A stretch of 43,886 bases of DNA, from positions 1 to 43,886 of the forward strand of contig JAPLJV010000060.1 of NCBI GenBank assembly GCA_026388415.1. The letters run 5' to 3'. A program made the position numbers and the translations under genes. This document shows positions 1-43,886 of this stretch, piece by piece. Position 1 is the stretch's first letter; every line of letters begins with the position of its first letter. The DNA is from Deltaproteobacteria bacterium (lineage in GTDB: Bacteria; Desulfobacterota; Syntrophia; Syntrophales; JACQWR01). A model generated the notes under the pieces. The model was not told where the DNA came from and searched no databases. It saw nothing but the letters and a program-made list of their open reading frames with translations.

Positions 1-164
1 TGACCAAGGCATGTCACCCCCCAGCCCGAGGTGAAGTCTATATACCTGTTCCCTGCTTCATCCCATACTTGGACGCCGGCACCTCTCTCAATTGAGACAG
101 GTATCTTTCTAAAAAATAGTGGGGTGCATTTATCTTCCACCTGCATTGTCTTTGATGCTGTCAT
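1..164 (-). CDS. Class-III (acetylornithine/ornithine-type) aminotransferase, N-terminal part, cut by the window edge
   Basis: The first 54 codons of a gene that continues past base 1, read leftward from an ATG at 162–164. The segment includes IERGAGVQVWDEAGNRYIDF followed by TSGWGVTCLG. This is the typical N-terminal pattern of PLP-dependent class-III aminotransferases (ArgD and relatives), where a strand with V-W-D-x-x-G-x-x-Y-[IL]-D-F precedes a small-residue loop ending in LGH; the next codon begins CA, which allows His. The PLP lysine would lie outside the window. A purine-rich taagg stretch lies about 3 bases upstream of the ATG; a second in-frame ATG is six codons in. The family is fairly clear. 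The substrate (acetylornithine, succinylornithine, 4-aminobutyrate or another) cannot be told from this part. Confidence 0.75.
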   Translation of the reverse strand, partial: MTASKTMQVEDKCTPLFFRKIPVSIERGAGVQVWDEAGNRYIDFTSGWGVTCLG

Positions 165-942
165 TGCCTTATTCCATTATAGCTAACACTCATGTTTTGT
201 TTACCTGGGTACGACGCGATGTAAAGATTTTGAACTTTTATATAAATATGTTTCATGTCGTAACTTGTCCCGCGAGATCGGTAAATTTGGCTACTTCACT
301 TTATTCCCGCTTGAAATCAGGCAATTTGTCAAGGTCACATTTTACCGATAGCGGGAAGTTGTCCACACCCCCGCCCACTTGCGCCTCTCGGTTGTCTATC
401 ATCAACACGACGGAAAAGTCCACCGAATATATTTTGTTACGGCCAGGTAGGGGGGAGGGAACGGTTCAAATTTTTTGAAATTTCACGAGGATCGGTTTCT
501 GTGCCGGCAATATGATTTTGGACGAAGGGGGGCGGGAGAATTCAGGGAATTCCGAGGACATAATACCAATTAAAGGCATTGACCTGCTGGTAGTCTGTAC
601 TATGCCCCCCGATTATTAAATGTAAAAAAAGTTGACTTGATATGCCATGGAGATTATATCCACCACATGGCATGGGGCGTTGAATATGCCGATGCCATGG
701 GAGGCGGCTTGGAGATCACCGCAATATTTCCCGATGGGGCGATTCAGATCAGTCAATTTGAAGGCATTGCCGCAAAGACAGAAAGGGGCAGTCTACCGAG
801 TTCTGATTGAAAGATGTTAAATCCTGGCAGTGGATATTCTTTTCATTTAAGGGGTATATAGCTTCCTGAAGGAGAGCATTGGGTAATTTTGACGGGTGTA
901 CTTTCTTTTAAATGATATTCAATAAACAGAGGAGCAACCGCT
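165..942. other. Gene-poor intergenic region with possible mobile-element debris
   Basis: No convincing complete gene is seen here. An inverted pair ttcccgct/agcgggaa (about 303–357) encloses the phrase gtcaaggtcacattttacc, which reminds me of degenerate insertion-sequence ends, but no transposase remains. Around 540–575 gaattcagggaattccgagg forms a partial palindrome of the kind found beside REP-associated transposases. From 631 to 810 one plus frame stays open and reads protein-like (MGGGLEITAIFPDG occurs in it), but it has no good start and I recognise no family. Possible promoter elements are TTGACT (632–637) with TATATC 17 bases later (655–660), and TTGACG at 889–894 with a weak -10, either of which could serve the transporter at 943. 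All of this is low-confidence reading. Confidence 0.35.
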
Positions 943-2199
943 TTGCATAAACCAAAATTGCACTACGCCTGGGTCATTGTGGGCGCCGGGGTCATCGGGG
1001 TTATGGCCTCCCTGGGGCTCGGGCGTTTCAGTTATGCCGTGATCCTGCCGGCCATGAAAGATGCTCTGGAGCTTAACTACGGGCAAATGGGGCTTTTGGG
1101 AACCGGCAACCTGGCAGGTTACCTCTGTTTTTCACTGTTTGGAGGTTTTCTTGCGTCGCGCTATGGCACTAAAATTGTGATCGTTCTCTCTTTGGTTTTC
1201 ATGACGATTACTCTGATGCTGACCGGCATGGCAGGAGGATTTTATGGCACCCTGGCCGCCAGAATTTTCACAGGGGTCGGTAGTGCGGGCGCCAACGTGC
1301 CTATCATGGGCCTGGCCTCGGCCTGGTTTTCCACGCGGCGACGGGGACTGGCCGCAGGTATTCTCGTGTCCGGTTCCGGTTTGGGAGTATTGGCGACTGG
1401 TATCTTCCTGCCCGAAGTAATCAAGGCTTACGGCGCCGACGGCTGGCGCTGGGCTTGGTATTATCTGGCCGCCCTGTCACTGGTGATCACCTTGATTTGC
1501 CAATTGCTGTTGAAAGACACACCCGCAGAGAAAAATCTCTCCCCCTGCGGAACAGAAGCGGCAGTATTCACGACGGCGCCCGCCCGGGAACAGGGCAACA
1601 AAACCACCACCATTCCTTTGGACTGGGGGAAGGTGTACAAGAACCCGGCCCTATGGCAACTGGGGCTGGTTTACTTTGCCTTCGGCTTTTCTTATATTGT
1701 CTACGCCACTTTTTTCCCCGCGCACGTGATTAAAGCGGGTAATCTCAGCCAGGCCGAGGCCGGCCGAATCTGGTCGCTCGTGGGCTTCGTGAGTATGGCC
1801 AGCGGCTTTATCGGGGGGGGCATTTCCGACCTGATCGGGCGCCGTGCTGCGCTTTGCATCGTCTTTTGCCTGCACACCCTGTCCTTTGCCACTTTTGCTT
1901 ACTCCACCAGCGTAATTGGTTTTTATGTCTCCGCCCTGGCCTTCGGCATCTCCGCCTGGAGTATTCCTTCCATTGTCGCCGCTTTTTCCGGCGACATCGT
2001 CGGGGCGCGCCTGGCGCCGGCAGCCGTGGGAGCGGTCACCGTTGTCTTTAGCATTGGTCAGGCCCTGGCGCCCTACGTGGCCGGCAGATTAGCCGACGCG
2101 TCGGGCACTTTTTTCTCCTCCTTCGTGCTGGCCGCCCTGGTAGCTTTGGGAGGAGCAGTCGGAGCGCTGTTCTTGAATAAAAGCGAAAAAGCAGTCTAA
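943..2199 (+). CDS. Major facilitator superfamily transporter (YbfB/YjiJ-like)
   Basis: A 418-residue polytopic membrane protein with about twelve hydrophobic segments, split by a hydrophilic loop near residues 190–225 as expected for the centre of an MFS protein. The first segment carries LGLGRFSYAVILPAMK, a pattern typical of the YbfB/YjiJ branch, and the loop between helices 2 and 3 carries GGFLASRYGTK, close to the MFS signature. The start is TTG, chosen because gaggag lies 9 bases upstream and the protein begins directly before helix 1. The substrate is unknown. It is a single gene, convergent with ahcY, with only 43 bases between the two stops. Confidence 0.85.
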   Translation: MHKPKLHYAWVIVGAGVIGVMASLGLGRFSYAVILPAMKDALELNYGQMGLLGTGNLAGYLCFSLFGGFLASRYGTKIVIVLSLVFMTITLMLTGMAGGFYGTLAARIFTGVGSAGANVPIMGLASAWFSTRRRGLAAGILVSGSGLGVLATGIFLPEVIKAYGADGWRWAWYYLAALSLVITLICQLLLKDTPAEKNLSPCGTEAAVFTTAPAREQGNKTTTIPLDWGKVYKNPALWQLGLVYFAFGFSYIVYATFFPAHVIKAGNLSQAEAGRIWSLVGFVSMASGFIGGGISDLIGRRAALCIVFCLHTLSFATFAYSTSVIGFYVSALAFGISAWSIPSIVAAFSGDIVGARLAPAAVGAVTVVFSIGQALAPYVAGRLADASGTFFSSFVLAALVALGGAVGALFLNKSEKAV

Positions 2200-2242
2200 A
2201 AAATAACCCTGCTGCAAAAATATTAATTTCTTCTTATTCGTT

Positions 2243-3661
2243 CTAATACCGGTAGTAATCAGGCTTGAAAGGACCCTCCACAGGTATGCAAAGATAATCA
2301 GCCTGCTTCTGAGTCAGCGTAGATAGCCTTACATCCAGTCGCTCCAGATGCATACTGGCCACCTCCTCGTCGAGTTTCTTGGGCAACGTATAGACTGCGG
2401 GCAGCAATTTTTTGGTGGCCAATTCTATCTGGGCGAGGCATTGATTAGTAAAACTGGTGCTCATCACAAAGCTGGAATGTCCCGTTGCACAGCCCAGATT
2501 GACAAGTCTGCCCTCCGCCAGCACGATGATGGAGCGTCCTGATTTAAAGAGCCATTTATCAACCTGCGGCTTGATATTCGTCTTTTTGCAGCCCCGATTG
2601 GTTTCCAGGTAGTGCATGTCAATTTCGCTGTCGAAATGGCCGATGTTGCAAACAATTGCCTCATTTTTCATTCTTTCCATATCAGCGCCTGTTATGACAT
2701 CACAGCAGCCCGTGGCCGTCACGAAAATGTCACCGGCGTCGACGACATCGGCCATAGTCTTGACTTCATATCCTTCCATGGCCGCCTGCAAGGCACAGAT
2801 AGGGTCTATTTCCGTGATGATGACTCTGGCCCCGAGCCCCCGCATGGACTGGGCGCAGCCCTTGCCGACATCGCCGTAACCGCAGACGACAACCATCTTG
2901 CCGGCCACCATGACATCCGTGGCCCGCTTGATGCCGTCCACAAGCGACTCCCGACAGCCGTAAAGATTATCGAATTTGGATTTTGTGACCGAATCGTTCA
3001 CATTAATGGCGGGGAAAAGCAGCTCACCGGCCTGGGCCATCTGATAGAGGCGATGCACCCCCGTCGTCGTCTCTTCGGAAACGCCGCGGATGCCGGCGCC
3101 TACCTTTTGCCAACGCTTGGGATCACGACTGAAACTCAGCTTGAGGCGGTCCATGATTACCTGGAACTCCTTGTTGTCATAAGACTTTTCCAGAAGGGAG
3201 GGATCTTTTTCCACCTTTATGCCCTGATGCACTAACAAGGTGGCGTCACCACCATCGTCCACAATCAAATCAGGCCCCGAGCCGTCCGGCCAGGTAAGCG
3301 CCTGCTCCGTACACCACCAGTAATCTTCGAGGGTTTCGCCCTTCCAGGCAAATACGCCGGCGGAATTGGCCTTCGCTATGGCAGCAGCGGCATGGTCCTG
3401 GGTAGAAAAAATATTGCAGGATGCCCACCGGATATCTGCCCCCAGTTCCTGCAAGGTTTCTATCAGCATGGCGGTCTGGATAGTCATGTGCAGGCTACCC
3501 ATTACTTTCAATCCCGCCAATGGCTTTGAAAAACCATACTTTTTCCTCACGGCCATCAAACCAGGCATTTCATTTTCAGCCATATCAAGTTCCTTGCGGC
3601 CCCATTCGGCCAGAGAAATATCGGCGACCTGATATTTTAGCGCTTTGTCAATTTCCTTCAT
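2243..3661 (-). CDS. ahcY: Adenosylhomocysteinase (S-adenosylhomocysteine hydrolase)
   Basis: Converts S-adenosylhomocysteine reversibly to adenosine and homocysteine, removing the product inhibitor of SAM-dependent methyltransferases. The 472-residue protein matches the long bacterial form. Visible landmarks are the substrate-domain motif [14 protein letters not shown], the catalytic-region [20 protein letters not shown], the NAD-binding [23 protein letters not shown], and the C-terminal KPDYYRY, whose lysine and tyrosine reach the neighbouring subunit's NAD. An aggagaaa ribosome-binding site precedes the ATG. It is the last gene of the pan–metK run, 34 bases after metK, so SAM synthesis and SAH clearance are probably co-transcribed. 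Confidence 0.97.
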
Positions 3662-3695
3662 TTAAACTTTCTCCTGTGCGTATGATTTCAATATT

Positions 3696-4874
3696 TTAGG
3701 CGCTGGCTCCTGCCTTGAGTTTGGCAACCATATCCGTCTTTTCCCAAGGGTAATCGTCCATGAAAAGCGTCCGGGGCAGTTTCCGGTAGATGTCGGGATT
3801 GAGCAGATCAAAGCGCTCCATCATCCCCCGGGGCGTCAAATCAAAGAGCGTCTCGATAAGGGCGGCAATCTTGTTATCCGAAATACTGCCGGTGCCAAAG
3901 GTGCTTACATAGATGGAAAAGGGCTTGGCGATACCGATCGCGTAAGAGAGCTGTACGGAACATTTGGTCGCCAAACCGGCAGCGACAATGTTCTTGGCCA
4001 CGTAGCGCGAACCGAAGGCTGCCGAACAATCTACCTTTTCAGGCGATTTATTTACAACCGCACCGCCGCCCAACTGCGCGCCCGGATAGCCGCCATAAAA
4101 TTGAACCACTAATTTGCGACCCGTAATGCCGGAATCGGCCGCACTGCATGAATTTACCGACTGCCATTCCCCGGTGGGATTAAAGAAGAAGGCCGTTTTC
4201 TCATCCACCCATTTACCGAGGGAAGCCATGGCTATGCGTCTGGCCTGATCGGCAACGCCGGCCCTGGCATCGTCAGCCACTCGTCTGTAATCAATGGCAT
4301 TCGACATCAGTACCTTCGCCACGCGGACAGGCTTTCCCTGATCGTTGTAGTCCACTGTCACCTGCCCCTTACCGTCCGGGGCAAAGATGGGATTCCTGCA
4401 ATTTTCAAAAGCCCGCATCATATTGTTTACGAGCACATAGGGCAGGGGAAGCAATTCCGGTGTTTCGTTGCAGGCAAATCCATAGATGATCCCCTGGTCG
4501 CCGGCGCCGATTTCCTTATACAGGCCGAGTTCCGCCCGCGTACCAATATTGATGTCGCAGGACTGGGGAATAATCGTATTCAAGATGCCCATGGAACTTC
4601 CGTCCAGGCCCAGAATGGGATCATTATAGCCCAGTGTCAGCACGACATTGCGGACGCACTTGTCCACATCCACGTATACGCGTGTGGAAACTTCGCCGCC
4701 CACAACACAGAGCCCCTTTCCTAAAAATACCTCCACCCCACAGTGCGGCATGTTGTCAATGGTCATGCCGGTTTTTTTCTCTTCCAGCAAAATATCAGCA
4801 ATAATGTTGGCGGCAATGTGATCCGCCACCACGTCCGGATGCCCGACCTTGACACTTTCCGATGTAATCTGCAT
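3696..4874 (-). CDS. metK: S-adenosylmethionine synthetase, divergent form
   Basis: Makes SAM from methionine and ATP. The length (392 residues) and three-domain order fit bacterial MetK, and many landmarks are kept: GHPD near residue 12, GAGDQGIIYGFA, SGITGRK, KVDCSAAFGSRYVAKNIVAAG and SYAIGIAKPFSIYV. Several nearly invariant positions differ. GHPDK has become GHPDV, the GGPxGD stretch before the GRK loop reads SCSAAD, and the flexible HGGGAFSGKD loop reads LGGGAVVNKS, although its lysine is retained. The fold and most catalytic residues are present, so I expect an active but distinct subfamily. A strong aggagg site precedes the ATG. The gene lies between a DUF502 gene and ahcY. Confidence 0.92.
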   Translation of the reverse strand: MQITSESVKVGHPDVVADHIAANIIADILLEEKKTGMTIDNMPHCGVEVFLGKGLCVVGGEVSTRVYVDVDKCVRNVVLTLGYNDPILGLDGSSMGILNTIIPQSCDINIGTRAELGLYKEIGAGDQGIIYGFACNETPELLPLPYVLVNNMMRAFENCRNPIFAPDGKGQVTVDYNDQGKPVRVAKVLMSNAIDYRRVADDARAGVADQARRIAMASLGKWVDEKTAFFFNPTGEWQSVNSCSAADSGITGRKLVVQFYGGYPGAQLGGGAVVNKSPEKVDCSAAFGSRYVAKNIVAAGLATKCSVQLSYAIGIAKPFSIYVSTFGTGSISDNKIAALIETLFDLTPRGMMERFDLLNPDIYRKLPRTLFMDDYPWEKTDMVAKLKAGASA

Positions 4875-4909
4875 TTAACCTCCTATAAACAGCTTTCTTA
4901 AGACAATTT

Positions 4910-5533
4910 TTATATAATAGCTTTTCGCTCCGTGGGCGTCACTATGCCCGCTGAAATAATGAGAGTGAAGGCCTCTTCAACTGACATATCCAGATAGATA
5001 AGTTCATCTTCCGGCATGATCATGTACAACCCCGTCGTCGGATTGGGCGCGGTAGGCATAAAAACACTTACGTATTGAGCATTGTTGCCCACCTTGGCAC
5101 TGATTTCCCCTTCGATAATACCGGTAATGAATCCAACGGAATAGGTGTTTTTACTCGGAAAATGGAACATAACAACTTTTTTGAAACTGGCGCTGCGATC
5201 AGCGAACATGGTGTCCGCGATCTGCTTTATGGCTTGATATATGCTTCTGATGAAGGGTATTTTATCAAGCAAGCCTTCGCCCATCTTCACTATCTTGTTG
5301 CCGAAATAACTCTTAGCAATCAGACCACACAGAAGAATCAAGGCCACCGTAACGATAACGCCCAGGCCCGGTATGTGGAAGGGCAGAAAAACGTCCGGTT
5401 GATACCGATCGGGAACGATCAGCACAAGGCTATCCATCATTTCAATGAGAAAGATGAAGATGTAAATCGTCAATCCTACCGGCATGACCACAGCCAGGCC
5501 GGTAAAAAATATACTCTTTAAATTCCTTTTCAA
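4910..5533 (-). CDS. DUF502 family membrane protein
   Basis: A 207-residue inner-membrane protein of the DUF502 family. It has two N-terminal membrane segments (about residues 8–34 and 52–72), then the family's IPFIRSIYQAIKQIADTMF stretch, and a soluble beta-rich C-terminal half with FMPTAPNPTTGLYMIMPEDE. No biochemical role is assigned to the family with certainty. The start is TTG, preceded by ggag at 9 bases; no nearer ATG fits. It lies 98 bases after panD and 35 bases before metK, so it probably belongs to the same transcription unit, but its position does not reveal its function. Confidence 0.88.
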   Translation of the reverse strand: MKRNLKSIFFTGLAVVMPVGLTIYIFIFLIEMMDSLVLIVPDRYQPDVFLPFHIPGLGVIVTVALILLCGLIAKSYFGNKIVKMGEGLLDKIPFIRSIYQAIKQIADTMFADRSASFKKVVMFHFPSKNTYSVGFITGIIEGEISAKVGNNAQYVSVFMPTAPNPTTGLYMIMPEDELIYLDMSVEEAFTLIISAGIVTPTERKAII

Positions 5534-5631
5534 TACTAACGAACTCCAAAAATCATTTGAGCGGCGTTAAAGCGGGCTGATGCTTAACAAAAAGATTTTA
5601 GTTTTACAACACTTATCTTCTGCTTTTTCCG

Positions 5632-5988
5632 CTATTTTTGCTTCTTTATTCTGTTTTGTTCATCCAGAAGGATACATGTTGGAGACCAGCGTTTTGCTTC
5701 CGCATCATCCAGGAGGATGTAGGTAGCAATGATGATCAGATCGCCCCGGGAAACTTTCCTGGCCGCAGCACCGTTCAAACATATTACCCCGCTGCCCCTT
5801 TGTCCCTTGATGGCGTAGGTTGAAAATCGCTCTCCATTGGATATATCGTAAATGGCCACCTTTTCATAAGGTATAATTTCCGCGGCTTCCATAAGCCCTT
5901 CGTCAATGGAGATACTCCCCTCATAATGCAGGTCGGCATCGGTAACGGTAGCACGGTGTAGTTTTGATTTGAGCATAAATCTTTGCAT
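5632..5988 (-). CDS. panD: Aspartate 1-decarboxylase precursor
   Basis: Produces beta-alanine from aspartate for pantothenate synthesis. It is made as a proenzyme that cleaves itself between Gly and Ser to create a pyruvoyl cofactor; the site is in [10 protein letters not shown], around residues 23–24. Other family marks are [16 protein letters not shown] at the N-terminus, [13 protein letters not shown] and NGAAARK. The length of 118 residues is normal. I chose the ATG at 5988 rather than the one three codons earlier because the aagga ribosome-binding site abuts the earlier ATG but is well placed for this one. It starts 18 bases after panC, so the two are co-transcribed and supply both halves of the panC reaction from one message. 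Confidence 0.95.
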
Positions 5989-6006
5989 GGTTTCCATCCT
6001 TTATTT

Positions 6007-6876
6007 TTAAAAAAGGGCAATATTAAGTGGTTCACCGAAGACATGATTATCAATCAGCCTCGTTCTGCCGATCTTCACCGCCAAGGCTAATAAAGCTTCC
6101 TCTCCCAATTGCGCCAGGTCTCGAAGAGTTAAAATACTGCATATTTTAGCATATTCAAGCTGTATCAATGGATTCTTCGCCAGGCGATTCCTCACCGCCT
6201 GCAATATCCTGGCGGCATCACGCTCGCCGTCATCATACAACCGTTTTGCCAACAGGAGTGATTGGCTTAAACTGAGCGCCGCCTCTCTTTCCTTTTCCTG
6301 CAAATAGGTATTTCTGGAACTCATAGCGAGACCATCCACTTCCCTTACGGTGGGCATTCCGATGATTTCCAGATCCAGGTTCAGGTCTTCCACCATCCGC
6401 CGGATAACCACCAACTGCTGAAAATCTTTCTTGCCGAAAATCGCCACCTGGGGTTTGACTATGTTGAACAGCTTGCAGCAGACTGTGGCCACACCACGGA
6501 AGTGGCCTTGCCTCGTTAGCCCACAAAGATTTTGCGTCACTTCTTCCAAATTTATAAAAGTCTGATAATGTTCAGGATACATATCGCTGCCGGCTGGACA
6601 AAAGATGACGTCTGTGCCAACACTGGCAGCCATTTGCGAGTCTTTGTCAAAATCCCGGGGGTATTTTTCGAAATCTTCTCCCACACCAAACTGGATCGGG
6701 TTGACGTATATGCTCAGCACCAGGCAGTCTTCCCTTTGTCTTCCTTCCCGCAGCAGATGCAAGTGCCCTGCGTGCAGATAACCCATGGTAGGAACAAAGG
6801 AGATCGTTTGGCCTGCTTGCCGGAGCTGCCGGGAAAAGGCCTGCATTTCTTTTACCGATTGAATTATTTTCATCAT
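6007..6876 (-). CDS. panC: Pantothenate synthetase (pantoate–beta-alanine ligase)
   Basis: Joins pantoate and beta-alanine with ATP to make pantothenate, the precursor of coenzyme A. The 289-residue protein shows the nucleotidyltransferase signature FVPTMGYLHAGHLHLL (HxGH), the ATP-site FGKKDFQQL, and VREVDGLAMSSRN, the KMSKS-like loop. Two adjacent ATG codons (6876 and 6873) are possible. The aggg site lies 4 and 7 bases upstream of them respectively, so the second may be used. It is the first gene of panC–panD–DUF502–metK–ahcY. An intrinsic terminator ends less than 10 bases before the start codon, so transcription must pass through it, which suggests attenuation control. panB is not in the window. 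Confidence 0.96.
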   Translation of the reverse strand: MMKIIQSVKEMQAFSRQLRQAGQTISFVPTMGYLHAGHLHLLREGRQREDCLVLSIYVNPIQFGVGEDFEKYPRDFDKDSQMAASVGTDVIFCPAGSDMYPEHYQTFINLEEVTQNLCGLTRQGHFRGVATVCCKLFNIVKPQVAIFGKKDFQQLVVIRRMVEDLNLDLEIIGMPTVREVDGLAMSSRNTYLQEKEREAALSLSQSLLLAKRLYDDGERDAARILQAVRNRLAKNPLIQLEYAKICSILTLRDLAQLGEEALLALAVKIGRTRLIDNHVFGEPLNIALF

Positions 6877-6884
6877 TTACCCTA

Positions 6885-6917
6885 TAAAAAAAGCCCCCTG
6901 TCGCAGACAGGAGGCTT
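6885..6917 (-). terminator. Intrinsic terminator (probable attenuator) immediately upstream of panC
   Basis: On the minus strand a 12-base-pair stem (arms 6906–6917 and 6891–6902, one mismatch, three-base loop) is followed by seven consecutive T residues (6892–6886). This is a clear Rho-independent terminator. It begins 128 bases after the Yip1-family gene stop and ends about 8 bases before the panC start, leaving no room for a promoter in between. It can serve either as the end of the pgk–truA–Yip1 transcript with partial read-through, or as a regulated attenuator for the pan operon. The leader just upstream can form a competing helix. Confidence 0.8.
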
Positions 6918-7044
6918 GTACATTCAACTATATACCCAAAACTCACCTCCGTCCCAGTCCGTCTGTCGGATCCAAGCGGTGCTTTCCCCTACACAATTTT
7001 TTACTGTTCGTCAAGCAATTTTCTCGATGCCAGAACCAGGAAAA
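6918..7044 (-). promoter_or_regulatory. Putative structured leader / antiterminator of the pan operon
   Basis: This stretch between the Yip1-family gene and the panC terminator contains short hairpins (aagc-acc-gctt; tccg-acaga-cgga) and, at about 6946–6953, gacggagg. That segment can pair with cctcctgtc, the 5' arm of the terminator (one bulged base), so the two structures exclude each other. A TTGACG (7014–7009) could be a -35 element, but no good -10 follows. The pan RNA motif is a known conserved leader of panB/C/D operons, reported also from deltaproteobacteria, and is one candidate identity. I cannot verify the match by eye. Confidence 0.5.
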
Positions 7045-7824
7045 CTATTTTTTCTCCTGTCCGGGGATCTGACCCTTCATTGCTTCCTGCATCTGCTTGG
7101 CCGCCTCTTCTATCTGTTTCTGTTGTTCGGCAGTCATCGCTCCCCCCTGAGGCACTTTGGAAAGATCCTCCATCTTCCTGGCAGCTTCGCCCATATCTCT
7201 AACGGCCTTTTCGGTGGCTTTCTGCATACTGGCGCTCGGCACAGGGCCCGACACAGGGGAGGAGATGAAGATGCGCGACGCAAAGCCAATGACCACGGCA
7301 ATGATGATAGCGGCGATAACGACGGCAGCTGTATATCCTAATGCTTTCTCCTTGGGGGACTTCATGAGAATCGGAATGCCCGTGTAAATCAGATATAAAC
7401 CATAAAGCCCCAGAATCATGAGGGGGCTTAAGGCGGGAATGATGGCAAACACCCCGGTCACCCAGCCTGCGGTATAGGAGTACGCCGCCAGCTTGAGAGA
7501 CTGATTGAAATCCTTTGTTCCGGCAAATTGGGGAGCGAGGTAGTCTATTATCAAGGCCAGTATATATACCCCCACCAGGTTGAGAACATACTGGACAACA
7601 GCGGAACTGAGGGAGCTTGTGAGTGGAAGCCGGTATGTTCCGATAAATGGCATGCTGATACCAATAATCGTCATCCCGATGATCGAAGCCACCGGACCAA
7701 TTGCGGCCAGCGGGATGATATAGTTTTTATACAGCTCCGCTGTATTTGTGGTCTCGCCGGAAATGACCTCCCATTCCTTTTGAGGTTGAAGCAAAATCCC
7801 TTTGACACGCTCAACTAAATTCAT
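7045..7824 (-). CDS. Yip1-domain membrane protein
   Basis: A 259-residue inner-membrane protein. The N-terminus (MNLVERVKGILLQPQKEWEV) is typical of bacterial Yip1-domain proteins and is followed by about five hydrophobic helices between residues 33 and 183. The C-terminal 70 residues are hydrophilic, rich in Glu, Lys, Gln and Met, and probably form a coiled coil outside the membrane. An aaaggagg site precedes the ATG by 6 bases. It follows truA by 34 bases and is probably the last gene of pgk–truA–yip1. The function of bacterial Yip1 proteins is not settled. The pattern fits the family well. Confidence 0.8.
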   Translation of the reverse strand: MNLVERVKGILLQPQKEWEVISGETTNTAELYKNYIIPLAAIGPVASIIGMTIIGISMPFIGTYRLPLTSSLSSAVVQYVLNLVGVYILALIIDYLAPQFAGTKDFNQSLKLAAYSYTAGWVTGVFAIIPALSPLMILGLYGLYLIYTGIPILMKSPKEKALGYTAAVVIAAIIIAVVIGFASRIFISSPVSGPVPSASMQKATEKAVRDMGEAARKMEDLSKVPQGGAMTAEQQKQIEEAAKQMQEAMKGQIPGQEKK

Positions 7825-7858
7825 TTTGGCCTCCTTTTAAATTGCAAAAAAATCTTGT

Positions 7859-8596
7859 TTAATACTTCACCTCCACCAGAAATAATCCCTGCGGCGGCGC
7901 GGTTATACCGGCGCTTCTACGTTCTTTGGCCTGCAAAACGTTTAATAATTCTTCCGGGGTTCTCTTCCCTCGGCCCACTTCAACCAGCGTACCCACCAAT
8001 GACCTTACCATATATCTTAAGAACCCATCGGCTTCCAGGTAAATATTGATAATTCCCGAAGTCATTTTTTCCAGTCGCACATCTGTAACAGTTCTGATGC
8101 AATTGTAATCGCCTACCTTTTTGCCGCAAAAAGCCGTAAAGTCATGCCGCCCCTTAAGAACAGAGAGCCCCTTTTCCATCTCCATTAAATTAAGCGGAGT
8201 ACGGACATACCAGGCATATTTGCGGTACAGCGCCGATCGGGTTGGACTGTTAAATATCTGATACATATAGACTTTGCTCTTGGCATCGAAACGGGCATGG
8301 AAAGATTCGGATACTTCCTGAAGTTCTTTAACGACAATATCGCCCGGTAAAAGGCTGTTCATGCCCGCCAAAAGATTTGAGGCACTGATGCCGGAGCTGG
8401 TTTTAAAATGCGCGGTCTGTTTGAGGGCATGAACGCCCGCATCTGTCCTGCCTGAACCGAAAATGGCCACCCTCTCCCTTGTGATGCGAAAGACAATGTC
8501 TTCCAGAACCTGCTGAACAGTAGCAGGGTCCCGCTGCCTTTGCCACCCGTGATAACCGGCGCCATCATATTCCACGACCATCTTCAGATTACGCAC
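7859..8596 (-). CDS. truA: tRNA pseudouridine(38–40) synthase
   Basis: Isomerises uridines 38, 39 and 40 in the anticodon arm of tRNAs. The motif GSGRTDAGVHALKQTAHFKT holds the catalytic aspartate. EYDGAGYHGWQRQ near the N-terminus and a C-terminal FLRYMVRSLVGTLVEVGRG complete the family pattern. The reading frame is open far upstream inside pgk, but homology starts at VVEYDGAG. I place the start at the GTG at 8596, which has aaggg 6 bases upstream and lies one base after the pgk stop, giving 245 residues, normal for TruA. An ATG at 8581 is an alternative. Translation is probably coupled to pgk. Confidence 0.94.
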   Translation of the reverse strand: MRNLKMVVEYDGAGYHGWQRQRDPATVQQVLEDIVFRITRERVAIFGSGRTDAGVHALKQTAHFKTSSGISASNLLAGMNSLLPGDIVVKELQEVSESFHARFDAKSKVYMYQIFNSPTRSALYRKYAWYVRTPLNLMEMEKGLSVLKGRHDFTAFCGKKVGDYNCIRTVTDVRLEKMTSGIINIYLEADGFLRYMVRSLVGTLVEVGRGKRTPEELLNVLQAKERRSAGITAPPQGLFLVEVKY

Positions 8597-8597
8597 T

Positions 8598-9782
8598 TCA
8601 ACCCTTGCCGTCCAGGGCTTCAATCGCCGGCAGCTTCTTCCCGCCCAACAGTTCCATGGACGCTCCACCTCCTGTGGAAATATAGGTAATCCGGTCGCTT
8701 TCACCCGTCCTGTTAATAGCCACATCCGTATCCCCGCCTCCGACGATGGTTGTGGCATACGAATTTGCCAGGCTGTGCGTGAGGGCGGTCGTGCCTCTGC
8801 TGAAGGCATCAATTTCAAAAACGCCCATGGGACCATTCCACACAATCGTTTTGGCATTACTCAAGGCTTCCGTAAAAAGCGTGATGGTAGCCGGACCGAT
8901 GTCCAGACCCATCCAGTTGGGATTGATCTCTTGAACAGGTACAATTTTAGTTTCCGCCTCGGCACTTTTTGCCTCGGCAATGACACAATCCACCGGCAGG
9001 TAAAATTTGACCTTTAAAACTTTTGCCCGATCCATCACATCCCGTGCCGTCTCCAACAGATCGTCTTCAACGAGCGACTTTCCCACCTCATAACCGAGCG
9101 CTTTCAGAAAAGTAAAGGCCATCCCGCCGCCGATAATCAACTTATCCACCTTGTTGATGAGATGCAGCAATGCCTGCAGCTTGCCCGAAACCTTGGAACC
9201 GCCGGCAATGGCAACAAAAGGCCGGATGGGGCTGTCAACCGCCTTAATCAAATAGTTGAGTTCTTTTTTAATCAGAAAGCCGGCCCCGCAATCCTTGACA
9301 AACTTTGTGATACCGACATTCGAGGCATGACGCCGGTGAGCATTGCCAAAGGCATCATCAATATACACATCGGCAAACTTGGCCAATTCCTGGGCGAAGC
9401 CTGGATCATTAGCCTCTTCCTCCGCATGAAATCTCAGGTTTTCCATCAGCAGGACGCTCCCCGGCTTTAGTCCGTCCACTAACTCTGCCACAGCAGCGCC
9501 TATGCAATCGTTGGCCAGGCGGACTTCTTTGTCTAAGAGCCGCGACAATCGTTTCGCCACGGGGGCCAGGCTGAATTCGGGAGTCACCTTACCCTTCGGC
9601 CTGCCCAGATGGGACATGATGATAACTCTAGCTCCTTCGTCGAGGGCATAATTTATCGTGGGGAGGACAGCGCGGATTCTGATATCGTCGGTGATATTTA
9701 AACTGCTATCCAGGGGAACATTAAAATCAAACCGAAAAAGAACTCTTTTACCTTTGATGTTGATCTGGTCAATAAACAGCAT
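8598..9782 (-). CDS. pgk: Phosphoglycerate kinase
   Basis: Transfers a phosphate between 1,3-bisphosphoglycerate and ADP in glycolysis and gluconeogenesis. Visible marks are [14 protein letters not shown] at the N-terminus, MSHLGRPKG, the hinge-region [35 protein letters not shown], and the C-terminal nucleotide loop [10 protein letters not shown] followed by [14 protein letters not shown]. The ATG at 9782 is preceded by aggaggg and gives 394 residues, the usual length; the ATG seven codons earlier has no such site. It is first in pgk–truA–yip1 and divergent from the carboxyltransferase gene, with about 200 bases between the start codons. gap is not adjacent in this window. Confidence 0.97.
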
Positions 9783-9984
9783 AGCCCCTCCTACAGAATT
9801 CATTTTTGCACCGCCAGTATATCTCACCTTTTCAATCCGGTCAATACGAAAATATGATAAATTCCAGACATTAAAGTATGGTTGGTAGCTCCAGGGCAAT
9901 AAATATCTTGAAATTATGAACCTTATTAAGTAACGTTCAAGCAAAACAATACCTGCTTTTAATCAAATGGGAGTTTGTGCTTTT

Positions 9985-11553
9985 ATGGAAAAAGAATTGC
10001 CAGTCCCCACGGAAAAGAAAATTAGAGAGTTTGAAATAACGAGAGATAAATTGATGACCATGGGCGGAGAAAACATGATCCAGCGGCAGCATGAACTGGG
10101 GAAGCTTTCCGCCCGTGAAAGACTCGATGTACTCTTCGACGCCGAGACCTTTCAGGAATCACAGCTTTTCGTTAAACACCATTCAACTCTCTTCGGTATG
10201 GAAAAAAAAGAAATCCCTGGCGATGGCGTAATAACCGGGTTTGGCAAGGTCAATGGACGGATCGTTTTTGCTGCCGCTCAGGATTTCACGAGCGCGGGCG
10301 GAAGTCTCGGTGAAATGCACGCCAAAAAAATATGGAAAGTCATGGATATGGCCATAGCCGCCGGGAAACCGTTTATTGCGCTGAACGATTCCGGAGGGGC
10401 GCGCATTCAGGAAGGCGTACCCTCGTTGGATGGTTGCGGCGGCATCTTCTACCGCAACGTTCTGGGATCGGGTTATATTCCCCAGATTACCGCTATTATG
10501 GGACCTGCCGCCGGAGGCGCCGTTTACTCGCCGGCTCTTACGGACTGGGTTTTCATGGTTAAAGGCAGCAGTTACATGTACGCCACCGGACCGGCAGTGG
10601 TAAAATCCGTCATTGGCGAGGACGTTACCCACGAGGAGTTAGGTGGCGCCCTGGTCCACGCCACCAAAAGCGGCGTTTGTCACTTCGTGGCCGTAAGTGA
10701 TCAGGACTGCATTGAAAAAATCAAGACGCTGCTTTCCTATGTGCCCGACAACTGTCACAGTCCCCTGCCGACCGTTACCTGCCAGGACAATGCCCTCCGG
10801 GAATGCCCCGACCTGGACACGATTATCCCCGACAGGTCAAACCAGGCTTACGATATGAAAAATGTTATCATGTGTGTCGCCGACAATAATGAAATTTTCG
10901 AACTTCACGAACTTTGGGCCAAGAATCTCATGGTGGCTTTTATCAGAATGATGGGCCGCCCGGTCGGTGTTATTGCCAACAACCCCCAATATGGCGCCGG
11001 CGTCCTGGATGTTAATGCGTCCGACAAGGCCTCACGTTTTATCCGTTTTTGCGATGCCTTTAATATCCCTCTCTTAACCTTCGCCGATGTTCCTGGTTAT
11101 ATGCCGGGAACACGCCAGGAATGGTCGGGGATTATCAGTCACGGCGCGAAACTCCTGCACGCTTATTCAGAAGCCACTGTCCCCAAGATAACCGTCGTTA
11201 TCCGCAAGGATTACGGGGGCGCCTATATCGGCATGTGCAGTAAACAATTGGGCGCCGATTACGTCATGGCCTGGCCGACAGCAGAGATTGCGGTGATGGG
11301 CGCAGAGGGAGCCTGCAACATCATTTACAATCGTGAAATTTCCTCAGCCGCTGATCCGGGAGCCAAGCGGCAGGAGTTGATTAATGCGTATGAGAAACAG
11401 TTTAATAATCCGTATTTCTCCGCCGGGATGGGAATTATAGACGAAATCATCGCCCCACGCGAGACGAGAAAAAGGGTCGCCGAGCTGCTGGAAGCACTTA
11501 AAGACAAGTCAGAAGCCAGACCGAAAAAGAAGCATGGCAATATACCTTTGTAA
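9985..11553 (+). CDS. Acyl-CoA carboxyltransferase subunit (methylmalonyl-CoA decarboxylase alpha / propionyl-CoA carboxylase beta family)
   Basis: The biotin-dependent carboxyltransferase component that moves CO2 between biotin and an acyl-CoA. The 522-residue protein has both crotonase-like halves. The first holds GGARIQEGVPSL and MGPAAGGAVYSPALTDW; the second holds GYMPGTRQEWSGIISHGAKL, VIRKDYGGAYIGMCSK and WPTAEIAVMGAEGA. This subgroup includes MmdA, PccB and glutaconyl-CoA decarboxylase alpha, which I cannot separate by eye. No biotin carrier, biotin carboxylase or sodium-pump gene is next to it, so the partners are elsewhere. I chose the ATG at 9985 because homology begins near there and gggag lies upstream; an in-frame ATG is six codons earlier. 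Confidence 0.9.
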   Translation: MEKELPVPTEKKIREFEITRDKLMTMGGENMIQRQHELGKLSARERLDVLFDAETFQESQLFVKHHSTLFGMEKKEIPGDGVITGFGKVNGRIVFAAAQDFTSAGGSLGEMHAKKIWKVMDMAIAAGKPFIALNDSGGARIQEGVPSLDGCGGIFYRNVLGSGYIPQITAIMGPAAGGAVYSPALTDWVFMVKGSSYMYATGPAVVKSVIGEDVTHEELGGALVHATKSGVCHFVAVSDQDCIEKIKTLLSYVPDNCHSPLPTVTCQDNALRECPDLDTIIPDRSNQAYDMKNVIMCVADNNEIFELHELWAKNLMVAFIRMMGRPVGVIANNPQYGAGVLDVNASDKASRFIRFCDAFNIPLLTFADVPGYMPGTRQEWSGIISHGAKLLHAYSEATVPKITVVIRKDYGGAYIGMCSKQLGADYVMAWPTAEIAVMGAEGACNIIYNREISSAADPGAKRQELINAYEKQFNNPYFSAGMGIIDEIIAPRETRKRVAELLEALKDKSEARPKKKHGNIPL

Positions 11554-11568
11554 AAGTTGAGGGCAGAT

Positions 11569-13020
11569 TTAATCCCGGTGCAGCGACTTCAAAAGCCTTT
11601 TTATGACGGCTGGCTTACCTAAAACAGCCACTAATTTATCCAACTCCGGTCCCTGGGTGCAACCGGTAAGGGCACAGCGGATAGGCAAAAAGAGCGTGCG
11701 GCCTTTCATGGAGGTAGATAGCTGTACACTATTAATGGCCCATTCGTAATAATTCTTTTCCGGACATTCCCTGGAATTAAGACTTTCATAAAATTGCCCG
11801 ACGATCCGCCGGGCCTCTTCGCCCTCCAACAAAGCATTCGCCGCCGGAGATAATTCGTATTTTTCATTATTAAAGATTGGCAGATAGTCTTTTATTTCCG
11901 ACAAAGTGCGAAGATTTCCTTGGACGGCGGCGGCAATTGCTGAAACCGGCGGGTAGCCGGGATCATGGTCGCCCTCATAGCCCGCTTCGCGCATAAATGG
12001 CAGTAACAATTCAGATAATATTTCCGGAGGACATTTTTTTATATAAATGCCGTTCAGCCAGCTAAGTTTGTCTTCGTCAAATATGGCCGCGCTCTTACCC
12101 GTATTAACGATGCTAAATATCTTTATGATTTCTGATATATCAAATACTTCACGGCCCTCCCCAAAGGAATTGCCCATTAAAGCAAGATAATTTATAAGAA
12201 CTTCCGGCAAATAGCCGCGACTTCTGAATTCCCGAACAGATACAGAGCCGTGTCGCTTGCTTAATTTTGTCCGGTCCTTGCCCAGGATAAGGGAATGGTG
12301 AGCAAAAACGGGGCAGGAAAAACCCCAGGCACGGTAAAGCAGTATCTGCACCGCCGTATTGGACAGATGATCCTCGCCCCTGATGACATGACTGATATTC
12401 ATGAGATGGTCATCAATAACCACGGCAAAATTATAAGCTGGCAACCCGTTGGAACGAACGATGATAAAATCGCCCAGAGCGCGGCCATCGAACTTCATGG
12501 CGCCGCGGATCATGTCGGCAAATTCGATGGGGCCGTCCTCCACCCTGAAACGCCAGGCCGGCCGTCTTCCCTCATCTTCACGTATCTTACGATCTTCCTT
12601 AGTCAAATTACGGCATTTCCCCATATATCTCGGCATCATCCGGCGAGCGACCAGGCTTGCCCTTTCGGCCGCCAGTTCCTCTTCCGAACAGTAACAAGGA
12701 TATACCTTTCCTAACGCAATCAGCTCAGACAAATGAGAATTATAGATTCCCAGGCGCTCCGTCTGGTGGTAGGGGGCAAAGGGACCTCCTATCTCCGGCC
12801 CTTCGTCCCAGTCAATGCCGAGCCACCGTAAGTCATCAAGAAGATTTTGTTCGAAGGTTTTTGTGGTTCTCAATTGATCGGTATCTTCGATCCGGAGGAT
12901 GAAATAACCACCATGCTGCCTGGCAAACAGCCAGTTAAAAAGAGCCGTCCGGGCATTGCCCACATGGAGTTCTCCCGTCGGAGACGGGGCAAATCTGACT
13001 CTTGGTCTGGCGATATTCAA
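11569..13020 (-). CDS. gltX: Glutamyl-tRNA synthetase
   Basis: Charges tRNA-Glu with glutamate. It is a class-I synthetase with the HIGH-type motif in RFAPSPTGELHVGNARTALF (HVGN), the catalytic-domain motif EDTDQ, and KLSKRHG (KMSKS class), then an alpha-helical anticodon-binding C-terminal half. The length of 483 residues is normal. It starts at TTG: the sequence TTGA makes the ispF stop (TGA) overlap the gltX start, and ggag lies 9 bases upstream inside the ispF 3' end. This points to translational coupling in ispD–ispF–gltX. Whether it also charges tRNA-Gln cannot be seen. Confidence 0.96.
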   Translation of the reverse strand: MNIARPRVRFAPSPTGELHVGNARTALFNWLFARQHGGYFILRIEDTDQLRTTKTFEQNLLDDLRWLGIDWDEGPEIGGPFAPYHQTERLGIYNSHLSELIALGKVYPCYCSEEELAAERASLVARRMMPRYMGKCRNLTKEDRKIREDEGRRPAWRFRVEDGPIEFADMIRGAMKFDGRALGDFIIVRSNGLPAYNFAVVIDDHLMNISHVIRGEDHLSNTAVQILLYRAWGFSCPVFAHHSLILGKDRTKLSKRHGSVSVREFRSRGYLPEVLINYLALMGNSFGEGREVFDISEIIKIFSIVNTGKSAAIFDEDKLSWLNGIYIKKCPPEILSELLLPFMREAGYEGDHDPGYPPVSAIAAAVQGNLRTLSEIKDYLPIFNNEKYELSPAANALLEGEEARRIVGQFYESLNSRECPEKNYYEWAINSVQLSTSMKGRTLFLPIRCALTGCTQGPELDKLVAVLGKPAVIKRLLKSLHRD

Positions 13021-13496
13021 CCGCGCTTCTCCTTAACCGTCACCACGGCGAAGGCGGCAACGCCTTCGCCCAATCCTACTAAACCCATGCCTTCATTGGT
13101 TTTGGCCTTGATATTCACCATCTCCGGTGCAATACGTAGAATTGTGGCCATATTAGCTGCCATCGCACTTATATGGCCCATTAATTTCGGTCGCTCCAAA
13201 ACGATGGTACAATCAACGTTATGGAGCAGGAAAGCCTTTTTGTCAGCCAAGAAGACCACCGCCTGTAGAAGGATGAGGCTCGATATGTCTTTATAATTCT
13301 CGTCATTATCAGGAAAATGCCGACCGATATCTCCTTCGCCGATAGCGCCCAGAATGGCGTCACAAATGGCATGGACCAGCGCGTCGGCATCGGAATGCCC
13401 CCACGAGCCTTTATCATGGGGTATTTCAACCCCTCCGAGGATTAGCTTTCTGCCGCTGACCAGTCTGTGACTATCATAGCCGAAACCGATCCTCAT
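13017..13496 (-). CDS. ispF: 2-C-methyl-D-erythritol 2,4-cyclodiphosphate synthase
   Basis: Fifth enzyme of the MEP isoprenoid pathway: closes 4-diphosphocytidyl-methylerythritol 2-phosphate to the cyclodiphosphate with loss of CMP. It keeps the zinc ligands in GYDSHR and HSDADALVHAICDAILGA, plus FPDNDENYKDISS and the C-terminal IKAKTNEGMGLVGLGEGVAA. I place the start at the ATG at 13496 (MRIGFGYD), because ATGA overlaps the ispD stop and aggaagg lies 7 bases upstream; an earlier in-frame GTG is less likely. The length of 159 residues is normal. The overlaps on both sides indicate a tightly coupled operon with ispD and gltX. Confidence 0.97.
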   Translation of the reverse strand: MRIGFGYDSHRLVSGRKLILGGVEIPHDKGSWGHSDADALVHAICDAILGAIGEGDIGRHFPDNDENYKDISSLILLQAVVFLADKKAFLLHNVDCTIVLERPKLMGHISAMAANMATILRIAPEMVNIKAKTNEGMGLVGLGEGVAAFAVVTVKEKRG

Positions 13497-14242
13497 TTTA
13501 CGCACCTTCCTATATCACCAGATTGCGCTTCCTGGCTGCTTACCGCGTTTCTGCCCTGCCTCGTCTTTAGAATTAGCTCACCCCACTCCAGGTCAACAGC
13601 CGTCGTTATTTTTATATTATCGTAAGATCCGATTATCATTGTTACTTTTTCCCCAATGCGTTCTACCAGGGCGGCATCATCGGTACCGTAATAATTGTCA
13701 GCGTAAGCCGACTCGTATGCCTTCTTCAGCAAAGAAGCCAAAAAAACCTGCGGTGTCTGAGTCAACCACAACTGGTCACGGTTGACCGTTGCGGATACGC
13801 GTCTATGGCCGTCAACCTTCTTGATCGTATCCGTTACGGGCAGGCCTACCGTTACCGCTTGAGAACGGGCAGCCTCTTTTATGGCTGCATTTATTGTTGC
13901 CGGGGAAATAAAAGGTCTGACACCATCGTGAATAACCACCAGATCGTGATCTGAACCGATAAGATCAACCCCCCTTTTAACCGAGTCCTGACGTCGCTCT
14001 CCCCCGGTCAGAACCCGGTTCACCTTGGTAAGATGGTACGGAGACAAAATCTTTTGCGGCGCCGCTTTCACATCTTCCTCAGGCAGAACAAGATAAATGT
14101 CATCTACCAGCGATGCTTGCTGGAATGCCATTAAGGTATGCACAAGGATGGGAAGCCCGCCCAACATTAGATATTGTTTCGGAATATCGCCACCCATCCG
14201 CGTTCCCGATCCCCCGGCAGGTATAATGGCCAAAGTTTTCAT
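13493..14242 (-). CDS. ispD: 2-C-methyl-D-erythritol 4-phosphate cytidylyltransferase
   Basis: Third enzyme of the MEP pathway: couples methylerythritol phosphate to CTP. It has the nucleotidyltransferase P-loop PAGGSGTRMGGDIPKQY, the metal/substrate site VVIHDGVRPF, and LTQTPQVF followed by GTDDAALVER. The length is 249 residues, with about 15 residues of unconserved tail after the domain. An aggg site precedes the ATG. It is a separate gene from ispF, not the IspDF fusion seen in some bacteria. A hairpin with a T-rich tail ends about 15 bases before the start codon, so its expression may be damped relative to the upstream carD–PIN genes. Confidence 0.96.
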   Translation of the reverse strand: MKTLAIIPAGGSGTRMGGDIPKQYLMLGGLPILVHTLMAFQQASLVDDIYLVLPEEDVKAAPQKILSPYHLTKVNRVLTGGERRQDSVKRGVDLIGSDHDLVVIHDGVRPFISPATINAAIKEAARSQAVTVGLPVTDTIKKVDGHRRVSATVNRDQLWLTQTPQVFLASLLKKAYESAYADNYYGTDDAALVERIGEKVTMIIGSYDNIKITTAVDLEWGELILKTRQGRNAVSSQEAQSGDIGRCVK

Positions 14243-14256
14243 TTCTACCCTGAATT

Positions 14257-14297
14257 AAAAGAAAAAGCCCGGCGCTCATGCAGCCTTCCGGGCTTAT
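14257..14297 (-). terminator. Intrinsic terminator-like hairpin between the PIN/TRAM gene and ispD
   Basis: On the minus strand the 8-base stem aagcccgg/ccgggctt (arms 14288–14295 and 14265–14272, loop 15 bases) is followed by tttctttta. It starts a few bases after the PIN/TRAM stop codon and ends about 15 bases before the ispD start codon, leaving no space for a separate promoter. It probably reduces, rather than stops, transcription into ispD–ispF–gltX, unless a promoter lies inside the upstream gene. Confidence 0.65.
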
Positions 14298-14301
14298 ATA
14301 G

Positions 14302-15324
14302 TTATTTTTTGCTATTATTTATGGCAAATGCTTCCCGCTCGGAAGCGACCTCTTTGAATTCGGAAAAGATCATGCGACCGGCGGTGGTCTGAAGTACGCT
14401 GGTAACAGTGACAACGACACTGTCCCCTTGCTGCCTCTGGGCATTGTCTACAATTATCATGGTGCCGTCATCAAGATATGCAACCCCTTGACCCGGTTCT
14501 TTACCGTCCTTGATAATCTTGACTGTCATCATCTCGCCCGGTAGTACCACGGGTTTCATGGCATTGGCAAGTTGATTGACATTTAATATTCTGACTCCCT
14601 GCAGTTCGGCAACTTTATTCAAGTTGAAGTCATTGGTAACAATGTTGCCGCACAGTTTCTTAGCCAGCGCCACCAGCTTCGCATCAACAGCCTTGATTTT
14701 AGGAAAATCATGCTCGGAAACCTCAATATTGATGCCTGAGCTTTTCTGCATGCGGTTTAAAACATCAAGACCACGGCGCCCACGCGACCGTTTTATAGAA
14801 TCCGAGGAATCAGCAATATACTGCAATTCTTCCAGCACAAAACGCGGTACCATTAAAGTGCCCTGGATAAAGCCGGCGTCACAAATATCTGCAATTCTGC
14901 CATCTATGATTACGCTGGTGTCAAGGATGCGGACATCATGTCCCTCATTCGCCTGCCCCGACAACAATATGTTGAATTCTTCTATTTTCTTTGCTCCCAG
15001 AACAAGTCCCAGATAGCCCATCACACCGGTAAGCAAGGCGTATATCCAAGGGACGACCTGCTGCTTTTCCATAATATTGCTTACAAAACTGAGGCCATAA
15101 GCCAATAAAAAGGCAATCAGCAAACCAACAATCATACCAACTACGCCACCAAATATATTTTTCAGAGGAATCTTATTAATGGCTTGCTCGATCTTCATGA
15201 CAAGTAATGCAATCAGTAATCCTGAAATAAATCCCAACAGCGACCGTGGAAATCCAAAATAGCTGTCAACTATAAAGTAGCTGCTCACAGAACATGCCAG
15301 ACTTAAGAGTAACCTCACAATCAA
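14302..15324 (-). CDS. Membrane-anchored PIN/TRAM-domain protein (YacL family)
   Basis: A 340-residue protein with four N-terminal membrane helices (about residues 3–24, 29–47, 58–80 and 92–112), then a PIN-type nuclease-fold domain starting at VRILDTSVIIDGRIADI with its first acidic residue, further acidic and Thr/Asn positions in IVTNDFNLNK, and a C-terminal TRAM beta-barrel (about residues 270–320) likely to bind RNA. This is the architecture of Bacillus YacL. It starts with TTG behind a gggggg run. Its place after carD and before ispD is a recurring order in deltaproteobacteria and Firmicutes. The target RNA is unknown. Confidence 0.88.
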   Translation of the reverse strand: MIVRLLLSLACSVSSYFIVDSYFGFPRSLLGFISGLLIALLVMKIEQAINKIPLKNIFGGVVGMIVGLLIAFLLAYGLSFVSNIMEKQQVVPWIYALLTGVMGYLGLVLGAKKIEEFNILLSGQANEGHDVRILDTSVIIDGRIADICDAGFIQGTLMVPRFVLEELQYIADSSDSIKRSRGRRGLDVLNRMQKSSGINIEVSEHDFPKIKAVDAKLVALAKKLCGNIVTNDFNLNKVAELQGVRILNVNQLANAMKPVVLPGEMMTVKIIKDGKEPGQGVAYLDDGTMIIVDNAQRQQGDSVVVTVTSVLQTTAGRMIFSEFKEVASEREAFAINNSKK

Positions 15325-15472
15325 TTAAATCACCCCCCTTCTCCGGCCTCAATTACGCCTTTGTTGCCCACATATACCGGGAATATGGCGATTGTTTAAG
15401 GTAACAAACTATTTACGGGATAAAACACCTTATTTAATTGTCAAAGAATCGTTATAACGGCTAAAAAAATAA

Positions 15473-15958
15473 TTATTGAACAGAAAAAATTGTCTGCAAA
15501 TCCTGCTCTATCTTTGTCTCTGCAGATTTGCTGGCTACAGAAATCTCTTTTACCAGGAGGTTTTTAGCGGTGTCCATCATTTTCCTTTCACCGAAAGAGA
15601 GGTTTTTGTCAATCTTCAAAATAAAAAGATCACGTAGAACGCTCGCTATCTCAAATACCGATCCCGTCTTGATTTTTTCCAGGTAGTCCCGATAGCGCTT
15701 GTTCCACGTCTGCCGATCAATATTTACGTTCTTGTTTCTAAGGATGGCATAGACTTTAGGAATTTCTTCCGCCGGAATGATTTCTCTCAAACCGACTGAA
15801 GCGGCGCTGTCGGTAGGGATCATAATTTTCATACCATTGCCTAATATCTGCATGATGTAAAACCTCTGATTAGATCCCATAACCTCGCGGTATTCAATGG
15901 CCTCAATAACCCCTACACCCTGTGCCGGATATACCGCTAAATCACCTACATTGAACAT
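15473..15958 (-). CDS. carD: CarD/CdnL-family transcriptional regulator
   Basis: A 161-residue protein beginning MFNVGDLAVYPAQGVGVIEA, the RNA-polymerase-interaction (RID) domain shared with the transcription-repair factor Mfd. A helical C-terminal half (about residues 65–155) corresponds to the DNA-contacting domain of CarD/CdnL. Proteins of this family bind the beta subunit and stabilise open complexes, notably at rRNA promoters. ATG start with a modest gaggt site. An extended -10 element upstream suggests its own promoter. It heads the run to the PIN/TRAM protein, ispD, ispF and gltX, after a gap of 148 bases that contains a TTGACA at 15444–15439, perhaps a second promoter. Confidence 0.93.
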   Translation of the reverse strand: MFNVGDLAVYPAQGVGVIEAIEYREVMGSNQRFYIMQILGNGMKIMIPTDSAASVGLREIIPAEEIPKVYAILRNKNVNIDRQTWNKRYRDYLEKIKTGSVFEIASVLRDLFILKIDKNLSFGERKMMDTAKNLLVKEISVASKSAETKIEQDLQTIFSVQ

Positions 15959-15998
15959 TTTTTACCTCGAGTCCCGGATAAATTTATTTTAATGGGGC

Positions 15999-16007
15999 AT
16001 TCTATCA
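15999..16007 (-). promoter_or_regulatory. Extended -10 promoter element of carD
   Basis: The minus strand reads TGATAGAAT here, an extended -10 (TGn) joined to a five-of-six match to TATAAT, about 40 bases upstream of the carD ATG. The -35 region 17 bases further upstream (TTGCAG) is weak, which is normal for extended -10 promoters. Confidence 0.4.
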
Positions 16008-16147
16008 TATTATGGATATCGCTGCAACACTATTCTGGCGGTATGGAATCAGCAGAGAAGGCGGGAGGCTCTCTAACTTCCGATAACTAAAATATAATCT
16101 GCGTTGCCCCGATGCCAATAGTCAATGCCCGCTCCAACCAAAAAGTT

Positions 16148-16843
16148 TCAACATAGCTCACTTAGAAGAAGTTCTTTATAACTTTGAATCACATGATCCG
16201 GTTTTGCCGCCAGGATATCTTCTCTTACATTTTCACCATCTGTAATAATCATTACCCTGATGCCCGCGTTTCTGGCCGCATTAATGTCATCCAGGCTGTC
16301 GCCCAGAAAAATACTATTATCCTTACTTATCCCCAACCTCCCTATCGCCAGATTCAATCCGTCCGGGTTGGGTTTAAGATTTAGAACATCGTTACGGCTA
16401 AGGGCGACATCGAAAAATTCTGCCAGACCGAGTTTTGACAAAGCCCTGGTAAGTGTTTTACCCCCCACGTTGCTTACCAGACCGGTGCGAATCCCTTTAG
16501 CCTTAATCGCCGTAAGGAAATCCTTTACGTCTGGTCGCAGAGCCCAACGTGTCAGCGCATCTTCATCATACCGGTCATATACACAACCGATTTTCTCCTG
16601 CACCTGAGTCGGCGGTAATCCTATTTCAGTTGCTACCTGCATGGCTTCTGTCATCAGGGTGGAATATCTTCTGCTAAGAACCCGGTCTTTGGCAAAACCC
16701 ATATTCCAGAGCATTTTCAGGGTTTCTGCAACCGCTGCGGAAAGCTGCCACTGAAAGTCTACCAAGGTTCCCTCAAAATCAAAAAGCATTGCCTCGATAT
16801 TATTTAAACGCATGCCGCGTGTCATGCGGATCGGTTGGTTCAT
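16148..16843 (-). CDS. HAD-superfamily phosphatase-like hydrolase with altered motif I
   Basis: A 231-residue protein of the phosphoglycolate-phosphatase-like branch with a helical cap. Motif I reads MLFDFEGTLVD: the nucleophile Asp is there, but the second acidic residue, normally Asp and used as general acid/base, is Glu. Motif II is GLVSNVGG, motif III the lysine in LKPNPDGLNLAI, and motif IV FLGDSLDDINAARNAG. The start at 16843 has ggagg 7 bases upstream; the frame is open further but without homology. It is divergent from the beta-helix gene at 17107, with a 263-base gap in which I see no other feature. The substrate is unknown. Confidence 0.85.
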   Translation of the reverse strand: MNQPIRMTRGMRLNNIEAMLFDFEGTLVDFQWQLSAAVAETLKMLWNMGFAKDRVLSRRYSTLMTEAMQVATEIGLPPTQVQEKIGCVYDRYDEDALTRWALRPDVKDFLTAIKAKGIRTGLVSNVGGKTLTRALSKLGLAEFFDVALSRNDVLNLKPNPDGLNLAIGRLGISKDNSIFLGDSLDDINAARNAGIRVMIITDGENVREDILAAKPDHVIQSYKELLLSELC

Positions 16844-17106
16844 TGGTATCCTCCCATGATCTAAAAGGATTCTGCCTTTCAGCATGTGATGAGAGTAACA
16901 CAAGAACAACAAACTATCAATGCGAACGTACCGATTTTTCAAATAAAAACCCGAGGCTGACACGCTATTCAATTTATCAAGAAGAGTCTGAGTTGTGGTT
17001 ACTATCCCACAGCGCTTTCTGCGTAATTCGCTGGCAACTATTCGTGAATTGGCATACAATGCCCCCGGAGTCAGATAAGCGGGATAATATCATTGGAAAG
17101 GATCAA

Positions 17107-17868
17107 ATGAAAAAGTACCGGAATAAATCTCCCGAAGAGGTGATTAAATTAGTGACGATAGAAATTATTGAGCGTGCCATAAAACTGGGAGCGAAAAATA
17201 ACCGTTCGATATTTATCAGTAAAACCTCCGGCGGCAAGGGAGTTGCCGTGCAGATGTTAAATCCCCAAACAAAGGAAGGGAGGGAAAATTTAGAAAAGTT
17301 TTTTCGCCCCGTAAGAAGGCACTATACAATTTCCGGGCTGGGGTCTCCGGAAGAACCGAATGCGATCAATTGGCGAGTCCTTAACCTTCCGTTCGGCAGG
17401 AGAGTTTTGCTTGTATTTCAGGGCATCGTATCTTACCTGCTGAAAGGAACTCCCCGGAAAAACATATTTTGCCGCTGGATGGGTGTGCATATTGGGAAAG
17501 GTACGGAAATAATGCAGATGGTCTGGTTTGACCACTTCCGTCCGGAGCTGATTTTTATCGCTGATAATACTCTCCTGGGGGCGTTGAGCCGGCTTACGGT
17601 TCATATTTATGAAGGCAATGGTAAATTCCGCTATGGACTGATTGAAATAGGCAGCAATTGTAAATTGGCCTCAGGCACCGGAATTGGACCAATACAGATT
17701 GGAGATAACGTAAGAACCATGCCGGGGACTACACTTTCTCCTTATTTCTCTAAAATAAAATCCGGATCTGTGGTTGGCTGGGATACACCGCATGTAAAAG
17801 AACTCCAGCAAGAAGAAGTTCCGATGTTGGAGGATATTCAGGAAACATCAGGTTCTTCATCCTTATAA
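17107..17868 (+). CDS. Unassigned protein with left-handed beta-helix (hexapeptide acyltransferase-like) C-terminal half
   Basis: A 253-residue soluble protein. The N-terminal 70 residues are charged and helical and match nothing I know. The middle holds a hydrophobic stretch (GRRVLLVFQGIVSYLLKG). The C-terminal half shows loose hexapeptide turns such as MGVHIGKGTEI, LIFIADNTLLG, LIEIGSNCKLASGTGIGPI and IQIGDNVRTMPGTTLSP, which suggests a left-handed parallel beta-helix as in LpxA/CysE-type acyltransferases. No obvious catalytic histidine loop is seen. The ATG at 17107 has aaagga upstream; an ATG at 17059 is an alternative. Possible roles are sugar or envelope acyl transfer, but this is weak inference. 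Confidence 0.6.
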   Translation: MKKYRNKSPEEVIKLVTIEIIERAIKLGAKNNRSIFISKTSGGKGVAVQMLNPQTKEGRENLEKFFRPVRRHYTISGLGSPEEPNAINWRVLNLPFGRRVLLVFQGIVSYLLKGTPRKNIFCRWMGVHIGKGTEIMQMVWFDHFRPELIFIADNTLLGALSRLTVHIYEGNGKFRYGLIEIGSNCKLASGTGIGPIQIGDNVRTMPGTTLSPYFSKIKSGSVVGWDTPHVKELQQEEVPMLEDIQETSGSSSL

Positions 17869-17905
17869 CGGGCCTGTATTTGCCGCATAATTAGTAATGT
17901 AGAAA

Positions 17906-18556
17906 TCATCCCATTGATCGAGGTTCGATATTTTCCTGTCTTAAAAAATGGCGCCGGTAAAAAGCCAGCTCCGCGATGGAAGCCTGCAGGTCATAGTAGG
18001 CATCGTGACGGGTTCCCGCAGCCGGCAGAACCGCCTCGGGAAAATATTTTCGGACGATATCCGAATTCTCTTTTTCAAATTCAATATCAGGGTGGATCCG
18101 CTGCCATTCCAACTTGAAGGAGGTTACATCAAGATGGCGGTAATGGAGCCTGCTCCGGAAACGGGGGAGAAAGTGGTGCACCAGCCACCAGTCGGCATGG
18201 ATGCTGTTACCTGCCAGGAAAGGCCTCTCCCTTTCGTTCGCTGCCGGAGGACCGACAACCGCATCTACATAGGCGGCAAGCTGGTTGTCCGCTTCGGCAA
18301 GATCTACTGCCAATTCAGAGCGACATGCAATAACCAGGTCCGGGAGATTTTGCTCGACCCATGGGCTCGGTTTTTCACCCATCAGCAGCCGGACGGGCAA
18401 TATTACATCATTTACCTGAGGAACAACGCGTCGCAATGAAGCATCCGTAATCAAAGCGGAAACTTGAAGCAGTTGCGCCCTCTCCAGATCGAGGTCTGAA
18501 TATTCCGTATCGAACCAGATATAAAAATCGGCCCCTTTTTTGCTATTATCTGACAT
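17906..18556 (-). CDS. Oligoribonuclease-like DEDDh 3'-5' exonuclease
   Basis: Exonuclease of the DEDDh superfamily, closest in pattern to Orn, which degrades two- to five-base RNAs and pGpG. Visible motifs: Exo I YIWFDTEYSDLDLERAQLL (D-T-E), Exo II around GNSIHADWWLVHHFLPR with HYRHLDVTSFKLEW, and Exo III HDAYYDLQASIAELAFYRRHF (H-x4-D), all in the Orn order. At 216 residues from the ATG at 18556 it is longer than E. coli Orn (about 180) through an insertion near residues 50–110. The frame is open back to a GTG at 18628. It is convergent with the beta-helix gene. Orn itself is the best guess; a related DEDDh exonuclease is possible. Confidence 0.8.
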   Translation of the reverse strand: MSDNSKKGADFYIWFDTEYSDLDLERAQLLQVSALITDASLRRVVPQVNDVILPVRLLMGEKPSPWVEQNLPDLVIACRSELAVDLAEADNQLAAYVDAVVGPPAANERERPFLAGNSIHADWWLVHHFLPRFRSRLHYRHLDVTSFKLEWQRIHPDIEFEKENSDIVRKYFPEAVLPAAGTRHDAYYDLQASIAELAFYRRHFLRQENIEPRSMG

Positions 18557-18579
18557 TTTGCTCAATCTCATTTGCAGTG

Positions 18580-18595
18580 CCGGGATAATTCCCGG
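18580..18595. repeat. Perfect palindrome upstream of the Orn-like gene
   Basis: ccgggataattcccgg is a 16-base sequence with six-base arms and a four-base centre, located 24 bases before the chosen start of the exonuclease gene. It could be an operator or a hairpin in the leader RNA. Nothing in the sequence identifies a binding protein. Confidence 0.4.
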
Positions 18596-18808
18596 ATGTT
18601 TGGACCAGTGGCTTAAGAAAATCTTCACTCATAACGACGATGACAAATTGGCTGAGACATTGCTTGTAAGGGATCGAAGTATAGGGGGGCTATTTTTGCT
18701 TGTCAATGGATATTTTAACTGACTGGGTGGCCAGAAACGTTACTATTGACATCCGCAATTATTTCCATTACCCCTGTTGCCGGAAATGAAAACAGGTGGA
18801 GGAGAATA

Positions 18809-20479
18809 ATGATGCTGGGCCATAAGCGTATTGCTCGGAAAATAATTATTGTAGGTGGCGTCGCCGGCGGCATGTCCGCCGCTGCCAGACTGCGGCGTCT
18901 TGCTGAGGAAGCGGAAATTATTGTCTTTGAAAAAGGGGAATATATCTCCTTTGCCAATTGCGGCCTGCCTTACTACATTGGCGGTGTAATCAAAGACCGG
19001 GCGGCACTGATAATACAGACTCCCGCCGCTTTTTCCAAGCAATTCCAAGTTGATGTGCGCGTAGCTCATGAGGTTCTGTCCCTTAATCGGGCAGCAAAAA
19101 AAATAATGGTAAAGGATTTAGCCTCAGAACGGATCTACGAGGAGAGCTATGATAAGCTGATTTTGGCACCCGGCGCAGAACCATTGCGGCCCCCATTGCC
19201 GGGGATAGAGCACGAAAAAATCTTCACGTTGCGCACGCTCGGCGATACCGATAAAATTCGGGATTTCCTTGAGAACAATAAACCTAAAACCGCGCTTGTC
19301 GTCGGAGGCGGCCCCATCGGATTGGAAATGGCCGAAAATCTGGCGGAGGCAGGACTTCAGATAACCCTTGCCGAGGCCCTGCCGCAGGTAATGAATACTG
19401 CGGATATGGAAATTGCCGCCCTGATCCATAAAAATCTGCGAGAAAGAGGAATAGCACTTTGTTTGTCTAACGGTGTAAAATCCTTTGCCGATAACGCCGG
19501 TAAAGTTGTTACCTTACTGACAAGTGGACGGGAAATTGTGACGGATTTGGTCATCTTTGCCGTGGGGGTAAGGCCGGAAACAAAGCTGGCCACGGAAGCT
19601 GGTTTGGCTGTCGGCCGGGGGATCAGTGTCAACGAATTCCTGCAGACATCCGATGAAGATATCTATGCCATCGGCGACGCCATAGAATTTATGAACCCCC
19701 TGACGGGTAAGAAATATGTTGCGGCCCTTGCCGGTCCGGCTAACAAACAGGGCAGAATGGTGGCGGATAATATTGTCGAAGGAAATAACAAAAAATATTA
19801 CGGTACGTTAGGTACGGCGGCAGTAAAAATATTTGCCGTGACGGTGGCCGTTACCGGCCTTACGGCCAAAGTGCTGGATGCCGAACAGATACCTTATGAA
19901 TCGGTAATCATTCATCCCGGCAGCCACGCCGGCTATTATCCCGGCGCTTCCGCCATTACTCTCAAACTTCTTTTCTCGCCGACCGACGGCAAAATTCTGG
20001 GGGCGCAGGCGGCAGGTTTGGAAGGTGTGGACAGGAGCATTGACGTGATCTCGGCTTACATCTCAAAGCAAGGTACGGTTTATGATTTGACAAGTTACGA
20101 GCATTGTTATGCACCACCCTATTCCTCCGCCAAGGACGCAGTGAACATGGCCGGGTTTGTGGCAGAAAATGTGTTGTCGGGCAAAGTGAAAACGATAAAT
20201 TGGAACAAGATTGCCTCGATGGGCGACGATGTTTTCCTGCTCGACGTGAGAACGGCCGAAGAGTGCCAGCGTGGTATGGTCAGCGGCGCCGTTAATATCC
20301 CCCTGGATGATTTGCGGGCACGGCTCGGCGAGGCGCCGCAGGGCAGTAAGATCGCCGTATACTGCGGCGTGGGCATTCGTTCCTATGTGGCCGTGAGAAT
20401 TTTGATGCAGAAAGGTTATGAAGAAGTATATAATTTGTCAGGCGGCTTTATGACCTATAGCATTCTTCAAGAACAATAG
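18809..20479 (+). CDS. CoA-disulfide reductase / NAD(P)H-polysulfide-type flavoprotein with C-terminal rhodanese domain
   Basis: A 556-residue fusion. Residues 10–440 are a FAD/NAD(P)H-dependent disulfide reductase: VGGVAGGMSAAARLRR binds FAD, the single redox cysteine is in SFANCGLPYYIGG, VVGGGPIGLEMAENL binds NAD(P)H, and AIGDAIEF closes the FAD site. Residues 470–555 are a rhodanese domain with LDVRTAEECQ and the catalytic cysteine in VYCGVGIRSY. Such fusions reduce CoA disulfide, CoA persulfide or polysulfide, and are common in anaerobes handling sulfur. The ggtggaggag site serves the ATG at 18809 or the adjacent one at 18812. It is a single gene between Orn-like and surA, convergent with surA. 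The exact substrate is not visible. Confidence 0.9.
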   Translation: MMLGHKRIARKIIIVGGVAGGMSAAARLRRLAEEAEIIVFEKGEYISFANCGLPYYIGGVIKDRAALIIQTPAAFSKQFQVDVRVAHEVLSLNRAAKKIMVKDLASERIYEESYDKLILAPGAEPLRPPLPGIEHEKIFTLRTLGDTDKIRDFLENNKPKTALVVGGGPIGLEMAENLAEAGLQITLAEALPQVMNTADMEIAALIHKNLRERGIALCLSNGVKSFADNAGKVVTLLTSGREIVTDLVIFAVGVRPETKLATEAGLAVGRGISVNEFLQTSDEDIYAIGDAIEFMNPLTGKKYVAALAGPANKQGRMVADNIVEGNNKKYYGTLGTAAVKIFAVTVAVTGLTAKVLDAEQIPYESVIIHPGSHAGYYPGASAITLKLLFSPTDGKILGAQAAGLEGVDRSIDVISAYISKQGTVYDLTSYEHCYAPPYSSAKDAVNMAGFVAENVLSGKVKTINWNKIASMGDDVFLLDVRTAEECQRGMVSGAVNIPLDDLRARLGEAPQGSKIAVYCGVGIRSYVAVRILMQKGYEEVYNLSGGFMTYSILQEQ

Positions 20480-20499
20480 TACGGGGATCAGGGAGATGA

Positions 20500-21459
20500 T
20501 CAAAGTTTGATTTCGATCAGCGACTTTTTGCGCAGCGCGGCCAGCCATTCATCGAATTTTTTCATCATCTTCTGTTCTTCAATGCGTCCCTGAATCTCTT
20601 CGCGCACCTCCTCGATCGGCTTGAGACCGCCACCCCGCTTGTCGAGCGCCCTGATGATATGAAAACCGGCCGGGGACTCAATGATGCCGCTGACCGCGCC
20701 TTTATCCAGAGCAAAAGCGGCTTTTTCCACTTCCGGAAGCACCATCCCCCTCTCGATAAAGCCCAAATCACCGCCGCCGGCGGCTGGTCCCGAGGCAATA
20801 CTGGCCGCCAGGATCTCGAAAGGTTCGCCGTTCTTCAGCCGCCCGCTTATCTCTTCGGCCGCCTTTCTCATCTTTTCCCTGGCCTCACCCCCTGCGTCTT
20901 TGGGCAAAGTGAGTAAAATCTGCTGGATGCGAACCGCTTCCCGGCCTTCATAATCGCTGCGATGAACGCGATAATATTCGCCTATCTCTTGATCCGTCAC
21001 CATCAATCTGGATTTAATCTCCCGCCTTAAGAGACGCATCCGGACCATCTGCTCCCGGACGTCTTTCTTGTAAGCGCTTAATGATAAGCCTTCCTTCGCC
21101 AGCTCTTTGGCTAAATCATCCAAGGCGACGTTCCTGCGGTCAGCCATATCCTTGATCGCCGCCGTCACCTCTTCGTCCTTGACGGAAATGCCGTTTTTTC
21201 TCGCTTCCTGTTCAATTAGACTGGCGTCAATAAGCCTGTTCAGGAAAGCTTTCCTGGATTCGGCGAGGGCCGTATCCCGCTCCGCCCCCTTGTATGTGTC
21301 TTCAATTCTCTTCCGGTAAGGCTCGAAGGCAGTGTTCAATTCCGACAGGATAATAATATCTTCATTGACCACGGCCACAATCCTATCCACAGATTCGGCC
21401 TGCAGCGATGACGCAGCCAGGATTACCGCCAGGAACCATAAACTTATAAATTTCTTCAC
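20500..21459 (-). CDS. surA: SurA-like periplasmic peptidyl-prolyl isomerase/chaperone
   Basis: Envelope chaperone assisting outer-membrane protein folding. After a 20-residue signal peptide (KKFISLWFLAVILAASSLQA) come the SurA N-terminal domain (VDRIVAVVNEDIIILSEL) and a single parvulin domain with VRIQQILLTLP, GGDLGFIERGMVLPEVEKA and GFHIIRALDKR. E. coli SurA has two parvulin domains; the one-domain form (319 residues) is usual in deltaproteobacteria. I use the GTG at 21459, which has a strong aggagggg site and places the signal peptide at the N-terminus; the frame stays open upstream through a repeat-like sequence. It follows mfd on the same strand, a common pairing. Confidence 0.88.
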   Translation of the reverse strand: MKKFISLWFLAVILAASSLQAESVDRIVAVVNEDIIILSELNTAFEPYRKRIEDTYKGAERDTALAESRKAFLNRLIDASLIEQEARKNGISVKDEEVTAAIKDMADRRNVALDDLAKELAKEGLSLSAYKKDVREQMVRMRLLRREIKSRLMVTDQEIGEYYRVHRSDYEGREAVRIQQILLTLPKDAGGEAREKMRKAAEEISGRLKNGEPFEILAASIASGPAAGGGDLGFIERGMVLPEVEKAAFALDKGAVSGIIESPAGFHIIRALDKRGGGLKPIEEVREEIQGRIEEQKMMKKFDEWLAALRKKSLIEIKL

Positions 21460-21530
21460 GCTACCCCCTCCTACCGGCGAATACCCTAAAGGGCACGCGA
21501 GCCGATATCCAGAATTACATAAAAAACTCT

Positions 21531-21557
21531 CAGATTCCTGGTCAAGCCCAGAATGAC
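21531..21557. repeat. Dispersed-repeat-like sequence between mfd and surA
   Basis: The stretch, read on the minus strand as gtcattctgggcttgaccag followed by gaatctg, resembles the short intergenic repeats of the type 'gtcattc…gaatcc' scattered through many proteobacterial genomes. Only one copy is seen here, so the repeat nature rests on resemblance. It lies in the 106-base gap and is translated in the surA frame upstream of the true start. Confidence 0.3.
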
Positions 21558-21565
21558 AAAAAGAT

Positions 21566-24500
21566 TTAAGCCGTCCTTTGCCCCGCATTCAACTGCCTTA
21601 GTATCCCCTTCGCTTCCCTCAATATCTCATTTTCCTTAAGATCGGGCAGGGGAATATATAATTGCAGGTCGCGCGTCAACCTGAGCGCCGGCCATTTTTC
21701 CCGGGCCAGTTTAAGAATCCGGGCCGGATCCACATTGCTCTCCTGATGGAAAGAAACTATCATATTTTTGTTATCATAGCCCATCTTTTTACCACGCAAC
21801 TGTTGCAGAAGATTTTTTATGCCCAGCACCTCCAACAGATTGCTCACCTGAGCAGGAATAAATCCGTAACAATCAGCAAGTTCCTCTTTGATCGCGCCCA
21901 GCTCGGCGTCCGTCTCCGCCATGGACAATCTTTTATAGGTAATCAGACGCTGGCGCATATCGGCCATATATTCTTCCGGGATGAAGGCCGCCACCCCCAG
22001 GTGGATTTCCGGCTTCCGCTCCTCCTTTTGTATCTCCTGCCCCTTGACCTCCCGCAAGGTCTGTTCCATCAGTTCCGTGTAGAGCTCATAACCTACCGCC
22101 GACATTTGGCCTGATTGGGAGGCCCCCAGGATATTCCCGCCGCCGCGGATCTCCAGATCCTGGTAGGAGATGCGGAAGCCGGACCCGTGTTCAGAAAAAT
22201 CCATGATCGCCTGCAGTCTGCGGCGGGCGTCGCTGGAAAGCATCATGCCTTGGGGAATCAGCAAATATGCCTGCCCCTCTTCCTTCGCCCGGCCTACCCG
22301 GCCCTTGATCTGGTAAAGTTGCGCGAGCCCGAACCGGTCGGCGCGATTGATAATGATGGTATTGGCCGTGGGAATATCGAGGCCGGCGCCGATGATCGTC
22401 GTGCATACCAGGACATCGTTATCACCCCGGACAAACCCGGTCATCACCGCCTCAATTTCCTGCGGTTTCATGCGACCGTGCACGACGCTGACCCTCGCTG
22501 CCGGGACAATTTTTTCCACCAAACGCGCCATCGTATATATGGATCGCACGCGGTCATGCAGGAAGAAAACCTGCCCCCCGCGCGCCAGTTCCGCCTCAAT
22601 CGCCCCCTTGATCACTTCTTCGTCAAATTCCATAAGATAGGTTTTAATGGGCAGACGATCTTCCGGAGGGGTGTTGATGACGGTCAGATCGCGGATACCG
22701 GCCATGGATAAATGGAGGGTGCGCGGAATGGGAGTCGCCGTCAGGGTCAGCACATCCACAAGGGTGCGGAGCTTCTTGAGTTTTTCCTTGTGGGCTACTC
22801 CGAACTGCTGTTCCTCGTCTATAACTACCAGGCCCAGATCCTTGAAGTCAATATCCCGCTGTAAAAGGCGATGGGTGCCGAGCACAATGTCCACCGCCCC
22901 TTCCTTGAGCGCCGCCACGATTTTTTGCTGTTCCGCCTTGGTCTTAAAGCGGTTTATGACCTCCACGCGAATCGGCCAGTCCTTTAATCGCCGGGAAAAA
23001 GTCTGATAGTGCTGTTCGGCCAGGATGGTCGTAGGAACCAGCACGGCCACCTGCTTTCCTTCCATGGCAACCAGAAATGCTGCCCGGATCGCCACCTCCG
23101 TCTTGCCGAAACCCGCATCGCCGCAAATCAGGCGGTCCATGGGTTTGGCATCCGCCAGGTCGGCCTCCATATCTTCGATCGCCTTGGCCTGATCCGGCGT
23201 CTCTTCAAATTCAAAACCCGTGCAAAATTCATCATACAATCCGCCGGGCAGGGAGAAAGAATGCCCTTCCAGCACCTGCCGCGCACCGTAGATGGCGGCG
23301 AGTTCCTCGGCCATTTCGCGCACGGACTTCTTGATTTTCTCTTTGACCGCCTCCCAGGAATTGCCGCCCAGCTTGTCCAACTGCGGCAGGTAACCGCTGG
23401 GACCTATATATCTCTGGAGGACGTCGAGACGATAGACGGGGATATACAGCTTATCGCCGCCCTGATACGAAAGCACGAGAAAGTCGTTTTCCAGCCCGTT
23501 GATGCTGAGTTTTTGCAGGCCCCGGTAGAGGCCGACGCCGTGCTCCGTGTGGACGGCATAATCGCCGTCATTAAGCTCGCCGAACGACTGGAGGAAATAT
23601 CCCTCCCGGAGAGGTCTGGTCTTGCGCCGGGCAATCTTTCTGCCGAAGAGCTCCTCTTCCGTCAGCACGACTAATTTCCAGGCCGGCAAATGAAAACCGC
23701 CCGACAGTTTGCCGTCTAAGATGATTACTTTTCCCTGACCATGATGCGGGGGAAGGGGGCTGATTTCAAATCTGTTCCCATGCGTACTGTCCCCAGTCCA
23801 GAACGAAGCCGCAGCACCGTCGCAACTTACCGTCAGGTCATGCTGGGAGAGCAGATGGGCCATGCGCTGCGCCTCTTCCGCCCCGAGGCACAAGAAAACC
23901 ACGAGCGCCCCTTCTGCCACATGCTTTTTCAGATGCTCCACCAGAAAGCCCAGGGGACCGGCCTCGGCTGCGGCATGCAGCTTCCAGTCAGTGCGGTCAA
24001 GCGTATTCCTTTCCGAAATAAACTTTACCTCCCGGCAAGGCACACCCTCCCCCCCGCCACTGCCGCCGGGATGAATGCCGTCAATGAATATTTGCGGATA
24101 ATCTGCCAAGTGCGCCCACAGATCACCGGCGAGCAGATAAGATGATTTTTTTTCGAGGTAAAATGATTCTTCCCGGTCGGCTTTTAACAGGAGGCGATCC
24201 ATTTCATTTTCAATTGCGACTTCCGCCTGCTGCAAGGCGAAGTAATCATCCATAATTAGACAGGCGCCCGGGGGCAGGTAATCAAATAATACCCCTGGCA
24301 ATTCTTCCCGGCCTGCCCCGTCCTGATCGGCGGAGGCGTAGAAAAGCGGCAAAAACAAAGGATTTATGGATGAGGAAAAGCCATCGGCCACGGCCTCCAC
24401 GAGCCGATTTTTTATCAGCGCCGAAAGTTCCAGCTCATTTGCTCGGCGCCTGATATTGGCCACCGCCAACTGCTTAGCGGCGGCGGTAAGGATGATTTCC

Positions 24501-25201
24501 GCGGCCGGGAAGAGTGTAAAATCGCATAATTCTCCGGCCGAACGCTGTGTAGCGGTAGAAAAAATGCGGATAGATTCCAGTTCGTCCCCCAGAAATTCCA
24601 GTCGCAGGGGATTTGCTGCCGTCGTTGGGAAGATGTCCAGGACGCTGCCGCGCACGCCGAATTCCCCTTTTCCCTCCACCAGTGAGACCCGCTTGTATCC
24701 CCCCGCAATTAACTTCTCCACGAGTTGATCTCTGTCCCGCATGTCCCCCAGCGCTATTGTCTCCACGTAATCAAACCAGGCCCGCACCGGCAAAACCATT
24801 TGCATGAGCGCCTGGAGAGGCAGAACAAATACGGCTGTTTTTTTCCGGGAAAGATGACCTAATAGCTCCATCCGCCGCAGCGAGTCGTCGGCCTGAAAAG
24901 AAAACATGTCCGTGGAGCGTACATCCCAGGGAGGATAATAAAATAATTGCTCCTCACCCAGAAAGAAGGCCAAATCCTGATGGACTGCGAGGGCTTCTTT
25001 TTCCGTCGGACTGATCACGAACAAGGGTTGCGCCATCCGGCGGAAAAACCGGGCGAGGATGAAGGCCTTGGCCGCCGACTGGAGACCGCCAATGACTATT
25101 TTTCTCTCCCCGCGACCGACAAGATCGCAGAGTTGCTGGAAAGCAGGATCAATATCAATATTTTGGTTAGTAGTTTTATCCACGTAGTTTTTGCCTGACA
25201 T
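21566..25201 (-). CDS. mfd: Transcription-repair coupling factor
   Basis: An ATP-driven translocase that removes stalled RNA polymerase and recruits UvrA. At 1211 residues it has the full architecture. The UvrB-like N-terminal part spans about 1–400. The CarD-like polymerase-interaction domain (FGELNDGDYAVHTEHGVGLY) is near 540. The SF2 helicase motor has Walker A CGDAGFGKTEVAIRAAF, DEEQ in VVIDEEQQFGVAHKEKLK, TATPIPRTLHLSM and motif VI QIKGRVGRAKEEGQAYLL. A TRCF C-terminal domain follows, about 1060–1200. The ATG at 25201 has a weak ribosome-binding site; a TTG precedes it directly. The 222-base gap upstream holds no gene I can support. It is the first gene of mfd–surA. Confidence 0.97.
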   Translation of the reverse strand: MSGKNYVDKTTNQNIDIDPAFQQLCDLVGRGERKIVIGGLQSAAKAFILARFFRRMAQPLFVISPTEKEALAVHQDLAFFLGEEQLFYYPPWDVRSTDMFSFQADDSLRRMELLGHLSRKKTAVFVLPLQALMQMVLPVRAWFDYVETIALGDMRDRDQLVEKLIAGGYKRVSLVEGKGEFGVRGSVLDIFPTTAANPLRLEFLGDELESIRIFSTATQRSAGELCDFTLFPAAEIILTAAAKQLAVANIRRRANELELSALIKNRLVEAVADGFSSSINPLFLPLFYASADQDGAGREELPGVLFDYLPPGACLIMDDYFALQQAEVAIENEMDRLLLKADREESFYLEKKSSYLLAGDLWAHLADYPQIFIDGIHPGGSGGGEGVPCREVKFISERNTLDRTDWKLHAAAEAGPLGFLVEHLKKHVAEGALVVFLCLGAEEAQRMAHLLSQHDLTVSCDGAAASFWTGDSTHGNRFEISPLPPHHGQGKVIILDGKLSGGFHLPAWKLVVLTEEELFGRKIARRKTRPLREGYFLQSFGELNDGDYAVHTEHGVGLYRGLQKLSINGLENDFLVLSYQGGDKLYIPVYRLDVLQRYIGPSGYLPQLDKLGGNSWEAVKEKIKKSVREMAEELAAIYGARQVLEGHSFSLPGGLYDEFCTGFEFEETPDQAKAIEDMEADLADAKPMDRLICGDAGFGKTEVAIRAAFLVAMEGKQVAVLVPTTILAEQHYQTFSRRLKDWPIRVEVINRFKTKAEQQKIVAALKEGAVDIVLGTHRLLQRDIDFKDLGLVVIDEEQQFGVAHKEKLKKLRTLVDVLTLTATPIPRTLHLSMAGIRDLTVINTPPEDRLPIKTYLMEFDEEVIKGAIEAELARGGQVFFLHDRVRSIYTMARLVEKIVPAARVSVVHGRMKPQEIEAVMTGFVRGDNDVLVCTTIIGAGLDIPTANTIIINRADRFGLAQLYQIKGRVGRAKEEGQAYLLIPQGMMLSSDARRRLQAIMDFSEHGSGFRISYQDLEIRGGGNILGASQSGQMSAVGYELYTELMEQTLREVKGQEIQKEERKPEIHLGVAAFIPEEYMADMRQRLITYKRLSMAETDAELGAIKEELADCYGFIPAQVSNLLEVLGIKNLLQQLRGKKMGYDNKNMIVSFHQESNVDPARILKLAREKWPALRLTRDLQLYIPLPDLKENEILREAKGILRQLNAGQRTA

Positions 25202-25426
25202 CAATTTATTATACCTGGCTCCGATGCATGCACCACCTCGGGCACTCCAGACGACGGTGAGGATAAGTTTTACCGGACAAGCTTGTCAAGATAATTCGGC
25301 AGGGCAGATTGATCCGGAGCATAAGGCTTGAAATAATTACTTTGTTCATGCTATTGCAGACCCGTACCAAAAATCTTAGGGACGATTGGGGAGGTAGCTG
25401 AGTCCCTATCGCCTGCGAGGTAGCCC

Positions 25427-26212
25427 TTGGGAACTTTTAAGATCGCCACCTACAATGTTAACTCCTTACGTTCACGTCTGCATGTAGTTATCCCCTGGCT
25501 GCTGCAGAATCATCCCGATGTGTTCTGCATGCAGGAGACAAAAGTGGAGGACGCAAAATTTCCTGCTGAAGAATTTGAGAAGTGCGGCTATCATGTTACG
25601 TTCCGCGGCACAAAGCAATACAATGGCGTGGCGATAGCTTCCCTGCTGGCGCCTGAGGCGGTGTCCTGCGGTTTTGACGATAGCGGCCCGGCGGATGGAG
25701 AACGCCTGATAAGCTGCACTTTCCCAAGGGTTACAGTCCTGAACACCTACGTCCCCCAAGGCCGGGACAAGGAGAGCCCGCATTTTGCCTACAAGCTGGA
25801 ATGGTTCCGACGTCTGCGGGCTTTCCTGGAAAAATCGGGTTCGCCGGACACCCCGCTCATCTGGTGCGGCGATTTAAACGTGGCGCCGGAAGCCATTGAT
25901 GTCCACGACCCCAAAAGGCTTCTGGGCCATGTCTGTTTCACGCCCGAGGTGTGGGACGCCTTTGCCGATGTTAAAGCATGGGGCCTCTTGGACATTTTCC
26001 GGAAGCATCACCCCGACCAGCCGGGACAATACACTTTTTTTGACTACCGCGTCGCCGGTTCGGTCGCCCGAGGATTGGGTTGGCGGATTGACCATATCCT
26101 GGCCACGCGGCCCCTGGCGGAAAGATCGCTGGGCTGCTCCATTGATCTGAAGCCGAGGCTGGCGGAAAAACCATCCGACCATACAATCATCCTGGCTGAA
26201 TTCGACTTATAA
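25427..26212 (+). CDS. xth: Exonuclease III-type apurinic/apyrimidinic endonuclease
   Basis: A base-excision-repair enzyme that cuts DNA 5' of abasic sites and trims 3' ends. It shows [14 protein letters not shown], the metal-site glutamate in [17 protein letters not shown], the catalytic NTYVPQGRD and [24 protein letters not shown], and the C-terminal [12 protein letters not shown]. The 261 residues match the XthA family. The start is TTG, with gagg 6 bases upstream; homology begins within three codons, so no ATG can replace it. The next gene, a cupin, follows after 16 bases on the same strand. Confidence 0.95.
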
Positions 26213-26228
26213 AAATGAGGAAAGAAAA

Positions 26229-26570
26229 ATGGAAAAAGACTGCCGTCCCTGGGGGTTTTATGAGGTGCTGTCCGACGAAGCTGATCACAAGGTAAAGCGG
26301 ATCGTCGTTTATCCCGGTCAGCGTTTAAGCCTGCAACGCCATCAAAGACGCGCCGAACACTGGTTCGTCCTCCACGGCACCGGCGTCGTTACCCTGGACG
26401 GGGCAGATCTCAATCTGGCAACCGGTCAGGCCATTGATATTACCCGTGGCGCCTGGCATCGTATCCGGAACCAGGGCTCAGAGGATATGGCCTTTATCGA
26501 GATCCAGACGGGAGATTATTTCGGAGAAGACGATATCGAACGGCTGGCTGACGATTACGGACGCATCTGA
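26229..26570 (+). CDS. Stand-alone cupin of the mannose-6-phosphate isomerase type II C-terminal family
   Basis: A 113-residue single-domain cupin. It carries CRPWGFYEVL, KVKRIVVYPGQRLSLQRHQR, RAEHWFVLHGTG and FIEIQTGDYFGEDDIERLAD, the pattern of the isomerase domain at the C-terminus of bifunctional GMP-type ManC/AlgA proteins, including the metal-binding His and Glu. Here the nucleotidyltransferase part is absent. It may be a phosphomannose isomerase or a related sugar-phosphate isomerase. The gaggaaagaaa site fits the ATG. It is probably co-transcribed with xth, which gives no clue to function. Confidence 0.85.
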   Translation: MEKDCRPWGFYEVLSDEADHKVKRIVVYPGQRLSLQRHQRRAEHWFVLHGTGVVTLDGADLNLATGQAIDITRGAWHRIRNQGSEDMAFIEIQTGDYFGEDDIERLADDYGRI

Positions 26571-26580
26571 CCATTATGTT

Positions 26581-27000
26581 TCAAACGACGCTTATCTGCA
26601 CCTGATTGCGCCCCCTGCTCTTGGCATGGTAAAGGGCTTGGTCGGCTGCGGCCACCAGCACGTCGAAACTCATTTCCTTTTGCGGTTTGATGGTGGCGAC
26701 ACCCAGGCTCAAGGTGACCACCGGGACAACTGTAGAACTGCCGTGGGGAATGCCCAATGCCTCCACGGCGGCGCGAACCGCCTGGGCCATGGCAAGGGCG
26801 TCGTGAAGGCCCGTCCCGGACATGATCACGGCAAATTCCTCTCCCCCGTAGCGTGCCACCATGTCGCCGGGACGATGAAAGGTTTGACTGATTGCCTCGG
26901 CCACCTGCTTGATGACAAAGCAGACCGCCGCCATGATGATCAAGGCTGTCCCGTAGAAGCAGCGGATATAGTCCTGCTGGTGAAAAAGAAAGCCTGTCAT
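26581..27000 (-). pseudogene. Damaged GGDEF-domain (diguanylate cyclase) remnant
   Basis: The C-terminal two-thirds of a GGDEF domain are clear: RPGDMVARYGGEEFAVIMSG contains both the inhibitory RxxD site and the GGEEF active-site loop at the correct five-residue spacing, and AAADQALYHAKSRGRNQV is the family's end. The first part, which should hold D-x-D-x-F-K and N-D-x-x-G-H, is not recognisable; the frame instead reads DYIRCFYGTALIIMAAVCFV. In another frame DHHGGGLLCH resembles the missing segment, which suggests frameshifts or small deletions. No sensor or membrane domain precedes it: the frame begins directly after the metallo-hydrolase stop. Probably inactive. Sequencing error cannot be excluded. 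Confidence 0.7.
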
Positions 27001-27007
27001 AAGAGAG

Positions 27008-27847
27008 TTATATGGAGAGCTCCATGTCCTGGTGTACGGCAAAGCACTCCAGCGAAGCCCTTTGTTCCTTGACGATCCGACGACAATCCGCCACGATTTC
27101 GTCTACGGCGGCATCAGATCTTTCCTGGTTATGATGGAATAAACCAAATTTTGTTACCTGGGCATCAATCGCCAATTGCAAGGCCTGCTTATAGACGGAA
27201 TGCCCCCAGCCTCTGGTTATCCGGTAATCCTCCTCCCGATATTCCGCATCATGAACAAGGACATCGGCCTTATAAGAAAAGGCAACGTAATCTTCATAGG
27301 CCAAGCCGCCCGGGTGCCGATGACCAAGTTCGTTATCCGTAAGGAAGATAAAGTTTTTCCCATTTTCGAAAAATTTGTAGCCGATGCCTTGATTGGGATG
27401 ACTCAGGGAAATCGTGGTTACTTGCACGGCCTGATGCGTAAAAATTGTATCGCAGGTTTCATGGTAATTAATGTCAGCTTTAAGATCGGAAAAATCAACG
27501 GGAAAATAGGGAGGGAGCATGATGTTGGCAATCATTTGCTTGATTGAAGTCTGGACAAAGGGACACCCGTACACGGCAATACTCGTCCCGGCCACATAGA
27601 TCGGTTTGAAAAAAGGAAATCCCATGAGATGGTCCCAATGGGCGTGAGTAAAAAGCAAGGCGAAATGATTACGGTTTTCGGCTATCAAGCGGTTTCCCAA
27701 TCTACGAATGCCGGAACCAGCGTCAATAACGATTATTTCATCATCCTTGGTCCTGATTTCCAAACAGGTGGTGTCTCCACCGTACTTCAAATATTCCCTG
27801 CCGGAAACGGGGATAGACCCGCGCGCGCCCCAGAAGCGAACAATCAT
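27008..27847 (-). CDS. Metallo-beta-lactamase-fold hydrolase
   Basis: A 279-residue soluble protein. It begins IVRFWGARGSIPVSG, a hallmark of the PhnP/RNase Z-related branch that includes cyclic-nucleotide phosphodiesterases. The main metal motif is FTHAHWDHLMGFPFF (HxHxDH), with later ligands in SHPNQGIGYKF, FLTDNE, LVHDAEY, GWGHSV and LFHHNQERSD. The ATG at 27847 is preferred over that at 27853 because ggagggg abuts the earlier one. It lies directly upstream of the damaged GGDEF gene, which makes a link to cyclic-nucleotide signalling conceivable but unproven. Confidence 0.85.
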   Translation of the reverse strand: MIVRFWGARGSIPVSGREYLKYGGDTTCLEIRTKDDEIIVIDAGSGIRRLGNRLIAENRNHFALLFTHAHWDHLMGFPFFKPIYVAGTSIAVYGCPFVQTSIKQMIANIMLPPYFPVDFSDLKADINYHETCDTIFTHQAVQVTTISLSHPNQGIGYKFFENGKNFIFLTDNELGHRHPGGLAYEDYVAFSYKADVLVHDAEYREEDYRITRGWGHSVYKQALQLAIDAQVTKFGLFHHNQERSDAAVDEIVADCRRIVKEQRASLECFAVHQDMELSI

Positions 27848-27934
27848 TTTCATCCCCTCCAGAAAGAGTCGCTCACTTATAAATTATAAATCAGTCGTGG
27901 TCAAGTATTTCGAGCATAAAATCGCGTAATATCG

Positions 27935-28453
27935 TCAACTTTTGTTCAGCTTATCGTTCCAAGCGGTCAGATCGGGCTTAAATGCGGCCAGAAGCGGCGC
28001 TACGTCACCATCAATCGTAATGCCGTCAATGCGGTCATTCTGGGAGATGCTGTTTACCACCTGCATGTCCTCCTCCCCGACAATCGCCCCAAACACCGAG
28101 TGGTGGCCGTCGAGCCAGGGCGTGGGCACATGGGTAATAAAGAATTGACTGCCATTGGTGTTCGGGCCGGAATTGGCCATGGATAATATGCCCGGTCTGT
28201 CGTGGCGCAGTCCCGGGCTGAACTCGTCGCGGAACTTGTAGCCCGGTCCACCGGTTCCGGTGCCCTGCGGACATCCGCCCTGAATCATGAAGTCGCTGAT
28301 AACGCGATGGAATTTAAGGTTGTTATAGAACCCGCGCTGGACCAGATTGACAAAATTGGCCACCGTAAGCGGTGCCTTATCTGCAAAAAGCTGCAAGCGG
28401 ATAACGCCCTTGTTGGTCTTGATGATTGCCTCGATACCTCTGTTTTCTGACAT
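27935..28453 (-). CDS. ppi: Cyclophilin-type peptidyl-prolyl cis-trans isomerase
   Basis: Catalyses proline isomerisation during protein folding. The 172 residues carry the cyclophilin active site: FHRVISDFMIQGGCPQGTG (catalytic Arg, Phe, Met, Gln), MANSGPNTNGSQFFIT, and WLDGHHSVFGAIV. There is no signal peptide, so it is cytoplasmic like PpiB. A gggg site lies 6 bases before the ATG. It is divergent from amt, separated by a 289-base control region, and 81 bases upstream of the metallo-hydrolase gene. Confidence 0.94.
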   Translation of the reverse strand: MSENRGIEAIIKTNKGVIRLQLFADKAPLTVANFVNLVQRGFYNNLKFHRVISDFMIQGGCPQGTGTGGPGYKFRDEFSPGLRHDRPGILSMANSGPNTNGSQFFITHVPTPWLDGHHSVFGAIVGEEDMQVVNSISQNDRIDGITIDGDVAPLLAAFKPDLTAWNDKLNKS

Positions 28454-28536
28454 GTTTTCCCCTTTTCCTAAGTTAATTTAATATTTTTGTCCGGATAGCC
28501 TAACGCCCACCGAGTCATTATAAGTCTTTGCACTAT

Positions 28537-28549
28537 GCTGAAATTCAGC
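28537..28549. repeat. 13-base palindrome in the amt control region
   Basis: gctgaaattcagc has six-base arms around one central base, about 150 bases upstream of the sigma-54 promoter, where enhancer-binding proteins such as NtrC often sit. It does not match the usual NtrC consensus closely. It could equally serve the divergent cyclophilin gene. Confidence 0.35.
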
Positions 28550-28590
28550 TATGTTGTCAAAACAAATCTCTATCTACAATTTAGTTTAAA

Positions 28591-28616
28591 AAACAAATTG
28601 CGATACAAAATTGTTT
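28591..28616. repeat. Inverted repeat in the amt control region
   Basis: aaacaaatt and aattgttt form near-perfect arms separated by nine bases, in very AT-rich DNA about 80 bases before the -24 element. It is a candidate upstream activator site. No protein can be named from the sequence. Confidence 0.35.
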
Positions 28617-28690
28617 CTTTTATTCGCCTAAAATAAACAACCTATTTATAAATATATAATATATTCAATAATTTACTAATATATGTAATC

Positions 28691-28706
28691 TGGCATCCTA
28701 TTTGCT
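28691..28706 (+). promoter_or_regulatory. Sigma-54 (-24/-12) promoter of amt–glnK
   Basis: tggcatcctatttgct matches the sigma-54 consensus TGGCAC-N5-TTGCW with the diagnostic GG and GC pairs exactly ten bases apart. It lies 36 bases before the amt start codon, so transcription would begin near 28718. It fits the known nitrogen control of ammonium transporter–PII operons through NtrC. Confidence 0.8.
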
Positions 28707-28742
28707 CATTGAAAGCAAACAATTCCAGGGGAGGAAATAATT

Positions 28743-29975
28743 ATGAATTCAGGTGATACAGCATGGGTTTTAATCTCGAGCGCGCTCGTTCTGCTGATGA
28801 CCGTGGGGCTGGCCTTTTTCTACGGAGGCCTGGCGAGAAGGAAAAATGTCCTGTCCATCATCATGCAGTGCTTCATCATCATGTGCGTGATCAGCCTGCA
28901 ATGGGTTCTTTACGGCTATTCGCTGGCTTTTGGACCCGATACTGGCCTCGGCATCATCGGAGGCCTGGCCTGGCTTGGCCTCCAGGGTGTGGGCGGGCAA
29001 CCCAATGCGGACTACGCCGCCACGATACCCCACCAGGTTTTTATGATCTTTCAGGCCATGTTCGCGATTATCACCCCCGCGCTGATAATCGGGGCCTTTG
29101 CGGAAAGGATCAAGTTTTCTGCTTTTCTCTTATTTACCATCCTTTGGTCAACACTGGTCTACGATCCCCTTGCCCATTGGGTATGGGGCACAGGCGGGTG
29201 GCTGCGCGACCTGGGAGGCCTGGATTTTGCCGGCGGAATTGTCGTCCACGTCAGTTCCGGCGTTTCCGCGCTGGTCATGTGTATCTTGATCGGCAAAAGA
29301 ATCGGTTCCGATAAGCAGGGCTACCGACCGCATAATCTGCCCTGGACGGTTATGGGAGCGGGCATGTTATGGTTTGGGTGGTTCGGATTCAACGCCGGCA
29401 GCGCGTTGGCCGCCAACGGCCTCGCCGCCAATGCCTTCGTCACTACCAATACGGCCACCGCCGCCGCCGGCCTTACCTGGGCCATCATCGAATGGCACAA
29501 GCATGGAGCGCCCACACTGCTCGGCACCGTAACGGGCGCCGTGGCCGGCATGGTAGCAATTACCCCTGCCTGCGGTTTCGTTTCTCCGCTGAACGCCATC
29601 TTCATCGGCATCATAGTCAGCGTTTTCTGTTTCTTTGCCATTACCCGGATAAAGGCCCGTTTCGGATATGATGATGCCCTCGATGTCTTCGGCGTACACG
29701 GTGTCGGCGGCATCTGGGGGACGATTGCCACGGGGCTATTCGCCGAAAAAGCTATTAACGCAGTCGGCGCCGACGGACTCTTTTTTGGTGGCCTGCATCA
29801 GTTTCTCGTTCAGGTATTGCTCGTAATTGTCGCGGCAACCTACGCGGTGGCAGTTACCTGGGTACTCTTCAAGCTCATAGATGCCCTGGTCGGCATGAGG
29901 GTGGAGAGAAAAGACGAGCTTATCGGTCTCGATTTGACGCAGCACAATGAATCGGCCTATACGGTACTGGAATAG
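28743..29975 (+). CDS. amt: Ammonium transporter
   Basis: A 410-residue Amt/Mep/Rh channel with eleven membrane helices. The signature FGFNAGSA-like WFGWFGFNAGSALAANG, the twin-histidine residues in DPLAHWVWGTGG and DVFGVHGVGGIWGT, and the external aspartate before the first histidine are all present. It has no cleavable signal; MNSGDTAWVLISSALVLLM leads directly into helix 1. A strong ggggaggaa site precedes the ATG. It is followed after 15 bases by a PII gene, the classical amtB–glnK pair in which PII blocks the channel under nitrogen excess, and is driven by a sigma-54 promoter. Confidence 0.96.
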   Translation: MNSGDTAWVLISSALVLLMTVGLAFFYGGLARRKNVLSIIMQCFIIMCVISLQWVLYGYSLAFGPDTGLGIIGGLAWLGLQGVGGQPNADYAATIPHQVFMIFQAMFAIITPALIIGAFAERIKFSAFLLFTILWSTLVYDPLAHWVWGTGGWLRDLGGLDFAGGIVVHVSSGVSALVMCILIGKRIGSDKQGYRPHNLPWTVMGAGMLWFGWFGFNAGSALAANGLAANAFVTTNTATAAAGLTWAIIEWHKHGAPTLLGTVTGAVAGMVAITPACGFVSPLNAIFIGIIVSVFCFFAITRIKARFGYDDALDVFGVHGVGGIWGTIATGLFAEKAINAVGADGLFFGGLHQFLVQVLLVIVAATYAVAVTWVLFKLIDALVGMRVERKDELIGLDLTQHNESAYTVLE

Positions 29976-29990
29976 GAGGAGGAAAATACC

Positions 29991-30332
29991 ATGAAATTAA
30001 TTATTGCGATAATTCAGCCCCATAAGCTTGACGAAGTGATCCACGCCCTGGAGGAGATAGATGTAAATTTACTGACCGTCACCAATGTCCTGGGACGGGG
30101 AAGACAAAAAGGCGTCACGGAGATTTATCGCGGGGCCAAAGAGGTGGGTACCCTGCTGAAAAAGGTCAAACTGGAAATCGCCGTGAACGAGGATTTCGTC
30201 GAACCAACCATCGGTGCCATCACCAAAGGGGCGCACACGGGTGAGATGGGCGACGGCAAAATCTTCGTGCTCGATCTGGGTGAATGCGTGCGCATCGGCA
30301 CGGGCGAGCGGGGCGGCCCGGCAATAGGATAA
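29991..30332 (+). CDS. glnK: PII-family nitrogen signalling protein without the uridylylated tyrosine
   Basis: A 113-residue trimeric signal protein that senses ATP/ADP and 2-oxoglutarate and gates the adjacent Amt channel. The N-terminal fold, the T-loop start [16 protein letters not shown] and the C-terminal [20 protein letters not shown] are typical of GlnB/GlnK. Tyr46 is kept, but position 51, the site of uridylylation (or adenylylation) in E. coli and actinobacterial PII, is Glu (AKEVGTLL instead of AEYMVDFL). The loop length is unchanged. So control is probably by ligands alone, without covalent modification at that residue. An ggaggagga site precedes the ATG. Confidence 0.95.
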
Positions 30333-30402
30333 ACCGGAGGGTAAAGATAATAATTATGTCTCCTCCCCGGCCATCCTATGCGTGTTTAGTAAGATAAGAG
30401 TA

Positions 30403-30428
30403 GCTTTCTGATAGAAAGCAGTTATAAT
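30403..30428 (+). promoter_or_regulatory. Short hairpin followed by a -10-like box upstream of the cupin gene
   Basis: gctttct-gat-agaaagc is a perfect seven-base-pair hairpin (30403–30419), followed by tataat at 30423–30428, a perfect -10 box 29 bases before the cupin ATG. No good -35 is seen because the hairpin occupies that space. It may be a regulated promoter or the 3' end of the amt–glnK transcript, though there is no T-run. Confidence 0.3.
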
Positions 30429-30457
30429 TAACCTATCAACGGGAAGAAAGAGGGAAT

Positions 30458-30802
30458 ATGATTGTCCGAAATATCAATGGTCCGGAAGCCATCGCCACAA
30501 CCTATATAGCCCATGGGGGTGGCATGGCCAGGATGGTGCTGACGAGCAGCCTTCTCAAGAGCATGGAGTTTTTTGCCTACGCTGTCGTCCCATCCGGTAA
30601 TGAACTGGAAGAGCATATTGACCCCGTGGAGGAGATATACTTTATCCTGTACGGCGGCGGTCTCATGAGAGTGGGTGAGGACGAACAGGAAGTCAAGGCC
30701 GGTGACGCCGTCTGGATTCCCGCCGGGGACAGACACGGCCTGAAAAACACGGGGACAGAGACCACCGCAATCATCGTCGTGGCTGCCTATCCTACGCGTT
30801 AG
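30458..30802 (+). CDS. Small cupin-domain protein
   Basis: A 114-residue single cupin barrel. Motif 1 is degenerate (LEEHIDPVEEIYFILYGGG, with His and Glu ligands) and motif 2 is AGDAVWIPAGDRHGLKNTG (with His). Such proteins range from metal-binding enzymes to sugar-binding or regulatory barrels. No substrate is apparent. agaggg lies upstream of the ATG. Its 3' end overlaps the dgkA 3' end by 4 bases in convergent orientation. Confidence 0.82.
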   Translation: MIVRNINGPEAIATTYIAHGGGMARMVLTSSLLKSMEFFAYAVVPSGNELEEHIDPVEEIYFILYGGGLMRVGEDEQEVKAGDAVWIPAGDRHGLKNTGTETTAIIVVAAYPTR

Positions 30803-31167
30803 AACCAGACCTTGACGTGGTTGCCGAAGATGAGAATTCCGATTAAAACGGCTCCCACGGCGGAAATCAGCACCGCGGCGGCGGCAACATCCTTCGCCCG
30901 ACCGATGAGCGGGTGGTGGGCAGGGTGAACGGCATCAGCGATGGCCTCCAGGGCAGTATTCATCCCTTCGGCAACCCAGACAATTATGATGGCAATTATC
31001 AGGAGACACCACTCCAGCCGCTGGAGATTGAGAGCGAGTCCCAGGACGAACACGGCCCCCGTAGCCGCCAAATGGATCCGGGCGTGGGGCTGAGAGCGGA
31101 TCAAGAACGCCGCGCCCTTGATGGCACAAGCAAAACTGCTTATCCGTCTCTGCAGATAGGCGATCAC
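30799..31167 (-). CDS. dgkA: Diacylglycerol kinase / undecaprenol kinase family protein
   Basis: A 122-residue inner-membrane lipid kinase with three membrane helices. The signature reads VAEGMNTALEAIADAV followed by IGRAKDVAAAAVLI, which holds the catalytic Glu, Asn, Asp and Lys of the DgkA family. It recycles diacylglycerol or phosphorylates undecaprenol; the sequence alone does not decide. It starts with GTG behind gaggggg. It lies 24 bases downstream of the PAP2 phosphatase gene on the same strand, so a lipid kinase and a lipid/undecaprenyl-pyrophosphate-type phosphatase may be co-expressed. Confidence 0.9.
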   Translation of the reverse strand: MIAYLQRRISSFACAIKGAAFLIRSQPHARIHLAATGAVFVLGLALNLQRLEWCLLIIAIIIVWVAEGMNTALEAIADAVHPAHHPLIGRAKDVAAAAVLISAVGAVLIGILIFGNHVKVWF

Positions 31168-31191
31168 GATTCCCCCTCTCTCAAGTTAATT

Positions 31192-32112
31192 TCAATATCG
31201 GTATAACATCAAAATCCCATAACGGTCGCCACTGACATCGGGTAGCAGCGCCAAAGGGCTATTCTTTTTCTTGTGATAACGGAGAACGGCGCGGGCGGTA
31301 AAATAGCCAACTGCGGCGCCAAGAAAGACATCTGAACTCCAATGTTCGTTGTCATTCACACGAGCCAGTGCCACCAGTGATGCCATCCCATAGGCCGCGG
31401 GAGCGACATAGGGGCCGTCACTCTCTCCGGCAACAACCGTTGCCAGGGCAAAGGCCGCGCTAACATGCTCGGAAGGAAAAGACAGGTTATCAGTTGATAA
31501 TCCCGGTCCGTCCCAGCGGTTATACTGGTCGCCCGTATTCGGGCGATGCCTATGCCCGGCAATTTTGACTACCCCGGTGAAGACCCCGGCCAAAACGATG
31601 CTTTCTGCTCCTAACAGACCGATCCGTTTTGCTTTTTCGCTCTCCTGTACCTCCCCGTAGAGATAAATAAACCCGGCAGCCGGGAGAGTATACAGACCAT
31701 TGCCGAAAGGTGTGAATACCTTGGCAAGGTCGTCGGTGGTCCTGTTCCTCCGCCTCTGCACCCAGTCCTTGAGATCCTGATCATAGGCATACAAGCCGGC
31801 TGTCACGGACAAGACCAAGGCCGCAGTGTACCACTCCCTGTCATCCCAGCGCACTGGAGAAGTCAGTATCTTGCCTGTATCGCCGACGTATCCCTTTAGA
31901 TAACTCATGTCCAGCTTCAGGTCTGCGCCGGGAATCGCTTGAGGCCGTTCGCAATCCGACCGATCGGGGGAACAAATAGCCAGGTTATCTGCGGCCCATG
32001 AGGACGGAACGGAGAAAATGCCGGCCATACTTAGAAATAGAAGAAAAACAATGGCTTGACTACTTGGCCACCTATTCGACGGGAAGTTAGCTCCTTTCAC
32101 CCTGCTTTTCAT
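31192..32112 (-). CDS. PAP2-superfamily phosphatase, exported
   Basis: A 306-residue protein with a signal peptide (hydrophobic FLLFLSMAGIFSV, cleavage after SSWA). The three acid-phosphatase motifs are KIAGHRHRP (K-x6-RP), SFPSEHVSAAF (PSxH, with Glu instead of the usual Gly) and ARVNDNEHWSSDVF (R-x5-H-x3-D), so the catalytic His residues are present. Likely substrates are lipid or isoprenoid phosphates at the outer face of the inner membrane. I start at the ATG at 32112, 11 bases after the RCC1-type gene stop, because it gives a proper signal peptide; the ribosome-binding site is weak, consistent with coupling to the gene before it. Confidence 0.85.
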   Translation of the reverse strand: MKSRVKGANFPSNRWPSSQAIVFLLFLSMAGIFSVPSSWAADNLAICSPDRSDCERPQAIPGADLKLDMSYLKGYVGDTGKILTSPVRWDDREWYTAALVLSVTAGLYAYDQDLKDWVQRRRNRTTDDLAKVFTPFGNGLYTLPAAGFIYLYGEVQESEKAKRIGLLGAESIVLAGVFTGVVKIAGHRHRPNTGDQYNRWDGPGLSTDNLSFPSEHVSAAFALATVVAGESDGPYVAPAAYGMASLVALARVNDNEHWSSDVFLGAAVGYFTARAVLRYHKKKNSPLALLPDVSGDRYGILMLYRY

Positions 32113-32122
32113 CTTAAGCCCG

Positions 32123-33580
32123 CTATGGTAGACTTGTCCGCACCGGGGTGGCGCTATCAACCGTTAGCCCGTTGCCAAGCTGACCATAAACATTGCTGCC
32201 CCATGCCCAGACCGTGCCGTCACCCGTTAAGGCGCCCTTCAAGGCTACCGAGCCTTCATAGCCAGCGGCAATATCCGTCACACCCGACAGGCCGCTTACC
32301 GCTACCGGGGTGGCGCTGTCAATCGCAACACCATTCGTAAGGCCATTACCAAGCTGACCCTTGTAGTTATTTCCCCATGTCCAGACCGTGCCATCGCTTT
32401 TCAGGGCCATAGTGTGGCCAAAGCCTGCGGCCACGGCTGTCACCCCCGAAAGTCCGTTTACCTGCACCGGGGTACTGCTCGGCTGAATGTTCCCGTTGCC
32501 AAGTTGACCAGTGGCATTATTCCCCCATGCCCAGACCGTGCCGTCATTCTTCAAGACCACTGTGTGATCATAACCGGCAGCGATGGCGGTCACCGTTCCA
32601 ATAGACATTCCGCTGAGTCCTATTACCTGCACCGGGTTTTTTTTTAACGTCGCACTGCCATCGCCCAGCTGTCCACTACTATTATTCCCCCACGCCCAGA
32701 CCGTGCCGTCGTTTTTCAGCGCCACGGTGTGACCGGAACCTGCCGCTATGGCTGTTATACTCGTCAGCCCACTTACCTGTACCGGGGTATTTCTTTGAGT
32801 CGTGCTCCCATCGCCCAACTGGCCATTAATGTTATTGCCCCATGCCCATACCGTGCCGTCGTTTTTCAGGGCCACGGTGTGGCTATCTCCTGCCGCTATG
32901 GCCGTCATACTCGACAACCCGTTTATCTGCGCCGGGGTGTTTCTTGACGCCATGCTCCCATCACCCAGTTGTCCATTGCTGTTATTGCCCCACGCCCAGA
33001 CTGTGCCGTCGTTTTTCAGGGCCGCGGTGTGACCGGAGCCCGCCGCAACGGATATAATATCCGACAGCCCGCTAATCTGCACCGGGGTGTTTTTCGCCGT
33101 TACGCTCCCATCGCCCAGCTGCCCATTATTGTTATTGCCCCATGCCCAAACCGTACCGTCGTCCTTTGTATAAACCGTGTGGGTCGCCGTTGCCATCTTG
33201 CCAATAAAATGAACAGCAAAATCGAATCCCGTGCCGTCAATGCCGTTCAGCCAAGCAGGACGGAATAGCGGGCGAAAAGGTGATCCCGTCAATGTGGGCG
33301 TTATCGTGAACGTGCCGCCAGGCACTCCGCTAAAGGCATAATAACCATTTGAATCTGTCGTTACGCTCATTGAAGTGTCACCGGCCAGAATTACCGTTAC
33401 GCCGGCCAGCGCTGACCCGGCGGACGTAATCCGGCCCGAAATGCTGTATGTCTTATCGCTGCCACTCCCACAACCTGAAAGCAGCAGCAGCAGCAGCACG
33501 CTTAACAGGCAACCATACATCGCCTCGAAAAGCTTATTGCACTTCAACGTGCTATTGTTTATCACAGCCAACATCTCCAA
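32123..33580 (-). CDS. Lipoprotein with seven-bladed RCC1-type beta-propeller
   Basis: A 485-residue exported lipoprotein: a long signal with lipobox LLSGC near residue 37, a carboxypeptidase-regulatory-like beta domain (YSISGRITSAGSALAGVTVI, about 45–105), then seven RCC1 repeats of about 50 residues with the core DGTVWAWGNN-x4-GQLGDG-x8-PVQ-x2-GL-x-AIAAG-x2-HTVAL. The propeller begins with a half-repeat (IGKMATATHTVYT) and ends with a half-repeat, so the last blade is closed by the N-terminal strand. The start is TTG at 33580, directly after the upstream stop; ATG codons at 33574 and 33520 are alternatives. A binding partner is unknown. The repeats are also nearly identical at the DNA level. 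Confidence 0.88.
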   Translation of the reverse strand: MEMLAVINNSTLKCNKLFEAMYGCLLSVLLLLLLSGCGSGSDKTYSISGRITSAGSALAGVTVILAGDTSMSVTTDSNGYYAFSGVPGGTFTITPTLTGSPFRPLFRPAWLNGIDGTGFDFAVHFIGKMATATHTVYTKDDGTVWAWGNNNNGQLGDGSVTAKNTPVQISGLSDIISVAAGSGHTAALKNDGTVWAWGNNSNGQLGDGSMASRNTPAQINGLSSMTAIAAGDSHTVALKNDGTVWAWGNNINGQLGDGSTTQRNTPVQVSGLTSITAIAAGSGHTVALKNDGTVWAWGNNSSGQLGDGSATLKKNPVQVIGLSGMSIGTVTAIAAGYDHTVVLKNDGTVWAWGNNATGQLGNGNIQPSSTPVQVNGLSGVTAVAAGFGHTMALKSDGTVWTWGNNYKGQLGNGLTNGVAIDSATPVAVSGLSGVTDIAAGYEGSVALKGALTGDGTVWAWGSNVYGQLGNGLTVDSATPVRTSLP

Positions 33581-34741
33581 TTAATTGCCTTTTATACAAA
33601 AAAGAAAATCTTTATCGCCGCTGATATTGGCAATACCAGCAAGAGACATCTTTCCCTTCGCTGCATTCATCTTTCCGGAAGTGAAGTTAATAATGCCATC
33701 TGTGTCTGTAGTGGCGCTACCAACAATTAAAACCCCGGCATTGTCAATAGTGACTGTCCCCCCGGTAAAGGAAACCGTCCCTCCCGTATCCGAACGTGTA
33801 TAAGAGCCACCCGTTACATTTCCCGACGAGTCGAAGGTAATTGCGCCTCTGAGAGTGGCCTTTTTAGTGCTGTCAGTACCTTTGCTGCTGGCGCCATTGA
33901 TGTACCACGTGCCGGACAAGTCTGCGGCGGTAAAAGTTCCTCCCGCTCGAATTGCCGTAACCAGGTCAAAATTAGAAGAATCGGTACCGGCAACAAAAAA
34001 CATGATATCCTTATCATAGTAGTTCATCATACCTTGTTTTAAGGAAAGATCGGTGCCGGGGCTCGTGGCAACTAAACTTGTAGCGGGGTATGTGTCGTTC
34101 AATAATCCGTTGCCATCGATAGCAAAAAATCCCTTTCCCCCCGGTTCAGCAATAGTTGCCTTTATCCCATCGCTCGCGTTAGTCACCGTTATTAGACCAT
34201 GATCACCGCCAGCACTAAATACATACCAGGTAGCGGCTAAATCTATAGATGAAAAACCTCCCGTTAGTCGAATTGCCGCAACCAGGTCATCTTCCCCATA
34301 ATTTGTACTGAGAACAAAAAACATTATATTCTTTGATGCATCCATCTTGCCGGACCCGACATAAAAATTGACCCCCAGGTTGGTGGTGGCACTACCGCTT
34401 AATACTCCTGAGCTGTCAATGCCGAATAATCCTCCCGTGGTACTAGCTGATTGGTTATTAGAGCGGGTGAAAGACCCTCCTAAGACTACCTGTCCGAGTG
34501 AGTCAAGAATCAGCTTACCCCTAAGATTCCCGGCCACGATGTTTTCTGCAGGTGAAGCGCCGACGCTGGCGCCATTCGTCGCATAGAGGTACCAAGTACC
34601 GGATAGATCGGAAGTTATGAAAGGCGTCCCCGGCGTCGGCGCCGGAGCGGCATCATCCCCTCCTTTGCCACAAGCTGCGAGTTGCATAATCAACAGCAAG
34701 CACAAAAACAACACCTCAAAAAAATATTTCCTGTTTTTCAT
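33581..34741 (-). CDS. Lipoprotein with three internal ~105-residue repeats
   Basis: A 386-residue protein with a lipoprotein signal (FLCLLLIMQLAAC, Cys at about residue 24), a Gly/Asp/Pro linker, and three related beta-rich units. These start at DLSGTWYLYATNG (about 44), DLAATWYVFSAGG (about 167) and DLSGTWYINGASS (about 276). Each unit ends with a strand such as NIMFFVLSTNYGEDDLVAAI or DIMFFVAGTDSSNFDLVTAI. The DLSGTWY opening and alternating GSFTRS/GVLSGS strands suggest a lipocalin-like or meander beta-barrel per unit; I do not recognise a named family. It is immediately upstream of the RCC1-type lipoprotein gene, with the stop touching the next start, so both are made together. Confidence 0.75.
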   Translation of the reverse strand: MKNRKYFFEVLFLCLLLIMQLAACGKGGDDAAPAPTPGTPFITSDLSGTWYLYATNGASVGASPAENIVAGNLRGKLILDSLGQVVLGGSFTRSNNQSASTTGGLFGIDSSGVLSGSATTNLGVNFYVGSGKMDASKNIMFFVLSTNYGEDDLVAAIRLTGGFSSIDLAATWYVFSAGGDHGLITVTNASDGIKATIAEPGGKGFFAIDGNGLLNDTYPATSLVATSPGTDLSLKQGMMNYYDKDIMFFVAGTDSSNFDLVTAIRAGGTFTAADLSGTWYINGASSKGTDSTKKATLRGAITFDSSGNVTGGSYTRSDTGGTVSFTGGTVTIDNAGVLIVGSATTDTDGIINFTSGKMNAAKGKMSLAGIANISGDKDFLFCIKGN

Positions 34742-34926
34742 TTCTACCCCCTGAATAGTAACATATTAATTTTTATTAGTTTATTATAGATCAGGTACGT
34801 CTCTAACACGACTATCCGCATCAGGCACATCGTAACTGCGCGTACATATCACGTTCTCAATTGCTTTATCCATACATATTTACTTAGAGCATACTTTGCA
34901 AGTTATTTAAAGACCCCACTTCGACC

Positions 34927-34955
34927 TTGACAATTAATGGCGACTATGTTCTAAA
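34927..34955 (+). promoter_or_regulatory. Sigma-70-type promoter of rpmH–rnpA cluster
   Basis: A perfect -35 TTGACA (34927–34932), a 17-base spacer and tctaaa (34950–34955; four of six) precede the rpmH ATG by 30 bases. The 244-base gap between the lipoprotein gene and rpmH is AT-rich and otherwise without a gene; it holds one near match to a DnaA box (ttatccata, about 34862–34870). Confidence 0.65.
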
Positions 34956-34985
34956 GCAGCTCATAAAATTAGATGGGAGCAGTAT

Positions 34986-35123
34986 ATGAAGAAGAATTTA
35001 ACGAATTTTTCCAATACCAAAAGAAAAAGGACGCACGGCTTTCTCGTGCGCATGGCCACCAAAGGGGGACGACTGGTCCTGAACAGACGACGGGCCAAAG
35101 GCAGGAAGAAACTGGCCGTTTAG
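34986..35123 (+). CDS. rpmH: 50S ribosomal protein L34
   Basis: A 45-residue basic ribosomal protein of the large subunit. It reads [20 protein letters not shown] and continues with [16 protein letters not shown], the strongly conserved L34 pattern. The usual MKRTYQPS start is replaced by [10 protein letters not shown], a small N-terminal variation. The gggag site lies 7 bases before the ATG. It opens the rpmH–rnpA–yidD–yidC–jag–mnmE cluster. Confidence 0.95.
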
Positions 35124-35177
35124 CCGCAACAGAAGCAAAAAGAGAACCTCTATGCTCTTGGAAAGGCTCTTGTTACC

Positions 35178-35513
35178 ATGGGAATAAATGCCTTTCGCCC
35201 GGATGAGAAGATTCGCAAGAGACTGGAATATTTGTCAATATATCAAAAGGGGACGAGGACTTACACGCACCACTTCACCATCGTCGCTCAGAAAAACGAG
35301 TTGGGATACGGAAGGTTAGGAATAACGGTTAGCAAGAAGGTCGGTGATGCCGTTCGTCGTAACAGGATAAAACGGCTGATAAGAGAGTTCTTCCGGTTGA
35401 ATAAAACCTGGCTGGTCGCCTCTCGAGACATCGTCGTCATCGGCAAAAAGGGCATGCCCCGCCTGAGTTATCAGGATGTTTGCAAGGAATTAGCAGTCCT
35501 TGTGTCCAATTAA
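35178..35513 (+). CDS. rnpA: Ribonuclease P protein component
   Basis: A 111-residue basic protein that binds RNase P RNA and helps process the 5' ends of tRNAs. It carries the family signature [19 protein letters not shown] (the RNR motif) after RLGITVSKK. The start at 35178 has ggaaagg about 11 bases upstream. It sits 54 bases after rpmH and 16 before yidD, the usual order. Confidence 0.95.
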
Positions 35514-35529
35514 GGTCACCGAATAGAGA

Positions 35530-35754
35530 ATGATTACCAGGATAGCAGGCAGGATTTTCATCTGCTCTATAAGGGTTTACCAGCTCTGTATTTCTCCCTT
35601 GCTAATACCTTGTTGCCGTTTTTATCCTACCTGTTCCGAATATGCCATCACTGCGATCAGACGCCATGGCCCGCTCAAGGGGTTGCTTTTCTCCGCCCGA
35701 CGTATTTTTCGTTGTCACCCCTTCCATCCCGGTGGTTACGATCCAGTGAAATAA
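35530..35754 (+). CDS. yidD: YidD family membrane protein insertion efficiency factor
   Basis: A 74-residue membrane-associated protein. It shows the conserved [20 protein letters not shown] with three cysteines, [16 protein letters not shown], and the C-terminal [12 protein letters not shown]. It assists insertion of proteins through YidC and is encoded just before yidC, as here. The start ATG is 16 bases after the rnpA stop. Confidence 0.94.
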
Positions 35755-35807
35755 ATTTGGCAACTACTTGAGGAGCCAGTCAATAAAAATCGGAGGAGTT
35801 TAATATA

Positions 35808-37442
35808 ATGGATAAAAAGAGTATTCTCGCCATCGCTCTGTCATTTGCGGTCTTGTATATTTACCAGGCCTTTTTCGTTAAACCCCCGCCGCCGCCCAAG
35901 AAACCGGCAGCGACTCAAGAACAGGCCGCAACCGTCGCCGATAAAGGGACGATCAATGTGGTGGCCAGTCGCGCCGCAACTTCAATAAACGCGGTGCCCG
36001 CAGGCATCGTTTCCCTGCAACAGCGGCAAGGTATTGATGATAAAAATATTCCCCTGGAAACGGACGAATACAGCGCCGTCTTTTCCACCCGCGGCGCCGC
36101 CTTAAAATCGTTCCAGTTGAAAAAATACCGGACCAGCATTGATAAAAATGCCAAGCTTATCGAACTGGTAAAGACTAGAGCCGACCTTCCCGCCCCACTC
36201 ACCGTCTCCTTTGGCGGGTCCGATTTCAACATTCCCGATAATGCTCTTTATGAAGCCCGGGGGGCGGCAAACGCCGCCCAGAACCCCGACGAGGGCGGAC
36301 AATTAATATTTACCCTGGAATATCCCGGTCTCCTTAAGGTCGAAAAGATATACCGGTTTCATCGCGGAAAGTATAATTTCGACCTGGAAGTAAGGACCAC
36401 CAACCTGACGAACAACGCGGTAAACCAGGTGACCAGCCTCAACTGGCACGAACTCATAGATCAGAATGCCAAACCGGATGAATATGGCCATGACGGACCG
36501 GTTTCCATGGTGGCTAAAAATATTGAGCGCGAAGATCTTAAGAAAATGGCGTCCTCCAAGACCATGGGACCTGATGTTTCCTGGGGAGGATTTGAAACTA
36601 AATATTTCATCGCCGCAATGATTCCCCAGACCCCTTCCCTGACCACGCTATCTCTGACCAAGGATGCCCAGAATACTGTCAGCGTGACTCTGAAATCGCC
36701 AAAAACCCTCATACCGCCGGGGCAAACGGGATCTAACAGCTACTCCCTTTATCTGGGCCCCAAGGACCACAGTCTCCTTTCGGCCAGTAACGCGGGGCTG
36801 GAAAACGCCATTGACTTCGGCGATTGGCTCAAGTGGCTCGCCATGCCCCTTTTGATCTCCCTTAAGTTTATCTATAATAACTTCATCCATAATTACGGGA
36901 TCGCCATTATCCTGCTGACGTTAATTATCAAAATTATTTTCTGGCCGCTGGGCAACAAGAGCTATCGGTCCATGAAAGAAATGCAAAAGCTGCAACCCAA
37001 AATAGCCGAAATGCGCGAAAAATATAAAGACGATAAGGCCCGCATCAGCCAGGAGATGATGGCCCTTTACAAGTCTCACAAAGTTAACCCCCTGGGCGGC
37101 TGTCTCCCGATGGTTATCCAGATCCCCGTTTTTTTCGGCCTCTACAAGACGCTTCTTTTTGCCATCGAACTGCGTCACTCCCCCTTGATCTGGTGGATAC
37201 AGGATCTCTCCGCTAAAGATCCCTATTACATTACCCCGATCATCATGGGGGCCACCATGTTTGTGCAACAGAAGATGACGCCTCCGGCGGGCGATCCGAT
37301 GCAGGCCAAAATAATGCTTTTCATGCCGATCATTTTTACGGTGATGTTTTTGAATTTCCCCTCCGGACTGGTAATCTACTGGTTATTCAACAATATTATC
37401 AGCATCGGGCAGCAATATTACATCAATAAGCAACCCGCCTGA
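35808..37442 (+). CDS. yidC: Membrane protein insertase
   Basis: A 544-residue inner-membrane insertase of the Gram-negative type. It has an N-terminal anchor (ILAIALSFAVLYIYQAFF), a proline-rich linker, a large periplasmic beta domain (about 70–340), and five C-terminal helices with NYGIAIILLTLIIKIIFWPL, the cytoplasmic QKLQPKIAEMREKYKDD coiled coil, NPLGGCLPMVIQIPVFFGLY and the last helix FPSGLVIYWLFNNIIS. The hydrophilic groove arginine expected in the first helix of the core is replaced by lysine (LIIKII), as in many homologues. ggaggag precedes the ATG. It works with YidD and the Sec translocon. Confidence 0.97.
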   Translation: MDKKSILAIALSFAVLYIYQAFFVKPPPPPKKPAATQEQAATVADKGTINVVASRAATSINAVPAGIVSLQQRQGIDDKNIPLETDEYSAVFSTRGAALKSFQLKKYRTSIDKNAKLIELVKTRADLPAPLTVSFGGSDFNIPDNALYEARGAANAAQNPDEGGQLIFTLEYPGLLKVEKIYRFHRGKYNFDLEVRTTNLTNNAVNQVTSLNWHELIDQNAKPDEYGHDGPVSMVAKNIEREDLKKMASSKTMGPDVSWGGFETKYFIAAMIPQTPSLTTLSLTKDAQNTVSVTLKSPKTLIPPGQTGSNSYSLYLGPKDHSLLSASNAGLENAIDFGDWLKWLAMPLLISLKFIYNNFIHNYGIAIILLTLIIKIIFWPLGNKSYRSMKEMQKLQPKIAEMREKYKDDKARISQEMMALYKSHKVNPLGGCLPMVIQIPVFFGLYKTLLFAIELRHSPLIWWIQDLSAKDPYYITPIIMGATMFVQQKMTPPAGDPMQAKIMLFMPIIFTVMFLNFPSGLVIYWLFNNIISIGQQYYINKQPA

Positions 37443-37461
37443 AACGGGACGAGGCAATGAT

Positions 37462-38220
37462 ATGCAAGTACTGGAATTTGAAGGTAAAACAATAGATGAA
37501 GCCATCGAGAGGGCCTGTAATGAATGGCAGGTTTCCCGCGGGAAACTTAACATAGAAATTATTGCGGAAGGAACTTCCGGATTTCTCGGTCTGCTGGGAG
37601 GCAAAAAAGCAAAGATCAAGGCCTCCTTGCTGTCCCTGGAGGAGGAGCTGAACAGCCCCGCGGTGAGATCGGAAACCCCGTCTCCGGTTAAAGCGGCGAA
37701 AATGCCGGCAGATTCATCCCCTAAGTCTCCCGCCGCACCTTTCCCGGAAACAGAACTAACCGAAGGTAAGACGGCCGCCCGCGCCAAGACGATCCTCGAG
37801 GGCATCCTGTCCCACATGAACCTTGATTGCCCGGTAACAACCCTGGAAACAGGAGAGAAAATCATCCTCAACATCACGGGTAATGGCGATGGACTGCTGA
37901 TCGGTCGGCGCGGACAGAATCTTGACGCCCTGCAATACATCGTCAACAAGGCGGTGCATAAGTCCGGGAATGGCCGGAAGATGATCATCGTAGATACGGA
38001 ATCTTATCGTCAGCGGCGGGAAGAATCACTGACCGAGCTCGCCGCCAAGATTGGCGAGAAGGTAAAAAAGACCAGGAAAGCGGTAACTCTTAACTATCTA
38101 AACGCCCACAATCGTCGCATTATCCATATGGCCTTGCAGGATGATTTGGGCATTACCACCAAGAGCCGGGGCGAAGGCGAATATCGAAAAATCATCATCG
38201 TGCCGGCAAATAAGGATTGA
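37462..38220 (+). CDS. jag: Jag/KhpB-type RNA-binding protein
   Basis: A 252-residue cytoplasmic protein. The N-terminal Jag domain is FEGKTIDEAIERACNEWQV to GFLGLLGGKKAKIKA. A low-complexity Pro/Ser linker (about 70–105) leads to a KH domain with IGRRGQNLDALQYIVNKA and a C-terminal R3H domain (ESLTELAAKIGEKVKKT to RRIIHMALQDD). Jag/KhpB proteins bind RNA and influence cell division in Gram-positive bacteria; the role here is inferred. It starts 20 bases after yidC and its stop precedes mnmE by 7 bases. Confidence 0.94.
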   Translation: MQVLEFEGKTIDEAIERACNEWQVSRGKLNIEIIAEGTSGFLGLLGGKKAKIKASLLSLEEELNSPAVRSETPSPVKAAKMPADSSPKSPAAPFPETELTEGKTAARAKTILEGILSHMNLDCPVTTLETGEKIILNITGNGDGLLIGRRGQNLDALQYIVNKAVHKSGNGRKMIIVDTESYRQRREESLTELAAKIGEKVKKTRKAVTLNYLNAHNRRIIHMALQDDLGITTKSRGEGEYRKIIIVPANKD

Positions 38221-38227
38221 CGTCGCC

Positions 38228-39607
38228 TTGGAAGATACTATCGCGGCTATCGCAACCCCGCTCGGCACGGGGGGCATCGGGATCATCCGCGTCAGTGGTT
38301 CCCAGGCGGAGGCCGTCGCCCGTTTGCTCTTCAAACCACGAAAACAATTGAATAATTTCGAGAGCCGACGTCTTTATCATGGGGATATTATCGCCCCTGA
38401 CTCTGGCGAGCTGCTTGATGAAGTGCTTCTCACCCTGATGAAAAACCCCCACTCCTACACAGGCGAAGACACGCTGGAAATACATTGCCACGGCGGATAC
38501 TTCATTCTGCAATCCGTCTTCAGCGCTGTAATTGCCGCCGGCTGTCGTCCGGCTGCGCCCGGTGAGTTTACGAAACGGGCTTTCCTGAATAATCGTCTCG
38601 ATCTGGCGCAGGCGGAAGCCGTGCAGGATCTAATCATGGCTAAAACCCGGCGGGGGAGCGAGTTGGCCTTATCCCATCTCAAGGGTCGGCTGTCGAAAAC
38701 AATTGACGATCTGCGCGGGCAGCTTGTCGCAGCGCTGGCCGGACTGGAAGCGGCCCTTGACTTCCCTGCCGACGAAATCTCCAGTGATTATAATATCCTG
38801 GCCTGTGCAGCCGACACCCTCACCAGTATCATCGGAAAGCTGCAAACCCTGCTGGCAACATATGAGCAGGGGAAGATCGTCCGCGACGGCGTTGACGTAG
38901 TGATCGCCGGCAAACCAAATGTGGGCAAATCGAGCCTCCTGAACAGCCTTTTGGGTGAAAAGAGGGCCATCGTCACACACTTGCCCGGCACCACCCGCGA
39001 CTTTATCGAGGAATTCATCAATATCAACGGGTTGGCGGTAAAGCTTACCGACACTGCCGGCCTCAGGGCCGCTGAGAACATCATCGAAGCGGAAGGCATC
39101 GCACTGGTGCGGGAAAAACTTGCCACCGCCGATCTGGTTTTAGTGATCATAGACGGCAGCGCCGGCCTGACCGAGGAAGATCGAACGATCATGGCTGGGC
39201 TTCTTGGCCACAACCTCCTGTTGGTGGTTAACAAGAATGACCTTCCCCAGATGCTGGATATGCAACAAGTCCGGGCGATACTGCCGGAAGTAGATGTTTT
39301 ACGCATATCGGCCAAATACGGTGACGGCCTGGATCAGCTTAAAGAGGCTATTCACCGCATCGTCCTTGGCGTTTCCGGCAACCGGCATACGGAGGTCATG
39401 ATTGCCAATATCCGCCATAAAACCGCCCTGGAGAGAACAGTCGCCTTTCTATCTCAGGCCAGGGAAGGCGCCAAAAATAATCTTCCCCCCGAACTTGTGG
39501 CTATAGACCTCCGCGACGCCCTAACCAGCCTGAGTGAAATCGTCGCCAGAACGACAAACGAAGAAATCCTGCAGGAGATATTCTCCCGCTTCTGCGTCGG
39601 CAAGTAA
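38228..39607 (+). CDS. mnmE: tRNA modification GTPase
   Basis: A GTPase that, with MnmG, places the (carboxy)methylaminomethyl group on wobble uridine 34. The N-terminal tetrahydrofolate-binding domain has DTIAAIATPLGTGGIGIIRV and GEFTKRAFLNNRLDLAQAEA. The G domain has GKPNVGKSSLLN, DTAGLR and NKND, and the protein ends in the obligatory C-x-G-K (FCVGK). I set the start at TTG 38228 (459 residues), because homology begins there, aagga lies 11 bases upstream, and it follows the jag stop; no ATG is near. mnmG is not in the window. Confidence 0.95.
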   Translation: MEDTIAAIATPLGTGGIGIIRVSGSQAEAVARLLFKPRKQLNNFESRRLYHGDIIAPDSGELLDEVLLTLMKNPHSYTGEDTLEIHCHGGYFILQSVFSAVIAAGCRPAAPGEFTKRAFLNNRLDLAQAEAVQDLIMAKTRRGSELALSHLKGRLSKTIDDLRGQLVAALAGLEAALDFPADEISSDYNILACAADTLTSIIGKLQTLLATYEQGKIVRDGVDVVIAGKPNVGKSSLLNSLLGEKRAIVTHLPGTTRDFIEEFININGLAVKLTDTAGLRAAENIIEAEGIALVREKLATADLVLVIIDGSAGLTEEDRTIMAGLLGHNLLLVVNKNDLPQMLDMQQVRAILPEVDVLRISAKYGDGLDQLKEAIHRIVLGVSGNRHTEVMIANIRHKTALERTVAFLSQAREGAKNNLPPELVAIDLRDALTSLSEIVARTTNEEILQEIFSRFCVGK

Positions 39608-39716
39608 TTCCTGCCCCGCTGGGAAACTTCCAGAAAATATGGAGATATAATTTTACTTTTGAGAATTTTTCGGCTATCTTGGAAAGAGTGGGGAGACATA
39701 GAAAGGAGAGATGCTG

Positions 39717-40853
39717 ATGGGCAAACTTAAAGAAGTGATTTTGGTCCTGGTCGTGCTGGTTTTAACCTCCGCAATTGCACATGCTGCGGAGAAGTGTGTC
39801 AACACGCAGGGCGAAGCCCTGATCATCAAAAGCGACGTCCCTTCGGCCAAGATGGAAGCCGTGGCCCGGGCCAAGTGGGCGGCGATTGAGCAGGTGGTAG
39901 GCACCGCCGTTAAGGCCCAGAGTTTTGTGCAGAACTTTATACTCGTCGAAGACGTAATGAAAACACAAGTTGCCGGAGTGGTAAGAAGTTATAAAGTCTT
40001 AAACGAGGCGAGTAAGGGTGAGACTCTTACTGTGAACATAAACGCCTGTGTCGAACCGGCCAAGGCCGAACAGGCGGTGTCCAGTTTAGCGCTGAATAGT
40101 TCCGTCGCGCTTTTCATACCAGCGCGGAAACCACGCGCCGGTAGAGGGGTAGATGAGTACCAGGAGACCAATATCCTCTCGGAAACCCTGATTGATAAAA
40201 TCATCGGACAGGGCTACACAGTGACTGACGTTGCTCCCACCCAGACCATGGACGCTGCGGAGATAGAAAGGGCGGTAAAAAGCGGCAGCACCTTGGCCGT
40301 ACGCAGCATGATGTACAAGTTCCTGTCCAACATCATCATCATCGGCAGTATAGACTATACCGTCTCGACGAGAAAAGGCGAAGACATCGGCTATGGTATC
40401 GCCATGCCTTTCAATAACGTTACCGTCCGGCTGAACTACCGGATCGTGGCAAAAAGCAGCAAAACCGGCAACATGGAAATCATTACGTCCGGAGTTGAAG
40501 AGGGCAAAGGCCTGGCGGGCAACGTGGAAGACGCGACGGCCAAGGGCATGACCAGCCTGACGGAAAAGGTAACTCCGAAGATTCTCGACAAGTTGGCCCA
40601 GTTTACCCAGAGTAATGTCAAGAGCATCCGGGTCAAGGTAGCCGGCGTTACGGACAGCGATACGAACATGGACATAAAAAGCCTCCTGCAGAACATTGTC
40701 TGGGTATCAGGAGTGGAGGAAACGGGCATGGGTGAATTTACCGTAAAATATCCGGAAAATACGCTCTATCTGGCCAATAGCATTAAACAAAAGGGTAATT
40801 TTACCGTCAGCAATTTTTCACCCTATTCATTAACCGTAAGTTACCAAAAATAA
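39717..40853 (+). CDS. Exported FlgT/LPP20-like protein, first gene of an exported trio
   Basis: A 378-residue secreted protein with a signal peptide (VILVLVVLVLTSAIAHA, then AEKCVN). Residues 28–115 have the pattern of the FlgT N-terminal/LPP20 domain: AEKCVNTQGEALIIKSDVPS, an Ala-rich helix with ARAKWAAIEQVVG, then FVQNFILVEDVMK and VVRSYKVLNE. The following part (SSVALFIPARK to about residue 300) resembles the TolB/CsgG-like middle domain of FlgT, and the C-terminal 90 residues are two alpha-beta units. The start at 39717 is preferred to the ATG at 39711 since ggag is 8 bases upstream. No flagellar genes are near. Likely a periplasmic partner of the two CsgG-like products. Confidence 0.65.
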   Translation: MGKLKEVILVLVVLVLTSAIAHAAEKCVNTQGEALIIKSDVPSAKMEAVARAKWAAIEQVVGTAVKAQSFVQNFILVEDVMKTQVAGVVRSYKVLNEASKGETLTVNINACVEPAKAEQAVSSLALNSSVALFIPARKPRAGRGVDEYQETNILSETLIDKIIGQGYTVTDVAPTQTMDAAEIERAVKSGSTLAVRSMMYKFLSNIIIIGSIDYTVSTRKGEDIGYGIAMPFNNVTVRLNYRIVAKSSKTGNMEIITSGVEEGKGLAGNVEDATAKGMTSLTEKVTPKILDKLAQFTQSNVKSIRVKVAGVTDSDTNMDIKSLLQNIVWVSGVEETGMGEFTVKYPENTLYLANSIKQKGNFTVSNFSPYSLTVSYQK

Positions 40854-40881
40854 TGTCAGAAATATTAATCAGGAGGGTGCT

Positions 40882-41949
40882 ATGGCAATGATTCGATTAC
40901 AGCGTTCATATATTTCCGGAAAAATTATCTTTCTTATCGGTGTTTTTCTATTGATTAACGGCTGCGCGACAAAGATACCGATCACCATGCTTCAGCCTGC
41001 CGCATATCATGAGGCGTCACTCACAAAAACAGTTGCGGTACTGCCATTTAGCGGTAAGGGGGGACAGCAGATCACATCGGAAGTGGAGGGTGTTTTGGGC
41101 AGTATAAGCATAGACGGGAAAAATTACTTCACATTGGTTGATAGGAATGCCTTGGATAAGATAATGAAAGAAATGAAATTGGGTCAAAGCGGCATGGTTG
41201 ATGCCAACACCGCAGCCGAGGTTGGCAAACTGATCGGCGCTCAAGGCGTATATACAGGCGCCGTTACGCAAAATAATTCCACGGAAGGCCCATATACAGA
41301 AACAAGGCAAGAATGTACACGGTACGCGCAGAATTGCGATGCTAAAGGAAATTGCTCCCAGGGTGCATGTCTCCATTGGAGGAAATGGAATGTCGATTGC
41401 GTCAAGAGATCCGGCTATTTTGCCTTCACTCCGAAGTTAATTGAAGTGCAAACCGGAAAAATAATTTATACCCGTGATATTAATGGCTCAGCAACATCAA
41501 ACGGATGTACCGATGGCACACCGGCGAAAGCCGGCAGTGAGCTGATAGGGCAGTCAATAACCATGGCTAAAGCTGAATTTCGTAAAGATATTGCCCCCTA
41601 TTATGTTGTCCGCGAAATAAAATTAATGAGTTCAACGGATGGCATAAGTTCATCTGCGGCAAAGGACAAGCTGAAACTGGGGATTGATTACGCGGGGAAA
41701 AAACGATTAGACGCCGCCTGTGAACTATGGGGAGAGGCGGATACAATTGCGTCCAATTCGGCGTCTATTACCTATAATTTAGGCGTATGCGCCGAAAGCA
41801 GGGGTGATGTTGTTGCGGCGCTGCCGCTGTATAAAAAGGCTGATAAATTGCTCGGAAAGCCTGATGACGATATTACCTTGGCTCTTGTCAGAGTTACCGA
41901 GGCGATTAAAAATCAGGAAAAATTAAAAGCACAGCTTAAAAATAAATGA
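40882..41949 (+). CDS. CsgG-like lipoprotein with cysteine-rich insertion and C-terminal TPR
   Basis: A 355-residue lipoprotein (signal KIIFLIGVFLLINGC, lipobox LINGC). Residues 45–130 match the CsgG/TolB-like fold: KTVAVLPFSGKGG, ITSEVEGVLGS, FTLVDRNALDKIMKEMKLGQ, AAEVGKLIGAQGVYTGAVT. Then comes a segment of about 45 residues with five cysteines (ECTRYAQNCDAKGNCSQGAC, then VDCVKRSGYF), where CsgG-like proteins normally have membrane-inserting strands. The C-terminal third contains TPR-like helices (ACELWGEADTIASNSASITY, LGVCAESRGDVVAALPLYKK). aggaggg precedes the ATG. It is the middle gene, 28 bases after the first and 35 before the third. Confidence 0.75.
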   Translation: MAMIRLQRSYISGKIIFLIGVFLLINGCATKIPITMLQPAAYHEASLTKTVAVLPFSGKGGQQITSEVEGVLGSISIDGKNYFTLVDRNALDKIMKEMKLGQSGMVDANTAAEVGKLIGAQGVYTGAVTQNNSTEGPYTETRQECTRYAQNCDAKGNCSQGACLHWRKWNVDCVKRSGYFAFTPKLIEVQTGKIIYTRDINGSATSNGCTDGTPAKAGSELIGQSITMAKAEFRKDIAPYYVVREIKLMSSTDGISSSAAKDKLKLGIDYAGKKRLDAACELWGEADTIASNSASITYNLGVCAESRGDVVAALPLYKKADKLLGKPDDDITLALVRVTEAIKNQEKLKAQLKNK

Positions 41950-41984
41950 TTTCTATTGAGCTTTGATATAAGGAGGTATGGTTC

Positions 41985-42704
41985 ATGAAGAAAAGAATGA
42001 TGGCGCTGATTGTATTTTTACTCACCTTTGTTGTTATTTCCGGCACTCTGGCAGCCGAAAAACCCCGGATCGGCGTGCTGCGGTTCACGAACAACACCCA
42101 TGCGGGCTGGTGGCATGGCGGCATGGGGTCGGAGCTCCAGGATATGCTGATCGCTGAACTGGCCAGCACGAAATCCTTTACCATCGTCGAACGGAAGGAA
42201 CTGGAAGGCGTCGTCAGCGAACAGAAGCTGGGTGCTTCCGGCCTGGTACGGAAAGAGACCGCCCCGGAGATCGGCAAGCTGACAGGCGCCCGGTGGCTCA
42301 TCTCAGCAACCGTAACCTCTTTTGAAGAGAATACGGGCGGCAAGGATGCCGGGTTTTCCCTGATGGGAGTTTCCGTCGGCGGCAACAAGGGCAAGGCCTA
42401 TATGGCCGTTGACTTAAAGGTGATGGATACGAACACCGGCGAAATCGCCGATGTGAGAACCGTTGAAGCCACCTCCGAATCCACGGGCATGCGGCTGGGT
42501 CTGAACCTGAGCTTCTTCTCCGGAAATATCGGCGAAAAGGCAAAAACTCCCACCGCGAAGGCCATAAGAGGCTGCGTTGTGGAAATTGCCAATTACCTGG
42601 AATGTTCTATGATCCAAGGGAAAGAGAGCAGCTGCATGAAGGAGTTTGACGAAAAGGATAGCAAAAGAAAGCAGAAAACAAGAGACGCCATCAAATTAGA
42701 CTGA
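41985..42704 (+). CDS. CsgG-family exported protein
   Basis: A 239-residue protein with a cleavable signal (LIVFLLTFVVISGTLA) and no lipobox cysteine. It is a clearer CsgG-family member than its neighbour: RIGVLRFTNNT, LQDMLIAELASTKSFTIVER, KELEGVVSEQKLGASGLV, EIGKLTGARWLISATVTSF, AVDLKVMDTNTGEIADVRTV, with a Gly-rich GGKDAGFSLMGVSVGGNKG where CsgG has its transmembrane hairpins. The C-terminus is very basic and acidic (DEKDSKRKQKTRDAIKLD). taaggaggt precedes the ATG. CsgG proteins form outer-membrane secretion pores; CsgG-like relatives such as FlgO/LpoB do not. Which applies here is not clear. Confidence 0.8.
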   Translation: MKKRMMALIVFLLTFVVISGTLAAEKPRIGVLRFTNNTHAGWWHGGMGSELQDMLIAELASTKSFTIVERKELEGVVSEQKLGASGLVRKETAPEIGKLTGARWLISATVTSFEENTGGKDAGFSLMGVSVGGNKGKAYMAVDLKVMDTNTGEIADVRTVEATSESTGMRLGLNLSFFSGNIGEKAKTPTAKAIRGCVVEIANYLECSMIQGKESSCMKEFDEKDSKRKQKTRDAIKLD

Positions 42705-42864
42705 TCCTGGCTTTGAATCGGGGCACGGCTTGCCGTGCCCCGACGGCCAGGGACGGCTGGCGCCTTGCTGCAACACCTCGATATCCCTGAGCCGTCAAAT
42801 AATCGGCGAACCATTTACCCATGTCCCGCGTGCCGCCGATAATGCCAATCTGAATTTTCTTCAT
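42691..42864 (-). pseudogene. tyrA: Truncated prephenate dehydrogenase (tyrA) start fragment
   Basis: From the ATG at 42864 the frame reads [20 protein letters not shown] followed by DYLTAQGYR, the NAD-binding N-terminus of TyrA-type prephenate dehydrogenases. Then homology stops and the frame runs through a palindromic repeat to a TGA at 42691, inside the 3' end of the convergent CsgG-family gene. So only about 30 codons of the gene remain. The ATG overlaps the aroC remnant's stop as ATGA, which shows that the two once formed a coupled aromatic-amino-acid operon. Confidence 0.7.
42720..42741. repeat. Perfect palindromic repeat next to the tyrA fragment
   Basis: ggggcacggc-tt-gccgtgcccc: ten-base arms with a two-base centre. 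It lies exactly where tyrA homology ends and 16 bases after the stop of the CsgG-family gene. It is not followed by a T-run. It resembles dispersed REP-like palindromes; a related, imperfect copy is at 43298. Confidence 0.65.
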
Positions 42865-43195
42865 CCCTCTATCGCTTTCTGTCTCAACAGATGATCAGCA
42901 AGCACTATATCCACCATCGCTTCGCAGACGGGCACGATGCGCGGGATCGTTGCCACATCGTGCCTTCCCTTGACGCTGATCTCTCTGGCCTGACCTGATA
43001 TATCAATGGTTTCTGAACCTTGCCGATGGAGGGGATGGGTTTGCTGGCCACCCTGATGACTAAGGGCTGCCCGCTCGTGATGCCGGCCGGAATGCCGCCG
43101 GCGTGATTGAAACGAAATCCATCCGCAGCCATTGCATCGTTATTGGCCGAGCCCGTCATCGAGGCTACCCGAAAGCCGGAGCCGATTCCCAGGCC
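42861..43195 (-). pseudogene. aroC: Chorismate synthase (aroC) remnant, truncated and frameshifted
   Basis: The minus strand encodes the C-terminal third of chorismate synthase in two frames. Frame one: [19 protein letters not shown], then [20 protein letters not shown] and [16 protein letters not shown]. Frame two, from about 43010: [20 protein letters not shown], then [21 protein letters not shown] and TGA at 42861. Adding one A in the short run at 43010–43012 rejoins them. The normal family motif GGIxGGISNGQ is changed to [11 protein letters not shown]. About two-thirds of the gene (the 5' part) is missing; upstream of 43195 similarity fades into unrelated sequence ending at another palindrome. 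Its stop overlaps the tyrA start. Confidence 0.8.
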
Positions 43196-43297
43196 GCAGA
43201 ACGGATGACACCGTAAGCGGAACCCATGCCGAAACAGCCCAGAGCAATCTCTTAACGACTACAAAAAGCCTGTAGCTTCAGGATGGGGTATGGAAAG

Positions 43298-43317
43298 GGG
43301 CACAGCAGGCTGCGCCC
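43298..43317. repeat. Imperfect palindromic repeat at the other edge of the aroC remnant
   Basis: gggcacagc-ag-gctgcgccc: nine-base arms with one mismatch, preceded by a g so that it begins ggggcac like the copy at 42720. It lies 17 bases before the stop of the next minus-strand gene. Confidence 0.5.
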
Positions 43318-43333
43318 ATGTATATCTTTATAG

Positions 43334-43886
43334 TTATGGTGTGTCGGTCGCCGACTTTTCCTCCCGCCCGTATTTCCGTCTCAAAAATTGCTCACCCGTG
43401 GCCGGATAGAGGGCGTAGATAAGCAAGTCTTCATCCGTTTTGGCCAAGTCTCCTAATTTCTTTCTGGCATCTTCGAGTTCCGGGGCGATATAGTCTGCCG
43501 GACGGCCCGTAACGGGGGTTTGTCCCTTTTTGTAGCCCTTGAGCACCTTTTTCTGCACCTCGGGGTCTATGGGTGTGGGAGTCTGGCCGTAGAGACCGTA
43601 CATCAGGTCCTTGAATTGCGTCGTGACCATCTTGTATCTGCCGTAGAGGACATTCATGACGGCCTGCACACCCACGATCTGGGAAGTCGGGGTCACGAGC
43701 GGCACGGTCCCGGATTCCTTGCGGGTGCGCGGGATTTCATCATATACTTCCTGGAGACGGTCGAGGGCCTTCATTTCTTTTAACTGACTGATCAGATTGG
43801 AAATCATGCCGCCCGGTATCTGATGGGCCAGCACGCCCGTATCAATCACGGAGAGGGTATTGGTGGCCAGAAAGGCGGCGTACTTG
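43334..43886 (-). CDS. Pyruvate carboxylase subunit B / oxaloacetate decarboxylase alpha, C-terminal part, cut by the window edge
   Basis: The frame is open to the right edge. It reads FLATNTLSVIDTGVLAHQIP, then GGMISNLISQLKEMKALDRL, IPRTRKESGTVPLVTPTSQI and VGVQAVMNVLYGRYKMVTTQ, then LYGQTPTPIDPEVQKKVLKG: the end of the carboxyltransferase TIM barrel and the following helical domain of the OadA/PycB family. The gene starts outside the window. After PEVQKKVLKGYKKGQTPVTG it ends with a charged tail (REEKSATDTP) and no biotinyl domain with a (A/V)MKM site, so the biotin carrier must be a separate protein. It may work with a biotin carboxylase to make oxaloacetate, or as a decarboxylase. Confidence 0.9.
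   Translation of the reverse strand, partial: KYAAFLATNTLSVIDTGVLAHQIPGGMISNLISQLKEMKALDRLQEVYDEIPRTRKESGTVPLVTPTSQIVGVQAVMNVLYGRYKMVTTQFKDLMYGLYGQTPTPIDPEVQKKVLKGYKKGQTPVTGRPADYIAPELEDARKKLGDLAKTDEDLLIYALYPATGEQFLRRKYGREEKSATDTP

Follow-up and report, generated by a model that had tools for sequence, protein, structure and literature searches.

Sequence comparison and folding calculations suggest that the pan RNA (RF01749) upstream of panC, here reduced to a single hairpin, very probably serves panC-panD and the genes that follow them (DUF502-metK-ahcY) as an OFF switch at the level of transcription. The operon lies on the minus strand of the window, the whole stretch of 43,886 nucleotides analysed here. 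NCBIfam and Pfam profiles confirmed all five gene names assigned in an earlier note made from the sequence alone:

6007..6876, minus strand: panC, pantoate-beta-alanine ligase (TIGR00018, 318 bits)
5632..5997, minus strand: panD, aspartate 1-decarboxylase (TIGR00223, 166 bits)
4910..5533, minus strand: DUF502 membrane protein (PF04367)
3696..4874, minus strand: metK, methionine adenosyltransferase (TIGR01034)
2243..3661, minus strand: ahcY, adenosylhomocysteinase (TIGR00936)

The leader is flanked upstream by a Yip1-domain gene that ends at 7045 and downstream by panC, which starts at 6876. Read 5' to 3' on the minus strand, it comprises a promoter-like element, the pan hairpin, a spacer and an intrinsic terminator, followed by panC:

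6986..7014, minus strand: putative sigma-70-like promoter (-35 TTGACG at 7014-7009, 17-nt spacer, -10 TAGGGG at 6991-6986)
6949..6979, minus strand: pan hairpin (RF01749, single copy), CCGCUUGG-A-UCCG-ACAGA-CGGACUGGG-A-CGG, identified by Rfam, a leave-family-out model and covariation
6971, minus strand: conserved bulged A of the 5' side, unpaired in the fold and invariant in 70 relatives
6952, minus strand: conserved bulged A of the 3' side, unpaired in the hairpin fold, invariant in 70 relatives and paired in the antiterminator
6945..6954, minus strand: 3' pan strand of the antiterminator, GGACGGAGGU, which pairs with 6915-6905 in the fold of 6980-6903
6891..6917, minus strand: intrinsic terminator stem-loop of 12 pairs with a U-run at 6892-6886, identified by its fold and by covariation in relatives

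The pan hairpin (12 bp, about 32 nt) had escaped the earlier note, which named the pan motif as one candidate for the leader and proposed an Rfam search. With the Rfam cut-offs applied, no family was reported within the window. At an open threshold pan was indeed the best Rfam family for the leader (E = 0.035), with a score of 24.0 bits that falls below the gathering score of 36.2 bits. The RF01749 model spans two hairpins, of which the second matches the leader near-perfectly and the first is placed over the promoter region. A one-hairpin covariance model, trained without the window and its sole family member, gave the hairpin of the leader a score of 47.9 bits (E = 4.9e-10). This was the only credible match in the 2.79-Mb genome, where the next reached 17.7 bits. 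Low-score Rfam matches to HBV epsilon, the L10 leader, PyrR and the Phe leader overlie the terminator and fit no context, and were rejected.

The hairpin is widespread among relatives. Our sample comprised 60 genomes of the same order (Syntrophales), and the 52 with panC were searched for panC together with pan. Of the 52, 50 carry a same-strand pan match at a distance of 60-117 nt 5' of panC, and most of these matches score under the Rfam cut-off. One of the two remaining leaders is a stretch of N; the other (L106, in genome G020) has neither the hairpin nor the terminator. When a model trained only on panC leaders was run on 155 genomes of the order, 144 of them gave hairpins. Two in one genome were common, the second being located 5' of a DUF2520 gene that is followed by panB. 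The hairpin also occurs in named records, which carry the labels Syntrophaceae, Syntrophus, Syntrophales and 'Deltaproteobacteria' and on whose basis the window genome is assigned to Syntrophales. The hairpin sequence is conserved over several phyla. The Rfam ranking, the matches in relatives, the two bulged A's and the leave-family-out score together support the pan candidate, and the leader is best described as a single-hairpin form of pan RNA that the Rfam cut-off misses.

Pan RNA was described in 2010 by Weinberg et al., with delta-proteobacteria within the original range and with most, not all, examples in tandem arrangement (PMC2864571). Like RF01749, which is known before panB/panC/panD operons, the window leader is located upstream of panC-panD and has a stem with two conserved bulged A's; its core, CGCUUGGAUCC...GGACUGGGACGG, is near-identical to the consensus CuGCCUgGAUCc...gGACcGGGACaG. 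Unlike the usual tandem, the window form is a single hairpin at the predicted transcript start, scores below the gathering threshold and is fused to a terminator, its 3' strand being shared, a mechanism absent from the short main-text description in the 2010 paper. We did not find a tandem copy in 82 leaders, where the first-hairpin pattern gave two matches, both by chance. In 81 of the 82, the promoter sits where the first hairpin would be: TTGACR occurs 35-50 nt 5' of the pan core in 81, and TGnTA at -10 in 74, the TAGGGG of the window being a weak -10 box. From this position we infer that the transcript begins at or a few nucleotides before the hairpin, with a predicted start near A6980 in the window, which would therefore leave no room for a tandem copy.

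Covariation indicates that the hairpin is maintained as a structure. Across 70 distinct hairpins from relatives, 96.3% of the pairs are kept and double-sided changes occupy 39 cells, compared with 6.5 in shuffles. The covariation score is 0.186 versus 0.117 when shuffled; none of 500 shuffles reaches it, and slid versions of the pairing fail the test. Compensatory changes are accompanied by one-sided U-A/U-G alternation, and two conserved pairs are of the G-U type (U-G in 69 of 70, G-U in 58 of 70), indicating that the hairpin acts as RNA. The terminator stem also covaries in relatives, and the spacer shows no conservation across them. The whole 161-nt leader folds with z = -1.9 only, because promoter DNA is included.

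The terminator is the top-ranked terminator-like site within positions 1-12000, with a fold of -20.1 kcal/mol (z = -5.3) that none of 200 shuffles equals. A gap of 9 bases separates the end of its U-run from the first in-frame ATG of panC (6876; the panC profile match begins at the second ATG, 6873) and therefore no promoter fits between them. This agrees with the earlier note, which had placed a strong terminator fewer than 10 bases from panC with no space for a promoter.

The sequence GACGGAGG, at 6953-6946 on the minus strand, pairs with the terminator 5' arm with one bulge, the position and complementarity both being as first reported. The pan hairpin draws on the same GACGG bases, which puts the two helices in competition. 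In the window, the duplex between the pan 3' strand and the terminator arm has an energy of -12.7 kcal/mol, within the best 3.5% relative to unrelated terminator arms. Mean values with the leader's own terminator arm are -11.4 kcal/mol for leaders of the order and -10.5 kcal/mol for those of the wider loci, versus -5.5 kcal/mol for 400 unrelated arms from the same contigs, and 95% and 88% of leaders, respectively, fall within the best fifth. At the wider loci the terminator arm reads CCUUCUG or CCUUCCGG, versus CCUCCCGUC in the order, and is again complementary to the pan strand. The pairing is weak in a few leaders, such as L065, L081 and L120.

Partition-function folding at equilibrium is consistent with switching. 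Before the terminator 3' arm emerges, the antiterminator displaces pan P1 (probability below 0.5) in 70 of 82 leaders; with unrelated terminator arms swapped in, displacement falls to 31%. In complete leaders the terminator and pan P1 coexist, with mean probabilities of 0.90 and 0.81. The window behaves likewise, as the fold of 6980-6903 contains the antiterminator (6954-6945/6915-6905) and that of 6980-6884 contains the pan hairpin and the terminator (-36.3 kcal/mol, z = -3.7). The duplex energies and folds support the attenuator design with mutually exclusive helices that the earlier note had proposed. The covariation of the antiterminator in relatives for which it had asked was not seen in the strict sense. 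Complementarity is conserved, with 82.8% of cells paired versus 38-58% when slid, but covariation did not exceed shuffles in a fixed-column test, which has low power because the pan 3' strand hardly varies. The comparisons with unrelated terminator arms given above are the stronger tests and took its place.

We propose that transcription starts almost at the pan hairpin, and that the pan 3' strand (GGGACGGAGG) then either stays in the hairpin or pairs with the terminator 5' arm. Without a signal, the antiterminator would form and panC would be transcribed. An effector that holds the pan hairpin would leave the terminator free to form as the leader is transcribed, stopping transcription 9 bases 5' of panC; the sign of regulation is thus taken to be negative. 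The effector is likely to be either a pantothenate/CoA pathway product or a protein sensor of such a product. As in terminator-type riboswitches and attenuators, an aptamer-like hairpin, an antiterminator and a terminator are mutually exclusive in the window leader; unlike in those systems, sensing would fall to a single unbranched hairpin of about 32 nt.

The link with pantothenate genes is evident from gene order. The best 30 fetched Rfam pan matches all precede panC(-panD), DUF2520-panB or panB, and 99 of 107 hairpins at the wider loci are directly 5' of panB, panC, panD or DUF2520. The DUF2520 proteins (Pfam PF10728) at these loci are, we assume, panG candidates. PanG (YkpB) is a ketopantoate reductase of B. 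subtilis (PMC11487621). Seven of the eight exceptions were inspected by eye from translations, and the eighth ends at a contig end. Four of the seven (L208, L237, L267 and L277) have the pan hairpin and a terminator before operons of SIS-domain, HPS-like and ketopantoate-reductase-like (PanE-type) genes, with the panE-type gene last; formaldehyde-type sugar phosphate genes are apparently under pan control there. The other three begin with aldehyde:ferredoxin-oxidoreductase-like genes, with panB further down in two, and the third sequence ends earlier. The DUF2520-panB operon of the window genome (G000:C6, L147:480-2292) has a promoter and, unlike that of many relatives, no pan hairpin. A second pan element 5' of this operon was considered and rejected, as its leader does not have the length for one and the model yields nothing credible. 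Pan control therefore seems limited to panC-panD in this genome.

Since the operon includes metK and ahcY, and one or both follow panC-panD in most relatives, the leader might instead sense SAM, SAH or methionine, and the earlier note had left room for a SAM-related ligand. We consider this highly unlikely. There was no SAM or SAH riboswitch among the Rfam matches listed for the leader, at default or open threshold. The same hairpin also precedes panC-panD operons where metK was not found, as well as panB and DUF2520-panB operons without metK, which suggests that the signal is pantothenate/CoA rather than SAM. The comparison thus supports an element that follows pantothenate synthesis and not SAM metabolism. 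A stem at the predicted 5' end could also protect the mRNA, so that the pan hairpin would be a stabiliser only and the terminator an ordinary leaky one, for example that of the upstream Yip1-domain gene. This explanation without switching is improbable, because the hairpin and terminator recur, whereas that gene turned up in the window genome alone, and a conserved promoter separates it from the leader. Moreover, the complementarity of the terminator arm to the pan strand is far above that of unrelated terminators, and L106, the sole inspected leader that outright lacks the pan hairpin, lacks the terminator too. The inverted repeat adjoins the promoter, as a DNA operator for a repressor might, but we give little credence to this possibility: the G-U-type pairs, U-A/U-G alternation and compensatory changes are signatures of RNA pairing, the bulged A's spoil DNA symmetry and the repeat is coupled to the terminator. 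Least probable is ribosome-mediated attenuation by a leader peptide. At 6946 there is a frame that starts with GTG and has GGAGG upstream, but it continues into panC instead of forming a short leader ORF. An ORF of at least 8 codons that is preceded by a Shine-Dalgarno sequence and ends in the leader occurs in only 17 of 82 leaders, and the spacer is not conserved.

The OFF switch could be operated in more than one way. We assign slightly less than an even chance to a pan hairpin worked not directly by a metabolite but by an RNA-binding protein acting in trans. An unbranched hairpin of 32 nt is small for a metabolite aptamer. In PyrR-binding leaders (RF00515), a protein operates an anti-antiterminator hairpin before a biosynthetic operon; the match of the window leader to this family is weak and non-significant (E = 3.6), and the two leaders have no sequence relationship and precede different genes. 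The bulged-A hairpin of pan RNA has itself been taken as a possible binding site for a dimeric protein (Weinberg et al. 2010, PMC2864571). The lack of tandem copies in the order weakens the dimer argument, although metabolite binding is not thereby proved. In addition, operation by a protein has no known candidate protein, and sequence conservation over several phyla fits direct binding too. More tentatively, the single pan hairpin, at about 32 nt, may be sufficient to bind a metabolite as a minimal aptamer, with pantothenate, CoA or a phosphopantetheine intermediate as ligand, a reading that we regard as possible but doubtful. If true, it would constitute a vitamin B5/CoA riboswitch class, described as conspicuously missing in a 2022 review (PMC9971707). 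We found no ligand or mechanism for pan RNA in the open-access literature searched.

Several other pan loci differ in arrangement. At L205:2889-2921(+), L212:806-836(+) and about 22 more loci, in Thermodesulfobacteriota and Acidobacteriota, a deoxynucleoside-kinase gene (PF01712) extends with its 3' end into the hairpin, and panB is next. The 5' arm of the hairpin, CCGCTTGGATCC, encodes a C-terminal ..PLGS.., and the stop codon is in the loop or the 3' arm, so that part of the pan hairpin is coding sequence and the hairpin is inside an operon. Pan hairpins 5' of panB were identified in Acidobacteriota (Terriglobia; L211, L212, L218, L245, L249, L259, L264 and L268), which are outside the three phyla named in 2010 (PMC2864571). 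Three of these loci (L212, L218 and L259) were scanned at the Rfam gathering score, and no pan was reported. Many of these Acidobacteriota leaders have CCCTCTCTGTCC before panB in place of a terminator, and may perhaps represent a translational version of the switch. In the Syntrophales genome G036, a panB is preceded by a pan RNA of the classical tandem type that scores above the cut-off (L003:1501-1579(+)). This panB is only 45% identical to that of the window genome, suggesting joint horizontal transfer of RNA and gene. The panC leader L069 (genome G098, from the larger panC set) has a promoter, a terminator and, where a recognisable pan would be, a different hairpin, GCGUGAAAUUUCAGUCCACGC; panD was not found in this operon. 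The L069 hairpin may be either a degenerate pan or a replacement.

The pan class itself is already known, and delta-proteobacteria are already within its range. What our comparison would add is a lineage-wide single-hairpin form at the promoter that scores below the cut-off, an explicit terminator mechanism and a regulon of two operons. The two-hairpin Rfam model misses most of these single-hairpin RNAs. Across the order, pan RNA appears to be reduced to one conserved hairpin of 32 nt that carries its own readout in the form of a terminator. This form allows the sign of control to be predicted (operon OFF when the hairpin forms) and names the bases common to both states, and the ligand question thereby becomes testable by in vitro transcription.
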